A stretch of 64,000 nt of DNA from Candidatus Bathyarchaeota archaeon (GTDB taxonomy: Archaea; Thermoproteota; Bathyarchaeia; TCS64), in assembly GCA_030739585.1 (NCBI GenBank), contig JASLYX010000002.1, forward strand, positions 62,001 through 126,000. The letters run 5' to 3'. Made by a program: the position numbers and the translations under genes. Within the stretch, counting starts at the first letter, position 1, and each line of letters starts with the position of its first letter. Under the pieces are notes generated by a model. That model was not told where the DNA came from, made no database searches, and saw only the letters and a program-made list of their open reading frames with translations. Shown piece by piece: positions 1 through 64,000 of this stretch.

Positions 1-240
1 GATGCTGAGGAGAGGGCTGCGAAATTCATCTTAAATGGTGGGTTCACAAAGCCTATTGCCGCTTACATTGCGGGTAGGGCAGCAATTCCAGGTAAGAGTA
101 TGGGCCACGCAGGAGCCATAGTGTTAGGCAATTTTGGGACTGCCATCGGAAAAATTGAGGCGCTTAGGAACGCAGGAGTAACTGTGGGTGATCTGCCTGG
201 GGATGTAGCTGACGCGCTTGCTAGGTTCCTGAAGGACTGA
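1..240 (+). CDS. sucD: Succinyl-CoA synthetase alpha subunit, C-terminal part
   Basis: The window opens inside a gene whose last 79 codons read in frame from base 1 to a TGA at 238-240. The peptide contains [20 protein letters not shown] followed by an AGAI segment and a C-terminal [10 protein letters not shown] stretch. These match the C-terminal ligase domain of the alpha subunit of succinyl-CoA (ADP- or GDP-forming) ligase, which carries the phosphohistidine loop (GHAGAI). The enzyme interconverts succinyl-CoA and succinate with substrate-level phosphorylation in the TCA cycle. The catalytic His of this domain and the CoA-binding half lie partly outside the window. It ends four bases before a convergent NUDIX gene. 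Confidence 0.9.
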
Positions 241-243
241 AGA

Positions 244-798
244 CTATGTCTCGCCATTGAGAATGTCAAAAACTTTCTCTAGCATCCTGTAAGTGAGACC
301 CCATATTACTTTTCCTTTGAGGAGGTATGCGGGAACTTCTCGAGGACCTACCCTGGTTTTGCCCCGGGACACATCCAACTCCTCAAGGGGTATCCAATAG
401 TGCGCTATGAGCTCCTCGTTCAGGACCATCTCTGGGGGATCCTTACAGAAGAACATGAAAGGTTGTATGCATAGATCGGGAATCACCGTCGAGTGGAGGC
501 CGTCAAGAGGTCCAATGGTCTTGCAATGTGTCAGGTCTATCCCTGTTTCCTCCTGTGTTTCCCTGTATGCTGTTGCCATGAGGTCTGGATCTCCGTGGTC
601 TCGCCTTCCTCCGGGGAACGCCATATTTCCAGACCAGGGATATCCCGTGCGTATTGCTCTCATAACAAGAAGGACTTTGAGTGTTCCCCCAGTCTCAATA
701 AATAGCATGGTTACAGCTGCGTGGGCAGAGTCATCTTGTTTTGTGTGCCTATTCCGGATAATCATAGTAATGTGGTTGAGCATGGGGGTTACCGCCAT
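244..798 (-). CDS. NUDIX hydrolase, CoA-diphosphatase-like
   Basis: 184-residue protein with a clear NUDIX box at about residues 63-86: a GG-R-x-x-x-GD stretch, then RETQEETGI, which supplies the metal-binding glutamates. The block just before it, YPWSGNMAFPGGR, is typical of the NudL/NUDT7/NUDT8 group that cleaves CoA and related nucleoside diphosphate derivatives. The substrate cannot be fixed from sequence. A second in-frame Met lies at residue 6, so the start may be slightly internal. It converges on sucD with a 3-base gap. Confidence 0.8.
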   Translation of the reverse strand: MAVTPMLNHITMIIRNRHTKQDDSAHAAVTMLFIETGGTLKVLLVMRAIRTGYPWSGNMAFPGGRRDHGDPDLMATAYRETQEETGIDLTHCKTIGPLDGLHSTVIPDLCIQPFMFFCKDPPEMVLNEELIAHYWIPLEELDVSRGKTRVGPREVPAYLLKGKVIWGLTYRMLEKVFDILNGET

Positions 799-853
799 TT
801 GAGATGTGGACCTGAGCTTAATTTGTGTTTAATGGTGGAAGGAGTGCCTTTCC

Positions 854-1648
854 TTAGAGCTCTATCTCTTCTCTCTCTGAGGCTTTCCAGCCCTTGACTT
901 CGTTGATGGCATCAGCAGCGGCTGCCCGGAGGAATCCCACGTCGCTGCTGACAGCGCAGAACTTGAATCCTTGTTCTATAGCGTTACTGATGTTGGTGGG
1001 GCCGCTGGATGTCTGGCAGTGCATCCCAGGGGCGACTCCGTACTCCTCCCCAGCTCTGATTATCATGTCCAGGGCGTCTGTGAATCTAGGGTGGGTGTAC
1101 TGGCGGTGGATCCCCATATCTAATGTGAAGTCTGATGGACCAACGAAGCATGCATCGACTCCTTCTACAGCAAATATCTCGTCGATGTTATTTAGTCCTC
1201 TCTGGGTTTCGATCATGACAACCACGAGGGACTCCTCATTGACTGTGGTAAAGTAGTCCGGGTCCTGGAATGCGGCGAGTCTAGGGCCCGCGCCTCTCTC
1301 TCCTTTGGGAGGGTACTTCATAATCCTGACCGTCTCCTGGGCCATCTCCGCAGTCTCAACTCGGGGGATAACGAGACCCGTAGCACCGGCGTCCATAGCC
1401 TTCTTAGCCCAAATAAGGTCGTTCCATGGTATACGGGCCATAGGCAGGCAGTTTTCCCGGTTGTAGAGCATCGTTTGGACCATGAAATGATACGTCTCGG
1501 GGCCGAAAGGGCCGTGCTCCATATCACAGACGAGCCAGTCGAATCCTAGGTCGGCGAGGTACATCGAGACGTCGGGATGGCCTACTGTGATCCATGTGCC
1601 GATGCTGGGTTTACCTGCCTTGAGCTTTCTTTTAACCAGGTTCTTCAT
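854..1648 (-). CDS. HpcH/HpaI family class II aldolase
   Basis: 264-residue protein of the HpcH/HpaI aldolase/citrate-lyase family, a metal-dependent TIM barrel. Visible family motifs are CDMEHGPFG near residues 41-49, RIPWND near 73, the VVVMIETQRGL strand carrying the metal-binding Glu near residue 150, and CFVGPSDFTLDMG with the second metal-binding Asp. These enzymes cleave 2-keto-3-deoxy sugar acids or 4-hydroxy-2-oxo acids to pyruvate (or oxaloacetate) plus an aldehyde. The actual substrate is unknown. Length is normal for the family. It stands alone, divergent from no obvious partner and 34 bases downstream of the topoisomerase gene on the same strand, so co-transcription is possible. 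Confidence 0.85.
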   Translation of the reverse strand: MKNLVKRKLKAGKPSIGTWITVGHPDVSMYLADLGFDWLVCDMEHGPFGPETYHFMVQTMLYNRENCLPMARIPWNDLIWAKKAMDAGATGLVIPRVETAEMAQETVRIMKYPPKGERGAGPRLAAFQDPDYFTTVNEESLVVVMIETQRGLNNIDEIFAVEGVDACFVGPSDFTLDMGIHRQYTHPRFTDALDMIIRAGEEYGVAPGMHCQTSSGPTNISNAIEQGFKFCAVSSDVGFLRAAAADAINEVKGWKASEREEIEL

Positions 1649-1682
1649 TGTGGAATCTTGTTATGTCTGGGTTTATTATGAT

Positions 1683-3488
1683 TTAAGACTGAGGTGGTAA
1701 CTGACCTGTTAGTCCTTCAGGGTCTATCCAGCTGAATTTACTCTGGAGGGTCTTAGAATAGACGTTCCTCCAGTTGTAATCAACTTTCTGGCTCCAGTTG
1801 TAATAGATTCGTGGGTCAATGTAGCTTTTCATGGATGTGCCAAGGTTGTAGTCCCGTGTCTCCGCCTGGGCCGTAATCTGAAGTTTGAGTTTTTGGATGG
1901 CCTCCCTATCCCGTTTTTTTATCTGTAAGATCCTCATCTTCAATTTCTCTAGGCGCTCCCTTTGCTTGATCTTGAGGTTCTTATTGCGTTCCCGCTGAGT
2001 CCTAATGGCCCTTTTCTTCGAGGCGATGCGTTTCTCTATGCCCTTTGTGGATTTCTCCTGTAGCCTCCTCTCCTCGAACTTCCCCTTGTACTCCTCCAGC
2101 TTTACTTTATGTTTCTCTAGTTTCAGATGGTAATTGCCGAGCCGTTCCTTATATTTCTCCTTTGTCTCCACAGTTTTCTGCTTCAGCTTTTTCTCTTTCT
2201 CTCTAGCCTTAACCTTTCTAGTTTCAAGGCGGTCTCTCTTCTTCTGGAGGGATTGCTCCCAGGTCTTAGGGATGGAGCGCTTGTGGTTACAGACCTTTGC
2301 TGCCTCGAGGTTGGCCATAATGGCGACGTGTTTCTTGACGTACTCAAGGGTTTCTGGGGCAACTTGAGTCCGGTTTAGTGCTGATTCCACGGCAGTCGTG
2401 GCGTAGTGGGTCCTGAATACCTTGGCGGAGAGGCCCGTCATAACCTCGTCAAGGAAGTGGCTTACCCGCTCCGAGTTAACTTTCTCAAATAGGGGCTTTT
2501 CAGGGTCTCCGCTGAACTCCTTGAGGTTGTTGACGACGGAGTCGGGGATCGCGACGCAGAGGGTGTGTCGGACTGAGTCCTTTCCAATGAAATTAAATGT
2601 GACCGTGCCGTTCCGATTGAAGTTTATATGCTCAGGGCGGAGGGTGGAAGCTCCGATGGTCTCGGCCTCGTCTTCGCTTTTCTCGTCGCCTACCCTGAAT
2701 TTACAGTGGTCTATGAGGAATGTGACCGTGGCGGTCTGTTTCCTGGTGAGGTCATCGGAGTCTAGGTTGTCGTTGATATAGTTTTTGACCTTTTTGATGT
2801 TTTTCCTGAATTCACGGGCTTTATTAAATTTATCAATGTCCTTCCTCTGTTTTATGGTGCTAGAGTCGTGAGGCCAGACGTATTTGATCTTGTTACTAAG
2901 CTTGTCCTTCCATCTTGCGATCCACATGGTCTCTGGTTCCCAGTAGATCTTCTTCCAGGCCCCGGGTGGATATGGTACATTAGGGGAATGATTGAGCTCG
3001 ACATCCTCATGCCTAGGCCCCTCCTTCCATTTTCCCCTCATGGGGTGCTGCCCTCGGCCCATGAATATACTGCTGGGTTCTACAGTGTAGTTTCCCAATT
3101 GTGTATGTTCCCCGTCTATGGTAGCCCAGCCATATCTCTCCTTGTTCGCCTCCCGGATCTCCTTTCTTTTGGCCGCAAGGGCTTTCTTCTCCTCACGCGT
3201 CATGTTGGCACGGGTCTCGCGTTCCGCTATGATGATCCGATGGATGGGGGTGAAGTCGACATCTCCTGGGAGGACAGTCGTCCCGAGGATCTCCGAAAAG
3301 TCCTTATGGAAATTTGAGGCAAACTCGGGGTCCTCAACATAGGGTGTGCCTATCTTTTTGGCCCAGGCCATGGCCCGTTCCTCCTGTTTGTTGTTGAGCG
3401 TAATGGTATGGCCCTTGACCTTGATGGTGAGATCCTGGCCTTTGTATCTGGGGGGGACCATGACTCCGTTGTGGCTTAGCTGCTTCAT
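1683..3488 (-). CDS. Eukaryote-type DNA topoisomerase IB
   Basis: 601-residue topoisomerase I of the eukaryotic IB type. It relaxes supercoils through a 3'-phosphotyrosyl intermediate. All catalytic residues can be matched to human TOP1: Arg in HCKFRVGDEK, Lys in FNFIGKDSVRH, Arg in SAKVFRTHYA, His in VCNHKRSIPKTWE (about residue 402), and the nucleophile Tyr556 in LGTSMKSYIDPRIYYNW. Between the His and the Tyr lies a highly charged coiled-coil linker of about 150 residues, longer than the roughly 90-residue spacing in the human enzyme. The N-terminal domain (residues about 1-230) matches the eukaryotic core cap, including an FTPIHRIIIAERETRANMTRE-like block. Among archaea this enzyme is known from Thaumarchaeota and related TACK lineages. 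Confidence 0.95.
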   Translation of the reverse strand: MKQLSHNGVMVPPRYKGQDLTIKVKGHTITLNNKQEERAMAWAKKIGTPYVEDPEFASNFHKDFSEILGTTVLPGDVDFTPIHRIIIAERETRANMTREEKKALAAKRKEIREANKERYGWATIDGEHTQLGNYTVEPSSIFMGRGQHPMRGKWKEGPRHEDVELNHSPNVPYPPGAWKKIYWEPETMWIARWKDKLSNKIKYVWPHDSSTIKQRKDIDKFNKAREFRKNIKKVKNYINDNLDSDDLTRKQTATVTFLIDHCKFRVGDEKSEDEAETIGASTLRPEHINFNRNGTVTFNFIGKDSVRHTLCVAIPDSVVNNLKEFSGDPEKPLFEKVNSERVSHFLDEVMTGLSAKVFRTHYATTAVESALNRTQVAPETLEYVKKHVAIMANLEAAKVCNHKRSIPKTWEQSLQKKRDRLETRKVKAREKEKKLKQKTVETKEKYKERLGNYHLKLEKHKVKLEEYKGKFEERRLQEKSTKGIEKRIASKKRAIRTQRERNKNLKIKQRERLEKLKMRILQIKKRDREAIQKLKLQITAQAETRDYNLGTSMKSYIDPRIYYNWSQKVDYNWRNVYSKTLQSKFSWIDPEGLTGQLPPQS

Positions 3489-3813
3489 GGGGGTCCTCTT
3501 TTCTAACTTCGATTGAGATGTTCACCGTTATCTATAATAATTTCTGGTCCATTCATCTGATTCCCGGATTTTTTTCGGTGATATCCCTATCCATCTCGCG
3601 CCCATAAAGGTATATCCCTCGTCTGGGAGAAGATCATCGACAACTTGATGGTTAGAAGATATCTATTATTTTCGGAGTCGGGCTTGTGAGTTGTATTATG
3701 TTAACGCGGTTCTCAAGGGCAATAGCGATATTGTAGTCTGGACTTTTTCACGCGCGTGAGGAATCCCCTCTAAAGAGTGGAATAGTCTTCACATTGAGGG
3801 ATTTGGCTAACGG
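3489..3813. other. Intergenic, no gene seen; perfect CG-rich palindrome
   Basis: I see no credible gene in these 325 bases. The part next to the topoisomerase start contains an AT-rich TATA-like stretch (around 3528-3540, read on the minus strand) that could be its promoter. A perfect 10-bp palindrome CACGCGCGTG lies at 3749-3758, in otherwise AT-rich DNA, about 55 bases beyond the stop of the P-type ATPase. Confidence 0.5.
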
Positions 3814-5883
3814 CTATAGCTTCGGTTTAAACCCCCTCAGGAGGAGGCTGTTAAAGACTACGCTAATGCTACTAAATGCCATCGCCCCGGCGGCGAAGAG
3901 GGGGTGCATCTTCAGCCCCCAACGGATGAAACATCCAGCCGCAATGGGGATAAGCATCATGTTATATCCGAAGGCCCAAAACAGATTCTGCTTGATCTTG
4001 GAGTAGGTTGCCTTGCTCAGCTGTATGGCTATTACGACATCTATTAGATTATTCCTGATCAGAATGATCCCTCCCGTTTCCCTCGCCACATCTGTCCCGC
4101 TCCCTAAGGCGATACCCACCTCTGACTGGGCCAGAGCTGGAGCATCGTTGATGCCATCCCCCACCATCGCGACGATCAACCCCTCCTCTTGGAGACCCTT
4201 GATAACCTGGACCTTGTCCTGTGGAAGGACCTCAGCGAGGTAGTGGTCTATCCCTACCTTCCCTGCGATGGTCTCGGCTGTGCGTTTGTTGTCTCCCGTT
4301 ATCATAACTACCTGTAGGTCCATGCTCTTCAGCTTGGCCACCACCTCGGCGGCATTTTCCTTGATCTCATCGGCTACCCCGATTAGGCCATTGACCTTCC
4401 CACCTGAGGAGATGAAGATGATGGTCTTTCCTTCCCCGTATAGCTGGTCAGCCTTGGCGTTGAGGTCTTCAGAGATCTTGGCCCCGATCTCATCCATGAG
4501 TCTTTGTGTGCCTACTATCATCTCCTGGCCATCGACAGTTCCCTTAATCCCTTTCCCAGCTAGGGCCTCTACATTTTTTGGCTCTAGGAGGTTCAATCTC
4601 TTCTCTTTAGCATATTTCATAATTGCCTCCCCAATGGGATGCTCCGAGCGTCGTTCTAAGGAGGCTACTAGCCTAATGAGTCCCTCATTTTCAGAGATAA
4701 CATCCGTGACGGTGATCTCCCCCTTTGTGAGGGTCCCCGTCTTATCAAAAGCGATGGCCTGGAGCTCCCGGGTCTTTTCCAAGTATTCTCCTCCTTTTAT
4801 GAGGATCCCATTCTCTGCCCCCTTGGCTGCCCCTACAAGGATTGCTGTAGGAGTCGCGATGCCTATTGCGCAGGGACATGCCACTATCACCACAGATATG
4901 AACGCCCTAAGGGCAAACCCGAATGTTGATCCCATAACGTAGTACCATCCGGCGAAAGTGATGATGCCGACGGTGATGACTATGGGCACGAAGTATCCAG
5001 CGACTATGTCGGCGACCCTCGGGATAGGAGCCCTGCTGAGCTGAGCTTCCTCGACCATCTGGGCTATCTGTTGCATGGTGGTATTCATGCCGATCTTAGT
5101 GACTTCCACCTTGAGGGCTCCCTCTTTGTTTACCGTTCCCCCAATTACCCCGTCCCCTGCAGACTTGACCACGGGGATGCTCTCTCCGGTGACCATGCTC
5201 TCGTCCACTGAGGAGTTCCCCTCAAGGATCTCTCCGTCTAGAGGAATCTTCTCTCCTGGTCTCACAATGACTACGTCGAAGGGCATCACCTCCTCCACTG
5301 GCAACTCCTCTTCCGTCCCATCTTCTTTGAGGATCCGTGCCACAGGTGGTTGGAGATCTAAGAGTCTGCGAATGGCCTCAGAGGCCCTCCCCCTTGCGAT
5401 CTCTTCGAGGAGTTTACCCACCAAGATCAAGGCGATTATCAAAGCTGCGGTATCGAAGTAGACCTCGTTGCTGGGGGCTATTTGAGGGAAGAAGACAACA
5501 ATGGTACTATATACCCAGGCGGTTGAGGTCCCCACGACTATAAGAGTGTCCATGTTCATGGTCCGAGCTTTGATAGCCCTCCAGGCTCCCCTGTAATATC
5601 TCCAGCCCGGGATAAACTGAACCGAGGTAGCAAGGAGGAAAGCCCACATCCGCTTGGATAACCAAGGAAGCGGGCCCTGGTAGAACATGATCGCCATCGT
5701 CAGAAGCCCGAAGCCGAGACTGAAAACAACCATGCGTTTCAGCAATACGCGTTCCTCTTCAGGTTGGACAAAAGTGAGCATGCAGGCATCACTGCAGAAG
5801 TAATAGGCCTTCCCTTCCACCTCCGCGGTGAATGCGGCTAATGTCTCATCAACATGCATCCCACAAATGGGGTCTCGTGCCAT
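3814..5883 (-). CDS. copA: Copper-type P1B ATPase with N-terminal YHS domain
   Basis: 689-residue heavy-metal-transporting ATPase in the cell membrane. Residues 1-40 form a YHS-type metal-binding module ([10 protein letters not shown] ... [12 protein letters not shown]) instead of the usual HMA domain. Then follow paired helices, the actuator TGES (232-235), the transmembrane metal site CPC (336-338), the phosphorylation loop [10 protein letters not shown] (Asp380), an SEHPIGEAI nucleotide-binding motif, and [10 protein letters not shown]. The TM7 YN and TM8 MxFSS...NSLLLR signatures fit the Cu+/Ag+ class (P1B-1), so export of monovalent copper is the most likely role. No chaperone or CopY/CsoR-like regulator is next to it. 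The start has no alternative nearby and gives the complete YHS domain. Confidence 0.92.
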
Positions 5884-6017
5884 AACAATCTAGGAGTTGT
5901 TTCATGGAGATTATTAAATATCTCTTGAAATAATACATGGTCCCAGATCTATGGGATCCATCATTACTGCAAACAATATGCGTGCGATGGATTGATCCGC
6001 TGGGTGCGAAAACGATC

Positions 6018-6581
6018 TCAAAGATTAGACTTTAGTTTAGCCAAGATCCGTTCCCAGACATCTTCCTCAGTTCCCGCCCCGTTAATGATGATCCATCGGC
6101 TAGAACTAGCCAAGGCAAAGGCACGGGACCCAATTTTCTCGAGCTGTTCTTTAGATTCGAACATTTCTATTTGGCTTCGACCTCGAACGATACGAGAATA
6201 GGCTTCCTCGGGTTTAATATCTAAGTAGAAGACGTGTTTCGACCTGGGGAGGATGGTGGTGAAGAATCGGTAGGCAAAGACCCCTATGGGCGGAGGCAAA
6301 TATATCGTTCCCATAAGGTATCGGACATAGATGACATAGTCATAGGCCCGCCACGGGGTTATGATAACACTCCTGAGGACGTCAGCTATGTAGAACATCG
6401 CAGCAGCAAAGTGGGCACTCCACCCATCCGCTAAAAGGAAGCGCCTCGCCCTGATCCCCGCCCAGTTGTCACTTTCAGGGTGGAAACGAGCGTAGACAGC
6501 GCATCCTCTCGCCTCCAAATGGTCCCTGAGTCTCTGCGCCTGGGTTGTCTTCCCTGAGGCATCTAGGCCCTCTACGACCAA
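6018..6581 (-). CDS. Thymidylate kinase-like P-loop kinase
   Basis: 187-residue protein related to dTMP kinase. The P-loop VEGLDASGKTTQAQRLRDHL sits at the extreme N terminus. A lid-like segment RIVRGRSQIEMFESKEQLEKI and the VFYLDIKPEEAYSRI strand match the thymidylate kinase fold. Canonical Tmk has a DR(Y/F) motif after the first third; here the corresponding region reads YVIYVRYLMGT, so substrate specificity may differ. The start shown is TTG; the open frame extends only about 18 codons upstream to a stop, without ATG or GTG, so a TTG start is likely. Confidence 0.75.
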   Translation of the reverse strand: MVVEGLDASGKTTQAQRLRDHLEARGCAVYARFHPESDNWAGIRARRFLLADGWSAHFAAAMFYIADVLRSVIITPWRAYDYVIYVRYLMGTIYLPPPIGVFAYRFFTTILPRSKHVFYLDIKPEEAYSRIVRGRSQIEMFESKEQLEKIGSRAFALASSSRWIIINGAGTEEDVWERILAKLKSNL

Positions 6582-6627
6582 GAATACCAGCTTAGGGAAC
6601 CTCCAAGACCAGAAAGAACTTTAACGC

Positions 6628-6837
6628 TCATAGACAAAGTTCCGTAATGTTATCTGAACCCTTGGGAGATAGGGTCTTAGCTCCTGTGTATATGAAGGCG
6701 GCTGCAACTGATGGTGCCCTCCGCTGGACCAAGGTAAACCATTGATAGGATGAGTTAAAGGAGAGGTCTAGGATGAGGCTAACCATCCTCACCACGAACA
6801 TCGAGACTGCGTCCTCCTTTGTTTTCCATTTCCCCAT
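6628..6837 (-). CDS. Possible small hypothetical protein
   Basis: Open frame of 69 codons starting at an ATG, upstream of the thymidylate kinase-like gene and on the same strand. I recognise no family. Composition is mixed, with a hydrophobic patch VRMVSLILDLSF. Nothing besides the open frame and position supports it, so it may be chance. Confidence 0.22.
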   Translation of the reverse strand: MGKWKTKEDAVSMFVVRMVSLILDLSFNSSYQWFTLVQRRAPSVAAAFIYTGAKTLSPKGSDNITELCL

Positions 6838-7125
6838 TCGTTACACCCCTAGATTGACCGAATTGACTAATATGCCAAGGATATGATATCTGTGACTATG
6901 ATATAGAGCGCGTATTACGATAACTTCTAGGACGTGGCAAGAGAGGATAACGAAGACTCTCTTTTCCAACCTCGTCCCAGCATTCCCTTCCCGCCTAGAT
7001 CAGAGGATGATTGAAATGTGTAAGAGTTTTTTTTTCCGTTCCACGCGCACGAAACAGGTCAATATACTATAGAAATCCTTTTCGAGTCTCTTAGGGAATC
7101 TGAAGAAAGGTTTGCCTTATTATTA

Positions 7126-8424
7126 TCAAGCCATAAATTTCATATACCTTTTCTTTTCCCCAAAATCCATAAAAGTTGTAGCGCTTACAGAGAGGAGGAT
7201 GACCTTCTCATTTTGTTCTTTTTTCGCGAGTCTCGCCTCGTCGATAGCAGCTTTAACTGCGTAGGCTGATTCTGGGGCTATGAGGCGGCCCTCTGTCTTT
7301 AGGAATGTTTTTGCTGCTTCAAAGATTACTTTTTCATCTTTAGGATAGGCGACCGTGTCAATAATGCCGATATTGTTAAGGTATCCAAGTAAGGGGGCTG
7401 TATTTGATGTCTGTATACCGATACCCATGACCTCCGGTCTTGGGTTCTCAATCTCGAATTCGTATGTTTTCCCGAGGTAGCTTGAAATCGGGCCTTGTAA
7501 GCGGATATAACTATAGATTCCTTGGGTCAGTTTAGCCGATGTCTCGGATTCAACAGCTAAGAGCTTGACTTGGCTTTCTTTTTTCAGCTTTTTATGAACG
7601 AATGGCGCTACTAAACCGTAAAAGTTGCTACCCCCGCCTACTGGCGCTATTATTATATCCGGTTTCTCTTCGATAGTTGTCAGCTGTTTTTCTGCCTCTA
7701 GACCCATGATCGTTTGGGTCAATAGGGCGTGATTTAGAAAGCTTGAGACTACCGCGACTGCATCATCTTTTCTTGCAGCCTCTTCCACTTCGGCCCTAAC
7801 GACATTTGACTCGCGTTGATTATGGTCGCATCTAAGCGCTTTTCGCCCGACCTCTGTGGTCTCACTTGGGGAGTGAATAATGTCAGCACTTAACATTTCC
7901 TTTAGGAATTTCGGGTGCTCGGGGCTCCTTTTTGCATCCATTCTTGAAATAAACACCGTCGGTATGAGCCCGAAATACATCGCCGAATATGCGTGGGCCA
8001 TTTTCGTCCTCGTGTTCGATGAACCGACGAAGACAGTTCTTCTGTAGCCCTCCTTCATAGCCCAATAAGCCTGAGGCAGTGCTGTATTTGTTTTAAAGGT
8101 CCCGACCGGATGCATCTCCTCGCATTTATAGTATATTTTCGCAGGCGTCTTCAAGGAATCTTCTAGCCTTCGGGCCCTTCTCAAAGGCATGGGCCTCCCC
8201 GATTTAATGTATGCCTCTAAAACTTCCCTCGGGATATCCACCCAACGCCTGCCCGAGAACTCTACTTTTGACGAAGCATCCGTGAATATACTGGGAAGAT
8301 ATCTCACCTCTTTTCCACTGTTAATGATCTTATAGGGTGGAAGCTGGTAGGGTAGGTCCGGAATGATGTTATACCACTTACTAGGTATCTCATCAGGGTC
8401 TAGAACAATGCAGTCAAGGCTCAA
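7126..8424 (-). CDS. TrpB2-like PLP enzyme with altered active-site loop
   Basis: 432-residue fold-type II PLP enzyme closest in layout to the TrpB2 form of tryptophan synthase beta. The PLP lysine is Lys111 in HPVGTFKTNTALPQAYWAM (TrpB2 has a GSHKLN-like motif). The phosphate-binding loop is APVGGGSNFYGL. In true TrpB the next element, ETGAGQWG, holds the catalytic glutamate; here it reads VGSSNTRTK (about residues 133-141), so ordinary Trp synthesis from indole and serine is doubtful. No trpA or other trp gene is adjacent. Its coding sequence looks more AT-rich than its neighbours, a possible sign of transfer. It could be a threonine synthase- or dehydratase-like enzyme acting on another substrate. 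Confidence 0.75.
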   Translation of the reverse strand: MSLDCIVLDPDEIPSKWYNIIPDLPYQLPPYKIINSGKEVRYLPSIFTDASSKVEFSGRRWVDIPREVLEAYIKSGRPMPLRRARRLEDSLKTPAKIYYKCEEMHPVGTFKTNTALPQAYWAMKEGYRRTVFVGSSNTRTKMAHAYSAMYFGLIPTVFISRMDAKRSPEHPKFLKEMLSADIIHSPSETTEVGRKALRCDHNQRESNVVRAEVEEAARKDDAVAVVSSFLNHALLTQTIMGLEAEKQLTTIEEKPDIIIAPVGGGSNFYGLVAPFVHKKLKKESQVKLLAVESETSAKLTQGIYSYIRLQGPISSYLGKTYEFEIENPRPEVMGIGIQTSNTAPLLGYLNNIGIIDTVAYPKDEKVIFEAAKTFLKTEGRLIAPESAYAVKAAIDEARLAKKEQNEKVILLSVSATTFMDFGEKKRYMKFMA

Positions 8425-8522
8425 TGAGACTCATGGCGTAGTTAGTGTCTTTAGCTTCATAAAATAATCGCGTGTGCATGAGGACAATTTTTGTAGTAAT
8501 AAATAAAGTTCTATGTCTAGCT

Positions 8523-8530
8523 AAAAAAAA
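8523..8530 (-). terminator. T-tract terminator
   Basis: A run of eight A on the plus strand (eight T in the minus-strand transcript) lies about 80 bases beyond the stop of the small minus-strand gene ending at 8612 and upstream of the TrpB-like gene. Archaeal RNA polymerase stops at such T-tracts. Confidence 0.4.
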
Positions 8531-8611
8531 TCCACTAAGCTTTGTTGTTTTGTTAAAACGGATGGCATTTGTAGTTGGGTTTTTTCTCCCACATTAAAAG
8601 TCTAGAATATT

Positions 8612-8809
8612 TTACGCGTTTGTATTGACACTTGACCTTTGTAGGTCTACATAGACAACCGTGTCGTTGACCCTAAAGTCCACCTTCCTCCAAGTGTATC
8701 TCGGTGGAACCTCCTCGAAGGAGTAAAAGGCTCCCAGATAGTAATGGAATCCCCAGTCCGCGAGCTCAACGACGTGGATTCTGGGGACAAATTCGGTTAT
8801 TAGTTTCAT
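8612..8809 (-). CDS. Small hypothetical protein rich in aromatic residues
   Basis: 65-residue protein from an ATG at 8807-8809. I do not recognise it. The sequence has a protein-like alternation of hydrophobic and charged residues, for example HVVELADWGFHYYLGAFYSF and RKVDFRVNDTVVYVDL, suggesting a small beta-rich domain. An AT-rich element about 27-35 bases upstream and a T-tract downstream fit a separate transcription unit. Confidence 0.45.
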   Translation of the reverse strand: MKLITEFVPRIHVVELADWGFHYYLGAFYSFEEVPPRYTWRKVDFRVNDTVVYVDLQRSSVNTNA

Positions 8810-9060
8810 TGGCAATCGATTCAGGTTTTAGCGATTGATAAGCATGACCGACATTTGAAAACTAGGGAGAGGAGAGTGAAACTGGAACTTTCCTTAGATC
8901 GCTTTTCTAGGAACGTCAAATTGGGATTGACCTAAACAATTTTTCATAATGACTGGGCTTGATGCGCGCGCTGACGGCATGATCCATCAGCTCTTCATAC
9001 CTGAGAAAGTGTGAAACTACAGCAATATCGTTTCCCTAGTGGAATGACCCGGACAATAGC

Positions 9061-9105
9061 TTCTGCCGAGCCCGTGAGAGCTATTTCATGAGGTTTTCGG
9101 CAGAA
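9061..9105. repeat. Inverted repeat, 9-bp arms
   Basis: TTCTGCCGA at 9061-9069 is matched perfectly by TCGGCAGAA at 9097-9105, with 27 bases between. It lies 37 bases upstream of the PEPCK TATA box, so it would not be in that mRNA. It may be an upstream operator or part of an unannotated small RNA. The wider 8816-9140 interval shows no other gene. Confidence 0.5.
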
Positions 9106-9141
9106 ACAGGATAAAAAAAGCTTTCCAGAAATCATAAGGGC

Positions 9142-9149
9142 TATATAAT
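9142..9149 (+). promoter_or_regulatory. TATA box of the PEPCK gene
   Basis: TATATAAT-like element (within CTATATAATT at 9141-9150), centred about 33 bases before the ATG at 9179. This places transcription start at or just before the start codon, so the mRNA is probably leaderless. Confidence 0.6.
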
Positions 9150-9178
9150 TTGCTAATTTTAGTTCCTAAGACAAAACC

Positions 9179-11041
9179 ATGCCGTTATCCGATGTACTTC
9201 TCAGAGGCAACAGCCTCAAGAAGATCGTTACCCTCAGGAACCCCCATGTTCTGAGGCAGGTACGGGAGTTTATTGATTTGTGTAAGCCTTCCGGGGTCAC
9301 CGTTATCACAGATGACCCCACGGAGATCGAGTACGTCAGGAACCTGGCTCTCAACTTAGGAGAGGAGCAGCCCCTCAAGATGGACGGCCATACAATCCAC
9401 TTCGACGGGTACGCCGACCAGGCCAGGGACAAGGCTCATACAGCAGTACTTCTCCCAGAGGGCCAGAACCTGAGCCGAGGCATCGTTTCCGTGGAACGGG
9501 AGTCAGGGCTCCGGGAGATGAGGGGACTCTTGGACGGCGTCATGAAAGGTAAGGAGATGTTGGTCCGGTTCTTCAGTCTGGGGCCGACCAAATCCCGGTT
9601 TAACTTATGTGCTCTCCAGATCACGGATTCAGCCTACGTAAGCCACAGTGAGGATCTCCTCTACAGGAGCGGCTACGATGAGTTCAACCGCCTTGGGGGG
9701 AGTCGGGAGTTCTTTACATTCATCCACAGCGCAGGGGCCCTTGACAAGAGAAAGTGTAGCATCGACATCAAGAAGCGACGCATCTATATCGACCTCCTTG
9801 ATGGCAAGGTCTACTCGGTAAACAACCAATATGCCGGGAATAGCTTGGGCCTTAAGAAGCTCGCCCTCCGCCTCGCGGTCTATAAGGCCAACCATGAGAA
9901 TTGGCTAGCCGAGCACATGCTCGTGATGGGGATCCACCCCCCCGGCAAGGACCGAGTTACCTACTTCACCGGAGCCTACCCCAGTGCCTCGGGCAAAACC
10001 AGCACGGCGATGATCCCCGGGCAGACCGTCGTTGGGGATGACATTGCATATCTGAGAACTGATGGGGAGGGAAACGTCAGGGCCGTAAACATCGAATCTG
10101 GGATATTCGGTATCATCAAGGACGTTCACCCGGATGATGACCCTCTTATCTACAAGGCCCTAATTACTCCTAGGGAGCTCATCTTCAGCAACGTTCTCAT
10201 TGAGGATGGGGTCCCCTACTGGCAGGGCATGGGTAGGGACCCCCCGGTAAGCGGGGTAAACTACTCGGGGGACTGGTGGAAGGAGAAGACCGACGGGGAT
10301 GGCAAGGGGATACCCTTTGCCCACAGCAACGCCCGGTACACCATGCGGATCAGCGAGCTGGGCAACGCCGATCCCCACGTCAATGACCCCGACGGCGTTG
10401 TGATCCGTGCAATGCTTTACGGTGGTCGGGACTCAGACACCAACGTTCCAGTCTGCGAGGCGGTGAGCTGGGAGCACGGGGTCTACTTGGGGGCTATCAT
10501 TGAGTCCGAGACGACCTCAGCAACCTTAGGCCGAAAGGGAGTACGAAAGTCCAACCCCATGGCAAATATGGATTTCCTCGTCATCCCCTTAGGAGCTTAT
10601 CTCTCCAACCATATTAAGTTCGGACGTAGGCTCAGAAACTGCCCAACGGTCTTCGCGACCAACTACTTCCTAAAACATGAGGGTGAATACACCAACGCGA
10701 TCCCAGACAAAAAGGTCTGGGTCCTCTGGGCAGAAGGCCGGGTCCACGGGGACTACGACACTATCAAGACCCCTATCGGCCTCCTCCCAAAGTATAGGGA
10801 CCTAAAAGATCTGTTCAGGGACACCCTCCAGAAGGATTACTCCTTGGAGGACTATCATATCCAATTCTCGGTTAGGTTGGACAGGTACTTAGAGAAGATC
10901 GCTAGAATGGAGGAGATATTCAAGCCCGAGCCAAATATGCCCACTGAGTTTTGGGAGATCCTCAACCAGCAATGGGCGGAGCTAGAGGTTCTAAAGGCTG
11001 AGACCGGGAAGGCGACTCTGACCCCTGAGTACTTTCTATAA
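9179..11041 (+). CDS. pckG: Phosphoenolpyruvate carboxykinase (GTP)
   Basis: 620-residue GTP-type PEP carboxykinase, which converts oxaloacetate plus GTP to PEP, CO2 and GDP, the entry to gluconeogenesis. The kinase-1 P-loop is GAYPSASGKTSTAM (about 265-278) and kinase-2 is VVGDDIAYLR. The metal/substrate region carries LGPTKSRFNLCALQITDSAY. In vertebrate enzymes a hyper-reactive Cys sits in the P-loop (SACGKT); here it is Ser271. Length matches the family. It has its own promoter and ends shortly before the aminotransferase-like gene, with which it may be co-transcribed. Confidence 0.93.
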   Translation: MPLSDVLLRGNSLKKIVTLRNPHVLRQVREFIDLCKPSGVTVITDDPTEIEYVRNLALNLGEEQPLKMDGHTIHFDGYADQARDKAHTAVLLPEGQNLSRGIVSVERESGLREMRGLLDGVMKGKEMLVRFFSLGPTKSRFNLCALQITDSAYVSHSEDLLYRSGYDEFNRLGGSREFFTFIHSAGALDKRKCSIDIKKRRIYIDLLDGKVYSVNNQYAGNSLGLKKLALRLAVYKANHENWLAEHMLVMGIHPPGKDRVTYFTGAYPSASGKTSTAMIPGQTVVGDDIAYLRTDGEGNVRAVNIESGIFGIIKDVHPDDDPLIYKALITPRELIFSNVLIEDGVPYWQGMGRDPPVSGVNYSGDWWKEKTDGDGKGIPFAHSNARYTMRISELGNADPHVNDPDGVVIRAMLYGGRDSDTNVPVCEAVSWEHGVYLGAIIESETTSATLGRKGVRKSNPMANMDFLVIPLGAYLSNHIKFGRRLRNCPTVFATNYFLKHEGEYTNAIPDKKVWVLWAEGRVHGDYDTIKTPIGLLPKYRDLKDLFRDTLQKDYSLEDYHIQFSVRLDRYLEKIARMEEIFKPEPNMPTEFWEILNQQWAELEVLKAETGKATLTPEYFL

Positions 11042-11109
11042 TCCCTTCCATGGTAAACCATAATATCCTCACGGCGAAAGTAACCTATTCGTTAGGTGTC
11101 GATTTTTTT

Positions 11110-12402
11110 ATGGGCTACGAGGAAAAGACAAAACGATCCAAGGGTTTGTATGCGCGGGCAGCGGAGGTCCTCCCGGCGGGGGTCTCCTACGCCATCAGAG
11201 ACTTCCCCCCTCATCCCTTCTATATCGCTGAGGCAAAAGGGGCGAAGCTTACCGACGTAGACGGTAACGTTTACACAGACTACTGGATGGGTCACGGAGC
11301 TCTAATCCTGGGCCACGCCCAAAAGAGTGTGGTGAAGGCGGTCACGGAACAACTCATCAAAGGGACCCACTTCGGCTATGCCCATGAGCTCGAGGTCGAG
11401 CTAGCCGAGTGCATTGTGGATATGATCCCCAGCGCAGAGATGGTCCGGTACACCAGCTCCGGGACCGAGGCGAACATGTATGCAAGCCGCCTCGCTAGGG
11501 CCTATACAGGGAGAGACGGCATGGTAAAGATTGAGGGGGGCTGGCATGGGGGATACGATTCCCTCCACACTTCGGTCCATAACTTTGGGGCACCGGAGTC
11601 GGCAGGCCTCAACCCTAAGACCTATGAAGACACCCGGGCCGTCCCCTTCAACGACCTCGAGGCAGCTAGGAGAGCCCTAAAGGGGGAGGATGTAGCCTGC
11701 CTCATCATAGAACCGATGATGGGGGCCGCTGGCTTCCTAACCCCTGAGCCAGGCTATCTAGAGGGTCTCAGGGAAGTCTGCGACGCGAATGGGACGCTTC
11801 TCATCTTCGACGAGGTGATCACAGGGTTCAGGCTTTCCCCCGGGGGTGCCCAGCCCCTCTACTGTGTCGACGCGGATGTCACCATCCTTGGAAAGATCAT
11901 GGGCGGGGGCTTCCCTATCGGGGCATTCTGCGGGCGCAGGGAGATCTTTGAGCGCCTGAACCACCGAAAGTACCCGGATTCCAAAAAAAGACCCTTCCAC
12001 GGGGGTACCTTCACCGGCAACCCCGTCAGCATGGTTGCCGGGATAACGATCCTCAACATCTTAAAGGGGGGTAAGGTCCATGGGAAGATTGATAACCTCG
12101 GTGGTAAGGTCGTCCGGGGTCTCGAGGACATTATTAGCCGGAGCAGGATCGACGCAGTTATTACCGGGGTGGGTTCTGCCTTTGCAGTTCATTTCCAAAA
12201 GTTGAAGCCGAGGAACGCTAGGGAGATGGCAAGGAACGACACAGAGATCGCGAAGGGCTACTGGTCCCACTTGCTTGCGAAGAGCATAACCTATGTGAGT
12301 CCCAGCCTGCCCCACTCTTTCATCGGGGAGCCCCACACCAGCGAGGATGTCGAGGCTTATCTAGGGGCATCTGAGGAGTTCTTCAAGGACGGGATGAGTT
12401 AA
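11110..12402 (+). CDS. Glutamate-1-semialdehyde aminotransferase-like class III aminotransferase
   Basis: 430 residues from the ATG at 11110; an upstream GTG/ATG extension to 11050 is open but adds a non-conserved tail. It is a class III PLP aminotransferase of the HemL/aminomutase group: VLPAGVSYAIRDFPPHPFYI, RYTSSGTEANMYASRLARAY, IFDEVITGFRLSPGGAQ, and the PLP lysine in ILGKIMGGGFPIGAF. No haem-synthesis genes lie nearby, and the neighbours are a peptidase and other PLP enzymes. A catabolic omega- or beta-amino acid aminotransferase or aminomutase is therefore as likely as tetrapyrrole synthesis. Confidence 0.8.
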   Translation: MGYEEKTKRSKGLYARAAEVLPAGVSYAIRDFPPHPFYIAEAKGAKLTDVDGNVYTDYWMGHGALILGHAQKSVVKAVTEQLIKGTHFGYAHELEVELAECIVDMIPSAEMVRYTSSGTEANMYASRLARAYTGRDGMVKIEGGWHGGYDSLHTSVHNFGAPESAGLNPKTYEDTRAVPFNDLEAARRALKGEDVACLIIEPMMGAAGFLTPEPGYLEGLREVCDANGTLLIFDEVITGFRLSPGGAQPLYCVDADVTILGKIMGGGFPIGAFCGRREIFERLNHRKYPDSKKRPFHGGTFTGNPVSMVAGITILNILKGGKVHGKIDNLGGKVVRGLEDIISRSRIDAVITGVGSAFAVHFQKLKPRNAREMARNDTEIAKGYWSHLLAKSITYVSPSLPHSFIGEPHTSEDVEAYLGASEEFFKDGMS

Positions 12403-12408
12403 GGACCA

Positions 12409-13509
12409 TCAGGAGCCTTTAATCGGTTTCAGATGACGCCCGTAGCTACTAAAGATATCTGAAACCTGGTCCAGGGGTAAGGCGTGTCTCGTATTCCCAT
12501 TCATACCGATCATGGTTTCAGCTTTGAACAATGCATTAAGAACGGCCTCTTGGATAGCCTCTCCCGTAGCCCTATACACTGGGTTCATGAATCTCTCCCC
12601 TAGCCGAGGACGCCAGAGCTCGGGATCCAACTTGATTAGTTCAGCTATGGGCTTCATTCCGGTGCTAAAGGCGATTGTGAAGTCACCGCTTGTGTTGGCT
12701 CCAAAGGTACCTGTTTTGGATAGTCCTAACATAGCCCTCTTAGCTGCATTCTGGAGCTGGCGGGAGTCAAGGGCGAGGTCAGTAGCAACCACCATCATAA
12801 TTGAGTTCCCTGTGGAGGCGTTGGGGGGCTCTGGTAGCTCCACCTCCCTACCCACAGGGACGCCGTCTATCATAAGGTCCTCTTTCCTGCCGCAGTTGAG
12901 CTGGACGAGGGCCCCTACGGTGAAGTTATGGTATATTCTGGATGCTGTGCCGATGCCTCCTTTAAAACCGTATCCGGTCATTGGGGTGCCCCCGCCAACG
13001 TTTCCTTCTGGGACGGGACCCGTACCCACTCCACTCCGGGCAGTATCGATGGCTTCAAAAACCTGTTTCCTGCCAATATGTCTTCCGTGGTTGTTTGTGA
13101 GGTAGCCCCCGTTGGTCTCCCCCACCACTACGTTCAGCGTCCGGGGGGCATTCCCGTATCTTTCCTTCTGATAATCTAGCATTGCGTCAGCTACCCTCCA
13201 AGTGTTCATGGTCTCGGTGAGGAGGATAGGGACTTCAATGACTCCCTCGAGCATGACCTGAGGGAGCCCCGTTACCTTCCCAAAGGCGTTGAAGAGGTCG
13301 ACTCCAGCTGTCACCTTCTCTCCATGGATGTCCCCTTGATGTGGAACTATGGCCGTCACACCAGTCCTCACGTTCTCCCCGCAGATCAGGGTCGAGTGAC
13401 CCACGCCGACCCCATGTACGTCTGTGATGGCGTTCATTTTTCCTCTTTCCATTAAACCTAGATGTATCCCGAACTCTCTAGTCCTCGGCCTGTCGCCCAT
13501 AACCTTCAT
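12409..13509 (-). CDS. P1/S58 family self-processing aminopeptidase (DmpA/BapA-like)
   Basis: 366-residue N-terminal nucleophile hydrolase of MEROPS family S58. These precursors cleave themselves just before a Ser that becomes the catalytic N terminus. The site is visible as ASTGNSIMMVVATD, with cleavage expected between Asn235 and Ser236. Other family blocks are ITDVHGVGVGHST near the N terminus, VVVGETNGGYLTN, and GNVGGGTPMTGYGFKGGIG. Members remove N-terminal D- or L-amino acids or beta-amino acids from peptides and amides. It is convergent with the HemL-like gene and divergent from the SelA-like gene, suggesting a shared role in handling unusual amino acids. Confidence 0.88.
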   Translation of the reverse strand: MKVMGDRPRTREFGIHLGLMERGKMNAITDVHGVGVGHSTLICGENVRTGVTAIVPHQGDIHGEKVTAGVDLFNAFGKVTGLPQVMLEGVIEVPILLTETMNTWRVADAMLDYQKERYGNAPRTLNVVVGETNGGYLTNNHGRHIGRKQVFEAIDTARSGVGTGPVPEGNVGGGTPMTGYGFKGGIGTASRIYHNFTVGALVQLNCGRKEDLMIDGVPVGREVELPEPPNASTGNSIMMVVATDLALDSRQLQNAAKRAMLGLSKTGTFGANTSGDFTIAFSTGMKPIAELIKLDPELWRPRLGERFMNPVYRATGEAIQEAVLNALFKAETMIGMNGNTRHALPLDQVSDIFSSYGRHLKPIKGS

Positions 13510-13554
13510 TCAAAGAAAGCTTCTCAACGGGAAAAGGGTTGGGCCTGAAAAAGG

Positions 13555-13560
13555 TTTTAT
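13555..13560 (+). promoter_or_regulatory. TATA box of the SelA-like gene
   Basis: TTTTAT element centred 25 bases before the ATG at 13583, between divergent genes. It also decides the start, because the frame is open much further upstream inside the divergent peptidase gene. Confidence 0.45.
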
Positions 13561-13582
13561 CCACTTCTCATGTAGTGGATCC

Positions 13583-14749
13583 ATGAACATTTACGAGGAG
13601 CTTGGAGTTAAGAGCGTCATAAACGCTTCCTTCGCTCTTACCCGGTTGGGGGGATCAACCTTGACCAAGGAAGTCCAGCAGGCGATGGAGGAGGCGAACA
13701 AGACTTACGTCTACCTATGGGACCTGATGAAGAAGGGCGGGCAGTTATTGGCCGATGGCTGCGGGGCTGAGGCGGGATGGATAACCAGCGGTGCGTTTAA
13801 CGGGCTTGTCCTCAGCGCGGCCGCATGTATTGCAGGGAAAGACCCCGAAAAGATCAGGCGTCTTCCTGACACAACGGGGATGAAGAATGAGATCATCATT
13901 CAGAGAGCCAACAGGATCCTCATCTACGATAGGGCAATGCAGGTCCCCGGAGGCAAATTCGTTTTCGTCGGGGACGAGCGTTGGGGGTGCACCCCGAAGC
14001 TCATGGAGGCCGCTATTAACGAAAACACTGCTGCCATCAACCACGTTATCATCGAAAATGACAAGCCCCGGATCGTCTCCATCGAGGAGACTGTGAAAGT
14101 AGCTCACAAGCACGATGTCCCAGTCATACTGGACTGTTCAGGGATGACCTATCCCCTAGAAGGTCTCACTAAGTTTGTGGAGATGGGGGTGGACTTAGCA
14201 TGTTATGGGGGAAAGTATGTGGGAGGACCTAACTCCACAGGGTTCATCGTAGGAAGGAAGGACCTCATCGATACAGTGGCAATCCACAGCTTTATTGGGC
14301 ACGAGGCCGGGCCCAACGAGCAGGGGGGCTATTACAGGGGCATAGGGAGAGGCTATAAGCTGGATAGACAGGAGATTGTCGCACTGTTGGTATCCTTCAA
14401 GAGGTGGTTGAAAATGGATCACAAGAAGGAGCGTATAGAGCCCGCCTGGAAGAGGGCTCGATACATTAATAATCAGATCATGAAGCTCCCCGGTCTCAAG
14501 GGCGCCGAGATAAACTTCACCCCGGAGGAGGGCGAGGAAATAGGTTACCATACTATAGGGATCGCCCTGAATTTTAAAGAAAAGACTGAGGATGAGGTTA
14601 GAGAGATGGTCTTAAGTCTCCGTGAGGATGATCCAGAGATCTGGCTAAGGTCGAGGGGGATAGGAACCTCCTTTGTCATCAACTGCCTTACATTGCTGCC
14701 CGGGCAAGAAAAGATCCTCGTAGAAAGATTCACCAAGCTCTTCTCTTAG
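13583..14749 (+). CDS. SelA-like PLP-dependent enzyme
   Basis: 388-residue fold-type I PLP enzyme of the SelA-like family. Key sites are GWITSGAFNGLVLSAAACIA, DCSGMTYPLEG, and the PLP lysine Lys211 in CYGGKYVGGPNSTGFIVG. Real bacterial SelA is longer, with an N-terminal tRNA-binding domain that is absent here. Relatives of this size include D-glucosaminate-6-phosphate ammonia-lyase and other beta-eliminating enzymes, so a lyase or racemase for an unusual amino acid is more likely than selenocysteine synthesis. Start chosen at the ATG giving MNIYEELGVKSVINASF, which is the family's usual N terminus and fits the TATA box. Confidence 0.8.
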   Translation: MNIYEELGVKSVINASFALTRLGGSTLTKEVQQAMEEANKTYVYLWDLMKKGGQLLADGCGAEAGWITSGAFNGLVLSAAACIAGKDPEKIRRLPDTTGMKNEIIIQRANRILIYDRAMQVPGGKFVFVGDERWGCTPKLMEAAINENTAAINHVIIENDKPRIVSIEETVKVAHKHDVPVILDCSGMTYPLEGLTKFVEMGVDLACYGGKYVGGPNSTGFIVGRKDLIDTVAIHSFIGHEAGPNEQGGYYRGIGRGYKLDRQEIVALLVSFKRWLKMDHKKERIEPAWKRARYINNQIMKLPGLKGAEINFTPEEGEEIGYHTIGIALNFKEKTEDEVREMVLSLREDDPEIWLRSRGIGTSFVINCLTLLPGQEKILVERFTKLFS

Positions 14750-14823
14750 TTCCGGTATTTTTCCCTGTTTTTTCATCCCTTGTTTTATTAGGACTGATCG
14801 TCGTTCCAGTAGCGGTAATAACC

Positions 14824-15660
14824 TTGAGGAAACCTGCGAAGATACATGGCTTAACCGAGGAGGAGCTCATGGATTTAGATCCCGTTGTCCTAAGGGCGAT
14901 CCTCCATGAGAGGACGCACCACACCATAGAGGTGAATATTTATCGGATTATGGCAGGGAAAAAAGGGATATCCAAGAGCTTTGGGGAGACCGCGGGGCGT
15001 CTCATAGACATCTGGAAGGCTAGGGGGCTTCCAACTGACGCCCCCGATATCCAGTGGTGCCTAAACTACGTCGGCTTCGCACGGATGCTGAGAACGGGAG
15101 GAGACTTGGATCTGGGCCTGGAACTCGCTAAGCCATTCACAAAGGGCGAGATGGAGACCGTTGAGAAGCTCATTTACGGGAGGAAGAGCATTCGCCAGTT
15201 CAGGGACCAACCCGTCACTGATGAGATGATCGACAGAATCCTCCACGCAGGGCTTTATGCCCCCCACAGCTGCAACATGGGCTCTACCCGTTACCTTGTC
15301 CTCAGGGAACCCGAGGAGTGGAAGTTGGTGCGGAGCGATATTCCCCTCGAAAACTGCGTGATGATCGTGGTCCTCCAGGATCTACGCATGTATAAGGCGC
15401 TTAACTTCGACGAACTGGTTCCCCAGAACCTCTACTATGATGCCGCTGCGACAGCCGACCACATCTGTCTCATGGCACACGCCCTAGGGCTCGGGGGATG
15501 CTGGCTTACCCACGGGGAGGATACCCAAAGACGTCTAAGGGATTATTTTGGCCTCCATAAGGAGATCGTTAGCAGAAATCATATTGTCGTGGGCTGGCCT
15601 GATGAATCACCCATTAAATCCCAAAGGATGAAGCTAGAAGAGACTGTACTTAACCGCTAA
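14824..15660 (+). CDS. Nitroreductase-family FMN oxidoreductase
   Basis: 278 residues. The C-terminal 165 residues form a nitroreductase domain: IYGRKSIRQFRDQPVTDEMI (FMN-binding arginines), HAGLYAPHSCNMGSTRYLVL, and AAATADHICLMAHALGLGGCWL. The N-terminal 110 residues are a helical extension of unknown role. Such enzymes reduce or dehydrogenate substrates with FMN and NAD(P)H; the substrate is unknown. The start is TTG at 14824. An ATG 15 codons further in is an alternative. It lies in the PLP-rich cluster on the same strand as the SelA-like gene, 74 bases downstream. Confidence 0.8.
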   Translation: MRKPAKIHGLTEEELMDLDPVVLRAILHERTHHTIEVNIYRIMAGKKGISKSFGETAGRLIDIWKARGLPTDAPDIQWCLNYVGFARMLRTGGDLDLGLELAKPFTKGEMETVEKLIYGRKSIRQFRDQPVTDEMIDRILHAGLYAPHSCNMGSTRYLVLREPEEWKLVRSDIPLENCVMIVVLQDLRMYKALNFDELVPQNLYYDAAATADHICLMAHALGLGGCWLTHGEDTQRRLRDYFGLHKEIVSRNHIVVGWPDESPIKSQRMKLEETVLNR

Positions 15661-15793
15661 CCTTATCCCTCCGCGTACGCGTGAATTAAGACGAAATAGA
15701 AAAAATAGCTCTTTTCTTGGACCTCGCTCAAGCTGAGAAGGTACCCCTTGAAGCATTTGCAGAGTCGATAGGAGGATCTTTGAAAAAATGGGT

Positions 15794-16990
15794 TTAGAGG
15801 GAAGAGCTGGGGACCTTATGGGAGAGGTCTTTTAGGAACCTCTCCAATCTAATTGAGACCTCCTCCAGCTTCTCCACGGGTTTCACCAGGGCAAATCTTA
15901 TGTGTCCCTCGCTGTTGGTGCCGTATTGTATTCCCGGGGCGCACCTAACCTTTTCGTGATAATAGAACTTTTGAACAAAGTCCTTGGACGTGCAGTTCAG
16001 TTCAGAGATATCGGCGAAGACGTAAAAGGCGCCTTCAGGCTTTGGACAACTGATCCCATCGATCTCGTTGAGCCGGGGGACAAAGTAGTCGATCCGCTTC
16101 TTGAACTCCGACTTCATCTCCTCCACGAAATCCCACCCCTCCTTCAGGGCTAGAGTCCCTGCCTTTTGGAAGGGGACCGGTATGCTAGTGATCCCTATAG
16201 GGACCCCCTTTACGACCTTCATCAGCTCAGGGCCTGCTATGATGTATCCCGCCCTACACCCTGTCCATGCGAAGGTCTTGGAGAAGCTCATGAGCACCAT
16301 AGTCCTCTCCACCATCTCTGGGAGATTAATGATAGGACGATGCTTTCGGCCTCCCCATACGTACTCTGTGTAAATCTCATCCGCGATGACTATGATATCT
16401 TTCTCTACAGCGATCCCGGCAATCTCCTCCAGCTCCTCCTGAGTATAAACAGTCCCGCACGGGTTATCGGGATTGCAGATGATTAGAGCCTTTGTCTTAC
16501 CTGTGATAGCAGCCCTGATATTGTCCATGTCGGGCCTAAAGTTCCCATTTTCGTCCTTGATCATATCCGCCTTTTTCATTGAGGCACCAAAATAAGCTGC
16601 AGGTAGATTGTACCCCTGATAAGCAGGGTCCTGGATGACGACCTCATCTCCCGGATTTAGGATCGCGCCAAAGGCCCTAAAGATGGCTTGGCTTCCCCCG
16701 GACTCAACAAGGATCTGGGTTTTTGGGTCTACGGTGACTCCATATTTCTGATAATACTCAGCGATGGCGGTCTTAAACTCAGGATCCCCCCCAAAAACGT
16801 AATGGGTGTGACCCTCCTTCATGGCGTCATAGACCGCTTTGTTGATGAACTCTGGTTGGTTGAAGTCCGGGTCTCCTGCCCCCAGATTGATCAGACCAGG
16901 TTCACTGGGTACCCTAATCCTGGTTGTGATACCTTGTTGCATAGCAGAGATCTCCTTTTTAGCGAATCTCTTGACGTCCAACTTAGTCAT
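15794..16990 (-). CDS. Class I/II aminotransferase (aspartate aminotransferase family)
   Basis: 398-residue fold-type I aminotransferase. Motifs: LINLGAGDPDFNQPEFI, VESGGSQAIFRAFGAILNPGDEVVI, ICNPDNPCGTVYTQEELEEI, IADEIYTEYVWGG, the PLP lysine in MSFSKTFAWTGCRAGYI, and the carboxylate-binding Arg in EGHIRFALVKP. It transfers amino groups between amino acids and 2-oxo acids in the cytoplasm; the exact substrate is not determinable. A second, related but distinct aminotransferase is at the end of the window. It is convergent with the nitroreductase gene; a CG-rich palindrome (CGCGTACGCG, near 15672) lies between them. Confidence 0.9.
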   Translation of the reverse strand: MTKLDVKRFAKKEISAMQQGITTRIRVPSEPGLINLGAGDPDFNQPEFINKAVYDAMKEGHTHYVFGGDPEFKTAIAEYYQKYGVTVDPKTQILVESGGSQAIFRAFGAILNPGDEVVIQDPAYQGYNLPAAYFGASMKKADMIKDENGNFRPDMDNIRAAITGKTKALIICNPDNPCGTVYTQEELEEIAGIAVEKDIIVIADEIYTEYVWGGRKHRPIINLPEMVERTMVLMSFSKTFAWTGCRAGYIIAGPELMKVVKGVPIGITSIPVPFQKAGTLALKEGWDFVEEMKSEFKKRIDYFVPRLNEIDGISCPKPEGAFYVFADISELNCTSKDFVQKFYYHEKVRCAPGIQYGTNSEGHIRFALVKPVEKLEEVSIRLERFLKDLSHKVPSSSL

Positions 16991-18165
16991 ATATCGTCTT
17001 AGCTAATTGAATTCACTATAAAAGCGGTTCGGAACCTTTTCCCAGAAACTGGTGAAACTCCACAAAAAGATGGGAAAAGGGGGCGCGTATGAGGAGGTCT
17101 CTGAAGATCAGCTTGATCGTGCCATCGCTTTGGACTCGAACTGAATGCTTGACTTAGAGGACCCCCCTACCCTCTTTTTGCGCTCGTGAGTGCCAGTCTT
17201 CCTATTCATATTTTTCTTCCCATGAGCTAGCTGCGCGTGTGGAGGACTATTACCTAATAGAAGGGATCCAAGGCCATTTGTGTGTCCCCCATTTCCAAGG
17301 CTTGGGCGCTCATGATTATGGGGACAGCGGTCTTTTCCTTCATATGAACTCGATTATACATTTGTATTATAGAATTCAAATCTAAGTCCTTGAATTATTT
17401 TAGCTACAGGATTCTACAAGTGAGGTGGTGTTGCTGTGGTGCTTGGTGGGATTTTTGGGAGGTTATATAGGTGGGAGTGATTGGGTTTAGGCTTTGGGTT
17501 TAAAAAATTATTGTAAAACTAGATCAAGTGATTTTTGGACTGATACGATATGAATATAAATGAACTTGGATTGAACCAACCATTATCTCAATAGTTATCT
17601 GTTTAATTTTCTTGATAATTCTTGCTGGGATAAACATGTAACGTACTTTAGACAGATTATGCAACCTGAGCTTTCCGATCTCGAAGAATTGTTAGGCCGT
17701 AATGACGATTAAGGAACATTTAATGATATACCTCGAGATTTATGGAAGGTATGAAAATGGTTATGAGCTTGATCATTCTTCCAAGTTAACAGGTTTGATT
17801 AGTTAACCCTCTTTTACTATGTTATCACTTATGTGCATATTCAAGAAAAATGTCTTCTCAGTTTGAAAGGTTTTAATCGACTTAATTATTTTGGCCGGAG
17901 AGCCCCTTTAGGTGGCCAATCCTTCAGCTCATCTCTCTGATCTCGTCCGGTTTTGCATCGCGAACGCAGTAGCCATTCAATACCAAACATGACATCAGAA
18001 AATCAATAATAACCAACCAAACAACTAAACTACTCTAAATAATCGTCATCTTGAATGGGGGGGGATCAATCAAACACTAACCCCAGCCACAGATTGGAAA
18101 CATTAAAACACCTACACCCAAACAATTACACGCCTTCCTAACGACGCACCATACAGACAAACCCC
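16991..18165. other. Long AT-rich intergenic region
   Basis: Nearly 1.2 kb without an intact gene. The first 400 bases are of ordinary composition with nothing recognisable. From about 17340 the DNA becomes clearly AT-rich and holds fragments of open frame (see the entry at 17702). A 6-bp inverted repeat TTGGCC/GGCCAA spans 17891-17919. No tRNA, rRNA or repeat array was found. Confidence 0.5.
17702..17806 (+). pseudogene. Remnant of a small winged-helix-like gene
   Basis: A 34-codon frame beginning ATG at 17702, with start MTIKEHLMIYLEIYGRYENG, resembles the first helix of small archaeal winged-helix regulators but stops after 34 residues. Just upstream and overlapping it by an ATGA-like junction is another short frame ending LSDLEELLGRNDD, without a start. 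Together with the AT-rich composition this looks like a decayed small operon rather than working genes. Confidence 0.3.
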
Positions 18166-18326
18166 GTTGAGGGAAGACCCAGTGAACCGGGGTCCACCAG
18201 CTATGGTACAGGGGGGCAGGGCGGGCGCCGGAAACCTCATAGATGAGAGAGCTCGGCCGAGTGGGGCGCAGCCCCGACCGTGACGTCGTGAGTTTGCTAG
18301 GAGGGACAGGGGCGCCTGCCCTCAAC
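18166..18326 (+). ncRNA. Candidate structured RNA upstream of tyrS
   Basis: A GC-rich island in AT-rich surroundings, closed by perfectly complementary ends: GTTGAGGG at 18166-18173 and CCCTCAAC at 18319-18326. Inside are further pairings: a near-perfect CGGGCGCC with GGCGCCTG just inside the 3' arm, a GACCC/GGGTC hairpin, CTCA-TAGA-TGAG, and a GGGGC/GCCCC hairpin. It matches neither SRP RNA, 5S rRNA, a tRNA nor the conserved blocks of RNase P RNA as I know them. It ends 49 bases before the tyrS ATG, so it may be a free RNA or a leader element. Strand is a guess. Confidence 0.4.
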
Positions 18327-18375
18327 CCTTAAATCAACGCCGACATCAACAGATACCAATTCCGAGGTTAAATCA

Positions 18376-19458
18376 ATGGATACTGAGACTCGACTCCAAC
18401 TAGTCACCCGCAACCTTCAGGAGATCATAACCAAGAACGAGCTCAGAAATCTTCTCGAGACCAACCAGCACCCCCGGGGATACGTGGGCTTCGAGCCCAG
18501 TGGCCTTATGCATGCTGGCACCGGCCTTATCGTAGGCCAAAAGATGCGCGACTATGCAGACGCTGGTTTCCACTTTATCATCTACCTCGCTGAGTGGCAC
18601 GGCTGGATTAACAATAAGATGGGAGGTGTCCTAGAGAATCTTTCCACCGCCGCAGAATACTTTAAGGACTGTTTCACTGCCCTAGGCCTGCCCGAAGGGA
18701 AAGTTGAGTATCTCTGGGCCTCTGACATTGTAGACACTAAGGACTACTGGGAGAAGGTGATCCGGGTCATGAAGTTCACAAGCCTCCGTAGGACCCTCCG
18801 GGCCATGCCTATCATGGGCAGAAGCGCCGACTCCGTCGATGTGGAGTCTAGTTGGGCCCTCTACCCCGCTATGCAGACCAGCGACATATTCCAGATGAAC
18901 CTAGACTGTGCATGTTCCGGCATGGACCAGCGCAAAGTTCACATGCTCGCCCGGGAGGCAGCCCCTAAGTTGGGCTTACCGCCCCCCGTTTGCCTCCACA
19001 ACCCCCTCCTTCCCTCCCTTCAGATCACTGAGGCTAATGGGAGCTTTGATGATAACACTAACATTAATGCGAGTATCAAACACAAAATGAGTAAGAGCGT
19101 TGGCAAAGGTGCCCTATGGATAAATGACACCTCTCAGGAAATCCGGGAAAAGTACAGGCAAGCCTATTGCCCCCAGAAGGTTGTTACAGGCAATCCTGTC
19201 ATGGACCACGCACATATGCTCGTATTCCCCCATTACCATCAGCTCGACATCCAACGATCCAGCAAGTACGGCGGAAATATTACCTACCACAGCTTCGAGG
19301 AGCTTGCTAAAGCGTACGGCAAGGGAGACCTTCACCCCCTCGATCTCAAGAACGGCGTTTCAGCTGCAGTTACCAAGCTCATCCAGCCAGTCTCGGACTA
19401 TTTTGAGAACAAACCCGAGAACTTGCAAGCCATGCGCCGACTTCAGGTCACCCGCTAA
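18376..19458 (+). CDS. tyrS: Tyrosyl-tRNA synthetase, archaeal type
   Basis: 360-residue class I synthetase that charges tRNA-Tyr. The ATP-binding HIGH-like motif is GFEPSGLMHAGT (about residues 38-49), followed by the tyrosine-site strands FIIYLAEWHGWINNKMGG and YPAMQTSDIFQMNLDCACSGMDQRK, and the KMSKS loop in HKMSKSVGKGALW. Length and the compact C-terminal domain fit the archaeal/eukaryotic TyrRS. The stop overlaps the convergent GAPDH stop by four bases. It sits directly downstream of the GC-rich structured element. Confidence 0.95.
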   Translation: MDTETRLQLVTRNLQEIITKNELRNLLETNQHPRGYVGFEPSGLMHAGTGLIVGQKMRDYADAGFHFIIYLAEWHGWINNKMGGVLENLSTAAEYFKDCFTALGLPEGKVEYLWASDIVDTKDYWEKVIRVMKFTSLRRTLRAMPIMGRSADSVDVESSWALYPAMQTSDIFQMNLDCACSGMDQRKVHMLAREAAPKLGLPPPVCLHNPLLPSLQITEANGSFDDNTNINASIKHKMSKSVGKGALWINDTSQEIREKYRQAYCPQKVVTGNPVMDHAHMLVFPHYHQLDIQRSSKYGGNITYHSFEELAKAYGKGDLHPLDLKNGVSAAVTKLIQPVSDYFENKPENLQAMRRLQVTR

Positions 19459-20459
19459 CCCATCGACTCAGCTAAACGTTTCGCCATTTCCGCGAGACGG
19501 CACGCGTACCCCCACTCATTATCGTACCACGCCACTACCTTCACCAGCTGTCCCCTCGCCCGCGTTAGGGGACCATCCACCACGGCGCTCAATGGATTAT
19601 GGATATAGTCCCCTGAGACCAAGGGCTTCTCTGTATAACCCAGCACCCCCTCGAGTTCCCCCTCCGATGCCTCTTGATATACCTTATTCACTTCCTCAGC
19701 GGAGGTCTCATCCCGGAGAATACCGGTGAAATCCACCATCGACACCGCGGGGACAGGCACCCGATACGCAATGCCATCAATCTTGCCGTCCAGCTCCGGA
19801 ATCACCTTTCCGATAGCCCTCGCCGCCCCCGTCGTGGTAGGAATGATATTAGTCGCCGCATTACGGGCCCTCCTGAGATCCTTCTGAGCTCTATCCAACA
19901 ACGTCTGAGTATTAGTGTAGGCATGGATCGTATTCATGAACCCAGATTCCACCCCAAATTCATTGTGAATGACCTTTACCATAGGGGCGACACAGTTAGT
20001 TGTACACGAGGCATTAGAGACGATCACATGCCTCTCAGGATCATAGAGATGATCATTCACTCCCATCACCACAGTGAGATCCGGATCATCTGCCGGAGCA
20101 GAGATCAACACTTTCTCGGCCCCTGCCTCGAGGTGCTTTAAGGCCCCCGCCCTATCTCTGAACCTTCCTGAGGCCTCAATAACTAGCCTAACCCCTAGGT
20201 CTCCCCAGGGGAGCCTCCCGGGATCCGACTCGTACAGCACCCGGAGTTCACTCCCATCTACAATGATACAATCCCTCTCAACCTCTAACGTGAAAGGCAG
20301 CGCACCATGGACACTATCATACATCAAGAGATGGGCCATCGCCCTGGCATCTCCTCGATTTACTGCAACAAAATCAAGATCGAGTCCTAGCTCTAGGGCA
20401 GCCCGATATGCCAATCTCCCCGTCCTACCAAACCCATTTATACCAATACTAACGCCCAT
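19455..20459 (-). CDS. gap: Glyceraldehyde-3-phosphate dehydrogenase, bacterial/class I type
   Basis: 334-residue phosphorylating GAPDH. Rossmann start GINGFGRTGRLAYRAAL, catalytic Cys152 in SNASCTTNCVAP, catalytic His in MNTIHAYTNTQ, and WYDNEWGYACR near the C terminus. This is the class I enzyme of bacteria and eukaryotes, not the class II enzyme most archaea use. The residue after the second strand (AVNRGDA rather than the usual VND) suggests relaxed or NADP preference, an inference. It works in glycolysis/gluconeogenesis with the PEPCK in this window. Convergent with tyrS, with a 4-base overlap of stops. Confidence 0.93.
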   Translation of the reverse strand: MGVSIGINGFGRTGRLAYRAALELGLDLDFVAVNRGDARAMAHLLMYDSVHGALPFTLEVERDCIIVDGSELRVLYESDPGRLPWGDLGVRLVIEASGRFRDRAGALKHLEAGAEKVLISAPADDPDLTVVMGVNDHLYDPERHVIVSNASCTTNCVAPMVKVIHNEFGVESGFMNTIHAYTNTQTLLDRAQKDLRRARNAATNIIPTTTGAARAIGKVIPELDGKIDGIAYRVPVPAVSMVDFTGILRDETSAEEVNKVYQEASEGELEGVLGYTEKPLVSGDYIHNPLSAVVDGPLTRARGQLVKVVAWYDNEWGYACRLAEMAKRLAESMG

Positions 20460-20621
20460 CTAGAATCCACAGCAACCTTTCTCCCCATTCCTGATTAACT
20501 TTTTTAAGAGCTTGGGTTCGATAAGGTTTTTATTTGGGGGGTGATGCTTATTCTCAGGGTGTGTAAAAATCACCTATCACTCTCATAGCAGGGACATCGA
20601 TTGATTCCTCATGGAATGGAG

Positions 20622-20685
20622 CCTCGAGCCCTCATTAGTACACGAAGGGTTTGATACCATCAAACCCAGAGAACTCGACACGAGG
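20622..20685 (+). ncRNA. Hairpin-rich element in the dnaG leader
   Basis: CCTCG (20622-20626) pairs with CGAGG (20681-20685), and inside it GGGTTTGAT/ATCAAACCC forms a perfect 9-bp hairpin with a 3-base loop at 20647-20667. ACA follows the outer stem directly, as in archaeal H/ACA guide RNAs, but the outer stem is short. The only strong TATA-like site near dnaG (TATAAAAG, 20719-20726) is too close to the ATG to serve it. The dnaG transcript may therefore start further upstream and carry this element. Confidence 0.3.
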
Positions 20686-20735
20686 ACAAGGGTCATCTGC
20701 AATAGGAGTGAAGTAATGTATAAAAGTGAAAATAG

Positions 20736-21971
20736 ATGGGTTCAAAGGAGAAGTTAAGCCCAAAATATCTTATCGAGGCCAACTTCATTGTTGAGGGTGT
20801 CGTAGAGCACCATGATGTAATAGGCGCAATTTTCGGTCAGACTGAAGGGCTGTTTCCAAAAGAGTTTGAGCTTCGGGAGCTACAAAAGTCCGGCAAGATA
20901 GGGCGTATCGATATCACACTGAAGTCAGAGAAGGACAGGACGGAGGGAAAGATCTCCGCTCCGTCGAGTCTGGATCGGGCGGAGACGGCGATCATCGCAG
21001 CTGCGATGGAGTCTGTGGATAGAGTGGGTCCTTGCGGTGCGACCGTGAGTATCGTCAAGATCTCAGATGTCCGCGTGGATAAACGAGATCAGATCCTAAA
21101 GAGAGCTAAGGAGCTGATGCGTGGCTGGGTCGTCAAAGAAGGTCAAGATATTGAAAAGCTCTTGAGCGAGGTCTCTCGGGTAGATAAAAAGATCAATCCA
21201 GTGTATTATGGTCGGGAGAGATTGACGGCAACGCCTAACATCTCGAAACTGAAGGAGATCATCGTAGTAGAGGGTCGAGCTGACGTGATCAACCTGCTAA
21301 AAGCAGGGCGGACTGGGGTGATCGCTCTTGAGGGGGTGAAGATTCCTCGGACGATAATCAATTTGGTGAAACGTAAGGAGATCACAGCATTCTTGGATGG
21401 TGATCGGGGTGGGGATCTGATCCTGAAGGAACTATTACAGGTGGCCAAACCGGCTTATGTGGCTCGGGCGCCTTGGGGTAAGGAGGTTGAAGATCTGGAG
21501 CCGAGTGAAATTGATGCTGCCTTGGCAGCTCGGGTGCCGGTTTCTGAGGTAGAGAAACCCTCCGACTTTGCTAAGCGGGCTCCTGCTAAGCGGGCTCCTG
21601 CTAAGCGGGCTCCTGCTAAGCGGGCTCCTGCTAAGCGGGCTCCTGGGAGAAAGCATGTTCCCCCAGCTTCATCTGAGCCGCCTTTGGACCTAGGTCCGTT
21701 TGGCGGGATCGCAAAGGAACTTGAGGGCACGCTAGAGGCGATTCTGCTGGGTTCCCGCGGGGATGAAGTGGGACGTGTGCCTGTACGAGATCTTGTAGAG
21801 GATCTCCGGAAGCGTGAAGGCATCAGGACTGTGGTCTTCGACGGGATCGTGACGGGGCGCCTTGTGGATGCTGCCGTGGAGCGAGGCATCACGATTATCG
21901 TAGGGGAGCGTTTGGGCGACGGCGTCCGGGTTCCCCGAAAGTTGACAGTCCGACTTTTTAAGGACTTTTAA
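20736..21971 (+). CDS. dnaG: Archaeal DnaG primase-like protein
   Basis: 411-residue archaeal DnaG, a TOPRIM protein associated with the exosome and with primase-like activity. The N-terminal block SPKYLIEANFIVEGVVEHHD and IGAIFGQTEGLFPKEFELRE is diagnostic. The TOPRIM domain follows with IIVVEGRADVINLLKAG (about 173-189) and FLDGDRGGDLILKELL. Residues 279-303 are five copies of an A-K-R-A-P unit encoded by perfect 15-bp repeats, giving a basic, flexible linker before the C-terminal domain. The start is set by family similarity at SPKYLIEANF. Confidence 0.93.
   Translation: MGSKEKLSPKYLIEANFIVEGVVEHHDVIGAIFGQTEGLFPKEFELRELQKSGKIGRIDITLKSEKDRTEGKISAPSSLDRAETAIIAAAMESVDRVGPCGATVSIVKISDVRVDKRDQILKRAKELMRGWVVKEGQDIEKLLSEVSRVDKKINPVYYGRERLTATPNISKLKEIIVVEGRADVINLLKAGRTGVIALEGVKIPRTIINLVKRKEITAFLDGDRGGDLILKELLQVAKPAYVARAPWGKEVEDLEPSEIDAALAARVPVSEVEKPSDFAKRAPAKRAPAKRAPAKRAPAKRAPGRKHVPPASSEPPLDLGPFGGIAKELEGTLEAILLGSRGDEVGRVPVRDLVEDLRKREGIRTVVFDGIVTGRLVDAAVERGITIIVGERLGDGVRVPRKLTVRLFKDF
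21570..21644 (+). repeat. Perfect tandem repeat, 5 x 15 bp, inside dnaG
   Basis: Five identical copies of gctaagcgggctcct lie head to tail at 21570, 21585, 21600, 21615 and 21630. The unit length keeps the frame and adds AKRAP each time. Perfect identity means recent expansion, so copy number may vary between strains or cells. Confidence 0.95.
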
Positions 21972-22021
21972 CTTGGATTTTCCCTTATCTTTTTTGTTTT
22001 TCGGTTCTTTCTCTTCTAGGT

Positions 22022-22702
22022 TTATAATCGCTGTCTTCTTCGGAGAGAGGGGCGTATTCTGGCTAGTTTCTGGTAGACGTCTCCGAAGCCTTCTTCGGGG
22101 TGGAGGATTCGTTGGATATAGACTCCTGTACGACCGATCTTTTTGCGGCGTTGAAGGGTGCGGATCCTGTTATGGACTGCAGTGACGCTTATGCCTAGAG
22201 CTTTGGCAGTGAATCCCTCGCGGCCTGAGACCGCTCTTTCTAGGTGGCCTTGGGGTGTAGGGGTGATAAGCTTGAGGGCTTTGGTGACCCCGGGGACCCT
22301 ATTATCGTTACCAAGATGGGAATTGTCGACGGATCCTGCAAAGCTGTAAAAGTCCCTTTCGTGACTGCGCAGGGGGACCAGGGGGAGACTGTAGCTTCGG
22401 TCTTGAGCGGTGTGGATATATGCTTTTGCCGCGTAGTTAGGGGTGGCCTGAATGATCATCCTGAGTGAAATGCTGGTCTCGGCCTCGATGAGGGTCTCGA
22501 TTATGGAGGGTGCTGGTGGGTTGGGGATGATAATGTCGATGTCGCTGGTAGGTTTGACGTCACCTCTTGCGATACTGCCATAGGCGAGGGCTTGGATGTG
22601 CCGTTGGTGGAGGGGGCGCATCATTTCTAGGGCCTCGTCCCTGAGACTATTGAGGAGGTTCCAATGGCTGGCCGTGTAGTAGGTCTCGATGCCTTCGGTC
22701 AT
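22022..22702 (-). CDS. Nucleotidyltransferase-fold protein with C-terminal HTH-like region
   Basis: 226 residues from the ATG at 22700-22702 (a TTG two codons upstream is possible). The pol-beta-type nucleotidyltransferase motif GSIARGDVKPTSDIDIIIP lies near residue 43 and supplies the two Asp metal ligands. The second half has a helix-turn-helix-like stretch, EGFTAKALGISVTAVHNRIRTL, and a basic tail RPSLRRRQRL. The family is conserved in archaea without a firmly known substrate; a role in RNA or protein modification is possible. It is divergent from the M50 protease with very little space between. Confidence 0.75.
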   Translation of the reverse strand: MTEGIETYYTASHWNLLNSLRDEALEMMRPLHQRHIQALAYGSIARGDVKPTSDIDIIIPNPPAPSIIETLIEAETSISLRMIIQATPNYAAKAYIHTAQDRSYSLPLVPLRSHERDFYSFAGSVDNSHLGNDNRVPGVTKALKLITPTPQGHLERAVSGREGFTAKALGISVTAVHNRIRTLQRRKKIGRTGVYIQRILHPEEGFGDVYQKLARIRPSLRRRQRL

Positions 22703-22717
22703 TTTCAAGTTATATTT

Positions 22718-23605
22718 ATGAGGGTGGGTGTTTTATTTCTTAGTCTTTGCGGTGAGGGGTTGGAGCTCAGCAGCGTCCAGAGTCTAGGGCTTATTGTTGT
22801 GGCGTGGTTTGTATTCTACGGCATTGTGAAGGTCCTGCGGCTTGAGAGATATGGTGTGGATCTACATCCACTGTTTGCTCTGGTCAAATCGACGAGGTTG
22901 AACTCGTTTCTGCTGCGGGTGGGAGGTTGGCGTCCGGGGTTCTGGAGGGCGTTGGGGAATATGGGGGTCGTGTCTTTCCTGGGGCAGGTGGTCTTCCTGA
23001 CGTGGATGCTGGTCCAGAATCTATTCAAGTTCGTGTATGTTCCTGAAAAAGCGTCTCCCATGATGCCTCTGATCCCTGGGGTGACCATCCGTTTCTCTAA
23101 CCTCCCCTGGTTCTTGGCTGCTGCGGGCGTAGTTATTCTGATGCACGAGTTGGCGCACGGAGTGCAGTGTGTCGTGGCGGGAGTGAGGGTGAAATCTGCT
23201 GCGCTGCTGTTGGCCGTGATAACCTTCGGGGGGGCTGTGGAGCCTGATGAGGATGATATGAAGGCAGCACCGCTGTTGTCAAGCCTTAGGATCTTCGCCT
23301 TCGGGAGCTTCGTAAACTTAGTGATGGGGGTCTCTCTGATCCTGTTTTTCTCCTTGTGGCGGGGCACATTACCCTTGGCTATGGGGGCCTTCCTGAACTG
23401 GCTGTATTTTATATCGACTAATCTGGCACTGGTGAATATGCTACCGGTGTATCCTCTGGACGGGGGTCAGATGCTGAGGGCTTGGCTGTCGACTCAGGAG
23501 GGCTGGATGGTCAGGGGGGAGAGGCTAGTGCGTTATGGTTTCTTAGCATTGATGGTCTCGAATCTGGTGTTGAGTTTAGCACGCTTCGGGTTGGTACCAT
23601 TCTAG
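22718..23605 (+). CDS. Site-2-protease-like M50 membrane metalloprotease
   Basis: About 295 residues with five or six hydrophobic segments. The zinc site HELAH is in VVILMHELAHGVQCV and the third ligand is in NMLPVYPLDGGQMLRAWL, the hallmark NPxPLDGG-type motif of intramembrane S2P proteases. These cut membrane-anchored proteins within the bilayer. The start is uncertain: ATG 22718 is used, but an AT-rich TATA-like stretch (TATATTTA, 22711-22718) suggests transcription may begin later and translation at TTG 22760. The longest frame reaches 22664 inside the divergent gene. SRP RNA follows it on the same strand. Confidence 0.85.
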   Translation: MRVGVLFLSLCGEGLELSSVQSLGLIVVAWFVFYGIVKVLRLERYGVDLHPLFALVKSTRLNSFLLRVGGWRPGFWRALGNMGVVSFLGQVVFLTWMLVQNLFKFVYVPEKASPMMPLIPGVTIRFSNLPWFLAAAGVVILMHELAHGVQCVVAGVRVKSAALLLAVITFGGAVEPDEDDMKAAPLLSSLRIFAFGSFVNLVMGVSLILFFSLWRGTLPLAMGAFLNWLYFISTNLALVNMLPVYPLDGGQMLRAWLSTQEGWMVRGERLVRYGFLALMVSNLVLSLARFGLVPF

Positions 23606-23654
23606 GCGGTTGACTTTTATCGTTGGCCACGGCTTTCTTTGATGCAGTGGCGGG

Positions 23655-23980
23655 TAGGATCGGGAGCTAGCCCTGCCCTTTGCCCCAGTACGGGCTACAG
23701 GGGGGTCAGTAACTCTGGGTTGGTTCGGTTGATGTTTCCGTTATGCTCCTGGCACCTCGTGGATGGCCTGCCCCGTGGGGCCGGCGGTTGTCCACTATGT
23801 CCCCGTAGGGGGGCATGGTGGCGGTAGTCGGGCGAATCGGTCAGGCCCGGGAGGGAGCAACCTAAACCCGGACGTTGGGTGCTCGCGGGTTTCCGGGCCG
23901 GAGGGGAGCCTGGGGTCTCTGGCGGGAGGTTGATATCGAGTCGGTCTAGGGGGCCGTCGCTGCACCTCCCGGTTTGTTGG
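23655..23980 (+). ncRNA. ffs: Signal recognition particle (7S) RNA
   Basis: The SRP54-binding helix 8 is recognisable at about 23839-23862: GGTCAGGCCCGGGAGGGAGC followed by AACC. This has the GNRA tetraloop and the conserved asymmetric loop; usual archaeal forms read AGCAGCC where this one has AGCAACC. The far ends pair as expected for an archaeal closing helix 1: CGGGAG (23661-23666) with CTCCCG (23966-23971). The whole region is GC-rich in a less GC-rich setting. Ends are estimated to within about 10 bases. The RNA targets ribosomes to the SRP receptor FtsY, also encoded in this window. Confidence 0.87.
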
Positions 23981-23985
23981 GATGA

Positions 23986-24315
23986 GATTGTCTTGAGTTA
24001 TTTCTCATTCTTTTAGCGCAGTTTCTGTACAAGTAGAGAATTATATTTTTTATTAGATGCCGTTACTGAACCGAGGCCTAGATAGATGCAACAGTTGATA
24101 AAAGAAAGAATTCCCACGCCAATTAAAAGACTCCCCGAAGAAGCATGGGTTTGATCTGATGTTCTTTATGCCCATATTAGGGGTGATCTAAAACCCTGGG
24201 ATTGTGTTGATCTCATAAGAGCTCAAGGATAACTACCTCTAATGTATGCTAACTGTGCGCTGGTTCAAATCTACCACCTTCATTATATTCAAGCCTGAAT
24301 GATATGAGGCGTCAG
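23986..24315. other. Intergenic, nothing recognised
   Basis: 330 bases between SRP RNA and the convergent SDR gene. It is AT-richer than its surroundings, with a T-rich stretch just after the RNA (about 24045-24055, TTATATTTTTTATTA) that could end SRP RNA transcription. I see no gene or tRNA. Confidence 0.4.
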
Positions 24316-25212
24316 TTAGCTGAACTTTTTCTCCTTGAAGCCGCCCTCGGGGGTCTGGTATCTGACCGTCTCTGGCCAATCAATGGGCGTGTAGACAGAC
24401 TGAATGTGCTTGCCCTTATACCGTTTGATAGCGGCTTCTTTCCCCTCCTCTCTAAGGACCTCGGCCAGGGTCTTTGTTAGCAGTCTCTGACCTGTTATTC
24501 CGCTTCCATCCTGCAGCGCGAGGAAAACCCAAGCGTCCTTGAAGAAGCGGACCATGGAGTCATCATCAGCGTACAGTTTCCTCACTGAGTCTGGTAACTC
24601 CTCCGCTGCCTCTATGGTAAGGGCAGTTGGCTTGAGCCTCAACCCTGGGGGAGATGCCACGTTGAGGCTATTAACGGCTATATTGTATTCCTTTAGCTCG
24701 AAGGCGAGGGCCTGGGTTAATCCCTCGAGGCCGTATTTGCTGGGGCAATAGGCTAGTTGGGCGAGGCTGGCTGACTCAGCCGATCGACTTGTGATGTTTA
24801 TGATATTGCCCCCGCCCCGTTCCTTCATAGAATGCAGGAATGCCAAGGTGAGGGCGAACGGGGCCCTCAGGTTGATACGCATGATGTTGTCCCAGTTCTC
24901 CATGGTTTCATCCTCTATAGTCAGCCAGGAGTTCGTGGCCGCGTTGTTTACTAAGACGTCAAGACCCCCGAAGGCATTGATAACCTCATCGTGGACCCGC
25001 CGTACACCGCTATCAACGGAGATGTCAGCAGGCACCGTGAGCACCCTCCCACTGACCTTCTTTATAGCGCGCTCCGTCTCTCGGAGTTCATGGATGCTCC
25101 GGGCAACTGAAACCACCTTCGCCCCCTCCGAGGCAAAGGCGATGGCGAGGGACTTGCCAAAGCCTCTGCCTGAACCCGTGACCATCACTACTTTTCCCGA
25201 TAAGCGATTCAT
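24316..25212 (-). CDS. Short-chain dehydrogenase/reductase
   Basis: 298 residues from the ATG at 25210-25212, giving MNRLSGKVVMVTGSGRGFGK; the frame is open a further 23 codons upstream with non-conserved sequence. Classical SDR motifs: TGSGRGFG (cofactor loop), NNAA near residue 90, a Ser in NIINITSRSAE, and the YxxxK catalytic pair in AYCPSKYGLEG. The C-terminal 60 residues exceed the typical SDR length of about 250. It oxidises or reduces an unknown hydroxy or keto substrate with NAD(P). Confidence 0.85.
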   Translation of the reverse strand: MNRLSGKVVMVTGSGRGFGKSLAIAFASEGAKVVSVARSIHELRETERAIKKVSGRVLTVPADISVDSGVRRVHDEVINAFGGLDVLVNNAATNSWLTIEDETMENWDNIMRINLRAPFALTLAFLHSMKERGGGNIINITSRSAESASLAQLAYCPSKYGLEGLTQALAFELKEYNIAVNSLNVASPPGLRLKPTALTIEAAEELPDSVRKLYADDDSMVRFFKDAWVFLALQDGSGITGQRLLTKTLAEVLREEGKEAAIKRYKGKHIQSVYTPIDWPETVRYQTPEGGFKEKKFS

Positions 25213-25281
25213 GTAAAAGTAATCCATTTTTCGATTTAAAAACCATTTAGATTTGGCGCAAGCGGCTTGCGAAAGACCCAA

Positions 25282-25550
25282 AGGTCTGGTCTTACGTTCA
25301 TACTATTATGTGCATGTGTTTTTGAGAATGTGAGGCGGTGAATAAATAATGTTTACCCGAGATTTATGAATGAAAAAAGGATTAATTGGCTGCAGACCTC
25401 TATCTACTCGGCTATCCTGTGGAGGCCCCCCCGAACATTCTTAGGTTCACTATATTGACTGTCTTCCTGACGGCCTACCGCTCTTCTCTGAGCTTCTGGC
25501 CTCTCTCATTCACTCAGATCTTTGCAGTCGTCTGTTGTAGTGGGATTCGT
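25282..25550. other. Intergenic, nothing recognised
   Basis: About 270 bases between the SDR start and the decayed frame at 25551. No gene, RNA or repeat is apparent. Confidence 0.4.
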
Positions 25551-25786
25551 TTATGTACGCGGTGATCCTATGTCTTTGGGTGGGTTGCCCATATTCTCCC
25601 TTCTTCTGATCACTTTGACCCCGTACTCATCGAGGTCTCTTTGAACCACGTGGAGACTTGATCTAAATCGCTTTCCAAGAGCCTATTCTCATTGTTCAAC
25701 CTACCGATATAAATCTTGGAGAAGTTGGTATCCCCTATTTCCGCGCGCTCGAGGAAAATGTACCCTCTAAATGGAGTCTTCGCATC
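25551..25786 (-). pseudogene. Frameshifted remnant of an unidentified gene
   Basis: Read on the minus strand, two frames join into one protein-like sequence. The first runs TPFRGYIFLERAEIGDTNFS, then KIYIGRLNNENRLLESDLDQ; the second continues with VVQRDLDEYGVKVIRRRENM and ends at a stop at 25551. The shift falls near 25640. Neither part has a good start codon. Composition is coding-like, but the family is not recognised. Confidence 0.3.
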
Positions 25787-25821
25787 TCATAGAGCTGGGG
25801 CACTTTAACCTACCTCTCAAA

Positions 25822-25829
25822 CATATAAG
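25822..25829 (+). promoter_or_regulatory. TATA box of the nurA-herA operon
   Basis: CATATAAG within ACATATAAGT (25821-25830), centred 34 bases before the nurA ATG at 25860, implying a leaderless or nearly leaderless mRNA. Confidence 0.55.
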
Positions 25830-25859
25830 TAAAACTCGCACAGAATTCCCTGAAAACCT

Positions 25860-27152
25860 ATGTCTGGTGTAAGTGACCTTTTTTTTGACGAGTTCTACGC
25901 CGAGCTCGAAACAGCAATGGAGGACTACGTTAACCTCGAGCACGACCTAGAGCCCCCCCGCCTCGCAGACGAACTCGCTGACCGATGGCACCCCTACATA
26001 TTTGGGGACAGGAATCCCGGCGAGGTCCTAATCTCTGTGGACGGAGGGGTCCAGATTAGCAGATTCGCCTACGGGGGATTCGTTGCCGTCGCCCGGGCCT
26101 GTGCCCTCACCCATGCTCCTGGGGATGGAAGACGTCTCACTAAGCGGGTCAAGATCCAAATCCAAGAGGTCTATGACAACAGGGACCGGGGTTTCATTCC
26201 AGGATACGCCCGAACAATTTCCGAGTATAAGGCCGCGGCAGGGGCGGCGAGGGAGGCCCTGGACAGGGGACTGAAGCCTGTAGTCCTCATGGATGGCTCC
26301 CTCTACATGGGGCGTTTCCCCTACGCGACCCGAGAATACCACCACCACCCCTCCCTCATCATCGAACTCCTGGACTCTGTTGCGGACCTCCGCACCCTTG
26401 CCAGGAACCACAACTTCCCGCTAGTGGGGATCTCCAAGGACTCTTCTGTATTCTATTTCCACATGGAGCTCCTCAAAGTCGCCCTTTTTAGGGCGGGCCA
26501 CCCCCGGATCAGGATGCTGGTGGGAGATGCCTCCTCCCCTTTCGATCTCCGATTAAAGCTGGGAATCCTGGAAGAGCAGGACCGAGTAGCCCTGGAGTCT
26601 TTTTTAGACAGACGCCCCCTTTGCGACAGCGCCTTGGTCCACCTCTGCACCAAGTCCCAAGGTTACACCCACCCCCTCCTCATCGCCCCCAGCCTCTACC
26701 GCTCGGGCTCCGAGGGGGGCGCCCTCTATAAGCGCCTAGAGCTAAACCTCCCCCAGGAGACCGCCGACGCCGTTATCACATCCCTGAGGCGCTTTCTCAG
26801 CAGTCCCCCTGTTGCAGTCTTCTACTGGAAGCCCGCCCCGAACTCTCGCCCCTTCAGGGTTGACGTCTCCGGCCACAGCTTGGGTCGTAGCAAGCCTTTG
26901 ATCCCAAGCGAGGGAAACTATCTCCTTGAGACTCCCGACCACAGATCCATGAAGGGAGTTATAAATCACCTTCACTACTGGTACTGTAATGACGTGGAGT
27001 ATAACATCCCCCTGAAGCAGGCGGATGTCCTGGCCCACTTTGACCGAAACCTATACACCACCAAATACGAACCTTTTATCATAAATCGCCTTGAGAGGGC
27101 AGGAGTGGACATATTGGGAACAAGGCGGAATTTGAGGGAGATGAAGGCATGA
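25860..27152 (+). CDS. nurA: NurA 5'-3' nuclease
   Basis: 430-residue NurA nuclease, the partner of HerA in DNA end resection. Two features place it in the family: the N-terminal acidic site in VLISVDGGVQISRFAYGGFVAVARA, and the later VLMDGSLYMGRFPYATRE and VGISKDSSVFYFHMELLK segments, with conserved Asp residues forming the RNase H-like metal site. The C-terminal part ends NRLERAGVDILGTRRNLREM. Its stop overlaps the herA start (ATGA), showing translational coupling. Confidence 0.88.
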   Translation: MSGVSDLFFDEFYAELETAMEDYVNLEHDLEPPRLADELADRWHPYIFGDRNPGEVLISVDGGVQISRFAYGGFVAVARACALTHAPGDGRRLTKRVKIQIQEVYDNRDRGFIPGYARTISEYKAAAGAAREALDRGLKPVVLMDGSLYMGRFPYATREYHHHPSLIIELLDSVADLRTLARNHNFPLVGISKDSSVFYFHMELLKVALFRAGHPRIRMLVGDASSPFDLRLKLGILEEQDRVALESFLDRRPLCDSALVHLCTKSQGYTHPLLIAPSLYRSGSEGGALYKRLELNLPQETADAVITSLRRFLSSPPVAVFYWKPAPNSRPFRVDVSGHSLGRSKPLIPSEGNYLLETPDHRSMKGVINHLHYWYCNDVEYNIPLKQADVLAHFDRNLYTTKYEPFIINRLERAGVDILGTRRNLREMKA

Positions 27153-28723
27153 CAAGGTACGGGGTCATTATAGGTCAGGCGAGGCCCAGTTTCTATGAAT
27201 TCAACATCGCGGACCCTTCCATTCGTCCTGTTAACTTCGAATACGTCCAGATAGTTCTTGAGGAGCAGTCCCCCGGAGGAGTCCGAAACGTACAGGTCTT
27301 GGGCCAGGTAAAGACGCTCTTCAGCCGCCACCCTTTCTACGACCAGCGCACCACTCCAAGCGCCGTCTGGAAGCAGCACGAGCTCGGAGTCGGGGACGAG
27401 TTGATGCAGATTATCGCCTCTGTTAAGATTCTTGGGTACATCCACGAGGAAAATGGACACCGCGAGGTCCGCCGTCCTAGGAGCCCCCCCCTACCTGGCA
27501 CCCCGGTCTATAGGGCAGAAGACAGACTCTTGGAGGAGCTCCTAAACCTAGACGAGGAACAGATCCCTCTTAATGTTGGCCACCTCCTCCATAGGGAGAA
27601 CATCCCGGTCCCCATTAGCGGTAGGGAGCTTCACCGCCACGCTGCGATCCTAGCTATGACCCGGTACGGGAAGAGCTACTTCTCCGGTCGCATCATCGAG
27701 GAGCTCCTCTGCCAGGGGGCAAGTATCCTCACCATCGATGCCCACGGAGACTACGCAAACATGACCCAGGGCCCCGACGGGGGGCTCCACCCCTTCTACC
27801 ACGACAAAGTCACCGTCTATCGACCCGAGGCCGCAGAGCAGTTCGAGGCACCCCATGCGAGGCCCCTCAGGATCAGCGTCTCAGGCATCGGTTTCAGGGA
27901 ACTCAGGGCCCTAGCCCAGGTATCCGGGAGCCTCCAGACCATACTCCTCCGTAGGGCCGTCCGAAAGGCCAAGTCGGAGAACCCCCTGTATACCCTAGAC
28001 GACGTTGTCCGCCATCTCGAGGATAGGATGAAAGACGCGAAGGCTGACCAGGCGGATCGCATCGCCCGGATCGTGATGCGTCTTGAGGACCTGAGCCGCA
28101 GGGGTATTTTCACCGACGGGGACCTCGATCTCCCGGCCCTCTTTAAGCCGATGCACATGAGCGACATATTTCTGAGTGGCATGACCGACTACGTCCAAGA
28201 CGTTATCGTTGGTATGATTCTCCGAAGGGTCTTTGACGCAAAGTTCAAGAAGGAGCCCTGGGCCCGCTCACCGATCTTTATCTTCGTCGAAGAGGCTCAT
28301 CGCTTTGCAGCTCCCCCCAGTGAAAGGGGAGGACGGTTCAGCAGGGATATTCTAGCCCGCATCGCCGCTGAGGGGGCCAAGTTCGGGGTTTTTCTCACTG
28401 TAATCAGCCAGCGACCCAGGCGCCTCGATCCCGATATCCTCGCGAACTGCAGTAACCTTGCGATACTCCGGGTGGTGAACAGTCAGGACCAGCGCACCAT
28501 CCAGGCCGCAAGCGAGTCCTTTAGTGAAGATCTCCTTGAGGATCTCCCCGCCCTGGAGCAAGGGGAGGCTATCTTGGTGGGGCCCTTCGTCCCCTTACCC
28601 GTGATGATCAAGACCGCCACCCGGGAGACTCGTCATGGGGGCAGGACACCAGACATCCACATGCTCCTTGCCGAGGCAAAGGAACGGGTTAACACCAAGA
28701 TGGATGACGAGCCCCTATACTAG
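27149..28723 (+). CDS. herA: HerA hexameric DNA translocase
   Basis: 524-residue FtsK/HerA-family ATPase. An N-terminal HAS-barrel (about 1-110) is followed by Walker A at 168-177, reading LAMTRYGKSY, Walker B IFIFVEEAHRF (376-386), and the arginine-finger region RRLDPDILANCSNLAILRVV. The first glycine of the classical Walker A is replaced by Ala. HerA pumps DNA and stimulates NurA; with Mre11-Rad50 it makes the 3' tails used in recombination. It starts within the nurA stop codon and is followed by a T8 terminator. Confidence 0.93.
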   Translation: MTRYGVIIGQARPSFYEFNIADPSIRPVNFEYVQIVLEEQSPGGVRNVQVLGQVKTLFSRHPFYDQRTTPSAVWKQHELGVGDELMQIIASVKILGYIHEENGHREVRRPRSPPLPGTPVYRAEDRLLEELLNLDEEQIPLNVGHLLHRENIPVPISGRELHRHAAILAMTRYGKSYFSGRIIEELLCQGASILTIDAHGDYANMTQGPDGGLHPFYHDKVTVYRPEAAEQFEAPHARPLRISVSGIGFRELRALAQVSGSLQTILLRRAVRKAKSENPLYTLDDVVRHLEDRMKDAKADQADRIARIVMRLEDLSRRGIFTDGDLDLPALFKPMHMSDIFLSGMTDYVQDVIVGMILRRVFDAKFKKEPWARSPIFIFVEEAHRFAAPPSERGGRFSRDILARIAAEGAKFGVFLTVISQRPRRLDPDILANCSNLAILRVVNSQDQRTIQAASESFSEDLLEDLPALEQGEAILVGPFVPLPVMIKTATRETRHGGRTPDIHMLLAEAKERVNTKMDDEPLY

Positions 28724-28742
28724 TCTCTCCCATTTTGGACAA

Positions 28743-28750
28743 TTTTTTTT
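28743..28750 (+). terminator. T-tract terminator after herA
   Basis: Eight consecutive T about 20 bases after the herA stop, typical of archaeal transcription termination. Confidence 0.5.
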
Positions 28751-29415
28751 ATGTTCACTCAAGTTTTGCTCTTTTTTAAATCGAAAAAAGGTGAGATAGA
28801 GCCTCAAGGGGCAAACCCGAATTTGAGTGTAAGGGGCCCCTGCCTATTGACAGACCGAGCCAGCTTAAGTGATCTAAGGTCGAGGTCAGACCCCGACGTC
28901 TGGGACAATTTATTTCTAGTATGAATTGCCCTTTTTTTATCCGATCCTTTTCACGCGTTGAGCGGCTAAATGGATCCTTTTGCCTCCGTCTGGGGCATCT
29001 GTCCGACGACGGTGTAGAACTTTTGGGATCTAATCGTAAATCTTCCTAGTGATCCAAAGGCCTCGTAGGATTATCGATCTCCACCCTTTTGATCACTCAG
29101 TGGCGGCTCCGGTTGAGCATCTTGCAAACTGCCCACTCATCCTGTCAGTTGTACCTACTAGGCATCATCATGAAGACCTCCAGAGCATGGTAGCGTCCAC
29201 TCTCCTAATCAACCATGAAGCGACGGAGCGCTCTTTCAGGCAGATAAGCACAAGTATCACGTGTTTTGTTTCCCTTCCACGATAACGTGATCCATATCCC
29301 CTGGCTGAGCAGCCCGACTGTCCTCAATCCCACGGTGAACCCTTAATTAAATTTTTCAGAGGTTAATCCCCTGAATGAAAATAGATTTAGACGCGAACCT
29401 CCCTTGGTGAATGAA
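28751..29415. other. Spacer between the two repair operons
   Basis: About 660 bases. A 78-codon open frame starting at GTG 29049 (plus strand) has no recognisable family and I do not call it. CACGCGTTG lies at 28952-28960. AT-rich sequence at 29340-29392, including AAAATAGATTTA near 29377, probably holds the mre11 promoter. Confidence 0.4.
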
Positions 29416-30657
29416 ATGAGGTTCGCGGTTCTCGCCGACATCCATATCGGTCGCAGCATTCCTCTTGCTATAGCCGAGCATAGGAGATTGGCCTTCAGCA
29501 GGGCCTTCACTCAGGCCGTAGACGCTGTTGTCGAAGCAGGCGTCGATTATGTCTTCATCTGTGGAGATCTCTTTGAGCGGCGAACCCTCCGTCCCCACCT
29601 AGTTCAGTTTACCCACGACGAGCTCTACAGGCTCGCCAAGGAAACCAAGGGCCGTCACGGGAAGACTCCCAAGATTCTCGTTATCCGGGGCAACCACGAC
29701 GGTCGCCCCCAGAGCGACGCCCTTGACTACCTTAAGCACCCTCTTGCCGAGTACCTCCACATCTTCGAAGAAGGGAAAGTCACCTACAAGGACGAAAACA
29801 TCACCGTTGTGGGAATCAACTATTACGACCAGATCGACAGGGCCTACGAGGCATACGCAAAGCCCGCCCTAGAGGAGGCCCAGGGGCTCAAGGTGCTCAT
29901 GATTCACAGCTTTATCGCCGGGTACAATCTAATCCCCCCCTACAGCTCCAGCCTCTCCCTCGATGTCTTAGCCGAGACTGACTCCGACTACGTTTTCTCA
30001 GGCCACTATCACCTGAAATGCCCTCCAAAGCGCCTGCCCAGTAATGGCTGGGTTCTCACGCCGGGGAGTCTTGAGATGTACGATTTCGGTGAACACCCTG
30101 AGAAGGGCTTCTATATTATAGATCACGGTGAGGCGCCCAAGTTCACTTGGATCCCCCTTGAACCCCTTCATTTCATGAAGCGGGCCCGAATAGACTCCGA
30201 AAGGAGGCAAACCCCCGCCTGGTTCAGCAGAAGGATCCTTGAGGAGGTGAACCTCTTTAGATTAGATCTCGAGAGAACCGGGAAAGAGGGCTATCTAAGG
30301 ATAAGGGTCCGAGGTCCTCTCCGGGACGGATTACCCGGTGACATCGATCTTGAACCTGTGAATCGCCTCATCCATGACGATCCGAGCCTTCTTTGGGTCG
30401 ATGTTGACACCATCGGGGTAGAGATGCCCCTCGTGGCTAGGGCCGTGGAGCAGGAGCAAATCGACGTCGCAACATTCTTCGCTCCTCTCGGAGAGTTTGC
30501 CGGGGAGATCACTAAGATGCACACCAGGGTCCGGGAGGCCCTCGAGGAGCAGGCAAGTGCCACCACAGGACTCCTCACTGCCAGCCAGAGGGTCTCCCTG
30601 GTAGAGGAATGGGTGGGGCACTTCGAGGCAAGAAAATTCAGGGAGGAGGACCTGTGA
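29416..30657 (+). CDS. mre11: Mre11 DNA double-strand-break nuclease
   Basis: 413 residues from the ATG giving MRFAVLADIHIGR; in-frame TTG and GTG codons up to 29404 are possible alternatives. The phosphoesterase motifs are in order: DIHIG, GDLFERR, IRGNHDG, MIHSF, and SGHYHLK, which bind two Mn ions. It nicks and resects DNA ends in complex with Rad50. Its TGA overlaps the rad50 GTG start by four bases, so they are translated together. Confidence 0.93.
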   Translation: MRFAVLADIHIGRSIPLAIAEHRRLAFSRAFTQAVDAVVEAGVDYVFICGDLFERRTLRPHLVQFTHDELYRLAKETKGRHGKTPKILVIRGNHDGRPQSDALDYLKHPLAEYLHIFEEGKVTYKDENITVVGINYYDQIDRAYEAYAKPALEEAQGLKVLMIHSFIAGYNLIPPYSSSLSLDVLAETDSDYVFSGHYHLKCPPKRLPSNGWVLTPGSLEMYDFGEHPEKGFYIIDHGEAPKFTWIPLEPLHFMKRARIDSERRQTPAWFSRRILEEVNLFRLDLERTGKEGYLRIRVRGPLRDGLPGDIDLEPVNRLIHDDPSLLWVDVDTIGVEMPLVARAVEQEQIDVATFFAPLGEFAGEITKMHTRVREALEEQASATTGLLTASQRVSLVEEWVGHFEARKFREEDL

Positions 30658-32717
30658 TCGAGGAGCTCACCCTCAGGGGGTTTAAGTCCTACCCCTCGAC
30701 CCGCACCGAGACGGTATCTTTCACCCGTGGGGTGAATAAGATCGCAGGGCGGAACGCTGCTGGGAAGACCTCGCTCCTCGAGGCGGTCCTCTTTGGTCTC
30801 TATGGGGACGTCCCTGGGGTCAACAAGCATGATCTCGTCTCACTTGGTGGGAGCAGCCTCAGCGTTACAGTCAAGCTCAGGAGCCCTCTAACAGGGCATC
30901 TTGCTGTTATCCACAGGGAGGGGAGCCTCGCTAAGGATGGAAGCTTCAGAACATCCAAGTCAGTGATGACCGTGGAAGGAGAAGATCACGCCTACACCAG
31001 GGAGCGGGACCTCCAGTCTAGGCTCCGGGAGCTCCTCGGCATCGGCCGAAATACCTTTCTCAACGTCGTCTACGCCCAGCAGAAGGAGTTCATCGAGATC
31101 CTCAATCCCAACCGCACCAGGATGGACGCCATCCTTGGACTAACCGCCCCCGCCGAGGTCCGGGAGCAGTTCCGGGAGGTGAAGCGTATCCTAGGGGAAC
31201 GGGGACGGATATCCAAAAAAGGCACATTCCAGGAACGTATCAGAAACGCCGAGGATTCTATCGCAAAGGGCAAGTCCCAACTTAAGGAGGCGATGAACAG
31301 GAAGGCCAATCTAGAAAAGGGCCTCGGGGCGATGAGGGACAAGCTCTTTGATGCCAAGGGAAGGGTCAATGACCTTGATATATTCCTCGAGGAGTTCGCG
31401 CGCCTCGACAGCCTCCAGGCCGAGATCGAGAAGCTCGAGCTTATCTCGGATGAAAAGACAAAAGACCTTGAGGACATCCAGAACTCCCTGGGGAATTCCC
31501 CAGAGGACCGCCTTGACGAGCTCAGGGTTGGGGTGATGGAATGCAAGGCTACAGAAAACCGGCTCCAGAACCTAGTCGACAAGGAACTGGGCGGGGAACG
31601 CAGAGACGTGGCGGGTGAGGTCTCACGCCTCAGCCACCAGATCAACGAGCATGTTACCTTCAAGGACAAAGGACTCACCCTTTGCCCCACCTGTGGTCAG
31701 GAGATAAACTATACCCTCATCGAGGACGAACTCAAGAAATGGCTAGAGGAGCACACAGAAAAACGTTACCGCCTCATATCCCTTGATGCCGAGATCGAAA
31801 CCATTCAGGGTCAGGTCAGGGTCACCCGGAGGAAGTGGATCAATGCCGACCGGGAGATATCCGATATTGAGGCCCTCATGGCCCGGGTGAAGAAGCAGAC
31901 CCACGCTCTGGAGAGGATTTCTAAACAGGCAGCAAGCCTTGAGGCACGCCTGGAGGGAGAATCGGATGCTATTGTCAACAAGGCAGAGGAAGCACTAAAC
32001 ATGACCTTTGCCTCCATCCCCAGCGCCCAGATGAAGCTTGAGGACGAACTTAGGAAGGCGAGGAGTGAACTTGGGGTGCTTCAGAGAGACGTCGGTGGCC
32101 GTGAAGGACAGCTCAAGGATTCCGATAGGCAGCTCAGGGAGGTTGAGAGGCGTATAGAGACCCATAAGAGGGTTCTAGGAGAGGCCCAAGTTGTCCTGGG
32201 CCGCATTTTGGAGTACGAGGCCAAGCTCAGGGCTCTCGACAGGGTCCAATTCCTCTATGACGAGTACGGGAAACGGCTCAGGGAGAACACTCTAGCTCAG
32301 CTCGAGTATCAGACCTATCAGTATTTTAGGCGCCTCACGGACCAACAGCTTTACGGGGCCTGCCGAATCGACAGGGAGCGATATATCTTGGAAGTCTATC
32401 TTTTGGGTGGCTCTGGGAAGCTCCCGGCGTGGCGCGCCGGGGGGGGACACCAGAGCCTTTTCGCCCTTGCGGAGCGCCTTGCTCTGCTCCGGGTCATGGG
32501 CTTCCCCCATCTCCTCATTCTTGACGAGCCCACCGACGCTGTAGACTCCGAGAATATCCCTCAGCTTCTCGAATATGTCGCGAAGAGTAGCAGGCAGATC
32601 GGTCAGGTTTTACTTGTGACCCACCACGGCCAGGGAGAGGAGGAAGGGGTCAATATTATCCGCATAAAGAAGGAGAGCGGTGTATCACGGATAACTCAGG
32701 GTCTTGCAACCAGTTGA
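30654..32717 (+). CDS. rad50: Rad50 SMC-like ATPase
   Basis: 687 residues from GTG at 30654, chosen because it overlaps the mre11 stop (GTGA) and gives the family start IEELTLRGFKSY. Walker A is GRNAAGKTSLLEAV, the Q-loop is in NVVYAQQKEFIEIL, the zinc hook is CPTC (about 344-347) between coiled coils, the signature region is AGGGHQSLFALAERLALL, and Walker B is LLILDEPTDAVDSEN. The coiled coils are short: many archaeal Rad50 proteins reach about 880 residues. It tethers and opens DNA ends with Mre11. Confidence 0.93.
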   Translation: MIEELTLRGFKSYPSTRTETVSFTRGVNKIAGRNAAGKTSLLEAVLFGLYGDVPGVNKHDLVSLGGSSLSVTVKLRSPLTGHLAVIHREGSLAKDGSFRTSKSVMTVEGEDHAYTRERDLQSRLRELLGIGRNTFLNVVYAQQKEFIEILNPNRTRMDAILGLTAPAEVREQFREVKRILGERGRISKKGTFQERIRNAEDSIAKGKSQLKEAMNRKANLEKGLGAMRDKLFDAKGRVNDLDIFLEEFARLDSLQAEIEKLELISDEKTKDLEDIQNSLGNSPEDRLDELRVGVMECKATENRLQNLVDKELGGERRDVAGEVSRLSHQINEHVTFKDKGLTLCPTCGQEINYTLIEDELKKWLEEHTEKRYRLISLDAEIETIQGQVRVTRRKWINADREISDIEALMARVKKQTHALERISKQAASLEARLEGESDAIVNKAEEALNMTFASIPSAQMKLEDELRKARSELGVLQRDVGGREGQLKDSDRQLREVERRIETHKRVLGEAQVVLGRILEYEAKLRALDRVQFLYDEYGKRLRENTLAQLEYQTYQYFRRLTDQQLYGACRIDRERYILEVYLLGGSGKLPAWRAGGGHQSLFALAERLALLRVMGFPHLLILDEPTDAVDSENIPQLLEYVAKSSRQIGQVLLVTHHGQGEEEGVNIIRIKKESGVSRITQGLATS

Positions 32718-32827
32718 GGCTATAGCTCTTTCTATCTAAAATAGTGATTAGGATGGTCTTGAAACCTTTTAGCTCCTCAGAGAGTCCCAACCCCATGAGA
32801 AACAGCTTTTTCTCCTTTGCCTTCTTG

Positions 32828-32834
32828 TTTTTTT
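32828..32834 (+). terminator. T-tract after the mre11-rad50 operon
   Basis: Seven T about 110 bases after the rad50 stop, preceded by other T-rich stretches, just upstream of the promoter of the next gene. Confidence 0.35.
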
Positions 32835-32874
32835 AAACGGTTCCTGATGATTTGGTCCTTTGCATCCCCAAACA

Positions 32875-32883
32875 GATAAAATA
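32875..32883 (+). promoter_or_regulatory. TATA box of the molybdopterin oxidoreductase gene
   Basis: GATAAAATA centred 27 and 33 bases before the two candidate start codons at 32906 and 32912. It excludes the longer open frame that begins at 32852. Confidence 0.5.
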
Positions 32884-32911
32884 TCCCGCGTCAAACTCTG
32901 GGGTGATGACG

Positions 32912-34867
32912 ATGAGAGTCATAAGGACCGCCTGCCCTAGGGACTGTTACGATACCTGCAGCCTCCTGGTCACGGTGGAGGATGGTAGGATCGTCAAAGT
33001 AAAGGGGGACCCAGACCACCCAGTCACTCGAGGTTTCACATGCCCCCGGGGCGCTGCCGATATCCAGAGGACATATAGCGGGGAAAGGGTCCTTTACCCT
33101 CACGCTAGGACCTTGGACAGAGGATTTACTCGGGTCACTTGGGATGAGGCCCTCGACACGATTACCTCTAATCTAAAAACGGCCCTCTGGGAGCACGGCC
33201 CTGACAGCCTCCTTCAACTCGACTACTCAGGGAACATGGGACTCCTCACTGAGCCCTGGGCCCAGAGGCTCTGGAACGCCCTCGGCGCTGCCATTCATGA
33301 TTCCACTATCTGCAGCGCCTCAGGCCATGCTGGCCTCGCCCTCCACCATGGTCTCACTTACGGCGTCGAGCCTGACGAACTCCAGGAGAAGAGACTCATC
33401 GTGTTCTGGGGTTTCAACGCCAAGGTGAGTGCCCCCCACACCTGGGCCCTAGCTGTCAAGGCCAAACACGAGACTGGCACAAAAATAATTGTCGTGGACC
33501 CTCGGAAGAGTGACACTGCCGATTCCGCCGACGTCTGGATTGCTCCTAAGCCAGGGAGCGATATCGCCCTTGTCTACGGGATCGCCCGGAGCCTCATTGA
33601 GAGGGACCTTATCGATAATGGGTTCCTCAAGGAGTGGACCCACGGTTATGATCAGTTCAAGGAGGAGGCTCTTAGGTGGAATCTGGAAAGAGTTGAAGAG
33701 GTTACATTGCTCAGCCCTGATCAGGTGGAGAACCTAGCTGACGCCTACGCTGGCAACAACCCATCCGCCACTATGATCGGCATAGGACTACAGAAGAGCA
33801 TCTACGGCGCCGACAATGCCAGGGCCGTCGCCTTAATACCCCCCCTCCTAGGACTCCACAGGGGATTCTATTACAGCAGCGGCCAGGGCAGATACTTCAA
33901 TAAGGGTCTTATCTCTGGGAGCAGCCTCACAACTAAGGAGAGGAGAATCTTCAGCCAAGTGGGCCTCGGCCGCCTCCTCCAGCGGGGTGACATCAAGTTC
34001 CTCTATGTCAACAACATGAATCCTGCAATAACCCTCCCCGACCAGGAAGCTTTTCACAACGGCCTCGAACGAAAAGACCTCTTCACTGTGGTCCACGAGA
34101 CCCACTGGACGGAGACAGCCCGTCACGCTGATGTTGTCCTTCCCGCCCAAACCTACCTCGAGAAAGAAGACCTCGTCCCGGGTTACTCTCATTCCTATAT
34201 TACGAAATCTAACAGGGTCGTGGAACCCCTTGGGGAGAGCCGAAATGAAACCTGGATCACCATAGAACTTGCTAGGAGACTCGGGCTCAAGGAGGAGTGG
34301 CTCTACTGGGACCCATGGCTTGTTCTCAAGGAGGTCTTCAAGGACCAGTTCCTAAATGGGACCTTCGAAGACTTGATGGGGGGCGCAACCCTTAAGCTGA
34401 GGACTCGGATCACTTCCGAGTACCAGACCCCAACAGGAAAGTTGGAATTCGTCTCTGGGAAGGCAGTCGAGTCCGGCTTCGACCCCCTCCCTCTGCAGCA
34501 TTCACTCCCCAGCGAGGAGGGGGGATTTACTTTTCTGACTACAGGGATCCCAAAGTACACCCACACACAATTTCAGGATGTTTACGGCCCTATACCCCCG
34601 GTTGTCTGGATTAACCCTAGGGATGCGGAGCGCATGGGAGTCGCAGACGGGGACCCGGTAAGCGTATACAACGAGCGGGGCGCCATCCGAGTTGAGGCCG
34701 TTGTGACCGATCGCGTGTCCAGAGGAGTCCTATGGTCTCCGAGGCTACTAAGGGGACTCAAAGGGGAGCTCCAGAACTTGTTGATGCCCGGGGATGTCCA
34801 GGCGCTAGGCGGAGGGCCGGTCTTCAACTCCACTATTGTGAACGTGAGTCCCGAAAAAGGGTCCTAG
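32912..34867 (+). CDS. Molybdopterin (bis-PGD) oxidoreductase, stand-alone
   Basis: 651 residues. The N terminus carries a 4Fe-4S motif, CPRDCYDTC and later FTCPRG, followed by the molybdopterin domain of the DMSO-reductase superfamily. The likely metal-ligand loop is DSTICSASGHAGLAL. Later blocks include FLYVNNMNPAITLPDQEAF and HETHWTETARHADVVLPAQT. The C-terminal dinucleotide-binding domain contains VWINPRDAERMGVADGDPVS. No Fe-S subunit, membrane anchor or Tat signal is present, so it is probably cytoplasmic and its redox partner is unknown. Reductase, formate dehydrogenase-like or hydratase-like roles are all possible. Confidence 0.88.
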   Translation: MRVIRTACPRDCYDTCSLLVTVEDGRIVKVKGDPDHPVTRGFTCPRGAADIQRTYSGERVLYPHARTLDRGFTRVTWDEALDTITSNLKTALWEHGPDSLLQLDYSGNMGLLTEPWAQRLWNALGAAIHDSTICSASGHAGLALHHGLTYGVEPDELQEKRLIVFWGFNAKVSAPHTWALAVKAKHETGTKIIVVDPRKSDTADSADVWIAPKPGSDIALVYGIARSLIERDLIDNGFLKEWTHGYDQFKEEALRWNLERVEEVTLLSPDQVENLADAYAGNNPSATMIGIGLQKSIYGADNARAVALIPPLLGLHRGFYYSSGQGRYFNKGLISGSSLTTKERRIFSQVGLGRLLQRGDIKFLYVNNMNPAITLPDQEAFHNGLERKDLFTVVHETHWTETARHADVVLPAQTYLEKEDLVPGYSHSYITKSNRVVEPLGESRNETWITIELARRLGLKEEWLYWDPWLVLKEVFKDQFLNGTFEDLMGGATLKLRTRITSEYQTPTGKLEFVSGKAVESGFDPLPLQHSLPSEEGGFTFLTTGIPKYTHTQFQDVYGPIPPVVWINPRDAERMGVADGDPVSVYNERGAIRVEAVVTDRVSRGVLWSPRLLRGLKGELQNLLMPGDVQALGGGPVFNSTIVNVSPEKGS

Positions 34868-34898
34868 CCTGAATAGATTACGTGACGTAGAACCAGGG

Positions 34899-35087
34899 CT
34901 ATCTACCCTTGGGCTTGTATTTCTTCTCCTTGTATTTGCTCACGATCCGCACGTGTGTCCCCTTTCGGGTTATCGCGGAGTCTATTCCATCGGCCATCTC
35001 CTGACACCCTCTGTTCCACTCGCAGACGTCGCAATCGTCCTCTGCGCCGATCATACCTATGCAGACCGGGCGCCTACTCTTACTCAT
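34899..35087 (-). CDS. Small cysteine-rich protein
   Basis: 62 residues with four cysteines in CIGMIGAEDDCDVCEWNRGC, a spacing suited to a zinc or Fe-S site, then a basic tail ending KYKEKKYKPKGR. I do not recognise the family. It is convergent with the molybdopterin oxidoreductase gene. The regular start (ATG) and protein-like composition support a real gene. Confidence 0.6.
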   Translation of the reverse strand: MSKSRRPVCIGMIGAEDDCDVCEWNRGCQEMADGIDSAITRKGTHVRIVSKYKEKKYKPKGR

Positions 35088-35459
35088 CTTCGCTTCAACC
35101 CAGTTAAACGGTTCTAAAAAACCTTGCGAAACATATTTCTTTTTATGTCTCTGGGAACCAGACTGAATTTTCGCGTGCGCCTTTGTTCATCTGTTGATGA
35201 ACTGCTTGTCCCCAAAGACCACCGGCGTTATCCTCCAGGATGCAGGAATCCGGGTGTTTGCCGTCTAGGGGACACGTATTAACTTTTTAGCCAAATATCT
35301 GAGACAAACATCACTATATCTGATATGCTAAACCCTAGCTTATTCAAATTCATGGTGTAATGTTATGGGTGTGATTAGAGGAAACTATATAGTGCTCGAA
35401 AAACTCCCGGATGAAGATCTTTGGTGGAGTTATCCCTATTCCCCCTGATACAAAGAGGG
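35088..35459. other. Intergenic, short orphan frame only
   Basis: A 27-codon frame from ATG 35365 to TGA 35448 begins MGVIRGNYIVLEKLPDEDL. That start is reminiscent of the first strand of small AbrB/antitoxin-like proteins, but it stops too early to be one. TCGCGTGCGC lies at 35171-35180. Nothing else is seen. Confidence 0.35.
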
Positions 35460-36344
35460 TTAGACGAGGGTCTCCCCGGCGAGCTTCTCGACCGCCTTTA
35501 TAATTGCCTGGGTGCCCTTCTCGGTGAGGCCATCCGCCTCTAGGCTTTTATACATTTGCTGGACTACAGAGGACTCCACTAGGGGCATTTTGACCTCAGC
35601 TGCAGCCTCCATGATGAGCCTCAGGTCTTTTAAATAGTCCTTTATCTTAAACCCCGGGTCCATGTCCCCCTTCAGCAGCCTGGCCCCATTGTTGGTGAGC
35701 TGCCAGCTCCCTGCGGCTCCCCCAGAGACTGCGGCGTGACACTTTTCAAGGTCAACACCAGACTTTTTTGCAAACATGAGGGCTTCAGCGACACCAAGCA
35801 TAGTCGTTCCCACCAGGATCTGATTGACGAGCTTAACCGTTTGACCCATCCCGTTTCCACCAACGTGGGTTATGGTCTTCCCCATAGCTTTTAACACTGG
35901 GAGGCACCCTTTGAACGTCTCATCGTCGCCCCCCACCATGATGCTGAGGGTCCCGTCCCGAGCACCGATAGCGCCCCCGCTTACCGGGGCGTCTAGCATC
36001 TTTACCCCCTTTTTCCCAAGATGATCGTTTATACTCTTCGTTACCGCCGGGGAAATTGTGCTCATATCTATCACTACGTCCCCTGGACTCGTTCCATGAA
36101 TCACGCCTTTGGAGCCTAGGATCACCATCTCAACATCGCTGGAGTCGGTAACGATGCTCACGATAATATCCGAGGCTGCTGCGACCTCTTTTGGGGAGGA
36201 TGACGCTTTCGCCCCGGCCTTTACTAGGGGGGCCATCTTTGAGGTCGTCCTGTTCCAGACAGTGACGGGGAAACCGGCCTTCACCAAGTTCATGGACATC
36301 CCTCTGCCCATGAGACCCAATCCTATAAATCCAATCCTTTTCAA
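35460..36344 (-). CDS. Beta-hydroxyacid dehydrogenase (3-hydroxyisobutyrate dehydrogenase family)
   Basis: 294 residues. Rossmann start IGFIGLGLMGRGMSMNLVKAG, substrate loop LDAPVSGGAIGARDGTLSIMVGG, catalytic Lys in GNGMGQTVKLVNQILVG, and the second substrate-contact segment GFKIKDYLKDLRL. Enzymes of this family oxidise 3-hydroxyisobutyrate, tartronate semialdehyde/glycerate or related beta-hydroxyacids with NAD(P). The particular acid is not determinable. It could act in branched-chain amino acid or glyoxylate-derived carbon metabolism alongside the HpcH-type aldolase elsewhere in the window. Confidence 0.88.
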   Translation of the reverse strand: MKRIGFIGLGLMGRGMSMNLVKAGFPVTVWNRTTSKMAPLVKAGAKASSSPKEVAAASDIIVSIVTDSSDVEMVILGSKGVIHGTSPGDVVIDMSTISPAVTKSINDHLGKKGVKMLDAPVSGGAIGARDGTLSIMVGGDDETFKGCLPVLKAMGKTITHVGGNGMGQTVKLVNQILVGTTMLGVAEALMFAKKSGVDLEKCHAAVSGGAAGSWQLTNNGARLLKGDMDPGFKIKDYLKDLRLIMEAAAEVKMPLVESSVVQQMYKSLEADGLTEKGTQAIIKAVEKLAGETLV

Positions 36345-36392
36345 AGATTACACCGAAGGTTAATCCCTGTCACCGTCGTTAAACCTTTTTCT

Positions 36393-36776
36393 CTAGCGCC
36401 CAATGGTACTCTTAAGGAGTAGGAGGTAGTGACTCCCGGCGAGCCCCATTAGGATGAGGGTGATGCCGATGACAACCATCGAGTTCGCCTTTCTCGAGTC
36501 GTTGGAAACCTTGGTGCTCTTATAGGCAATGATGAGCCCCCCTACCATGAAAAGAGTGAGAAGCATGCTCACGATGCTCTCGTTGATGGTCTGATCCGAC
36601 TGGAAAGGATGCACCGCCACCCATCTGTTGCCCGAGGGGTAGAGGGATGGCGGGTTATCTAGGAGATCATAGATTCCACCGCCTGCGATAAAGGCCGTAA
36701 ACAGGATCATGATGATTGACACGACTGCTGGGGAGACACTGGGTAATCCCCGTTTTCCCTTGCCGAATCCTTCCAA
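36393..36776 (-). CDS. OSTC/OST3-like membrane protein, possible oligosaccharyltransferase subunit
   Basis: 127 residues with three predicted membrane helices (about 15-38, 68-86, 97-117). The layout follows the eukaryotic OSTC and OST3/OST6 membrane region. A first helix ends AGGGIYDLLDNPPS (human OSTC has GGIIYDVIVEPPS). A loop with a conserved Val-rich strand follows. Then ESIVSMLLTLFMVGGLIIAY (human ASSFLFTMGGLGFIIL) and a third helix after a short basic loop. If correct, it would be an accessory subunit of the AglB/STT3 N-glycosylation complex. This call rests on pattern comparison by eye; no STT3 is in the window. Confidence 0.6.
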   Translation of the reverse strand: MEGFGKGKRGLPSVSPAVVSIIMILFTAFIAGGGIYDLLDNPPSLYPSGNRWVAVHPFQSDQTINESIVSMLLTLFMVGGLIIAYKSTKVSNDSRKANSMVVIGITLILMGLAGSHYLLLLKSTIGR

Positions 36777-36942
36777 GAACCTAGCAAGCCGTTCACCAAC
36801 TGATGGGATCGTTCTCTGCCTCCTTTCAAGAAGGTTAACATGTAACCCCCTAAATATATGGGTTTTTTAAATATCTTGATCCTAGACTCTCTGTTAAGAA
36901 CCCTTTAAAGGAGGTCCCTCGCTTGATATCCGGGACGTCTTT

Positions 36943-37119
36943 ATGCCACAGAAAGTGACCTGCTCTGAGTGTAACTATCTTCTCTATGAGGGAGACCTAC
37001 TAAAGTCCCCTCAGGACATCATCAAGAAATATGACGGGCGCTGCCCTAAGTGCAATAGGAAACTAGTCTTTGCAAGTGGGGGAGTAACTATTAGCCCCCA
37101 TATCGATAATAGCGAATAA
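36943..37119 (+). CDS. Small zinc-ribbon protein
   Basis: 58 residues from ATG 36943 to TAA 37117-37119: VTCSECNYLLYEGDLLKSPQ then IIKKYDGRCPKCNRKLVFAS. Two CxxC knuckles about 25 residues apart form a rubredoxin-like zinc ribbon. CTTTAAAG at 36903-36910 is a plausible TATA element 33-40 bases upstream, and a T7 run follows the stop. It is divergent from the OSTC-like gene. Function unknown, possibly transcription or RNA related. Confidence 0.75.
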   Translation: MPQKVTCSECNYLLYEGDLLKSPQDIIKKYDGRCPKCNRKLVFASGGVTISPHIDNSE

Positions 37120-37123
37120 TGTA

Positions 37124-37130
37124 TTTTTTT
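37124..37130 (+). terminator. T-tract after the zinc-ribbon gene
   Basis: Seven T starting four bases after the stop codon of the small zinc-ribbon gene. CGCGCGCAC follows at 37151-37159, between the convergent genes. Confidence 0.45.
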
Positions 37131-37190
37131 ATTATTACATAAGTACTATTCGCGCGCACTTTCCAAATTGGAGAAAAGTGGGAGCAAGCC

Positions 37191-38963
37191 CTACTCCCGA
37201 TACAATATCTTCCCGGGCCTGGCTCCCGTATGGGATGATCCCTTCACGACATGTATCCCGTTAACGATAACGTGCTCGATCCCTTCCGGGTATTGCCGAG
37301 GGTTCAACTGATCTCCTTTATCGGTTACCGTCTCGGGATTGAAAAGTACTATATCGGCATGGGCTCCCTCAGCTAGGATTCCCCTGCCCCGTAGCTTGAA
37401 TTTCGTTGCAGGGAAGCTCGTAACCTTTTTGATGGCCTCCTCGAGGCTGAGGGTGCCCGACTCCCTGTATGCCTGCCTGAGGTATCGGGGGTAGCCCCCA
37501 TAGCTGTTTTCACTGGGCAGTCCCCAAGGTGGGTGCCTGCTGATCTTCTTGTCATTGACCCCAAATGTATCTATGCCTATCATGGCTTGGGGGTGCTGAT
37601 AGAACATGAGCTTCACCCATTCGTTTCCTCCCTTTCTAATGGCCTTCGTCTCTGGGTCTGCTGAAACGACTGTGAATAGGGCGTCAAGCTCGTCGATTCT
37701 GAGTTCCACTGCTATTTGCGCTAGGGTCTTTTCAAGAAATCTCTCGTGTTGGCACTCCACAATTATGCGCTGTTTCGCCCAACCCTCATTGACGTTAGGG
37801 TTGAGCCCGTAATGCATTCCAGCCCAGATGGCTTCTTTGATCTCATCTCGGAACTCCTCAATCCTCAGGGCCTCCCCTAACTGCCAGGGGCTACCCGTTA
37901 TTCGTAACCATGGCGTGAGATAACTTACAAGCCAAGGGGTACCACCTATCCCTCCCGTGCTATGATTTGGTATTTCATCGAAGCTGACGTCAATCCCCTC
38001 CTTCTGAGCGTCATCGATCATCTTGAGGGTAGCTTTCACGGCCGCCTCAGTCATAATCTCGCTCCCCATGGGTCTGACAATAAAGACCGCGCCGAGGTGA
38101 GAGACTTGGACAGATATCCCTGTTTTCCTGCCTATATCGATTGCCTCTAAAAGTCCCTCGGTCTTGACGGGGGGAAACTGTCCAGGCTTCCGTGACTTTC
38201 TGTGGCCCGTGCTGAGACAGTGGCTTGCATAAATGCCACCATATTTACCGGCGACCTTGGCACAGGCAAGAAACTCGTCGAAGCCAGCGTAGATACCAGG
38301 GTCATAGTCCCGGCCGACGCTGATCCCGATACAGCCGTCCTCCATGGCTCGTTCTACGTGAACTGTCATCTCGTGGATTTCCTCTGTTGTCGCCTCCCGT
38401 TTAAAGTCCGTGCCCATAACGAGGCTCCTGACGTCTCCCTGACCCACCAGCGGGGCGAAGTTGGGGCTTAATCCCTTTGTCTCAACTCTCTGAAAGAACT
38501 CCCCCATGGTATTCCAGTCGATCTCCCAGCCGAAGAGCTCTTTATGCCTCGGGTTGAGGAGATCTCGGGGGATCAGCCACTCCCTGTTGAAAAGCGTGGG
38601 GGAGAGGTCGACGTAGAGATCGCTGAGGACCCAGGGGAGCCCAATATACTCCCCAAAGGGACCGGGGCTGTTACCGCACTGACCCCCCACAAATGTGGTT
38701 ATCCCCTGGCGGACGAAGCTCTCAGCCTCGGGGTAATAGAGGATACTCAGGTCTCCATGATTGTGTACATCGATGAATCCTGGACTTGCTACAAGGCCTT
38801 CTCCGTCGATGATCGTCTCTGCGTCCGCTTTAATGTCCCCCTCCACCTTCCCTAGGGCCGCTACTTGACCCTCTTTGACCGCTAGGGCGCCCCTGAAGGC
38901 GGGGGCTCCCGTACCATTCACTATCGAGGCGTTTTTGATGAGGATATCATATTCTTCCGGCAT
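37191..38963 (-). CDS. D-aminoacylase/N-acyl-D-amino-acid deacylase family amidohydrolase
   Basis: 590 residues from the ATG at 38961-38963, giving MPEEYDILIKNASIVNGTG; the open frame extends 29 codons upstream but a minus-strand TATA box sits there. The metal-site motif GFIDVHNHGD, the SHCLSTGHRKSRKPG segment, QVSHLGAVFI and the terminal LRGRGILAEGAHADIVLFNP are characteristic of the amidohydrolase superfamily branch that releases D-amino acids from N-acyl forms. Relatives include dihydroorotase-like and dipeptidase enzymes, so the substrate is tentative. It fits the theme of unusual amino acid scavenging together with the DmpA-type peptidase. Confidence 0.85.
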   Translation of the reverse strand: MPEEYDILIKNASIVNGTGAPAFRGALAVKEGQVAALGKVEGDIKADAETIIDGEGLVASPGFIDVHNHGDLSILYYPEAESFVRQGITTFVGGQCGNSPGPFGEYIGLPWVLSDLYVDLSPTLFNREWLIPRDLLNPRHKELFGWEIDWNTMGEFFQRVETKGLSPNFAPLVGQGDVRSLVMGTDFKREATTEEIHEMTVHVERAMEDGCIGISVGRDYDPGIYAGFDEFLACAKVAGKYGGIYASHCLSTGHRKSRKPGQFPPVKTEGLLEAIDIGRKTGISVQVSHLGAVFIVRPMGSEIMTEAAVKATLKMIDDAQKEGIDVSFDEIPNHSTGGIGGTPWLVSYLTPWLRITGSPWQLGEALRIEEFRDEIKEAIWAGMHYGLNPNVNEGWAKQRIIVECQHERFLEKTLAQIAVELRIDELDALFTVVSADPETKAIRKGGNEWVKLMFYQHPQAMIGIDTFGVNDKKISRHPPWGLPSENSYGGYPRYLRQAYRESGTLSLEEAIKKVTSFPATKFKLRGRGILAEGAHADIVLFNPETVTDKGDQLNPRQYPEGIEHVIVNGIHVVKGSSHTGARPGKILYRE

Positions 38964-38983
38964 ATCTACCGTGAATAGATTAG

Positions 38984-38991
38984 GATATAGG
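38984..38991 (-). promoter_or_regulatory. TATA box of the D-aminoacylase-family gene
   Basis: CTATATCC on the minus strand, 24 bases before the ATG at 38963. It supports the shorter start. Confidence 0.45.
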
Positions 38992-39237
38992 CGCTTAACC
39001 TTGGTGGATGAACACCGGGGCATTATTAGACGAATTTCGCCTTCACCCATCGGGATCCCTCAAGAAGATTGTAGTTCTGTTATTCCTTTCTATTATTACA
39101 CGAGCAATATCGCTCTTCTCCCAGAGCTCTAGGAGTCTATCTTGGGGTAAAGAGTGTAGGCCCCGCGGTAGTAGCTCATGACTGCTATTTTTTGCATAGA
39201 TTCTCTCAATCTGACCCTCTCAGAGGTGACATTTAGG

Positions 39238-40467
39238 TTAAGGGATTTCCTTCTCTGAAACAGGCGTATCCCTGGTTGCTTCTGGTCTTACCCTCTCTTG
39301 AACTAAAGCATAGATAAGGACGACATCGATCAGTGCAATACTAAAGTTGAGGAAAATGGGGAGGTCAAATCCAAATGCATCGAAAAGTAGACCTCCAATG
39401 AAAGGAGCAGGGAACGCGATGAGTCCCTTGAATGTTGAGAACCCCCCTATGGCCTGGGCTCTCCTTTCTGGGTCCACGTTTGCTGCGATCCACGCCCATT
39501 CTGCGGGCTCCCAAAATGCGGCTGATATACCCAATATAATGTGGGCAGTGACGACGACGGGGAAGCTTTTCGAGACAATAAGTGTGGCGAGGGCTCCAGA
39601 TGCGATAAGCTGGGAAATTACCAAGAACTTTACATAGCCGATCCTATCCACAAGCCTTCCAAGCGGAATCTGAGCGACTGCGGTCGTCCCGATGTTAGCT
39701 GCGGTTATAAGCCCTAACATAGCTGGGGTGTATCCATAGCCCTGGGAGAGCATACCGTTTAAGAGTCTGTAGCCAAGGTTGAAGGCGATGAGGTCTGCTG
39801 ACATAGCGATATAGAATCCCCAGAGGTATCGTGGAGGTCTAAATGTCTCCATGAATGATCCTGTGAGTTCCCTCAAGTTGACTGAACCCGTTATGTCCGC
39901 AAAGATGGTCTCTGGTAGTCTCAATACGACCACTAGAAACGAGAGGAGTGCCAAGACTGCCGCCACAGTGAAGACGGGTTGAAAACCGTATGAGGTGGCT
40001 ATATGACCCGCTGCGATAGTTGCTACGAGGCTTAGACCCAACGTGATGGTTCGCACGAGGCTGTAGGTATATCCTAGTTTTTTTCCTTCCGAGGACTCGG
40101 CGATAACGGTGTTCCAGACTGGATGGACAGCCAGGGATAGGCCAGTGAAAATGACACCGAGGAATAAGAATCTCCAGGACTCTGCGTATATATAGAGGAC
40201 CGCTGCTGCTAAGATGAGGACCTCTTGGGCGATGATAAATCTCCTTCTTCCGTAGGTATCCGAGGCCTTTCCGAGGAACGGCATCATCATGATCTTCGTG
40301 AGATCAAGTAAGCTCTCTAAGCCTCCGAGTCTAGCCATGGAGACCCCTAGGCTGAGGACGAAGGGCTGCCAGATGACCTTCCAGGCCTTGAAGACAGCGC
40401 CCCTGAGCGCCGAGATAGCTGAGACTATGAACACCAGCCTCCTCTTCCCTGTCTTTTCCGATGTCAT
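39238..40467 (-). CDS. Major facilitator superfamily transporter
   Basis: 409 residues with about twelve hydrophobic segments. An MFS loop signature after TM2 reads GKASDTYGRRRFIIAQE, and its repeat in the second half reads GRLVDRIGYVKFLVISQ. A drug- or metabolite-efflux type is likely but the substrate is unknown. It is transcribed in the same direction as the D-aminoacylase-family gene, 270 bases upstream of it, with that gene's own promoter in between. Confidence 0.85.
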   Translation of the reverse strand: MTSEKTGKRRLVFIVSAISALRGAVFKAWKVIWQPFVLSLGVSMARLGGLESLLDLTKIMMMPFLGKASDTYGRRRFIIAQEVLILAAAVLYIYAESWRFLFLGVIFTGLSLAVHPVWNTVIAESSEGKKLGYTYSLVRTITLGLSLVATIAAGHIATSYGFQPVFTVAAVLALLSFLVVVLRLPETIFADITGSVNLRELTGSFMETFRPPRYLWGFYIAMSADLIAFNLGYRLLNGMLSQGYGYTPAMLGLITAANIGTTAVAQIPLGRLVDRIGYVKFLVISQLIASGALATLIVSKSFPVVVTAHIILGISAAFWEPAEWAWIAANVDPERRAQAIGGFSTFKGLIAFPAPFIGGLLFDAFGFDLPIFLNFSIALIDVVLIYALVQERVRPEATRDTPVSEKEIP

Positions 40468-40666
40468 CCCGGCACTCCAGTATGGTATCTTTTCTTAGGA
40501 CTTCAAACACTTCATCAAATCACGAGTTAGATAAAGTCAATGAGTAAGGACAGGGGGTCGACAAATTTTTCTCCAAGACCCTCTTTTTTCCCGTCATTTT
40601 TCTTAGACACCTTCTCTTTGAATGAACCTGGATGACTCTGGTTACATATAACCCTAAAAGAAATCA

Positions 40667-41392
40667 TCAGTCGAAACTGGATCTGGTGAGGAGAACCATC
40701 CCTCCCAGCTGTTCCACACGCTGACCAGCGGCGGTGTTTACACCGACAACATAAGCCTTGATCCCTCTATTCTTTGAGGTCACCATGAGCCTCTGGACTC
40801 TTCTTCTGTGAGCGGCTAGGAACCTGTCCGTAATGATCAGATGTTCCGGTTTGGGTCTCCCCTTTATCTTCTGTCCGAAAATCCTTTCCTCCACCTCTTG
40901 CAAGGAGTACAGGATATGGTTCATATCATCCTGCGTGAGCCGTCTCTCCAGAAGACCCTTAACTCGGTCTGCTTCCTCCGCTGCTGATGTCATAATGGCC
41001 CTCTGAACCTTCCCTGTCCTGATTAACGCGGAGACCTCCTCCTGTGTGGTGGCTGATCCCACAATACTCGTGACCGATATGGACCTGGCGCCCTTCGTTA
41101 ACCATGGCTGGTGTTTCACAACATGGTCGAGAAACTCCTTCATGTGGCTTGTTCTCGCTGGGGACACCATAACGACGCTCCCAACACCCTCTTTCAGGAC
41201 TGGCCTCAGGGCATTCACGACGGTCTCATGGAAATTATATCTCTCTCTTTTGCCTCCTCGCGGAGCCTTGACTGTAGAGTAAGGCTTGATGACCTGACTA
41301 TAGACCCGCCACAGGAAGGCGCGATCCCGGTCGAAGCCGATGAGGATCGCGACTGGATACCCTCTCTTGTACCCTCGTCTACGCCTCACCAT
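40667..41392 (-). CDS. eRF1/Pelota-fold protein, Vms1-like
   Basis: 241 residues from the internal ATG giving MVRRRRGYKRGYPVAILIGF; the frame is open ten codons further. The first half is an RNase H-like fold as in eRF1 domain 2, with YNFHETVVNALRPVLKEGVG and SVVMVSPARTSHMKEFLDHV. The last 80 residues read as an L7Ae-like eRF1 domain 3, LIITDRFLAAHRRRVQRLM and IKAYVVGVNTAAGQRVEQLG. Vms1-type members free stalled peptides from ribosomes by a Gln in a loop after a GG. Here the loop reads RGGKRERYNFHE with no Gln, so catalysis may be lost or different. Confidence 0.65.
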   Translation of the reverse strand: MVRRRRGYKRGYPVAILIGFDRDRAFLWRVYSQVIKPYSTVKAPRGGKRERYNFHETVVNALRPVLKEGVGSVVMVSPARTSHMKEFLDHVVKHQPWLTKGARSISVTSIVGSATTQEEVSALIRTGKVQRAIMTSAAEEADRVKGLLERRLTQDDMNHILYSLQEVEERIFGQKIKGRPKPEHLIITDRFLAAHRRRVQRLMVTSKNRGIKAYVVGVNTAAGQRVEQLGGMVLLTRSSFD

Positions 41393-41422
41393 CCCCGTGC
41401 CCCTCTCTCCCCCGTGATACAT

Positions 41423-41736
41423 TCGTCGGGGTTTAACAATTATCCATGATACTCAAGTTTAAGATAACCTGATCAAAATTATTTTGCCAACATTTAGACC
41501 TCCGAGTTCCCGTTACCGTCAAGAAGCACCTCATCTTTTCAGGAACATACGGTCATACAATCTGGTCTGAAGGGTCTATATTATAGCTATTTAGTCCACA
41601 TGAACAAACTCACCTAGCGATTTAGAAGGTCTCCGGTGTGAGAGAGGTCTTGTTTAATGTGGCAACCCATCTGCTGAAGCGCGCGTGAGTATAAGATTTA
41701 TCCTAGTGATCCACCGAAACTTTGCTTGGACATTTT
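41423..41736. other. Intergenic, divergent promoters
   Basis: About 310 bases between divergent genes. No gene is seen. It contains AGCGCGCGTGAG at 41678-41689 in otherwise AT-rich DNA, about 60 bases before the palindromic promoter of the membrane protein. Confidence 0.4.
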
Positions 41737-41755
41737 ACACATATTAAATATGTGT
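41737..41755 (+). promoter_or_regulatory. Palindromic operator overlapping a TATA-like element
   Basis: ACACATATT-A-AATATGTGT is a perfect inverted repeat with 9-bp arms and a 1-base centre. Its middle, ATATTAAATA, can act as a TATA box for the membrane protein gene, so a dimeric regulator bound here would block TBP. Confidence 0.5.
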
Positions 41756-42509
41756 GGTCAACTATTCTCGGGGGGGAAGGGTTCGAGAATTGTATAGATT
41801 GCCTTTACTCACTGCGATCGTGGCAGCCTTCTTCACATATAAGCTGGCCCGCCAGTATGTTAAGCGGAAAAAGTTCCACCAACTTCTATGGACTTTCTCG
41901 ATGCTCTTCTACACTATCACTGCGTTTATAGAGTTTCTAATGAACCCCGAAATTCTCGGTTCAAACGTGATCGCCTTCAAAGTTTACTACATCCTCGCGT
42001 CCCCTCTTGTGGGACTCCTAGGCGCGGGCGTGCTCTACCTACTCGCAAGTAAGCGTAAGGCTGACATTTTCCTCACTATTATCGGAATCCTCTGTCTTGG
42101 CCTCCTCGTAACGGGGATAATCACTCCCCTTGACGACGACGTAATAGTTGAGGCCTTCAAGATGCCTCTGGGGAAGGCATTCCACACCGCAGTCGATGCT
42201 TACCCCATGACGGTAAGGCTCTGGGCGATAATAATCAACATTATCGGTGGATTTACACTGATTCTCGGGGCTCTTTGGAGCTTCATAAAGGACAGGCGCA
42301 GAATATACAATCTGTCGCTATTCCTCGGGGGAGTCATGCCCATGATCGGGGGATCCGCCCTCGCGTTCTTTGGTGAGCCCAGTCTCTTCTTCATTTTCGA
42401 GCTTGGGGGCGTTGTCTCTCTCTTTCTAGGATTTCACTATAGTAACGAGTTCATTAAGACAAGAGAATCAACAATCGCCGAGATATTAGAAAAGCGAGGA
42501 AAAGAATAG
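41754..42509 (+). CDS. Seven-helix membrane protein of unknown function
   Basis: Up to 251 residues, with about seven hydrophobic segments: LLTAIVAAFFTYKLA, a second starting FSMLFYTITAFIEFLM, IFLTIIGILCLGLLVTGII, LWAIIINIIGGFTLILGALW, a segment around LFLGGVMPMIGGSALAFFG, and FIFELGGVVSLFLGF. A short cytoplasmic tail ends in STIAEILEKRGKE. The longest start is GTG 41754, which overlaps the palindromic promoter. TTG 41790 or 41799 are more likely if the mRNA starts about 25 bases after the TATA core. No family recognised. Confidence 0.7.
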   Translation: MVNYSRGGRVRELYRLPLLTAIVAAFFTYKLARQYVKRKKFHQLLWTFSMLFYTITAFIEFLMNPEILGSNVIAFKVYYILASPLVGLLGAGVLYLLASKRKADIFLTIIGILCLGLLVTGIITPLDDDVIVEAFKMPLGKAFHTAVDAYPMTVRLWAIIINIIGGFTLILGALWSFIKDRRRIYNLSLFLGGVMPMIGGSALAFFGEPSLFFIFELGGVVSLFLGFHYSNEFIKTRESTIAEILEKRGKE

Positions 42510-42840
42510 TCTGGAATCAGAGTAGGGCTAACTTCCTGAGACTAAAGCCACAGATAAGCACCTATCTCCTGAAAAACAAGGATTTTTACGTGGTTCTAGG
42601 GAGCATCGCCGCGCACGCGGTTTCCTGGTAATATTCCTATTCGGCATACACATTATTTTCATGGGCCTCCTAATTTAGGCCTGCGACATGAAGGCTCCGA
42701 GAGGCTCTACAGAAGGCTCCTTAAGCGTAAGTGGTTCGAGGAGTTGAAACGGACCTATCTAGCCGGTAAGGCGCTGCACAGGGCGATGAAGGTCAGTGCC
42801 CTCGATCTCATGTAAATCTTCAAAAAGATTTCTTCTGTCT
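42510..42840 (+). pseudogene. Broken reading frames, possible decayed membrane-protein gene
   Basis: Three protein-like pieces follow each other in different frames. The first contains RLKPQISTYLLKNKDFYVVL and GSIAAHAVSW before a stop. The second is a hydrophobic piece, FLVIFLFGIHIIFMGLLI, before a stop. The third is a charged piece, LRHEGSERLYRRLLKRKWFE to a stop at about 42816. None has a proper start. They may be the remains of one gene broken by frameshifts. The rest of the gap to 42991 shows nothing. Confidence 0.3.
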
Positions 42841-42991
42841 TCTTTTTATAGAGCCTCCTAGCAGCAGGGCTGATATTCTAAACCGCTTTCCTTGTGATAT
42901 ATGCCTCATCAGGCTTCCTATTCATATGGACTAGCCTAGGAACTGGAGACCCTATTTTTCAAATAAAGGGGGGAAACGAGAGGGAAAAAGG

Positions 42992-45907
42992 TCACATGAC
43001 GTAGATCGCAGGTCTGTAAGGCTTTGCCCTTTTTGCCCTATCTGCAGGGTCTTCAATCCACGGGTCACTCTCATTAGCGACGGTGACCTCGCACCCGAAC
43101 TCTTGCTTGAAGAAGCTTGTGGCGTCCTCGATAAGGTTGGCCTCGTTTACTTGGCCCATCGTAAGTCTCCTCTCTACAATGGCATCGGGGGTCTTTATGA
43201 CGTCCTTCACAACCATCCTGGCGAAGCCGGGGACCTCTTTGGCCCTTGTCTTTATCTCATCGTCCTTGAAGGCGTCCCGTATTAGGGTACCGATGTCCAA
43301 CTTTCCTTCCTTGGAGAGTACTAATGCCCTCAAGTAGATTTTCCACTTCCATGATGTGGCAGTGTAAAAACTGATCTTACTTGGGTTGATACCCGTCACC
43401 TTCACGATCTTCTGAATGTCCTCGAGGCTGTTCTTGACGCTCTGTTCCCGCTCCTCAGCTTCAGGGTTCACCTCTTCCAGCTCAGGAGTGGGCCAAGGTG
43501 CAAATGCGACGAATCCCTCACAACCCATGGACTCCCAGATTTCTTCGCAGAGGTGGGGTGTGAATGGGGTTAATATCCTCACCTGGGCATCTACAACCCT
43601 TTTGAGTACATAGTTGACGGCGTTCTTTCTCTCTGCCTGCCCTCGCATTGAGTTAACACGCTTGCTGTACCAGCCCAGGTCCCCGTTGAGGTCGTAGAGG
43701 GCAGCGTGGATGGTCCTCCTTACCTTGAGCTCTGTCATGGCTTCATTTGCGTCGGAGATATAAAACTGGAGGCGACTCAGCATCCATTTGTCGATGTCAG
43801 TCAGTGTGGGCTCTCCTTCCACTTCTTCTCCTACGATCTCAATGGCGTCTGCGTAAAATCGCTCCAAGTTGCCCTGCATCGACTTCGCCAGCTCGGGGCT
43901 GAAGTCGGCGTCCTTGAGGGGTTCCGCGGTGATCATTAGGGCAAGGCGTAAAGGGTCCGTATTGAACTTGTCTATGGCATTGATTAAGGGGATAATATTG
44001 TTCATGGATTTGCTCATCTTTTGCCCTTCCATGAGGACGCTCCCGTTGACGAATATGCCCTGAGGCCAGTTCTCCCTGGGGAAGATGGCGTCGTGGTTGA
44101 AGAACATAAATGTGAGGTGGTTAGGTACCAGGTCTCTTCCGGAGTGCCTGGCGTCGAGGGGATAAAAGTATTGGAACTGACCCCTAATGGCTACAAGGTC
44201 TTCTGTTGAGATGCTTGTGGTCTCTGAGACAGCCTCAACGTTGCCTTTTCCTAGGAAGACATAGTCCCAGAACTGCTCAGTTAGAGCCTCGGCCTCTGGA
44301 TTCACCCTGTTGATGTCCTTGATGACCGTGTAATATGCCATGTAGATGGTGGAGTCGCTAAGACTCTCTATGATCCAGTCTTTTTCCCAGGGGAGTTTAG
44401 TACCCATCCCCACGTTCCGGGCACAGGCCTTTCTATCCAGCCAGTCGATGACATGGATATACTCCCTCCTGAGCTCCTTAGGGATTATCTTCATTCCTGC
44501 AAGGTTTTCGTGGGCTAACTCCTTCCAAGACTGGTTACCGTAGTCGATGAACCACTGGTCCTCAAAGATCTTGACGAGGACGTCGCTCCCGCAACGGCAC
44601 TGCACGGACTCGATGAGCTCGTACATCGTTGTAGCTCTTCCGTCTGCGATAAGGTCCTTCTTGACGGCGTCCTTCGCTTTCTCCACGGTGAGGTTAGCGT
44701 ACTGTCCAGTGTTTCTCCGGAGCCTGCCGTTGTGGAACTCCTGACTATAGACCTCCTTGGTCGCTTTCTCGAGCTTGGAGTCGTTCTGGTTTGTGATCCC
44801 CTTCTTTTTTACGACATCCACAGCGGGACTCTCCCCCCATCCGGGAAGCTCTATGAGGCTGATTGGCTTCAGCTTAGCCAACTCGGTTTTCTTCAACCCA
44901 AAGCGGTCGAAAATCTCTTTTGGTCCCTTCTTGAGTTGCTCCAATGCGACGTAGTCAAATGGAGCATGAGATGGAACCGACATCACTACGCCTGTAGCGT
45001 TCTTAGGCTCCACGAAGCTCGCGGGTAGAATCGGGAGCTCTGCCCCCGTCATTGGGTTGGTGAGGGTACCCCCGATGAGCTTGGCTCCCAAGAACTTGTT
45101 TATGACCTTGACATCGCGTCCTAGGAACTGGAACTTATTGGCGGCTTCGCTGCTTACTATCCAGTCCTCATCTTCCACTTTTATCTGGAGATAAACTATG
45201 TTGGGGTTTAGCCATATATTAGTGACCCCAAAGATGGTCTCAGGCCTCAGAGTGGCTGCTGGGTAAATCACGTCGCCTCGTCTAAACTTTAGTATAGTGT
45301 ACTCCTCTATCTCAGGTTCTTTGTCACCTATGGTGTCGTGCTGGCCCACTGGATTGCCACAGTTAGGGCACCAGCCCACGGGGTGGCTTCCCTGATTGAT
45401 AAAGTTCTTCTGGCGGAGCTTGGTGAATTGCCACTCTATGAACTTGCTATAGTAAGGATCGATGGTGGTAAACTCCCTGCGCCAGTCGATGCTGAAGCTC
45501 ATAAGCTGCATACCTGTCTTGATTTCCTGGGCGAAGTAGCTCGCCATCCCGATTGGGGTCTCCAAGTTAGGGAGGCACTCCTTCTTTATGTTGTACAGGT
45601 TTAGGAAGGTGGTAAGAAGCTCGGGGTCTCTCTCCTTGAGTCTGTCTACCATTGCGATGACGGGGGTCCCGGTGAAGTGCCACGCCATAGGGAAAAGGAC
45701 GTTGTAGCCCTGCATTCTCCTGAATCGAGCGTGGACGTCCGTGAGAGTATAGGTTCTGCCGTGGCCGATATGCTGGGGCGAGTTGGGATAAGGATAGGCC
45801 ACTGTCAAATAGTACTTTGGTTTATCCGGATCCGGGTCTATCTCAAAGACCCTTTCGTCAGCCCATTTATTTCTCCATTTCTCCTCGATATGCTTCCAGT
45901 CAACCAT
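42992..45907 (-). CDS. leuS: Leucyl-tRNA synthetase, archaeal type
   Basis: 971-residue class I synthetase. HIGH motif in YPNSPQHIGHGRTYTLTDVH (about residues 40-59), a zinc-binding CPNCGNP, the CP1 editing domain with ATGVVMSVPSHAPFDYVAL, and the KMSKS loop in MEGQKMSKSMNNIIPLI. The C-terminal anticodon-binding and extension domains are full length for the archaeal/eukaryotic type. It charges tRNA-Leu and hydrolyses mischarged products. Nothing suggests truncation. It is followed in the same direction, upstream, by a tiny open frame and alaS. Confidence 0.97.
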   Translation of the reverse strand: MVDWKHIEEKWRNKWADERVFEIDPDPDKPKYYLTVAYPYPNSPQHIGHGRTYTLTDVHARFRRMQGYNVLFPMAWHFTGTPVIAMVDRLKERDPELLTTFLNLYNIKKECLPNLETPIGMASYFAQEIKTGMQLMSFSIDWRREFTTIDPYYSKFIEWQFTKLRQKNFINQGSHPVGWCPNCGNPVGQHDTIGDKEPEIEEYTILKFRRGDVIYPAATLRPETIFGVTNIWLNPNIVYLQIKVEDEDWIVSSEAANKFQFLGRDVKVINKFLGAKLIGGTLTNPMTGAELPILPASFVEPKNATGVVMSVPSHAPFDYVALEQLKKGPKEIFDRFGLKKTELAKLKPISLIELPGWGESPAVDVVKKKGITNQNDSKLEKATKEVYSQEFHNGRLRRNTGQYANLTVEKAKDAVKKDLIADGRATTMYELIESVQCRCGSDVLVKIFEDQWFIDYGNQSWKELAHENLAGMKIIPKELRREYIHVIDWLDRKACARNVGMGTKLPWEKDWIIESLSDSTIYMAYYTVIKDINRVNPEAEALTEQFWDYVFLGKGNVEAVSETTSISTEDLVAIRGQFQYFYPLDARHSGRDLVPNHLTFMFFNHDAIFPRENWPQGIFVNGSVLMEGQKMSKSMNNIIPLINAIDKFNTDPLRLALMITAEPLKDADFSPELAKSMQGNLERFYADAIEIVGEEVEGEPTLTDIDKWMLSRLQFYISDANEAMTELKVRRTIHAALYDLNGDLGWYSKRVNSMRGQAERKNAVNYVLKRVVDAQVRILTPFTPHLCEEIWESMGCEGFVAFAPWPTPELEEVNPEAEEREQSVKNSLEDIQKIVKVTGINPSKISFYTATSWKWKIYLRALVLSKEGKLDIGTLIRDAFKDDEIKTRAKEVPGFARMVVKDVIKTPDAIVERRLTMGQVNEANLIEDATSFFKQEFGCEVTVANESDPWIEDPADRAKRAKPYRPAIYVM

Positions 45908-45997
45908 GAATCCAACTATCCTTGGTGGTAATTCGGGTTAAACCTCAATGGAGAGTGGAATAAAGGTTATGAATAAAAACAGTTGCGGACAGACAGC

Positions 45998-46078
45998 TTA
46001 CTGAGCATTGTCAATGGCCTCGAGTAAGGTCCGACACTCTACCCGAGAAGGCGCTCTCTTGTCCAACTTTTTAGCCAT
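45998..46078 (-). CDS. Possible 26-residue peptide upstream of leuS
   Basis: ATG at 46076-46078 to TAA at 45998-46000 encodes MAKKLDKRAPSRVECRTLLE plus six more residues. It ends 90 bases before the leuS start on the same strand. An AT-rich stretch about 30 bases upstream could be its promoter. It could be a leader peptide, a tiny basic protein, or chance. Confidence 0.25.
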   Translation of the reverse strand: MAKKLDKRAPSRVECRTLLEAIDNAQ

Positions 46079-46159
46079 TTTTTAGCTTCTATTCTTTTTT
46101 ACTATGTAGTGGTCTGACCTTGTTATTTTTTTTGAATAAATGGAAACGCAGAGGCTAGA

Positions 46160-47926
46160 TCATTCTAGAACTGCCCTTATTCTCCGCACGCCTGCGGAAA
46201 TCCCTTCCTCTTTTATTATTTTAAATCGTCCCAACTCCCCGATATTTTCCACATGTGGGCCACTACACAGTTCCATCGAAAAGTTGCCAATAGAGTATAC
46301 GGTGACCTTTTTCCCGTATTTCTGCTTGAATACCGCCTGACTCCCCATTTTTATCGCATTTTCTAGCGTGGTCTCAGTTCTCTTGACTGGGAGAGCATCG
46401 TTGATCTTCCTGTTGACTATTTCTTCTACGTCCTTGCTCTCTTGGTCAGTGAGCTTTCTGTCAAAGTTGAAATCAAATCTCATTCTCTTCTGGGTTATGT
46501 TTGAACCCTTTTGGGTGACTTCTTTCCCCAGGACGCGTCTCAACGCCTCGTTGAGTAAGTGCGTTGCGGTATGTAGTTTCACTGATGCCTCGGACGTGTC
46601 TGCTAAGCCACTGCCAAACCTTTTATCAGCGCTAGCTTTAGAAACTTTCTGATGTTTCTCAAACTCTTCATTGAAGCCGTTCACGTCGACTAAAATGTCG
46701 TTCTCTTTCCCCAGTTCCCGTGTTATCTCTATAGGGAATCCAAAGCTCTGGTAAAGAAGGAAGGCGTCTTTGCCGTCGATTCTTTCCTTTTTTCGAGCCA
46801 TCCTGTTGAATCTGTTTAGACCTCTGGCTAGCGTATTTCTGAACTTCTTGTATTCTTTTTTAAGCTCTATCACGATGAAGTCTTCGTTCGCTTTCAGGTG
46901 TTGGTAATCTTCAGCATACATCTCTATTACTATGTGAGACAGACCGCTTAGGTACTCTTCTTCAATACCCAAAAGTTTTCCGTGTCTTATGGCTCCCCTT
47001 ATGACTCTTCTCAGAACGTATCCTTGCTCTACGTTTAAGGGAATTATTCCCTCTGCCAGAATGAAAGTGGCCGTACGAGCATGATCACCTATTATTCTAA
47101 CGCTTCTAATCTGATTTTCAGAGATTGCTTCTAACCCCGATCGTTCTATTATTTCATCAACCAGGGGAGCGAATATCTCAGTCTCGTAAACGTTATCCTT
47201 CCCCTGTAGGACCGCGACCGTTCTTTCGACTCCCATCCCGGTGTCGACGCTCTTATGTTTAAGGAGTTTGTACTCCCCATCCTGGGTTTTGTTGTACTCC
47301 ATGAACACGTTGTTCCAGATCTCGATGTATTTTCCGCAGGAGCAGCCAGGCTTACATTTGTTTCCGCAGGGTTCCATTCCCTGATCATAGAAGATCTCTG
47401 TGTCTGGTCCACACGGCCCTGTGCTACCTATGGGCCCCCACCAATTATCCCCTCTAGGCAGATGAAATATTCTATCCTTTGGGATTCCGAGTCCTTTCCA
47501 TATTCTCACGCTCTCCGTATCCATGGGTGTTATCTCATCCCCGGCGAAGACCGTGACGCTAAGCTTCCTTACATCGATATTTAGCCACTCTTTACTTGTG
47601 AGGAACTCGTGGCTCCACGTTATCGCCTCTTTCTTGAAGTAGTCTCCAAGAGACCAATTCCCTAGCATCTCAAAGAAGCTGAGGTGGAAACTGTCCCCTA
47701 CCTCGCCAATATCACTGGTTCTAAGGCATTTCTGCACATTTACCAGTTTTCTCCCGCTTGGATGCTTTTGACCTAGTAAAAATGGCACAAGCGGATGCAT
47801 TCCTGCCGATATGAACAACGCAGTGGGATCGTTCTCCGGTGTGAGGGACGCATTCGCAATAACCTTATGCCCGTTTTTCTGAAAAAAATCCATGTATAAT
47901 TTTTTCAGCCTGTAAGAACTAGTCAT
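46160..47926 (-). CDS. alaS: Short alanyl-tRNA synthetase of CPR-bacterial type
   Basis: 588 residues; normal AlaRS has about 850-950. Present are the class II catalytic core (FHLSFFEMLGNWSLGDYFKK, GSTGPCGPDTEIFYDQG), a Cys-rich zinc-like insert (EPCGNKCKPGCSCGKYIEIW), DTGMGVERTVAVLQGK, and the editing domain with HTATH and CSGPH metal ligands. The protein stops right after the editing domain, so the dimerisation/C-Ala region is missing. This short architecture and the Cys insert are what I know from Patescibacteria (CPR). Coding sequence is visibly more AT-rich than leuS or the ribosomal genes, supporting lateral transfer. It appears to be the cell's AlaRS, but another could lie elsewhere. 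Confidence 0.92.
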   Translation of the reverse strand: MTSSYRLKKLYMDFFQKNGHKVIANASLTPENDPTALFISAGMHPLVPFLLGQKHPSGRKLVNVQKCLRTSDIGEVGDSFHLSFFEMLGNWSLGDYFKKEAITWSHEFLTSKEWLNIDVRKLSVTVFAGDEITPMDTESVRIWKGLGIPKDRIFHLPRGDNWWGPIGSTGPCGPDTEIFYDQGMEPCGNKCKPGCSCGKYIEIWNNVFMEYNKTQDGEYKLLKHKSVDTGMGVERTVAVLQGKDNVYETEIFAPLVDEIIERSGLEAISENQIRSVRIIGDHARTATFILAEGIIPLNVEQGYVLRRVIRGAIRHGKLLGIEEEYLSGLSHIVIEMYAEDYQHLKANEDFIVIELKKEYKKFRNTLARGLNRFNRMARKKERIDGKDAFLLYQSFGFPIEITRELGKENDILVDVNGFNEEFEKHQKVSKASADKRFGSGLADTSEASVKLHTATHLLNEALRRVLGKEVTQKGSNITQKRMRFDFNFDRKLTDQESKDVEEIVNRKINDALPVKRTETTLENAIKMGSQAVFKQKYGKKVTVYSIGNFSMELCSGPHVENIGELGRFKIIKEEGISAGVRRIRAVLE

Positions 47927-48065
47927 TAACTCACCTTAATCGGGATCATATAACAGTCAAAGATAGCCAAAGGCAATAAACGAGATATAGACTGCCAAGC
48001 AGCATTTAGCTATGCCTACTTCAATTAGATTAAATTCTATATTTAGAAGAAACTTTGGGGAGTGA

Positions 48066-48377
48066 TTAGGCTCCAAAGAGGGCGCTGAGTCCTTGGAGGT
48101 CCTCTTCTTCCTCTTTCTTTTCCTCTTCCTTAGGCTGTTCATCCACTACCACCTCTGCAGGGGCGACAGCGGCTGGGACAGCGGCGGCGGAGAGAACGGG
48201 GGCCTTGAGGGCCTCATCTATGTCGACCTCTGCTAGGGCAGCAACTAGTGCTTTCACTCTGACGGCATCAGGTGAGATACCCGCGGCATTTAGAACATTG
48301 CCTATGGATATCTCCTCGACATCCTTTCCGGCGCTATGAAGAAGCATCGCAGCGTACATGTATTCCAAATTTTTCAC
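48066..48377 (-). CDS. rpl12: Ribosomal protein L12 (P1)
   Basis: 103-residue archaeal stalk protein. N-terminal dimerisation domain LEYMYAAMLLHSAGKDVEE and ISIGNVLNAAGISPDAVRVK, an Ala/Pro-rich hinge, and an acidic C-terminal tail ending EEDLQGLSALFGA that recruits elongation factors. Normally it follows L10 in one operon; here it is about 10 kb away on the opposite strand. Confidence 0.95.
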   Translation of the reverse strand: MKNLEYMYAAMLLHSAGKDVEEISIGNVLNAAGISPDAVRVKALVAALAEVDIDEALKAPVLSAAAVPAAVAPAEVVVDEQPKEEEKKEEEEDLQGLSALFGA

Positions 48378-48510
48378 CTTTACCTTATTTACCGAACTAA
48401 TGGACCTTAAACAACTGAGCAGGGAACCGACTTTTATTCTTTACTATTCGGCCCGCTTTTTGGGGAAGAGTTTTAATCCCCTTATCTCAAAACAAGACTA
48501 GGTCAACCAA

Positions 48511-49392
48511 ATGACGAGGAGGATTAAGAAGAAACCCGAGGAGGAACTCGATGCTCTAGTTGATTCGGTTCTCGACCCCCGTACTCCCCCAATCGCGAAC
48601 GTCAAGCCGGGGGAGACCTTAGAGGTGGAAACCTGGAGTGCTTTGGCTAGAGTTATCAACCCGACGACCGGACCTCTCTACATCGAGGGGGCCGAACCAG
48701 GGGATACTCTTGTGGTAGATATAATCAATATAGAGCTCCCCAGTCAGGGAATTGTTGGGATTATCCCGGGCTTTGGGGCCTTGGAGGGGTGGCTCAACCT
48801 TATGGAGCCCAAACGGAAGATCTGCAAAATCGAGAACAACACAATTACCTACGTGAGGGACGACGGCAGGAAACTGGAGCTAAAGGCCGACCCGCTCATC
48901 GGGACCATAGGTGTGGCTCCGGAGGTCGAGGCCATCTCTAGCCTCACCCCGGGACGCCACGGGGGTAATATGGACTGCCCAGATATCCGGCCCGGCAACA
49001 AGCTCCTGTTGCCAGTGACGAGGCCTGGAGCCCTTTTTAAGCTTGGAGATGTCCACGCCATCCAGGGGGATGGAGAGGTCTGCGGAGTGGCAGCAGAGGT
49101 GGATGCAATGGTTACCCTCAAGGTCAGCCTCAGGAAGGGATGGACCATCAACTGGCCTCGGATCGAGGCCCCAGACGAGATAATGACCGTGGGGAGCGCC
49201 CGACCTCTCGAGGATGCCGCTCGATACGCTTACAGGGAGATGGTAGAGTGGATGGTCGCTGACTACGGGTGGGATAGAGACGATGCCTATATGTTCTTGA
49301 GCCTCGCGGGCAAAGCGAGGATCGCCCAGATAGTTGACCCTCTCTATACTGTAGTGGCTAAACTGTCAAAGGTCCATCTGAGGATGTCCTAA
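48511..49392 (+). CDS. Acetamidase/formamidase family protein
   Basis: 293-residue FmdA/AmdA hydrolase, which releases ammonia from formamide, acetamide or similar small amides. Family motifs: VKPGETLEVETW, EGAEPGDTLVVDIINIE, a conserved RHGGNMDCPDIRPGNKLLLP and GALFKLGDVHAIQGDGEVCG, the last containing likely active-site residues. Length is at the short end of the family. It is followed without a gap by a small zinc-ribbon gene. Confidence 0.9.
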   Translation: MTRRIKKKPEEELDALVDSVLDPRTPPIANVKPGETLEVETWSALARVINPTTGPLYIEGAEPGDTLVVDIINIELPSQGIVGIIPGFGALEGWLNLMEPKRKICKIENNTITYVRDDGRKLELKADPLIGTIGVAPEVEAISSLTPGRHGGNMDCPDIRPGNKLLLPVTRPGALFKLGDVHAIQGDGEVCGVAAEVDAMVTLKVSLRKGWTINWPRIEAPDEIMTVGSARPLEDAARYAYREMVEWMVADYGWDRDDAYMFLSLAGKARIAQIVDPLYTVVAKLSKVHLRMS

Positions 49393-49686
49393 TTGGGTGA
49401 AGCCCAGCATAAAACCTGCCTCAAGTGCGGCGAATATATGGTGGAGGGGAAGGTCTCTATCACGCTCGACAAGATGAATGTCCCCACTATGGGACCGATG
49501 AGTACTGGCTTCATGAATCAGGGATTACCACCGGGGATCGAGACAATAACAACCTCGCCAACATGGGAGGAGAAGACCGGGAAGAGAACAGGCTTCATCT
49601 TTAAGAGCGATGAGGTCACGAGGATGAAGGTCATTGGCTACAGATGCAGCCTCTGTAACTTTATCGAGTTATACGCCAAGCTTTAG
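49393..49686 (+). CDS. Small zinc-ribbon protein after formamidase
   Basis: 97 residues from a TTG that directly follows the formamidase stop (TAATTG). Two CxxC pairs, CLKCGEYM near residue 9 and CSLCNFIE near residue 87, are separated by a long loop with a Met/Gly-rich stretch. Likely co-translated with the formamidase. Function unknown. Confidence 0.65.
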   Translation: MGEAQHKTCLKCGEYMVEGKVSITLDKMNVPTMGPMSTGFMNQGLPPGIETITTSPTWEEKTGKRTGFIFKSDEVTRMKVIGYRCSLCNFIELYAKL

Positions 49687-49777
49687 CTTCATAGTCACTA
49701 CGCGTTGCAATAGACGCCATTACTGAAGTAGGCGCGCGAGGCTCTTAGCTCTTTTTTACTAACGTTTAAGACGCTAC

Positions 49778-50269
49778 ATGACAACTTCTTTTTATTGGTT
49801 TCAGATGCCTAAAAAGCTAGAGAGATTTCTTGAGAGCATGGTGAAAGCGGAGGAAAGGATTGTCAGGTCTGCTGAGTCCTCTTTGGAGGGTCTGGAGAAT
49901 CTCGCGGTGAGGAGTGTTCTTAAGGGGATTAGTTACGACTCCCTAAAGCACGCTGAGATGTACAGGTCCGCCAAAGAACTCCTCTTTGAGCCCCGCCCTT
50001 CCCTGGACGAGGGACAGCTTGACGTGCAGAGGGTTATCGTGGCGAGGCATATCGCGATGGAGGAGCGGCTTATCTCGAGGCTGGAGAAGATTATCCCCGA
50101 TGTCGAGAACAAGAAGATAAAGTTCATTCTCAGCTCAATCATCAAGGATGAGAGGTGTCACCACGGGGTTCTGAAGCGGGTTGAGGAGCTCTTGATCAAG
50201 GATGAGACTGTGACTGAAGAGGATTGGTGGGATACGGCTTTTGGAGATGTTCCCGGTCTTTGGGGATGA
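49778..50269 (+). CDS. Ferritin-like diiron protein
   Basis: 163 residues, predominantly helical. Carboxylate/His motifs typical of rubrerythrin-like four-helix bundles are seen: AEERIVRSAESSLEGLEN, KHAEMYRSAKELL, RHIAMEERLISRLEK, and KDERCHHGVLKRVEEL. It may detoxify peroxide or store iron. The rubredoxin gene directly downstream fits a rubrerythrin-like electron path. The start at 49778 fits a T-rich promoter 28 bases upstream; an internal ATG at 49805 is an alternative. Confidence 0.7.
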   Translation: MTTSFYWFQMPKKLERFLESMVKAEERIVRSAESSLEGLENLAVRSVLKGISYDSLKHAEMYRSAKELLFEPRPSLDEGQLDVQRVIVARHIAMEERLISRLEKIIPDVENKKIKFILSSIIKDERCHHGVLKRVEELLIKDETVTEEDWWDTAFGDVPGLWG

Positions 50270-50295
50270 CTCGAATCATTCAGAGTGACCAACAA

Positions 50296-50301
50296 TATAT
50301 A
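50296..50301 (+). promoter_or_regulatory. TATA box of the rubredoxin gene
   Basis: TATATA centred about 27 bases before the ATG at 50325, suggesting a leaderless mRNA. Confidence 0.5.
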
Positions 50302-50324
50302 CCAGCCCGGAGGACAAATCATAC

Positions 50325-50483
50325 ATGACTAAATGGACGTGTAGTATTTGCAATTACGTTTACGACCCTAATGAGGGAGATTCTGAGGTTAGCCTCGCGG
50401 TTATGACGCCTTTCGAGGAGCTCCCGGAAGGCTGGATATGTCCAGTGTGTGGTGCGGAGAAAGAGGTCTTTATACAGATATAA
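50325..50483 (+). CDS. Rubredoxin
   Basis: 52 residues from ATG 50325 to TAA 50481-50483. The iron site is complete: TCSICNYVYDPNEGD and GWICPVCGAEKEVF, that is CxxC and CPxCG. The central insert is typical of rubredoxin, although the usual DWxCP motif reads GWICP. It carries single electrons in the cytoplasm, probably to the adjacent ferritin-like protein. Confidence 0.88.
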   Translation: MTKWTCSICNYVYDPNEGDSEVSLAVMTPFEELPEGWICPVCGAEKEVFIQI

Positions 50484-50648
50484 TATACGGGTCTTTGATC
50501 ACGGAGCTCCTCTATTCGGGAAGCCCTTGGTAATCGAGTACTCTTTTTATTCTTCTCTTCTTGGACAGCAGCATCGCGCCGGTGGAAACAATTAGATATA
50601 TATGTCGGTCCCCCACCCAATTGAGTGCATTAGAAAAGTGATGTTAAT

Positions 50649-51104
50649 ATGACCACCGCCTATGACGTGCCAGTGGACGCCCTCATCTCGAGGCTCTCCG
50701 ATTATATGAAGGGCAATATTAAGGAGGTTGCCCCCCCGGAGTGGGCCTCCTATGTTAAGACCGGGTCCCATGTAGAAAGGGCCCCATTGAACCCGGACTG
50801 GTGGTACGTCAGGGCCGCTTCCATGATGAGAAAGCTTTACACCAAGGGCCCTATAGGCGTCTCCCATTTCAGGAAGGTATATGGCGGCAGGAAACGTAAC
50901 GGCGCGAAGCCCGCTCACTTTAAGAAGGCGGGGGGTAACATAATCAGGACCCTTCTCCAACAGATGGAGACTGCAGGGCTCGTCCAGAAGGAGGGCGCTA
51001 AGGGCAGGGTCGTGAGCGCTAAAGGTCGGAGTCTCCTCGATGCAATGTCCGGCCAGATAAAGCGGGAGATTGACAGGGATCATCCCGATCTCAAGAAATA
51101 TTGA
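50649..51104 (+). CDS. rps19e: Ribosomal protein S19e
   Basis: 151-residue protein of the archaeal/eukaryotic small subunit. Diagnostic parts: AYDVPVDALISRLSDYMK, PEWASYVKTGSHVERAP, DWWYVRAASMMRKLYTKGPI and GNIIRTLLQQMETAGLVQK. It opens a co-directional block, S19e-PDCD5-L39e-L31e-LX-prefoldin-FtsY-SecE, with gaps of 13 bases or less up to ftsY. Confidence 0.97.
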   Translation: MTTAYDVPVDALISRLSDYMKGNIKEVAPPEWASYVKTGSHVERAPLNPDWWYVRAASMMRKLYTKGPIGVSHFRKVYGGRKRNGAKPAHFKKAGGNIIRTLLQQMETAGLVQKEGAKGRVVSAKGRSLLDAMSGQIKREIDRDHPDLKKY

Positions 51105-51114
51105 GGAGAGACCG

Positions 51115-51453
51115 GTGTCTTCAAACGAGGAACTTGAGAAGATAAGGCAGCAGAGGATGCTGGAGATCCAGGCTCAACAGAGGCAACAGGATCATGTCCA
51201 ACGGGCCCAGCAGGATGCAGAGACTAAGAAGGATGCCCTGCTCCGCCAGATCCTTGTTCCAGAGGCTCGGCAGAGGCTCGCTAGGGTCCGTATGGTCCGG
51301 CCGGACTTTGGGGCTCAGCTCGAGCTCCAACTGATTCAGGTTGCCCAGAGTGGGAGGGTTAAGGTTCCCATTGATGACGAGACGCTAAAGCGTCTACTAA
51401 CTCAGCTTCAGGCCCAACAGAGTAAGAGAGATATCACGATTACGAGGAGATAA
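51115..51453 (+). CDS. PDCD5/TFAR19-related DNA-binding protein
   Basis: 112 residues from GTG 51115, 10 bases after the S19e stop. An upstream TTG at 51070 would overlap S19e and adds a non-conserved tail. The charged, Gln-rich N-terminal helix EELEKIRQQRMLEIQAQQRQ and the core LVPEARQRLARVRMVRPDFG are typical of the archaeal PDCD5 family, small helical proteins that bind DNA. Neighbouring S19e and L39e is the usual archaeal arrangement. Confidence 0.92.
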   Translation: MSSNEELEKIRQQRMLEIQAQQRQQDHVQRAQQDAETKKDALLRQILVPEARQRLARVRMVRPDFGAQLELQLIQVAQSGRVKVPIDDETLKRLLTQLQAQQSKRDITITRR

Positions 51454-51457
51454 ATGA

Positions 51458-51616
51458 ATGGCGAGGAACAAGCCTTTGGCATACAAGCTCCGCCTCAACA
51501 AGGCGGGAAGGCAGAACAGATCGGTGCCAGCATGGATTATAGCTAAGACTCAGGGTGGCGTACGATTTAGCCCCAAGAGCAGGCGGAACTGGCGACGTTC
51601 AAAGATCAAGGCTTAG
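51458..51616 (+). CDS. rpl39e: Ribosomal protein L39e
   Basis: 52 residues from ATG 51458 to TAG 51614-51616: [20 protein letters not shown], then the conserved [20 protein letters not shown] and a final [10 protein letters not shown]. Highly basic, lines the polypeptide exit tunnel. Located four bases after PDCD5, in the normal order. Confidence 0.96.
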
Positions 51617-51628
51617 GAGGATACTTTG

Positions 51629-51913
51629 ATGTCATCTATTGAGCGAATCTACACTATCCCCCTCGCGAAGGCTTGGGCCGTCCCAAAATACCGTAGGGCG
51701 GAGAAGGCAATAACTGTCTTGAGGGAGTTCGTCCAACGTCATATGAAGCCTGAGGAGATCATCATTGATACCGCTGTCAACGAGGTCATCTGGGCTAGGG
51801 GCATAAAAAATCCCCCTCGTAAGATCCGGGTGAGACTGTCAAAGGATCCAGATGGCACCGTCATGGTTACCTTAGCAGAGGTGGAGATAGATGCGGAGGA
51901 GAAAGAAGAATGA
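51629..51913 (+). CDS. rpl31e: Ribosomal protein L31e
   Basis: 94 residues from ATG 51629, with a good ribosome-binding site AGGAGG at 51615-51620; a TTG one codon upstream is less likely. ERIYTIPLAKAWAVPKYRRA and KNPPRKIRVRLSKDPDGTVM are family signatures. Its stop overlaps the start of LX (ATGA). In many archaea aIF6 stands between L31e and LX; it is absent here. Confidence 0.96.
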   Translation: MSSIERIYTIPLAKAWAVPKYRRAEKAITVLREFVQRHMKPEEIIIDTAVNEVIWARGIKNPPRKIRVRLSKDPDGTVMVTLAEVEIDAEEKEE

Positions 51914-52119
51914 GTGAGCCCAAGTTTTTCTGGGTTTCTGGGCGAATTGATAAACCCGGAGTTTATGAGCCATTCACATTCAACACAAAGGTGTCTGCCG
52001 CGAAGGCTGCCCACGCTCTTGAGAAGATATATGCAGAGATGGGGAGTCGCCATAGGGCAAAGCGTTTCCAGATTAAGATCAACTCTATCAAGGAAGTTTT
52101 ACCTGACGAGGAGGCTTAG
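51910..52119 (+). CDS. rplX: Ribosomal protein LX (L18Ae)
   Basis: 69 residues, SEPKFFWVSGRIDKPGVYEP and the C-terminal KRFQIKINSIKEVLPDE. Matches archaeal LX/L20e in length and pattern. It overlaps the L31e stop by four bases, so the two are translationally coupled. Confidence 0.93.
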   Translation: MSEPKFFWVSGRIDKPGVYEPFTFNTKVSAAKAAHALEKIYAEMGSRHRAKRFQIKINSIKEVLPDEEA

Positions 52120-52121
52120 CC

Positions 52122-52565
52122 TTGGCTGCGGTGAGTCAACAGGAGCAGTTCCGCAAGCTTGCCTCCGAGCTCCAAATGATGCAAGGCAGCGCCGAGACTC
52201 TTCAGCAGAGGCTTGGAGTTCTCCAGAACGCTGCCACGGACCTGGGAGTCGCTAAAACATCAATCGATAGCCTCAAGAGTGGTGAGAAGGGAGACCCAAT
52301 ACTGGTCCCCACCGGCGGTGGTACCTTTGTAAAAGCCAAATTGGGTGATCTCAGCACTATTCTAATCACAATCGGAGCTGACGTCTCCGTAGAGATGGGG
52401 CTGGACGACGCAGAGCAAGACCTTTCTGAAAGGTTCAAGGAGGTGGAGAAGGCGAGGCAGTCCGTACAGGATCAGCTCCAGCAGATCCTTGGCCAGATGG
52501 AGGTTCACAGGGACGTCCTTAACAGGCTGAGCGCCAGCCTCCAAGGGGTCGAGCCCGCTGTTTGA
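52122..52565 (+). CDS. pfdA: Prefoldin alpha subunit
   Basis: 147 residues from TTG 52122, two bases after the LX stop. Coiled coils at both ends (about 5-50 and 90-140) flank a beta-hairpin core: GDPILVPTGGGTFVKAKLGD and STILITIGADVSVEMGLDDA. Prefoldin holds unfolded proteins for the chaperonin. The gene's last eight bases overlap the inferred start of ftsY. Confidence 0.9.
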   Translation: MAAVSQQEQFRKLASELQMMQGSAETLQQRLGVLQNAATDLGVAKTSIDSLKSGEKGDPILVPTGGGTFVKAKLGDLSTILITIGADVSVEMGLDDAEQDLSERFKEVEKARQSVQDQLQQILGQMEVHRDVLNRLSASLQGVEPAV

Positions 52566-53469
52566 TAAGCTACGCCAAGGCCTCAGGGGCGTAGTCGACA
52601 AGATCTCTCAGAGCGCTTTATCTGAGAAGGACCTGGAGCCAATTCTTTGGGACCTTCAGCTACAGCTCATAAGCAACGACGTAGCCGTCGAGGTTGCAGC
52701 AAAAATTTCAAATGAACTTCAGAGCCGTCTGCTCAGTTCGTCCTTCCCCCGATTCGGGAGCAAAACTGAGCCCATCAGGGAAGCTTTTAGAGAGAGCATC
52801 AAGTCCGTCTTGGTTGCTGATGCTGATAAAGACATTATCGACCTCATCTTAGCCAAGAAATCTTTGGGAATGCCTTTTGTTATGATGTTCGTGGGGATAA
52901 ACGGGACTGGGAAGACCACCACCATCGCTAAGGTCACTCGTCGACTCCTAGACAAAGGCTTCACAGTTGTTCTTGCCTCAGGCGATACCTACAGGGCGGG
53001 GGCCATTGAGCAACTTGAGGAGCACGCAAGGCGCCTCAGGGTGAGGACAATCAAGCATAAGTATGGGAGCGACGCAGCTGCTGTGGGTTTCGATGCAGTT
53101 CAGCATGCTAGGGCTCAAGGGATCGATGTGGTCCTAATTGATACTGCAGGTCGGATGCAGACCAATAGAAACCTTATGGACGAACTCCAGAAGATCAAGA
53201 GAGTTGTCCAGCCCGATTTTACTGTGATGATTCTAGATAGCCTAATTGGGAACGACGCTGTGGATCAGGCTAAGACATTCAATGAACATATAGGCTTCGA
53301 TGCTACAATACTCACTAAGGTGGATGCTGATGCTAAGGGGGGAAGTAGCCTAAGCGCCGCCTTTCTTACTGGGAAGCCTATCCTCTATGTCGGGGTCGGC
53401 CAGGGTTATGGGGACCTCCAATCCTTCGAGGCGTCGTGGTTCACTGAAAGGATTCTCGGGGATTCATAA
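52558..53469 (+). CDS. ftsY: FtsY, SRP receptor GTPase, apparent CTG start
   Basis: 303 residues. The family N terminus, (M)FDKLRQGLRGVVDKISQSAL, is present in full, but the codon at its first position is CTG (52558-52560). The nearest upstream in-frame stop is a TGA ten codons earlier, with no ATG, GTG or TTG between. The first TTG downstream (52810) would delete the whole N domain. The GTPase domain has GINGTGKTTTIAKV (P-loop), SGDTYRAGAIEQL, DTAGRM, TKVDADAKGG and the C-terminal GQGYGDLQ. FtsY receives the SRP-ribosome complex at the membrane and works with the SRP RNA and SecE in this window. A sequencing error at the start codon is the main alternative. Confidence 0.93.
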   Translation: MFDKLRQGLRGVVDKISQSALSEKDLEPILWDLQLQLISNDVAVEVAAKISNELQSRLLSSSFPRFGSKTEPIREAFRESIKSVLVADADKDIIDLILAKKSLGMPFVMMFVGINGTGKTTTIAKVTRRLLDKGFTVVLASGDTYRAGAIEQLEEHARRLRVRTIKHKYGSDAAAVGFDAVQHARAQGIDVVLIDTAGRMQTNRNLMDELQKIKRVVQPDFTVMILDSLIGNDAVDQAKTFNEHIGFDATILTKVDADAKGGSSLSAAFLTGKPILYVGVGQGYGDLQSFEASWFTERILGDS

Positions 53470-53506
53470 ATGATTTAAGTGTGTCCTCCATCGTTAGGAG
53501 TCGAAG

Positions 53507-53680
53507 ATGGGTTTAGGCAGTTTTTTCCAGTCGGTGACGCGCCTTTTAAGGACCATATCCAGACCTGACTGGAAGACCTACAGCTTAAGCATCAAAATCG
53601 TCTTCGTTGGAGTCGCGATCTTGGGGGGCATTGGTTTTGTTATAAGACTGATATCCGCCACAATCCAAGGCGGCATCTAA
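53507..53680 (+). CDS. secE: SecE/Sec61-gamma protein translocase subunit
   Basis: 57 residues from ATG 53507 to TAA 53678-53680. A short amphipathic N-terminal helix with TRLLRTISRPDWKTYSLSIK is followed by one membrane helix, IVFVGVAILGGIGFVIRLIS. This is the conserved layout of archaeal SecE, which clamps SecY. It usually stands directly before spt5 in archaea; here about 2.9 kb of other genes intervene. Confidence 0.9.
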   Translation: MGLGSFFQSVTRLLRTISRPDWKTYSLSIKIVFVGVAILGGIGFVIRLISATIQGGI

Positions 53681-53700
53681 CAGATGGAATACATTTTGCG

Positions 53701-53835
53701 TTAATCTAGAGATATTTCTTTCAGATCCTTATCGTAAGGATAGATGACGTAGCATAGGATCATGAGTATGATTAAGACGGCAATACCAATCCCGAATATC
53801 ACCTCAAACTCTAGAAATGCGGTCAATTGTTCCAT
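53701..53835 (-). CDS. Small single-helix membrane protein
   Basis: 44 residues, ATG at 53833-53835 and TAA at 53701-53703. A ribosome-binding-site-like GGAGGT lies 6-11 bases upstream. One membrane helix, IFGIGIAVLIILMILCYVIY, between an acidic N terminus and a charged tail. Family unknown. It is convergent with secE. Confidence 0.5.
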   Translation of the reverse strand: MEQLTAFLEFEVIFGIGIAVLIILMILCYVIYPYDKDLKEISLD

Positions 53836-54002
53836 TCTCATACCTCCAAACTAGATTATTTCAGGCGTGTCGATTAAAAAAGTTAGCGAAATTCTGAGCT
53901 CTTATGCTCGCACTAACCTTCATATCTTTGTTTTTATCATAATTTAGTGCTCTGAAACATTTACGAAAAAGGTTTTTCACCACTCAAAAAGATAAAGTCT
54001 CA

Positions 54003-54479
54003 ATGATCTTGGGGCTGTGCGGGATCCCGAGAGTAAAGTCAACGGAATACGCTCTCAGGGAGGCCCTCCGGATGCTGGAGGAGAGCGGATCTAAGATGGT
54101 CCCCTGTGGGGTCCGGGGAAACAGGATCCGTTTTGGCATTCACTGCGACAGCTGCCAGAACTGGGAGGGATGCCTTCAATGGGATGACGTACAGGAACTC
54201 TATCCTCTTCTAGATCTAGTGGAGATTGTTATGATCGCTGTCATCATCTACAACGGTGGCGTCAGCCACAAGTTCAAGACCATACTGGACAGGGACATAG
54301 CCATCTTTGAGGAGAACCCAGCTGTTCTCCTGGGAAGACCGGCTTTCCTTACAGTTGGGGGCGACATGTCTGGGGGTCAGAAGCTCGCGATCCAGCAGAT
54401 TATTACATTCTCTACTTTGAATGGGGCCAACGCCTTAAGTGTGGAAGCCTTTGGAGCCAATCTCCGGGCCCCCTTTTGA
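54003..54479 (+). CDS. Isf-like iron-sulfur flavoprotein/NADPH-dependent FMN reductase, interrupted by in-frame TGA
   Basis: 158 residues up to TGA 54477-54479. Flavodoxin-like fold: ILGLCGIPRVKSTEYALREA (phosphate loop) and IYNGGVSHKFKTILDRDIA. A Cys cluster HCDSCQNWEGC is close to that of archaeal iron-sulfur flavoproteins (Isf). The same frame continues after the TGA for 39 more codons with a coding-like helix, ending one base before the next gene's ATG. So this is probably a 198-residue protein interrupted by a nonsense codon, or one in which the TGA is read through. Its AfpA-like neighbour is a known electron donor to Isf in Archaeoglobus. Confidence 0.78.
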   Translation: MILGLCGIPRVKSTEYALREALRMLEESGSKMVPCGVRGNRIRFGIHCDSCQNWEGCLQWDDVQELYPLLDLVEIVMIAVIIYNGGVSHKFKTILDRDIAIFEENPAVLLGRPAFLTVGGDMSGGQKLAIQQIITFSTLNGANALSVEAFGANLRAPF

Positions 54480-54599
54480 TCAAAAGACCTTCTGGAGAGA
54501 GTCATGGAGGACGACAAGGGCATCGGCTTCATCAAGAAGATAGTGAGGCGTTTCGCTGATAACTTATATGAGCGGAGGAAGTTGATGGAGGACATCTGA
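54480..54599 (+). other. In-frame continuation of the Isf-like gene beyond the TGA
   Basis: Without frame change, the sequence after the TGA reads SKDLLERVMEDDKGIGFIKK, then IVRRFADNLYERRKLMEDI and a second TGA at 54597-54599. The next gene starts at 54601, the spacing expected if this were the real end. An independent small gene from ATG 54504 is possible but would leave the first gene without its usual C-terminal helix. Confidence 0.6.
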
Positions 54600-54600
54600 G

Positions 54601-55170
54601 ATGAATATAAGAAAACGAAAAATAGTGTGGGGCATCACTGGGGCGGGGGACCTTCTGGATGAGACTCTGGGAGTTATGAAGGGGCTCAAGGAGGCCTATG
54701 ATGGGAAAGTAGAGATCGAGGTATACCTCTCCAAGGCAGGGGAACAGGTTCTCCAATTTTATAGGTTAGGTGATAAGCTCAGAAGTCACTTCCGTCAGGT
54801 CCATGTGGAGAAGGATGCGAACACGCCTTTCATCACTGGCCGCCTCCACTTGGGACGTTTTGACTTTCTAATCCTCGCCCCCGCGACAAGCAACACAGTC
54901 GCGAAGATCGCCCATGGCATCTCTGACACACTACTCACAAACGGTGCTATCCAAGCCCTCAAGGCATGTGTCCCGGTGTATTTGATGCCCGTGGACTATA
55001 TGGAAGGTGCCATCGTCACCACCTTGCCCAATGGAAATGAGCTGGAGCTGAGGGTGAGAAAAGAGGACGCGGAGAACGTGGTGAAGGTATCAGAGATGGA
55101 CGGGATTATTATCCTCAAAAAGCCTGAGGAGATCGAGGAAATCTTTGACTCCGTGTTTGGGGGTCCCTAG
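54601..55170 (+). CDS. AfpA-like archaeal flavoprotein
   Basis: 189-residue flavoprotein of the homo-oligomeric flavin-containing Cys decarboxylase (HFCD) fold. Start KRKIVWGITGAGDLLDETLG, the FMN-binding FLILAPATSNTVAKIAHGIS, then DTLLTNGAIQALKACVPVYL with a PVDYMEG motif. It belongs with AfpA/dihydromethanopterin reductase-like proteins, which accept electrons from ferredoxin. Adjacent to an Isf-like gene (1 base apart), it likely forms a two-protein electron relay. Its stop overlaps the convergent MFS gene by four bases. Confidence 0.8.
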   Translation: MNIRKRKIVWGITGAGDLLDETLGVMKGLKEAYDGKVEIEVYLSKAGEQVLQFYRLGDKLRSHFRQVHVEKDANTPFITGRLHLGRFDFLILAPATSNTVAKIAHGISDTLLTNGAIQALKACVPVYLMPVDYMEGAIVTTLPNGNELELRVRKEDAENVVKVSEMDGIIILKKPEEIEEIFDSVFGGP

Positions 55171-56360
55171 GTTTCATTCATGAAATAGATGGCTGGGAGC
55201 GCAGGGAGGTTTATCAAAGCCAGTATCAAGAAGATGGTGGAGAACGGGAAAACCTCTCCCATCCCTCCTACCATGAAACTCCCCAGGGTTGCCCCCACTC
55301 CCCAGATGCTACCTAGGTAAGAAATCGAGATAGTTTTGGTTTCTTGGGTGACACTATTCGTGAGGGTGGACCACTCGGTTACCGCCCTCGTCCCCCAGCA
55401 AGCACCGAACAGAACTAGGAGGATGAAGATGGGCGCAATGTCCTTTGCGTATGAGATAGAAATATAGACGATAATCAGAGTAGAGAACGCGATGAGGAGG
55501 ACCTTTTTAGGCCCAAAAGTGTCGGCCCTTCTGCCCGCAGGAAACCTGATTACAGCGTTTGAGAAGCCAACTACCGAAAATAGTAGTGCCGCGAGTGATG
55601 GGGTGAACCCCAGGTCCTGAACGGCGAAGACAGCGTACAGGCTCATGAACACCGTGTTAGACATCGCGTAGGATGTCCTGATGAACGTTAGGATCAGAAC
55701 GTTCCTGTTCCTAAGAATCGCCTTGAGCGTGACCAACGTTCCCACGTCATCTTTTACGGTTTTCACCTTAGAGGATGGTAACTTCATTTCCTTGGTTTTA
55801 GCTTTGAGAAATGCCATGAGCCCGATTACGGGGAAAATGGAGGCGACCATAAAGAGCCGGCGGTAGCCGAGTTGATTGACGAGACCCCCCGCGATTAGGG
55901 GCCCCACGAACATTCCCATGGACATGAACGTCATATAGCGGCCGATGGCGTCTCCTTGCCTCGTCGCTGGGGCCATGTTGGATACACTTGACATTGTGAG
56001 CTGGTTAAATGATCCCGATGCTACGACCTGGTACAAAGGGATGACATAAAGCCAAGAAGGGCTAGGAGAAATCGCGTAGAGGATAGGAGCAGTGGCCTGA
56101 ATGAAAAAGGCGACGAGGAACATCCTATAGTGACCCACTCTGTTAGAGACTATAGCGAGGGGAATTCTCATCACCATCATCAATATAGACTGGACAGATA
56201 GTATGACTCCCACTTGGATCAGGGAAGCCCCCATCTCCAGGATATAGAGGGTAAAAATGGGCTGAGTGATATGTCTTGAGATCTCGAAAAGGAAGGAGGC
56301 TGCAGAAACGAGGTAAAAGCTACCTGGGAGACTGTTGTTATTCTCCAAAAACTTGCTCAC
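55167..56360 (-). CDS. Major facilitator superfamily transporter
   Basis: 397 residues with about twelve membrane helices. The first half has QPIFTLYILEMGASLIQVGV, and the MFS loop signature reads VSNRVGHYRMFLVAFF; the second half carries GRRADTFGPKKVLLIAF. It is only distantly like the other MFS protein in the window. Substrate unknown. It is inserted between the secE and spt5 genes on the opposite strand. Confidence 0.85.
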   Translation of the reverse strand: MSKFLENNNSLPGSFYLVSAASFLFEISRHITQPIFTLYILEMGASLIQVGVILSVQSILMMVMRIPLAIVSNRVGHYRMFLVAFFIQATAPILYAISPSPSWLYVIPLYQVVASGSFNQLTMSSVSNMAPATRQGDAIGRYMTFMSMGMFVGPLIAGGLVNQLGYRRLFMVASIFPVIGLMAFLKAKTKEMKLPSSKVKTVKDDVGTLVTLKAILRNRNVLILTFIRTSYAMSNTVFMSLYAVFAVQDLGFTPSLAALLFSVVGFSNAVIRFPAGRRADTFGPKKVLLIAFSTLIIVYISISYAKDIAPIFILLVLFGACWGTRAVTEWSTLTNSVTQETKTISISYLGSIWGVGATLGSFMVGGMGEVFPFSTIFLILALINLPALPAIYFMNET

Positions 56361-56624
56361 TCAATTAACTTCTCGTGATTCTTAGGAGATTGATAAATGT
56401 TTTCACGTATCTATAACCGAACCGATCAGCTTTTGAAATCATTGCGCGCGGAATGATCCGTAATGCGATATCTGAACGGGTTTTTTTTACTCTCGATAAA
56501 CTCTAGGAAAATGAAGCAGAAAATCTGGCGATCTTAAAGGGGTAAGATCTCTGTAACCCGAAAATATAATCGTTATATTAATAACCAAGTCTTTTCCATC
56601 AGTTGTTACACCAGACGTGATAGT
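56361..56624. other. Divergent promoter region before spt5
   Basis: 264 bases. AATATAATCGTTATATTAAT at 56563-56582 offers TATA-like boxes for the spt5 operon, giving a short leader. TGCGCGCGG lies at 56443-56451. No gene seen. Confidence 0.45.
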
Positions 56625-57092
56625 TTGTCCGAAGCCACGCCTAGAACACAGCTTTACACGGTCAAGGTGACCATGGGTCAGGAGAGGAATGTAGCCACAA
56701 TGTTGGCAGATAAGTCAAAAGTCGAGGGTCTCCCCATATCCTCAATTCTTTCCCCTATTGAGCTGAAGGGCTATATCATTATCGAGTCATTAGCCCCACA
56801 CGCGGTGGACGAGCTTATCAGGGGAATGCGCCACGCCCGATCAAGGGTGCCTGGTCTCGTGGACCCAAAAGAGGTGGATCACTACCTAGAGACAAAGCCC
56901 ATAGTCGAGGGCCTCGAGATGGGGTCTCTGGTGGAGGTCATCGCAGGCCCCTTTAAGGGGATGGAGGCCAAGATTGTGAGGGTGGACGCATCCAAGGAGG
57001 AGGTCACCGTGGAAATTCTGGAGGCGGCATTCACCTTACCTATTACAGTCCACGCAGACTATGTTCGGGAGCTCAAAGGAGCAGCTATATAA
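56625..57092 (+). CDS. spt5: Transcription elongation factor Spt5 (NusG family)
   Basis: 155 residues from TTG 56625. NGN domain QLYTVKVTMGQERNVATMLA and ILSPIELKGYIIIESLAPHA, then a KOW domain LVEVIAGPFKGMEAKIVRVD. Spt5 with Spt4 holds the RNA polymerase clamp closed. It leads the L11-L1-L10 operon, with one base between its stop and the L11 start. Confidence 0.95.
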   Translation: MSEATPRTQLYTVKVTMGQERNVATMLADKSKVEGLPISSILSPIELKGYIIIESLAPHAVDELIRGMRHARSRVPGLVDPKEVDHYLETKPIVEGLEMGSLVEVIAGPFKGMEAKIVRVDASKEEVTVEILEAAFTLPITVHADYVRELKGAAI

Positions 57093-57093
57093 A

Positions 57094-57582
57094 ATGGTAG
57101 AGAAAACATTCAACTTTATCGTTAACGGCGGCGAGGCCACCGGCGGACCCCCTATAGGGCCGGCTCTCGGGCCCGTCGGTGTCAACATTATGACGATAGT
57201 CAATAAGATCAACGAAAAGACCGCTGAGTACGCGGGAGTTCCCATCCCCGTAGATGTTATTATCGACACAGACACCAAAGAGTTCACCGTTAAGGTGGGG
57301 ATGCTCTCCACGTTCGCCCTCATCACCCAGAGTCTGAGCATCAGCAAGGGCTCCCAGACTCCCAACACTAACTATGTAGGCGACCTAACATTTAATCAGC
57401 TCGTGGATATCGCCAGGCGAAAGAGGGACGGCCTATTTTCATCCACGCTAAAGTCCGCAGTTAGGGAGATTGTGGGTAGCTGTCAGAGTATGGGAGTCAC
57501 AGTGGAGGGGCAGCCCGGTAAGGCGATTCAGGACAAGATCGCTTCCGGAGATTTCGACTCGAGGCTCGTGGAGGCCTCATAA
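57094..57582 (+). CDS. rpl11: Ribosomal protein L11
   Basis: 162 residues from ATG 57094; an upstream ATG at 57061 overlaps spt5 and is not conserved. GGEATGGPPIGPALGPVGVN is the rRNA- and factor-binding loop. The C-terminal domain ending in QSMGVTVEGQPGKAIQDKIA is typical of archaeal L11. Confidence 0.97.
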   Translation: MVEKTFNFIVNGGEATGGPPIGPALGPVGVNIMTIVNKINEKTAEYAGVPIPVDVIIDTDTKEFTVKVGMLSTFALITQSLSISKGSQTPNTNYVGDLTFNQLVDIARRKRDGLFSSTLKSAVREIVGSCQSMGVTVEGQPGKAIQDKIASGDFDSRLVEAS

Positions 57583-57624
57583 AGCTTTATAGATGGTCTA
57601 GTGTGAAGTCAAGAGGAATTTGAA

Positions 57625-58269
57625 ATGTCGGTCCGGAAGGACGTAATAATGGCCTCACTTGTCAAGGCAAGAGAGACAGCCCCCTCGAGGGGTTTCGAGC
57701 AGTCCGTAGACCTGACCGTCAACCTTAAGGATCTGGATATGAGGCAGCCCGATAACAGGGTTAACCTTAGGGTCCAGGTGCCCCACGGGGTTGGCGGCCA
57801 GAAAGTATTGGTATTCGCTCAGGGAGATATGGCTCTGCGGGCCCGCAGAGCCGGGGCTGATAGGGTCGTTGAGCCTATAGAGCTCAACTCAATGGGATCA
57901 GATAAGAAGGAGACAAAGAGGCAGCTCAACAGATACGATATATTCGTGGCTGAGGCACCTCTGATGCCCACCGTAGGCCGCGTAGCTGGCCCAATCTTAG
58001 GCCCTAGGGGAAAAATGCCCACCCCGGTACCCCCTCAGGCCCCCATTGACGCCATTCTTGAGAGGGAGAGGCGGACGGTGGTTTTGAGGAGTCGAGATAG
58101 GGCATTTGTGAAGTGCAAGGTTGGGAAGGAATCGATGCCCGATGAAATTCTTGCCGATAATATCGAGTACGTGCTGAGTAATCTGACGAGAGCCTTAAAC
58201 AGGGGCTTAAATAACGTGCAGTCAGTGTTTCTTAAGCTCACCATGGGCCCTGCAATCAAGGTGATATGA
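57625..58269 (+). CDS. rpl1: Ribosomal protein L1
   Basis: 214 residues. Conserved pieces are FEQSVDLTVNLKDLDMRQPD, the rRNA-binding VAGPILGPRGKMPTPVP and the C-terminal NVQSVFLKLTMGPAIKV. L1 proteins often repress their own operon by binding mRNA; no obvious copy of the binding site was checked. It overlaps the L10 start by four bases. Confidence 0.97.
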   Translation: MSVRKDVIMASLVKARETAPSRGFEQSVDLTVNLKDLDMRQPDNRVNLRVQVPHGVGGQKVLVFAQGDMALRARRAGADRVVEPIELNSMGSDKKETKRQLNRYDIFVAEAPLMPTVGRVAGPILGPRGKMPTPVPPQAPIDAILERERRTVVLRSRDRAFVKCKVGKESMPDEILADNIEYVLSNLTRALNRGLNNVQSVFLKLTMGPAIKVI

Positions 58270-59129
58270 CGATGTCCCAGGTTTCAACAGATAAAATGAC
58301 TATCGTCAATTCTACTGTTAAGCTCCTCGATGAGTATAAGCTCATCGGGGCTGCTGACCTCACCAAGGTGGGGAGTGGGATGCTCCAAGACCTTAGGAAA
58401 CAGCTCAGGGGCCAGGTAACCATCAAGGGAATCAAGAACACCCTGATGCGAATATCCATGGAAAAGGTGGGTCTCCATGAAACCAAGGATTTCCTCTCTC
58501 AGATCAAGGGGCAGAACATCTACATCTTCAGCAACGGGAATCCCTTCAGCCTTGCAATGACTCTCCACCGGAACAAGGTCAGGGTCTTCGCCAAGGCGGG
58601 GGACACCGCCCTCGAGGACCTCATCGTTCCTGCAGGGAATACAGGGCTTAGCCCTGGCCCTATTATCAGCAAATTTGGGGACCTTGCCATCAGGACCCGC
58701 ATTGAGGCTGGGAACATCTGGGTCGTGAACGATACTAAGGTGGCCAAAACGGGGGATGAGATCTCCGAGGACCTATCGGACCTTTTAGTCCGTCTCGGGG
58801 TAAGAGCAGCGGAGATGGGTCTGGAGATCAAGGCGGTCTACGATAACGGTTCCGTGATCCCTAGAGATGAACTTATCCTTGACATCGGGGTCTACTCAGA
58901 GCGCCTCTTAAGGGCTTTTAACGGAGCCTACCAGATATCACTCAAGGCGGCATATGTCACACCCTTGACCATCATGCCATTGATATCCTTGGTCGCCTCT
59001 AATGTTATGAAGCTGGCACTAGAGTCTGTATGGGTTACTACAGAGACTGCTGCGGAGTTCGTTGCCAGGGCGAATGCGCAGGCTGTGGTTTTAGCCAAGG
59101 CAGTGGGAAAGGCCCAGGCTATCGGATAA
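58266..59129 (+). CDS. rpl10: Ribosomal protein L10 (P0), short C terminus
   Basis: 287 residues. N-terminal domain with LRKQLRGQVTIKGIKNTLMR, the P0-specific insert near VPAGNTGLSPGPIISKFG, and helices that bind L12 dimers near the end (LTIMPLISLVASNVMKLALE, ETAAEFVARANAQAVVLAKA). It ends at KAVGKAQAIG without the acidic tail ending in a GLxxLFG-like motif found on many archaeal P0 proteins. L12 does not follow it; it is encoded 10 kb away. Confidence 0.95.
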   Translation: MTMSQVSTDKMTIVNSTVKLLDEYKLIGAADLTKVGSGMLQDLRKQLRGQVTIKGIKNTLMRISMEKVGLHETKDFLSQIKGQNIYIFSNGNPFSLAMTLHRNKVRVFAKAGDTALEDLIVPAGNTGLSPGPIISKFGDLAIRTRIEAGNIWVVNDTKVAKTGDEISEDLSDLLVRLGVRAAEMGLEIKAVYDNGSVIPRDELILDIGVYSERLLRAFNGAYQISLKAAYVTPLTIMPLISLVASNVMKLALESVWVTTETAAEFVARANAQAVVLAKAVGKAQAIG

Positions 59130-59134
59130 CTCCC

Positions 59135-59151
59135 TTTTTATCCACTTTTTT
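59135..59151 (+). terminator. T-rich terminator after the L10 gene
   Basis: Two runs of five and six T shortly after the L10 stop, typical of archaeal termination. TTACGCGTTCC follows at 59170-59180. Confidence 0.4.
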
Positions 59152-59244
59152 ACTTTTATATAGGCTCTGTTACGCGTTCCCTTCGCCCTAAACGGGGTAT
59201 TTTATAAGGGACGCCTCCGGAAATGTAGTCCGGAATCGGACATC

Positions 59245-59556
59245 ATGGGTAAGAAACTGGTCAAGAGCGAGAGCGACATCCGGAGGAGGATGCTCATGCC
59301 CAACAGGAACGATATACTGGGCCTGGTAGACAAGAACCTGGGTTTCACCCGGATGCGGGTCATTTGCCAGGATGGGCACATGAGATTGTGCAGGGTTCGG
59401 GGTAAGATGAAGAAGCGGAACTGGGTCAGGGAAGGGGACGTTGTTCTGGTTTCTCCGTGGGAGTTTATGTGGGAGCAGAAGGGAGATATTATCTTCCGGT
59501 ACACTGCTAACCAGGCTCACTGGCTCAGGGAGAAAGGAATTTTCACCCTCGGGTGA
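59245..59556 (+). CDS. eif1a: Translation initiation factor aIF1A
   Basis: 103 residues, S1-like OB fold. GFTRMRVICQDGHMRLCRVR and KKRNWVREGDVVLVSPWEF are characteristic of aIF1A/eIF1A. It binds the ribosomal A site during initiation. It has its own transcription unit between the L10 terminator and the L13 promoter (CATTTATACG near 59636). Confidence 0.96.
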   Translation: MGKKLVKSESDIRRRMLMPNRNDILGLVDKNLGFTRMRVICQDGHMRLCRVRGKMKKRNWVREGDVVLVSPWEFMWEQKGDIIFRYTANQAHWLREKGIFTLG

Positions 59557-59703
59557 CTGTCCTTCTCTAAAGCCTGGGAGGTAGTCTGGTCAGGCTTAGT
59601 CTGAGTTCTAACAAGCTCAGTTCCCAGTTGGAAAACATTTATACGTCCTCCGGGATTCACAACTTACGCATTCCGAAACCCGAGATGTAAAGGTGAATCA
59701 TCA

Positions 59704-60135
59704 ATGAGCGCACATGGAACGACGATCATCGACGCCGAGGGGCTGATCCTGGGCAGGATGGCCAGCCTCGTCGCCAAGAGGCTCCTCAACGGGGAGCGCA
59801 TCGAGATCGTTAACGCCGAGGGCGCCGTGGTCTCGGGTAAGAGGAAGATGGTCATCAAGGAGAGGAAGGAGTTCCTCGAGGTTGGAGGCCCAACCAAAGG
59901 GCCATTCCATTACCGCAAGCCTAACGCTATCGTCAGAAGGACTGTTCGGGGGATGCTTCCCCGCAGAAAGACCCGGGGGCGAGAGGCCTTTGGGAGATTG
60001 AAGGTGCACATCGGCGTGCCCCGAGATCTCTACGGAGCTGAGATGGAGAGTCTCCCCGATGCCACCCTCGAGAGGCTTAAGGAACGATATATCACCATAG
60101 GCGAGATCGCGAAAAATATTGGATGGAAAGGATAG
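59704..60135 (+). CDS. rpl13: Ribosomal protein L13
   Basis: 143 residues: IIDAEGLILGRMASLVAKRL at the N terminus, then YRKPNAIVRRTVRGMLPRRK with the following KTRGREAF motif. Archaeal/eukaryotic L13 (L13a) size. It precedes S9 by three bases, the universal order. L18e, which usually comes first in archaea, is not present. Confidence 0.97.
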   Translation: MSAHGTTIIDAEGLILGRMASLVAKRLLNGERIEIVNAEGAVVSGKRKMVIKERKEFLEVGGPTKGPFHYRKPNAIVRRTVRGMLPRRKTRGREAFGRLKVHIGVPRDLYGAEMESLPDATLERLKERYITIGEIAKNIGWKG

Positions 60136-60138
60136 TTA

Positions 60139-60549
60139 ATGTCATTAAGAAAGAAGGTTCAGCTCACTGTCGGTAAGAGGAAGACCAGCAAGGCCCGAGT
60201 TGTCATATCTAAGGGGAAAGGTCGTGTTAGAATCAACAATATCCCCTTAGCATTCTATCAGCCCCTCATAGCCCGGGATAAGATCACGGAGTCTATTATG
60301 GTCGCGGGAGAGTTAGCGGAAAACGTGGACATCAAGGTTAAGGTACACGGCGGTGGCTACATGAGCCAAGCCGAGGCTGTTCGAATGGGCATCGCCCAGA
60401 GTTTTTTAAAGTGGAGTAGGGGTAAAAAGCTCAGGACCGCATATCTCAACTATGACAGAACCATGCTTTCAGGCGATGGCAGGCGGAAGGAGCCAAAAAA
60501 GTTCGGCGGACCCGGCGCGCGGCGTAAGAAACAGAAATCCTACAGATGA
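60139..60549 (+). CDS. rps9: Ribosomal protein S9
   Basis: 136 residues. TVGKRKTSKARVVISKGKGR, HGGGYMSQAEAVRMGIAQSF and the C-terminal KFGGPGARRKKQKSYR, whose final Arg reaches the P-site tRNA. Complete. Followed six bases later by L13e, where many archaea have rpoN. Confidence 0.97.
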   Translation: MSLRKKVQLTVGKRKTSKARVVISKGKGRVRINNIPLAFYQPLIARDKITESIMVAGELAENVDIKVKVHGGGYMSQAEAVRMGIAQSFLKWSRGKKLRTAYLNYDRTMLSGDGRRKEPKKFGGPGARRKKQKSYR

Positions 60550-60555
60550 TGCTCT

Positions 60556-60867
60556 ATGGTAAGGATGATCTCACCTATAGTGAAACGCGGGGTTGGGTTC
60601 AAGGCCGGCAAAGGGTTCTCAATAGACGAGGTTAAGGGGGCCGGTGTCAACGTTGGCGAAGCACGCCATCTCGGCGTGCCCGTGGATCAAAGAAGGAGCA
60701 CCAGTTACCCCGAGAACGTGGAGGCCCTTAAGGCGTGGATCGCGGAGGCCCGTAAGGAGGGCTTCAGAGTCCCAAAGCCAAAGATGACCTCGAAGGGACA
60801 GAGAGGTAGGGCTTTCCGTGGGCTCACGAGCTCCGGGAAAAAGATGCGTGCCTTGGGAAAGAGCTGA
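60556..60867 (+). CDS. rpl13e: Ribosomal protein L13e
   Basis: 103 residues. KGFSIDEVKGAGVNVGEARH and LGVPVDQRRSTSYPENVEAL are the L13e signature (GFS-x-x-E-x-x-x-AG and VD-x-RR-x-x-x-x-ENV). The second half is a basic extension ending SSGKKMRALGKS. L13e is limited to eukaryotes and part of the TACK/Asgard archaea, so it is a useful taxonomic marker. Confidence 0.9.
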   Translation: MVRMISPIVKRGVGFKAGKGFSIDEVKGAGVNVGEARHLGVPVDQRRSTSYPENVEALKAWIAEARKEGFRVPKPKMTSKGQRGRAFRGLTSSGKKMRALGKS

Positions 60868-60909
60868 CTGCCTGGTTTATCCATCTACTTCCCCATTATT
60901 TATGTCGGA

Positions 60910-61152
60910 TTGCTCTTTCCTTTACGCGATACTTTAAGGAAAGGTGCTACCTTTATTCATGTTAGGGTGGAGGATAATTTTGGCCAAGGACGTGTTACTC
61001 ATGCTAGGGGGAGGCGGCGGGACATTGGCATTGAGATCGTCGGCGATTTCATAAGACGTACTAGTATCTCGGTTCCCCCGGGAGTTATTTACATGAATCC
61101 TCACAGACCTAGCTTCGAGGACTCGACAAGAGTCTACGAAAAGGATAGATGA
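60910..61152 (+). CDS. Doubtful small open frame
   Basis: 80-codon frame from TTG 60910. Only the middle, RRRDIGIEIVGDFIRRTSIS, looks protein-like, and no family is recognised. It lies in the 400-base gap between L13e and fumarase. The other frames here are no better. It could be a small gene or chance. Confidence 0.25.
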   Translation: MLFPLRDTLRKGATFIHVRVEDNFGQGRVTHARGRRRDIGIEIVGDFIRRTSISVPPGVIYMNPHRPSFEDSTRVYEKDR

Positions 61153-61267
61153 CCCTTCCATAAGAGGGGATTTGACTACAAGAGGCTCTCGAGGCGGATT
61201 AGATCACTGATTTAACCTCCTCTAGACGATGTGAACTGATTTTAAGCGCACCACAGGATCTATCCCT

Positions 61268-62695
61268 ATGGTATCTCATAGAAGCGAGAGGGACCTCCTA
61301 GGGGATGTACGCGTACCTGCGGATGCCCTATATGGGTCTTTTACCGTGAGGGCAAAGGAGAACTTTGGTATCTCCGGGTTAAAGATCTATGAGGGGTTCA
61401 TCTCAACCCTTGCAGAGGTCAAGAAGGCGGCGGCCCAGACCAATGGAGATCTCGGATTCTTGGGAGGGGAATCCCTCGTAGCTATCAGGAGCGCTACTGA
61501 TGAGGTTATCTCGGGGGATCACTTTGCTGAATTCCCTCTGGACGTATTCCAGGCGGGGGCTGGGACCGCGTGGAATATGAACATGAATGAGGTCATCGCT
61601 AACCGGGCAAACCAAATGTTGGGCTCACCCTTGGGCACCTATAGACCAGTTCACCCCAACGACCACGTTAACCTGTCACAGAGTTCCAACGATGTCATCC
61701 CCAACGCCATGAGGGTCACGACCATTAAGCTCACTAAGGGACTGATCGAGAGTATAATCGAACTCGAGGGCTCTCTCCTGAGTAAAGCAGAGGAGTTCAG
61801 GGCCGTAAGGAAGAGTGGCAGGACTCATAACCGTGACGCAGTCCCTATATCACTAGGTCAGGAGTTCCGGGCGTACGCCTCTGCAATCTCCAGTAGCAGG
61901 GAACGGATCACTCAAGCCGTAGATTCTCTTCGGAGGCTCTTCCTGGGGGGAACTGCCGTGGGGACGGGATTGAATACCCACCCAGAATATCCGGGGATCG
62001 TCCTGGATCACCTGAAGACCATCACAGGGTTAGACCTTGTGCTGGCTGAGAACTTTGTTGAGAAGACGATGTTCATGACTGACTTCTTATATTACTTAGA
62101 CGCGTTAGCAGCCCTTTCAGTAGACTTAGTGAAGATCTGTGGCGATCTGATACTTCTAAGCTCGGGGCCTCGAACTGGCCTTGGGGAAATAACTCTGCCC
62201 GAGGTAGAGCCAGGATCCAGCATCATGCCGGGGAAGGTGAATCCCAGCATTCTCGAGTCCGTCAGTATGGTCTGCCTCCAGGTCAGGGGTGCAAGGGCGA
62301 CCGTGGAGGACGCCGCTAAATTAGGAGCGCTCAACCTCAACGTTTTTACCCCTGTCATCGCATTCAACACGTTCACCTCTGCAAGGTGGCTCACCAACGC
62401 GATTCACATCCTTACGGAGAGATGCGTTTCGGGAATTGAGGTCAATCTAGTTGCAACAAACTACTACTTTGACTATTCTAATGCTATAGCCACCCTTCTC
62501 AACCCAGTTATAGGTTACGAAGCAGCCGGTGAACTCGCCAAAGAGGCCCTAGAGAAGGGCGCTAAGATCAGGGACCTCATCATAGAGAAAGGAATACTAA
62601 CTCAGGGAGAGATAGACGAGCTCATCGAGCACTCCGGTGAGCCCAATCTCCATATCTCCAGGCGGATCACTGAGGAGAGGCGACGTAAGGGCTAA
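61268..62695 (+). CDS. Class II fumarase/aspartate ammonia-lyase family enzyme
   Basis: 475 residues. FPLDVFQAGAGTAWNMNMNE, VHPNDHVNLSQSSNDVIPNA, SGRTHNRDAVPISLGQEFRA and the family signature GSSIMPGKVNP are all present, so the fumarase/aspartase fold and catalytic Ser loop are complete. Fumarase interconverts fumarate and malate; aspartase releases fumarate from aspartate. Sequence alone leaves both open: NMNMNEVIANRA leans to fumarase, QxGAGT to aspartase. With sucD at the other end of the window, a TCA role is reasonable. Confidence 0.88.
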   Translation: MVSHRSERDLLGDVRVPADALYGSFTVRAKENFGISGLKIYEGFISTLAEVKKAAAQTNGDLGFLGGESLVAIRSATDEVISGDHFAEFPLDVFQAGAGTAWNMNMNEVIANRANQMLGSPLGTYRPVHPNDHVNLSQSSNDVIPNAMRVTTIKLTKGLIESIIELEGSLLSKAEEFRAVRKSGRTHNRDAVPISLGQEFRAYASAISSSRERITQAVDSLRRLFLGGTAVGTGLNTHPEYPGIVLDHLKTITGLDLVLAENFVEKTMFMTDFLYYLDALAALSVDLVKICGDLILLSSGPRTGLGEITLPEVEPGSSIMPGKVNPSILESVSMVCLQVRGARATVEDAAKLGALNLNVFTPVIAFNTFTSARWLTNAIHILTERCVSGIEVNLVATNYYFDYSNAIATLLNPVIGYEAAGELAKEALEKGAKIRDLIIEKGILTQGEIDELIEHSGEPNLHISRRITEERRRKG

Positions 62696-63109
62696 CCCAG
62701 GTTAACGGTATGGTCTCTTTACTGACCAAGTCTTTGACATCACCCCCGACCTCAGGCTTGTGAAATCGCGTACGTGAAACGTGCCCTGAAAATGATCCAG
62801 AGTGGGTCATGGCATCCAAAAAGTCATAGTTAGCAGCCCCCGCGTGCGATAGAAGGCAATTTCCAATAAGGTCAATGTATGACCTTTTGCTAGACATTAC
62901 CACGCCAGAAAACGGAGAGTTATGGGGCTCGCCGACGAGTTGAAGAGGCTCACCTTCGACTTGTTAAGTAACTTCCCGGAGAGCTACATGGGGTTTGACT
63001 AGGCGGGATACCTTTGGGGTCTCTATTACTATATCAAATTCCGTAGATAACCGTAGATAACAATCTACCTCAATATTGAAAAGTCATAAGGTGAGATTTT
63101 TAATTGTGA
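62696..63109. other. Intergenic with a tiny frame and short repeats
   Basis: A 26-codon frame from ATG 62922 reads MGLADELKRLTFDLLSNFPE and stops at 63002. CCGTAGATAA is directly repeated at 63041-63060, and GTAGAT/ATCTAC forms a small hairpin at 63053-63068. TCGCGTACG lies near 62767. No intact gene. Confidence 0.4.
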
Positions 63110-63271
63110 AAAGATCCCAGAGAAGGGGCGCTGCTTCCTCTGCCCGAATTCTCAAGGGGCCTAAGGACAGAGTACCAGCGCGTCAAGGAAATAGGGGTCG
63201 AGGGGGATCTTAAGAAGGAACCGGAGAGGGCAAAGACAGGGACCTTATTGCACTCCATAATGAAATATTGA
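63110..63271 (+). pseudogene. Startless coding-like fragment
   Basis: Directly after a TGA, 53 codons read KDPREGALLPLPEFSRGLRT, then EYQRVKEIGVEGDLKKEPER and a stop at 63269-63271. Composition is protein-like but there is no start codon until the last three residues. With the short frame at 62922 it may be what is left of a gene. Confidence 0.3.
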
Positions 63272-63308
63272 AAAACGGGGTGGCACCTCTTTATTCAATA
63301 AAACCGTT

Positions 63309-64000
63309 CTACCTCAGGTTGGAGAGGGCGCCTTCAAGTCTATCAAAGGCCTCATTGATGACGGCTTCGCTGGTCGCCATGCAGAGCCTAAGATGCCCCT
63401 CCCCCTGGGCGCCGAACTCAGAGCCCGACGTGAAGGCAATTTTTCCTACCTCAAGCATGTACTTTTGTAGTTCATCACTGACGATATCGTAGTCAAACTT
63501 TGGGAACATTAAGTATGTACCCTCCAACTTGGGGTAGGTGACTCCGGGTAACTCGTCCAGCCTCTTGTAGCAGATTTCCCTGATCTTCTCCAGATGGGTT
63601 ATGATGTCCCTACGCCACCAGTCAAGACGGTGGTCCAGCATCACCGGAGCAGCGGCCTTCGCCATATTGTTGGTGGTCCGGGTGATATCAGCCGAAATCC
63701 TCTTGAGGTTCGCCATCATCCCCTCGTCGGTGGCGCAGGTATACCCCATCCGGATCCCTGCGACCCCAAAGGTCTTAGAGAATCCCCAGGTGGTCATGGT
63801 GAGCCTCTCTATCTCTGGGCTTAGGCTGGCTAGGGAAATATGCTTCCTGCCATCGAAGATTATGTCTTCCCAGAGCTCGTCGCTCATCACCGTGATCTCG
63901 CTGTCTACTGCAATATCCGCTATGGCCTTGAGCTCTTTCTCAGTCATTACTCTCCCCGTGGGGTTGTGGGGGTTGCAGACAAAGATGAGTTTCGTTTTGG
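63309..64000 (-). CDS. Class I aminotransferase, C-terminal part
   Basis: The gene runs off the right edge; the reading continues from the visible part to base 64000 (upstream residues FVCNPHNPTGRVM). Present are the DELWEDIIFDG strand that holds the PLP Asp, the PLP lysine in WGFSKTFGVAGIRMGY, and the C-terminal domain with the substrate Arg in EGHLRLCMATS. It is related to the aminotransferase at 15.8-17.0 kb but clearly distinct. Its amino acid substrate is unknown. Confidence 0.88.
   Translation of the reverse strand, partial: KTKLIFVCNPHNPTGRVMTEKELKAIADIAVDSEITVMSDELWEDIIFDGRKHISLASLSPEIERLTMTTWGFSKTFGVAGIRMGYTCATDEGMMANLKRISADITRTTNNMAKAAAPVMLDHRLDWWRRDIITHLEKIREICYKRLDELPGVTYPKLEGTYLMFPKFDYDIVSDELQKYMLEVGKIAFTSGSEFGAQGEGHLRLCMATSEAVINEAFDRLEGALSNLR

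Follow-up and report, generated by a model that had tools for sequence, protein, structure and literature searches.

A TGA-interrupted Isf-like flavoprotein gene beside afpA in a Bathyarchaeota genome is probably a pseudogene at an early stage

The closest described relatives of the gene analysed here are the archaeal Isf-like flavoproteins encoded 5' of afpA (PF03358), for which 79 orthologues were collected from Bathyarchaeota, Archaeoglobi, Methanothrix, Jordarchaeia and others, all of at least 191 aa. The compact motif CX2CX2CX(4-7)C is the cluster motif of Isf-type iron-sulfur flavoproteins, and all four cluster Cys were kept in every orthologue. A family model (mean pLDDT 88) showed a flavodoxin-like fold closest to the WrbA and SsuE FMN reductases. 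Little literature was found on AfpA or Isf in archaea. The second system for comparison is the prokaryotic unitary pseudogene, which arises by ordinary decay through nonsense mutation; selection has relaxed, invariant sites are damaged, the neighbour is intact and a second intact copy is not found in the genome.

The window (the whole stretch of DNA that was analysed, 64,000 nucleotides) belongs to an assembly of 1.69 Mb in 28 contigs with a completeness of 95%. Its flavoprotein gene resembles the orthologues in locus order, fold family and sequence (62% identity to the nearest relative), and differs from them by a premature stop, a lost Cys ligand, lost invariant residues and a one-codon deletion. 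It is like the unitary pseudogenes in all the respects named above and differs from them in nothing notable, being at an early stage with one stop and no frameshift. The features of the locus are as follows.

53956..53979, plus strand: stretch holding the conserved element AAAGGTTTTTCA, a putative promoter common to relatives, about 25-40 nt 5' of the ATG
54003..54599, plus strand: probable pseudogene of an Isf-like 4Fe-4S flavoprotein of the FMN_red family, about 198 codons long in its ancestral form
54135..54137, plus strand: Gly codon replacing the first Cys of CX2CX2CX5C (residue 45 of the frame; Cys in 79/79 orthologues)
54477..54479, plus strand: in-frame TGA at an invariant-Trp position of the orthologue alignment (residue 159 of the frame)
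54480..54596, plus strand: 39 in-frame sense codons 3' of the TGA, former coding sequence, corresponding to the mostly helical C-terminus of the family model
54601..55170, plus strand: afpA, encoding archaeoflavoprotein (TIGR02699); the gene is intact and its evolutionary rate normal

The layout described in the initial annotation was confirmed throughout: the frame from the ATG at 54003 runs for 158 codons to the TGA, continues for 39 codons reading SKDLLERVMEDDKGIGFIKK...LMEDI and reaches a second in-frame TGA at 54597-54599, which is separated by one base from the afpA ATG. The frame still scored 49 bits against FMN_red (PF03358, cut-off 24) and was accordingly assigned a flavodoxin-like domain, and the afpA product scored 237 bits against TIGR02699 (cut-off 192). 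FtsY lies 5' and afpA 3' of the gene locus, in the window as in the related genome G006, and no second intact copy of the flavoprotein gene was found in this genome. A related-locus scan with the window protein as query found no loci, and a profile of intact orthologues yielded 138.

The residue preceding S-K-D had been described as often Trp, which understated the case, for the interrupted codon corresponds to Trp in all 79 orthologues. None of these has fewer than 191 aa, and none ends with the 158-residue form. The orthologues from the same genus (62, 60 and 53% identity) have no stop, and their frame runs on across the position of the window TGA. Since the 39 trailing codons were aligned with orthologue C-termini, they represent former coding sequence and not a chance open stretch. 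As judged from the family model, termination at residue 159 would cost the protein its C-terminal helices (model residues 165-169 and 172-198).

Damage was found across the rest of the gene as well. Eleven of the 41 columns invariant in all 79 orthologues were altered in the window copy (S8I, C45G, P81I, Q90K, R99I, G114A, R122M, E127K, G147V, G155R and Trp to stop), compared with at most one of 42 in any other orthologue when each was left out in turn. The losses include the first Cys of CX2CX2CX5C, which leaves the cluster motif incomplete, the Ser in the N-terminal motif GSPR, the Pro in ATPVYNG, and both R and E in GGDRxGGQE; one residue was deleted. Protein change was similar on either side of the stop, 37% before and 35% after. 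Heavy as the protein change is, the 594 nt contain one stop and zero frameshifts; roughly two stops would be expected at a neutral nonsense fraction of 2-3%, so one fits, and zero frameshifts is slightly low. Of the recent nonsense mutation considered in the initial annotation, the change from TGG to TGA is supported, while an isolated lesion in a healthy gene is not, the whole gene appearing to decay.

A strong acceleration was specific to the flavoprotein gene and absent from neighbouring afpA. In a Tajima-type relative rate comparison with L006 as outgroup, 55 changes were unique to the window and 6 to its sister L004 (p about 3e-10), whereas the same count for afpA gave 15 and 11; with more distant outgroups afpA showed a mild excess (16 vs 5 and 11 vs 3), far below that of the flavoprotein gene. 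Two-ratio codon models, whose branch omegas came from a custom script and not a standard package and are rough figures with silent sites near saturation, gave for the flavoprotein gene 0.19 on the window branch vs 0.066 elsewhere (2dlnL 9.2), three times the background though below 1 and significantly so (2dlnL 18.7 against omega = 1), and for afpA 0.058 vs 0.044, with no difference (2dlnL 0.3). Because the branch-average omega is well below 1, most of the window branch must have been under constraint. The simplest history would be prolonged constraint and then a brief period free of it, the latter occupying roughly 13% of the branch by a simple mixture.

It is thus very probable that 54003-54599 is a pseudogene in progress, at an early stage. 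The gene carries a truncating change relative to intact orthologues and has lost constraint relative to both the orthologues and the neighbouring gene. The data show the stop, the disappearance of invariant residues, an acceleration confined to this gene, an afpA in normal condition and, in another genus of the family, a second case in which this gene was lost and the adjoining afpA is intact. The starting state would have been a widespread archaeal 4Fe-4S/FMN flavoprotein gene (Isf-like, FMN_red family) normally located just 5' of afpA. Selection on it probably relaxed in this lineage, after which it would have gained the many changes at otherwise invariant sites, the one-codon deletion and the change of TGG to TGA, and the functional protein would no longer be made. 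The stretch may have escaped deletion so far either by holding the afpA promoter and leader or for want of time. Neither a residual product nor a base error at the stop is needed by this reading.

The flavoprotein gene has been lost recurrently. AfpA was above the cut-off in 17 of 61 genomes, including G006, G026 and G054, and a close Isf-like homologue was not found in these three. Genome G006 and its congener G016, in which the gene is intact, belong to another genus of the same family as the window genome. In G006 a relic (L208, G006:C1:1167000-1171000, minus strand, from about 1476 down to 1370) lies directly 5' of intact afpA and consists of the motif AAAAGGTTTTC and about 18 frameshifted codons reading GLFGSPRVQLPNCVLR; its alignment with the intact G016 copy scored 35, the maximum in 200 shuffles being 26. 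The relic is the same gene at the same locus, with the putative promoter motif kept and afpA intact, as in the window, and differs from the window copy in its late stage, with only these frameshifted codons left. The two look like early and late stages of one kind of loss.

The element AAAGGTTTTTCA was strongly conserved 5' of the gene across the genus. The motif also occurs in L004, L005 and L006, in a shorter form in L009, and was kept in the relic locus L208. Judged from its conservation and position it is possibly a lineage-specific promoter element; it is probably the promoter of afpA too, and would stay in place for that reason. At L209 (G026) and L210 (G054), afpA had no Isf-like gene beside it, and this suggests that AfpA is not dependent on it.

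We consider it unlikely that selection still maintains a product of the locus, as a flavin-fold protein that lacks the cluster, is shortened or is occasionally made by read-through and has a new role beside AfpA. For a protein of changed function that is cluster-less, diverged and perhaps shortened, still selected on its own, the prospects are slimmer again. The frame is open for 158 codons with no frameshift, FMN_red is still recognised and the branch omega is significantly below 1; but this omega is accounted for by a long constrained phase and a short neutral one, the cluster and probable flavin-site residues altered here are invariant in the 79 orthologues, and a truncated protein selected only upstream of its stop would not have diverged equally on both sides of it.

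A sequencing or assembly error, with TGG in the cell, is improbable. The genome is metagenome-assembled, but one miscalled base would explain neither the ten other invariant-column changes nor the acceleration, and the gene would look degraded even with TGG restored, so that correction would not rescue it.

Read-through of the stop, giving a small amount of full-length protein, is more doubtful still, and no positive support was obtained for it where it had been suggested. In its favour, published work reports many in-frame stops among bacterial genes whose dN/dS lies below 1 (PMC7918605), and the codons after the stop are no more diverged than those before it; a recent stop predicts the same equality. 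The stop was present in none of the 79 orthologues, and so is not a conserved stop followed by a constrained extension. Neither a stable RNA structure 3' of the stop (z 0.52 in folding near the stop) nor an Rfam element near it was found, and a full-length product would have neither the first Cys of the cluster nor several other residues that are invariant elsewhere. In a review of recoding in archaea, Sec and Pyl are the only cases for which read-through is named as demonstrated (PMC8211752).

Decoding of UGA as Sec or Trp in this lineage, also raised in the initial annotation, is scarcely credible: the TGA does replace a Trp codon one transition away, but the tRNA set, the missing Sec machinery and the codon use of the contig all contradict it. 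A tRNA-Trp(CCA) interrupted by a 56-nt intron lies at G000:C2:196128-196260 (L100, L207), below the Rfam tRNA cut-off and recovered by pattern search, and there was no UCA anticodon among the tRNAs found in this 95%-complete genome. SepSecS was absent at that completeness, and tRNA-Sec, SelB and SelD had no match above cut-off in the genome; the sub-cut-off matches identified for the latter two were EF-1 alpha, aIF2 gamma, ThiL and a HypE-like protein. Contig codons aligned with a relative's Trp were TGG in 224 cases and TGA in one, at 54477, as counted over 93 homologous segments and 23,114 aligned codons (about 264 kb of the genome vs about 400 kb from a single contig of one relative, one frame per place), so that TGA does not recur at Trp sites across genes; TGA was the first stop 3' of 30 of the 93 segments.

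Most probably the TGA is a symptom of common gene decay rather than of a novel reading of the genetic code. One candidate for UGA recoding in Bathyarchaeota is thereby removed, and what is found instead is a conserved redox gene beside afpA that has been lost repeatedly. Such loss suggests that AfpA can function in the absence of the Isf-like protein or that lineages differ in the partner of AfpA, either of which could help to place two little-studied proteins.

Outside the window but on its contig, a DUF362-family gene at G000:C2:14813-15157 (L094) has an in-frame TGA where a relative has Gly, and its match to the 354-aa frame of the relative is partial. This interruption again suggests gene decay, with no single meaning of UGA.
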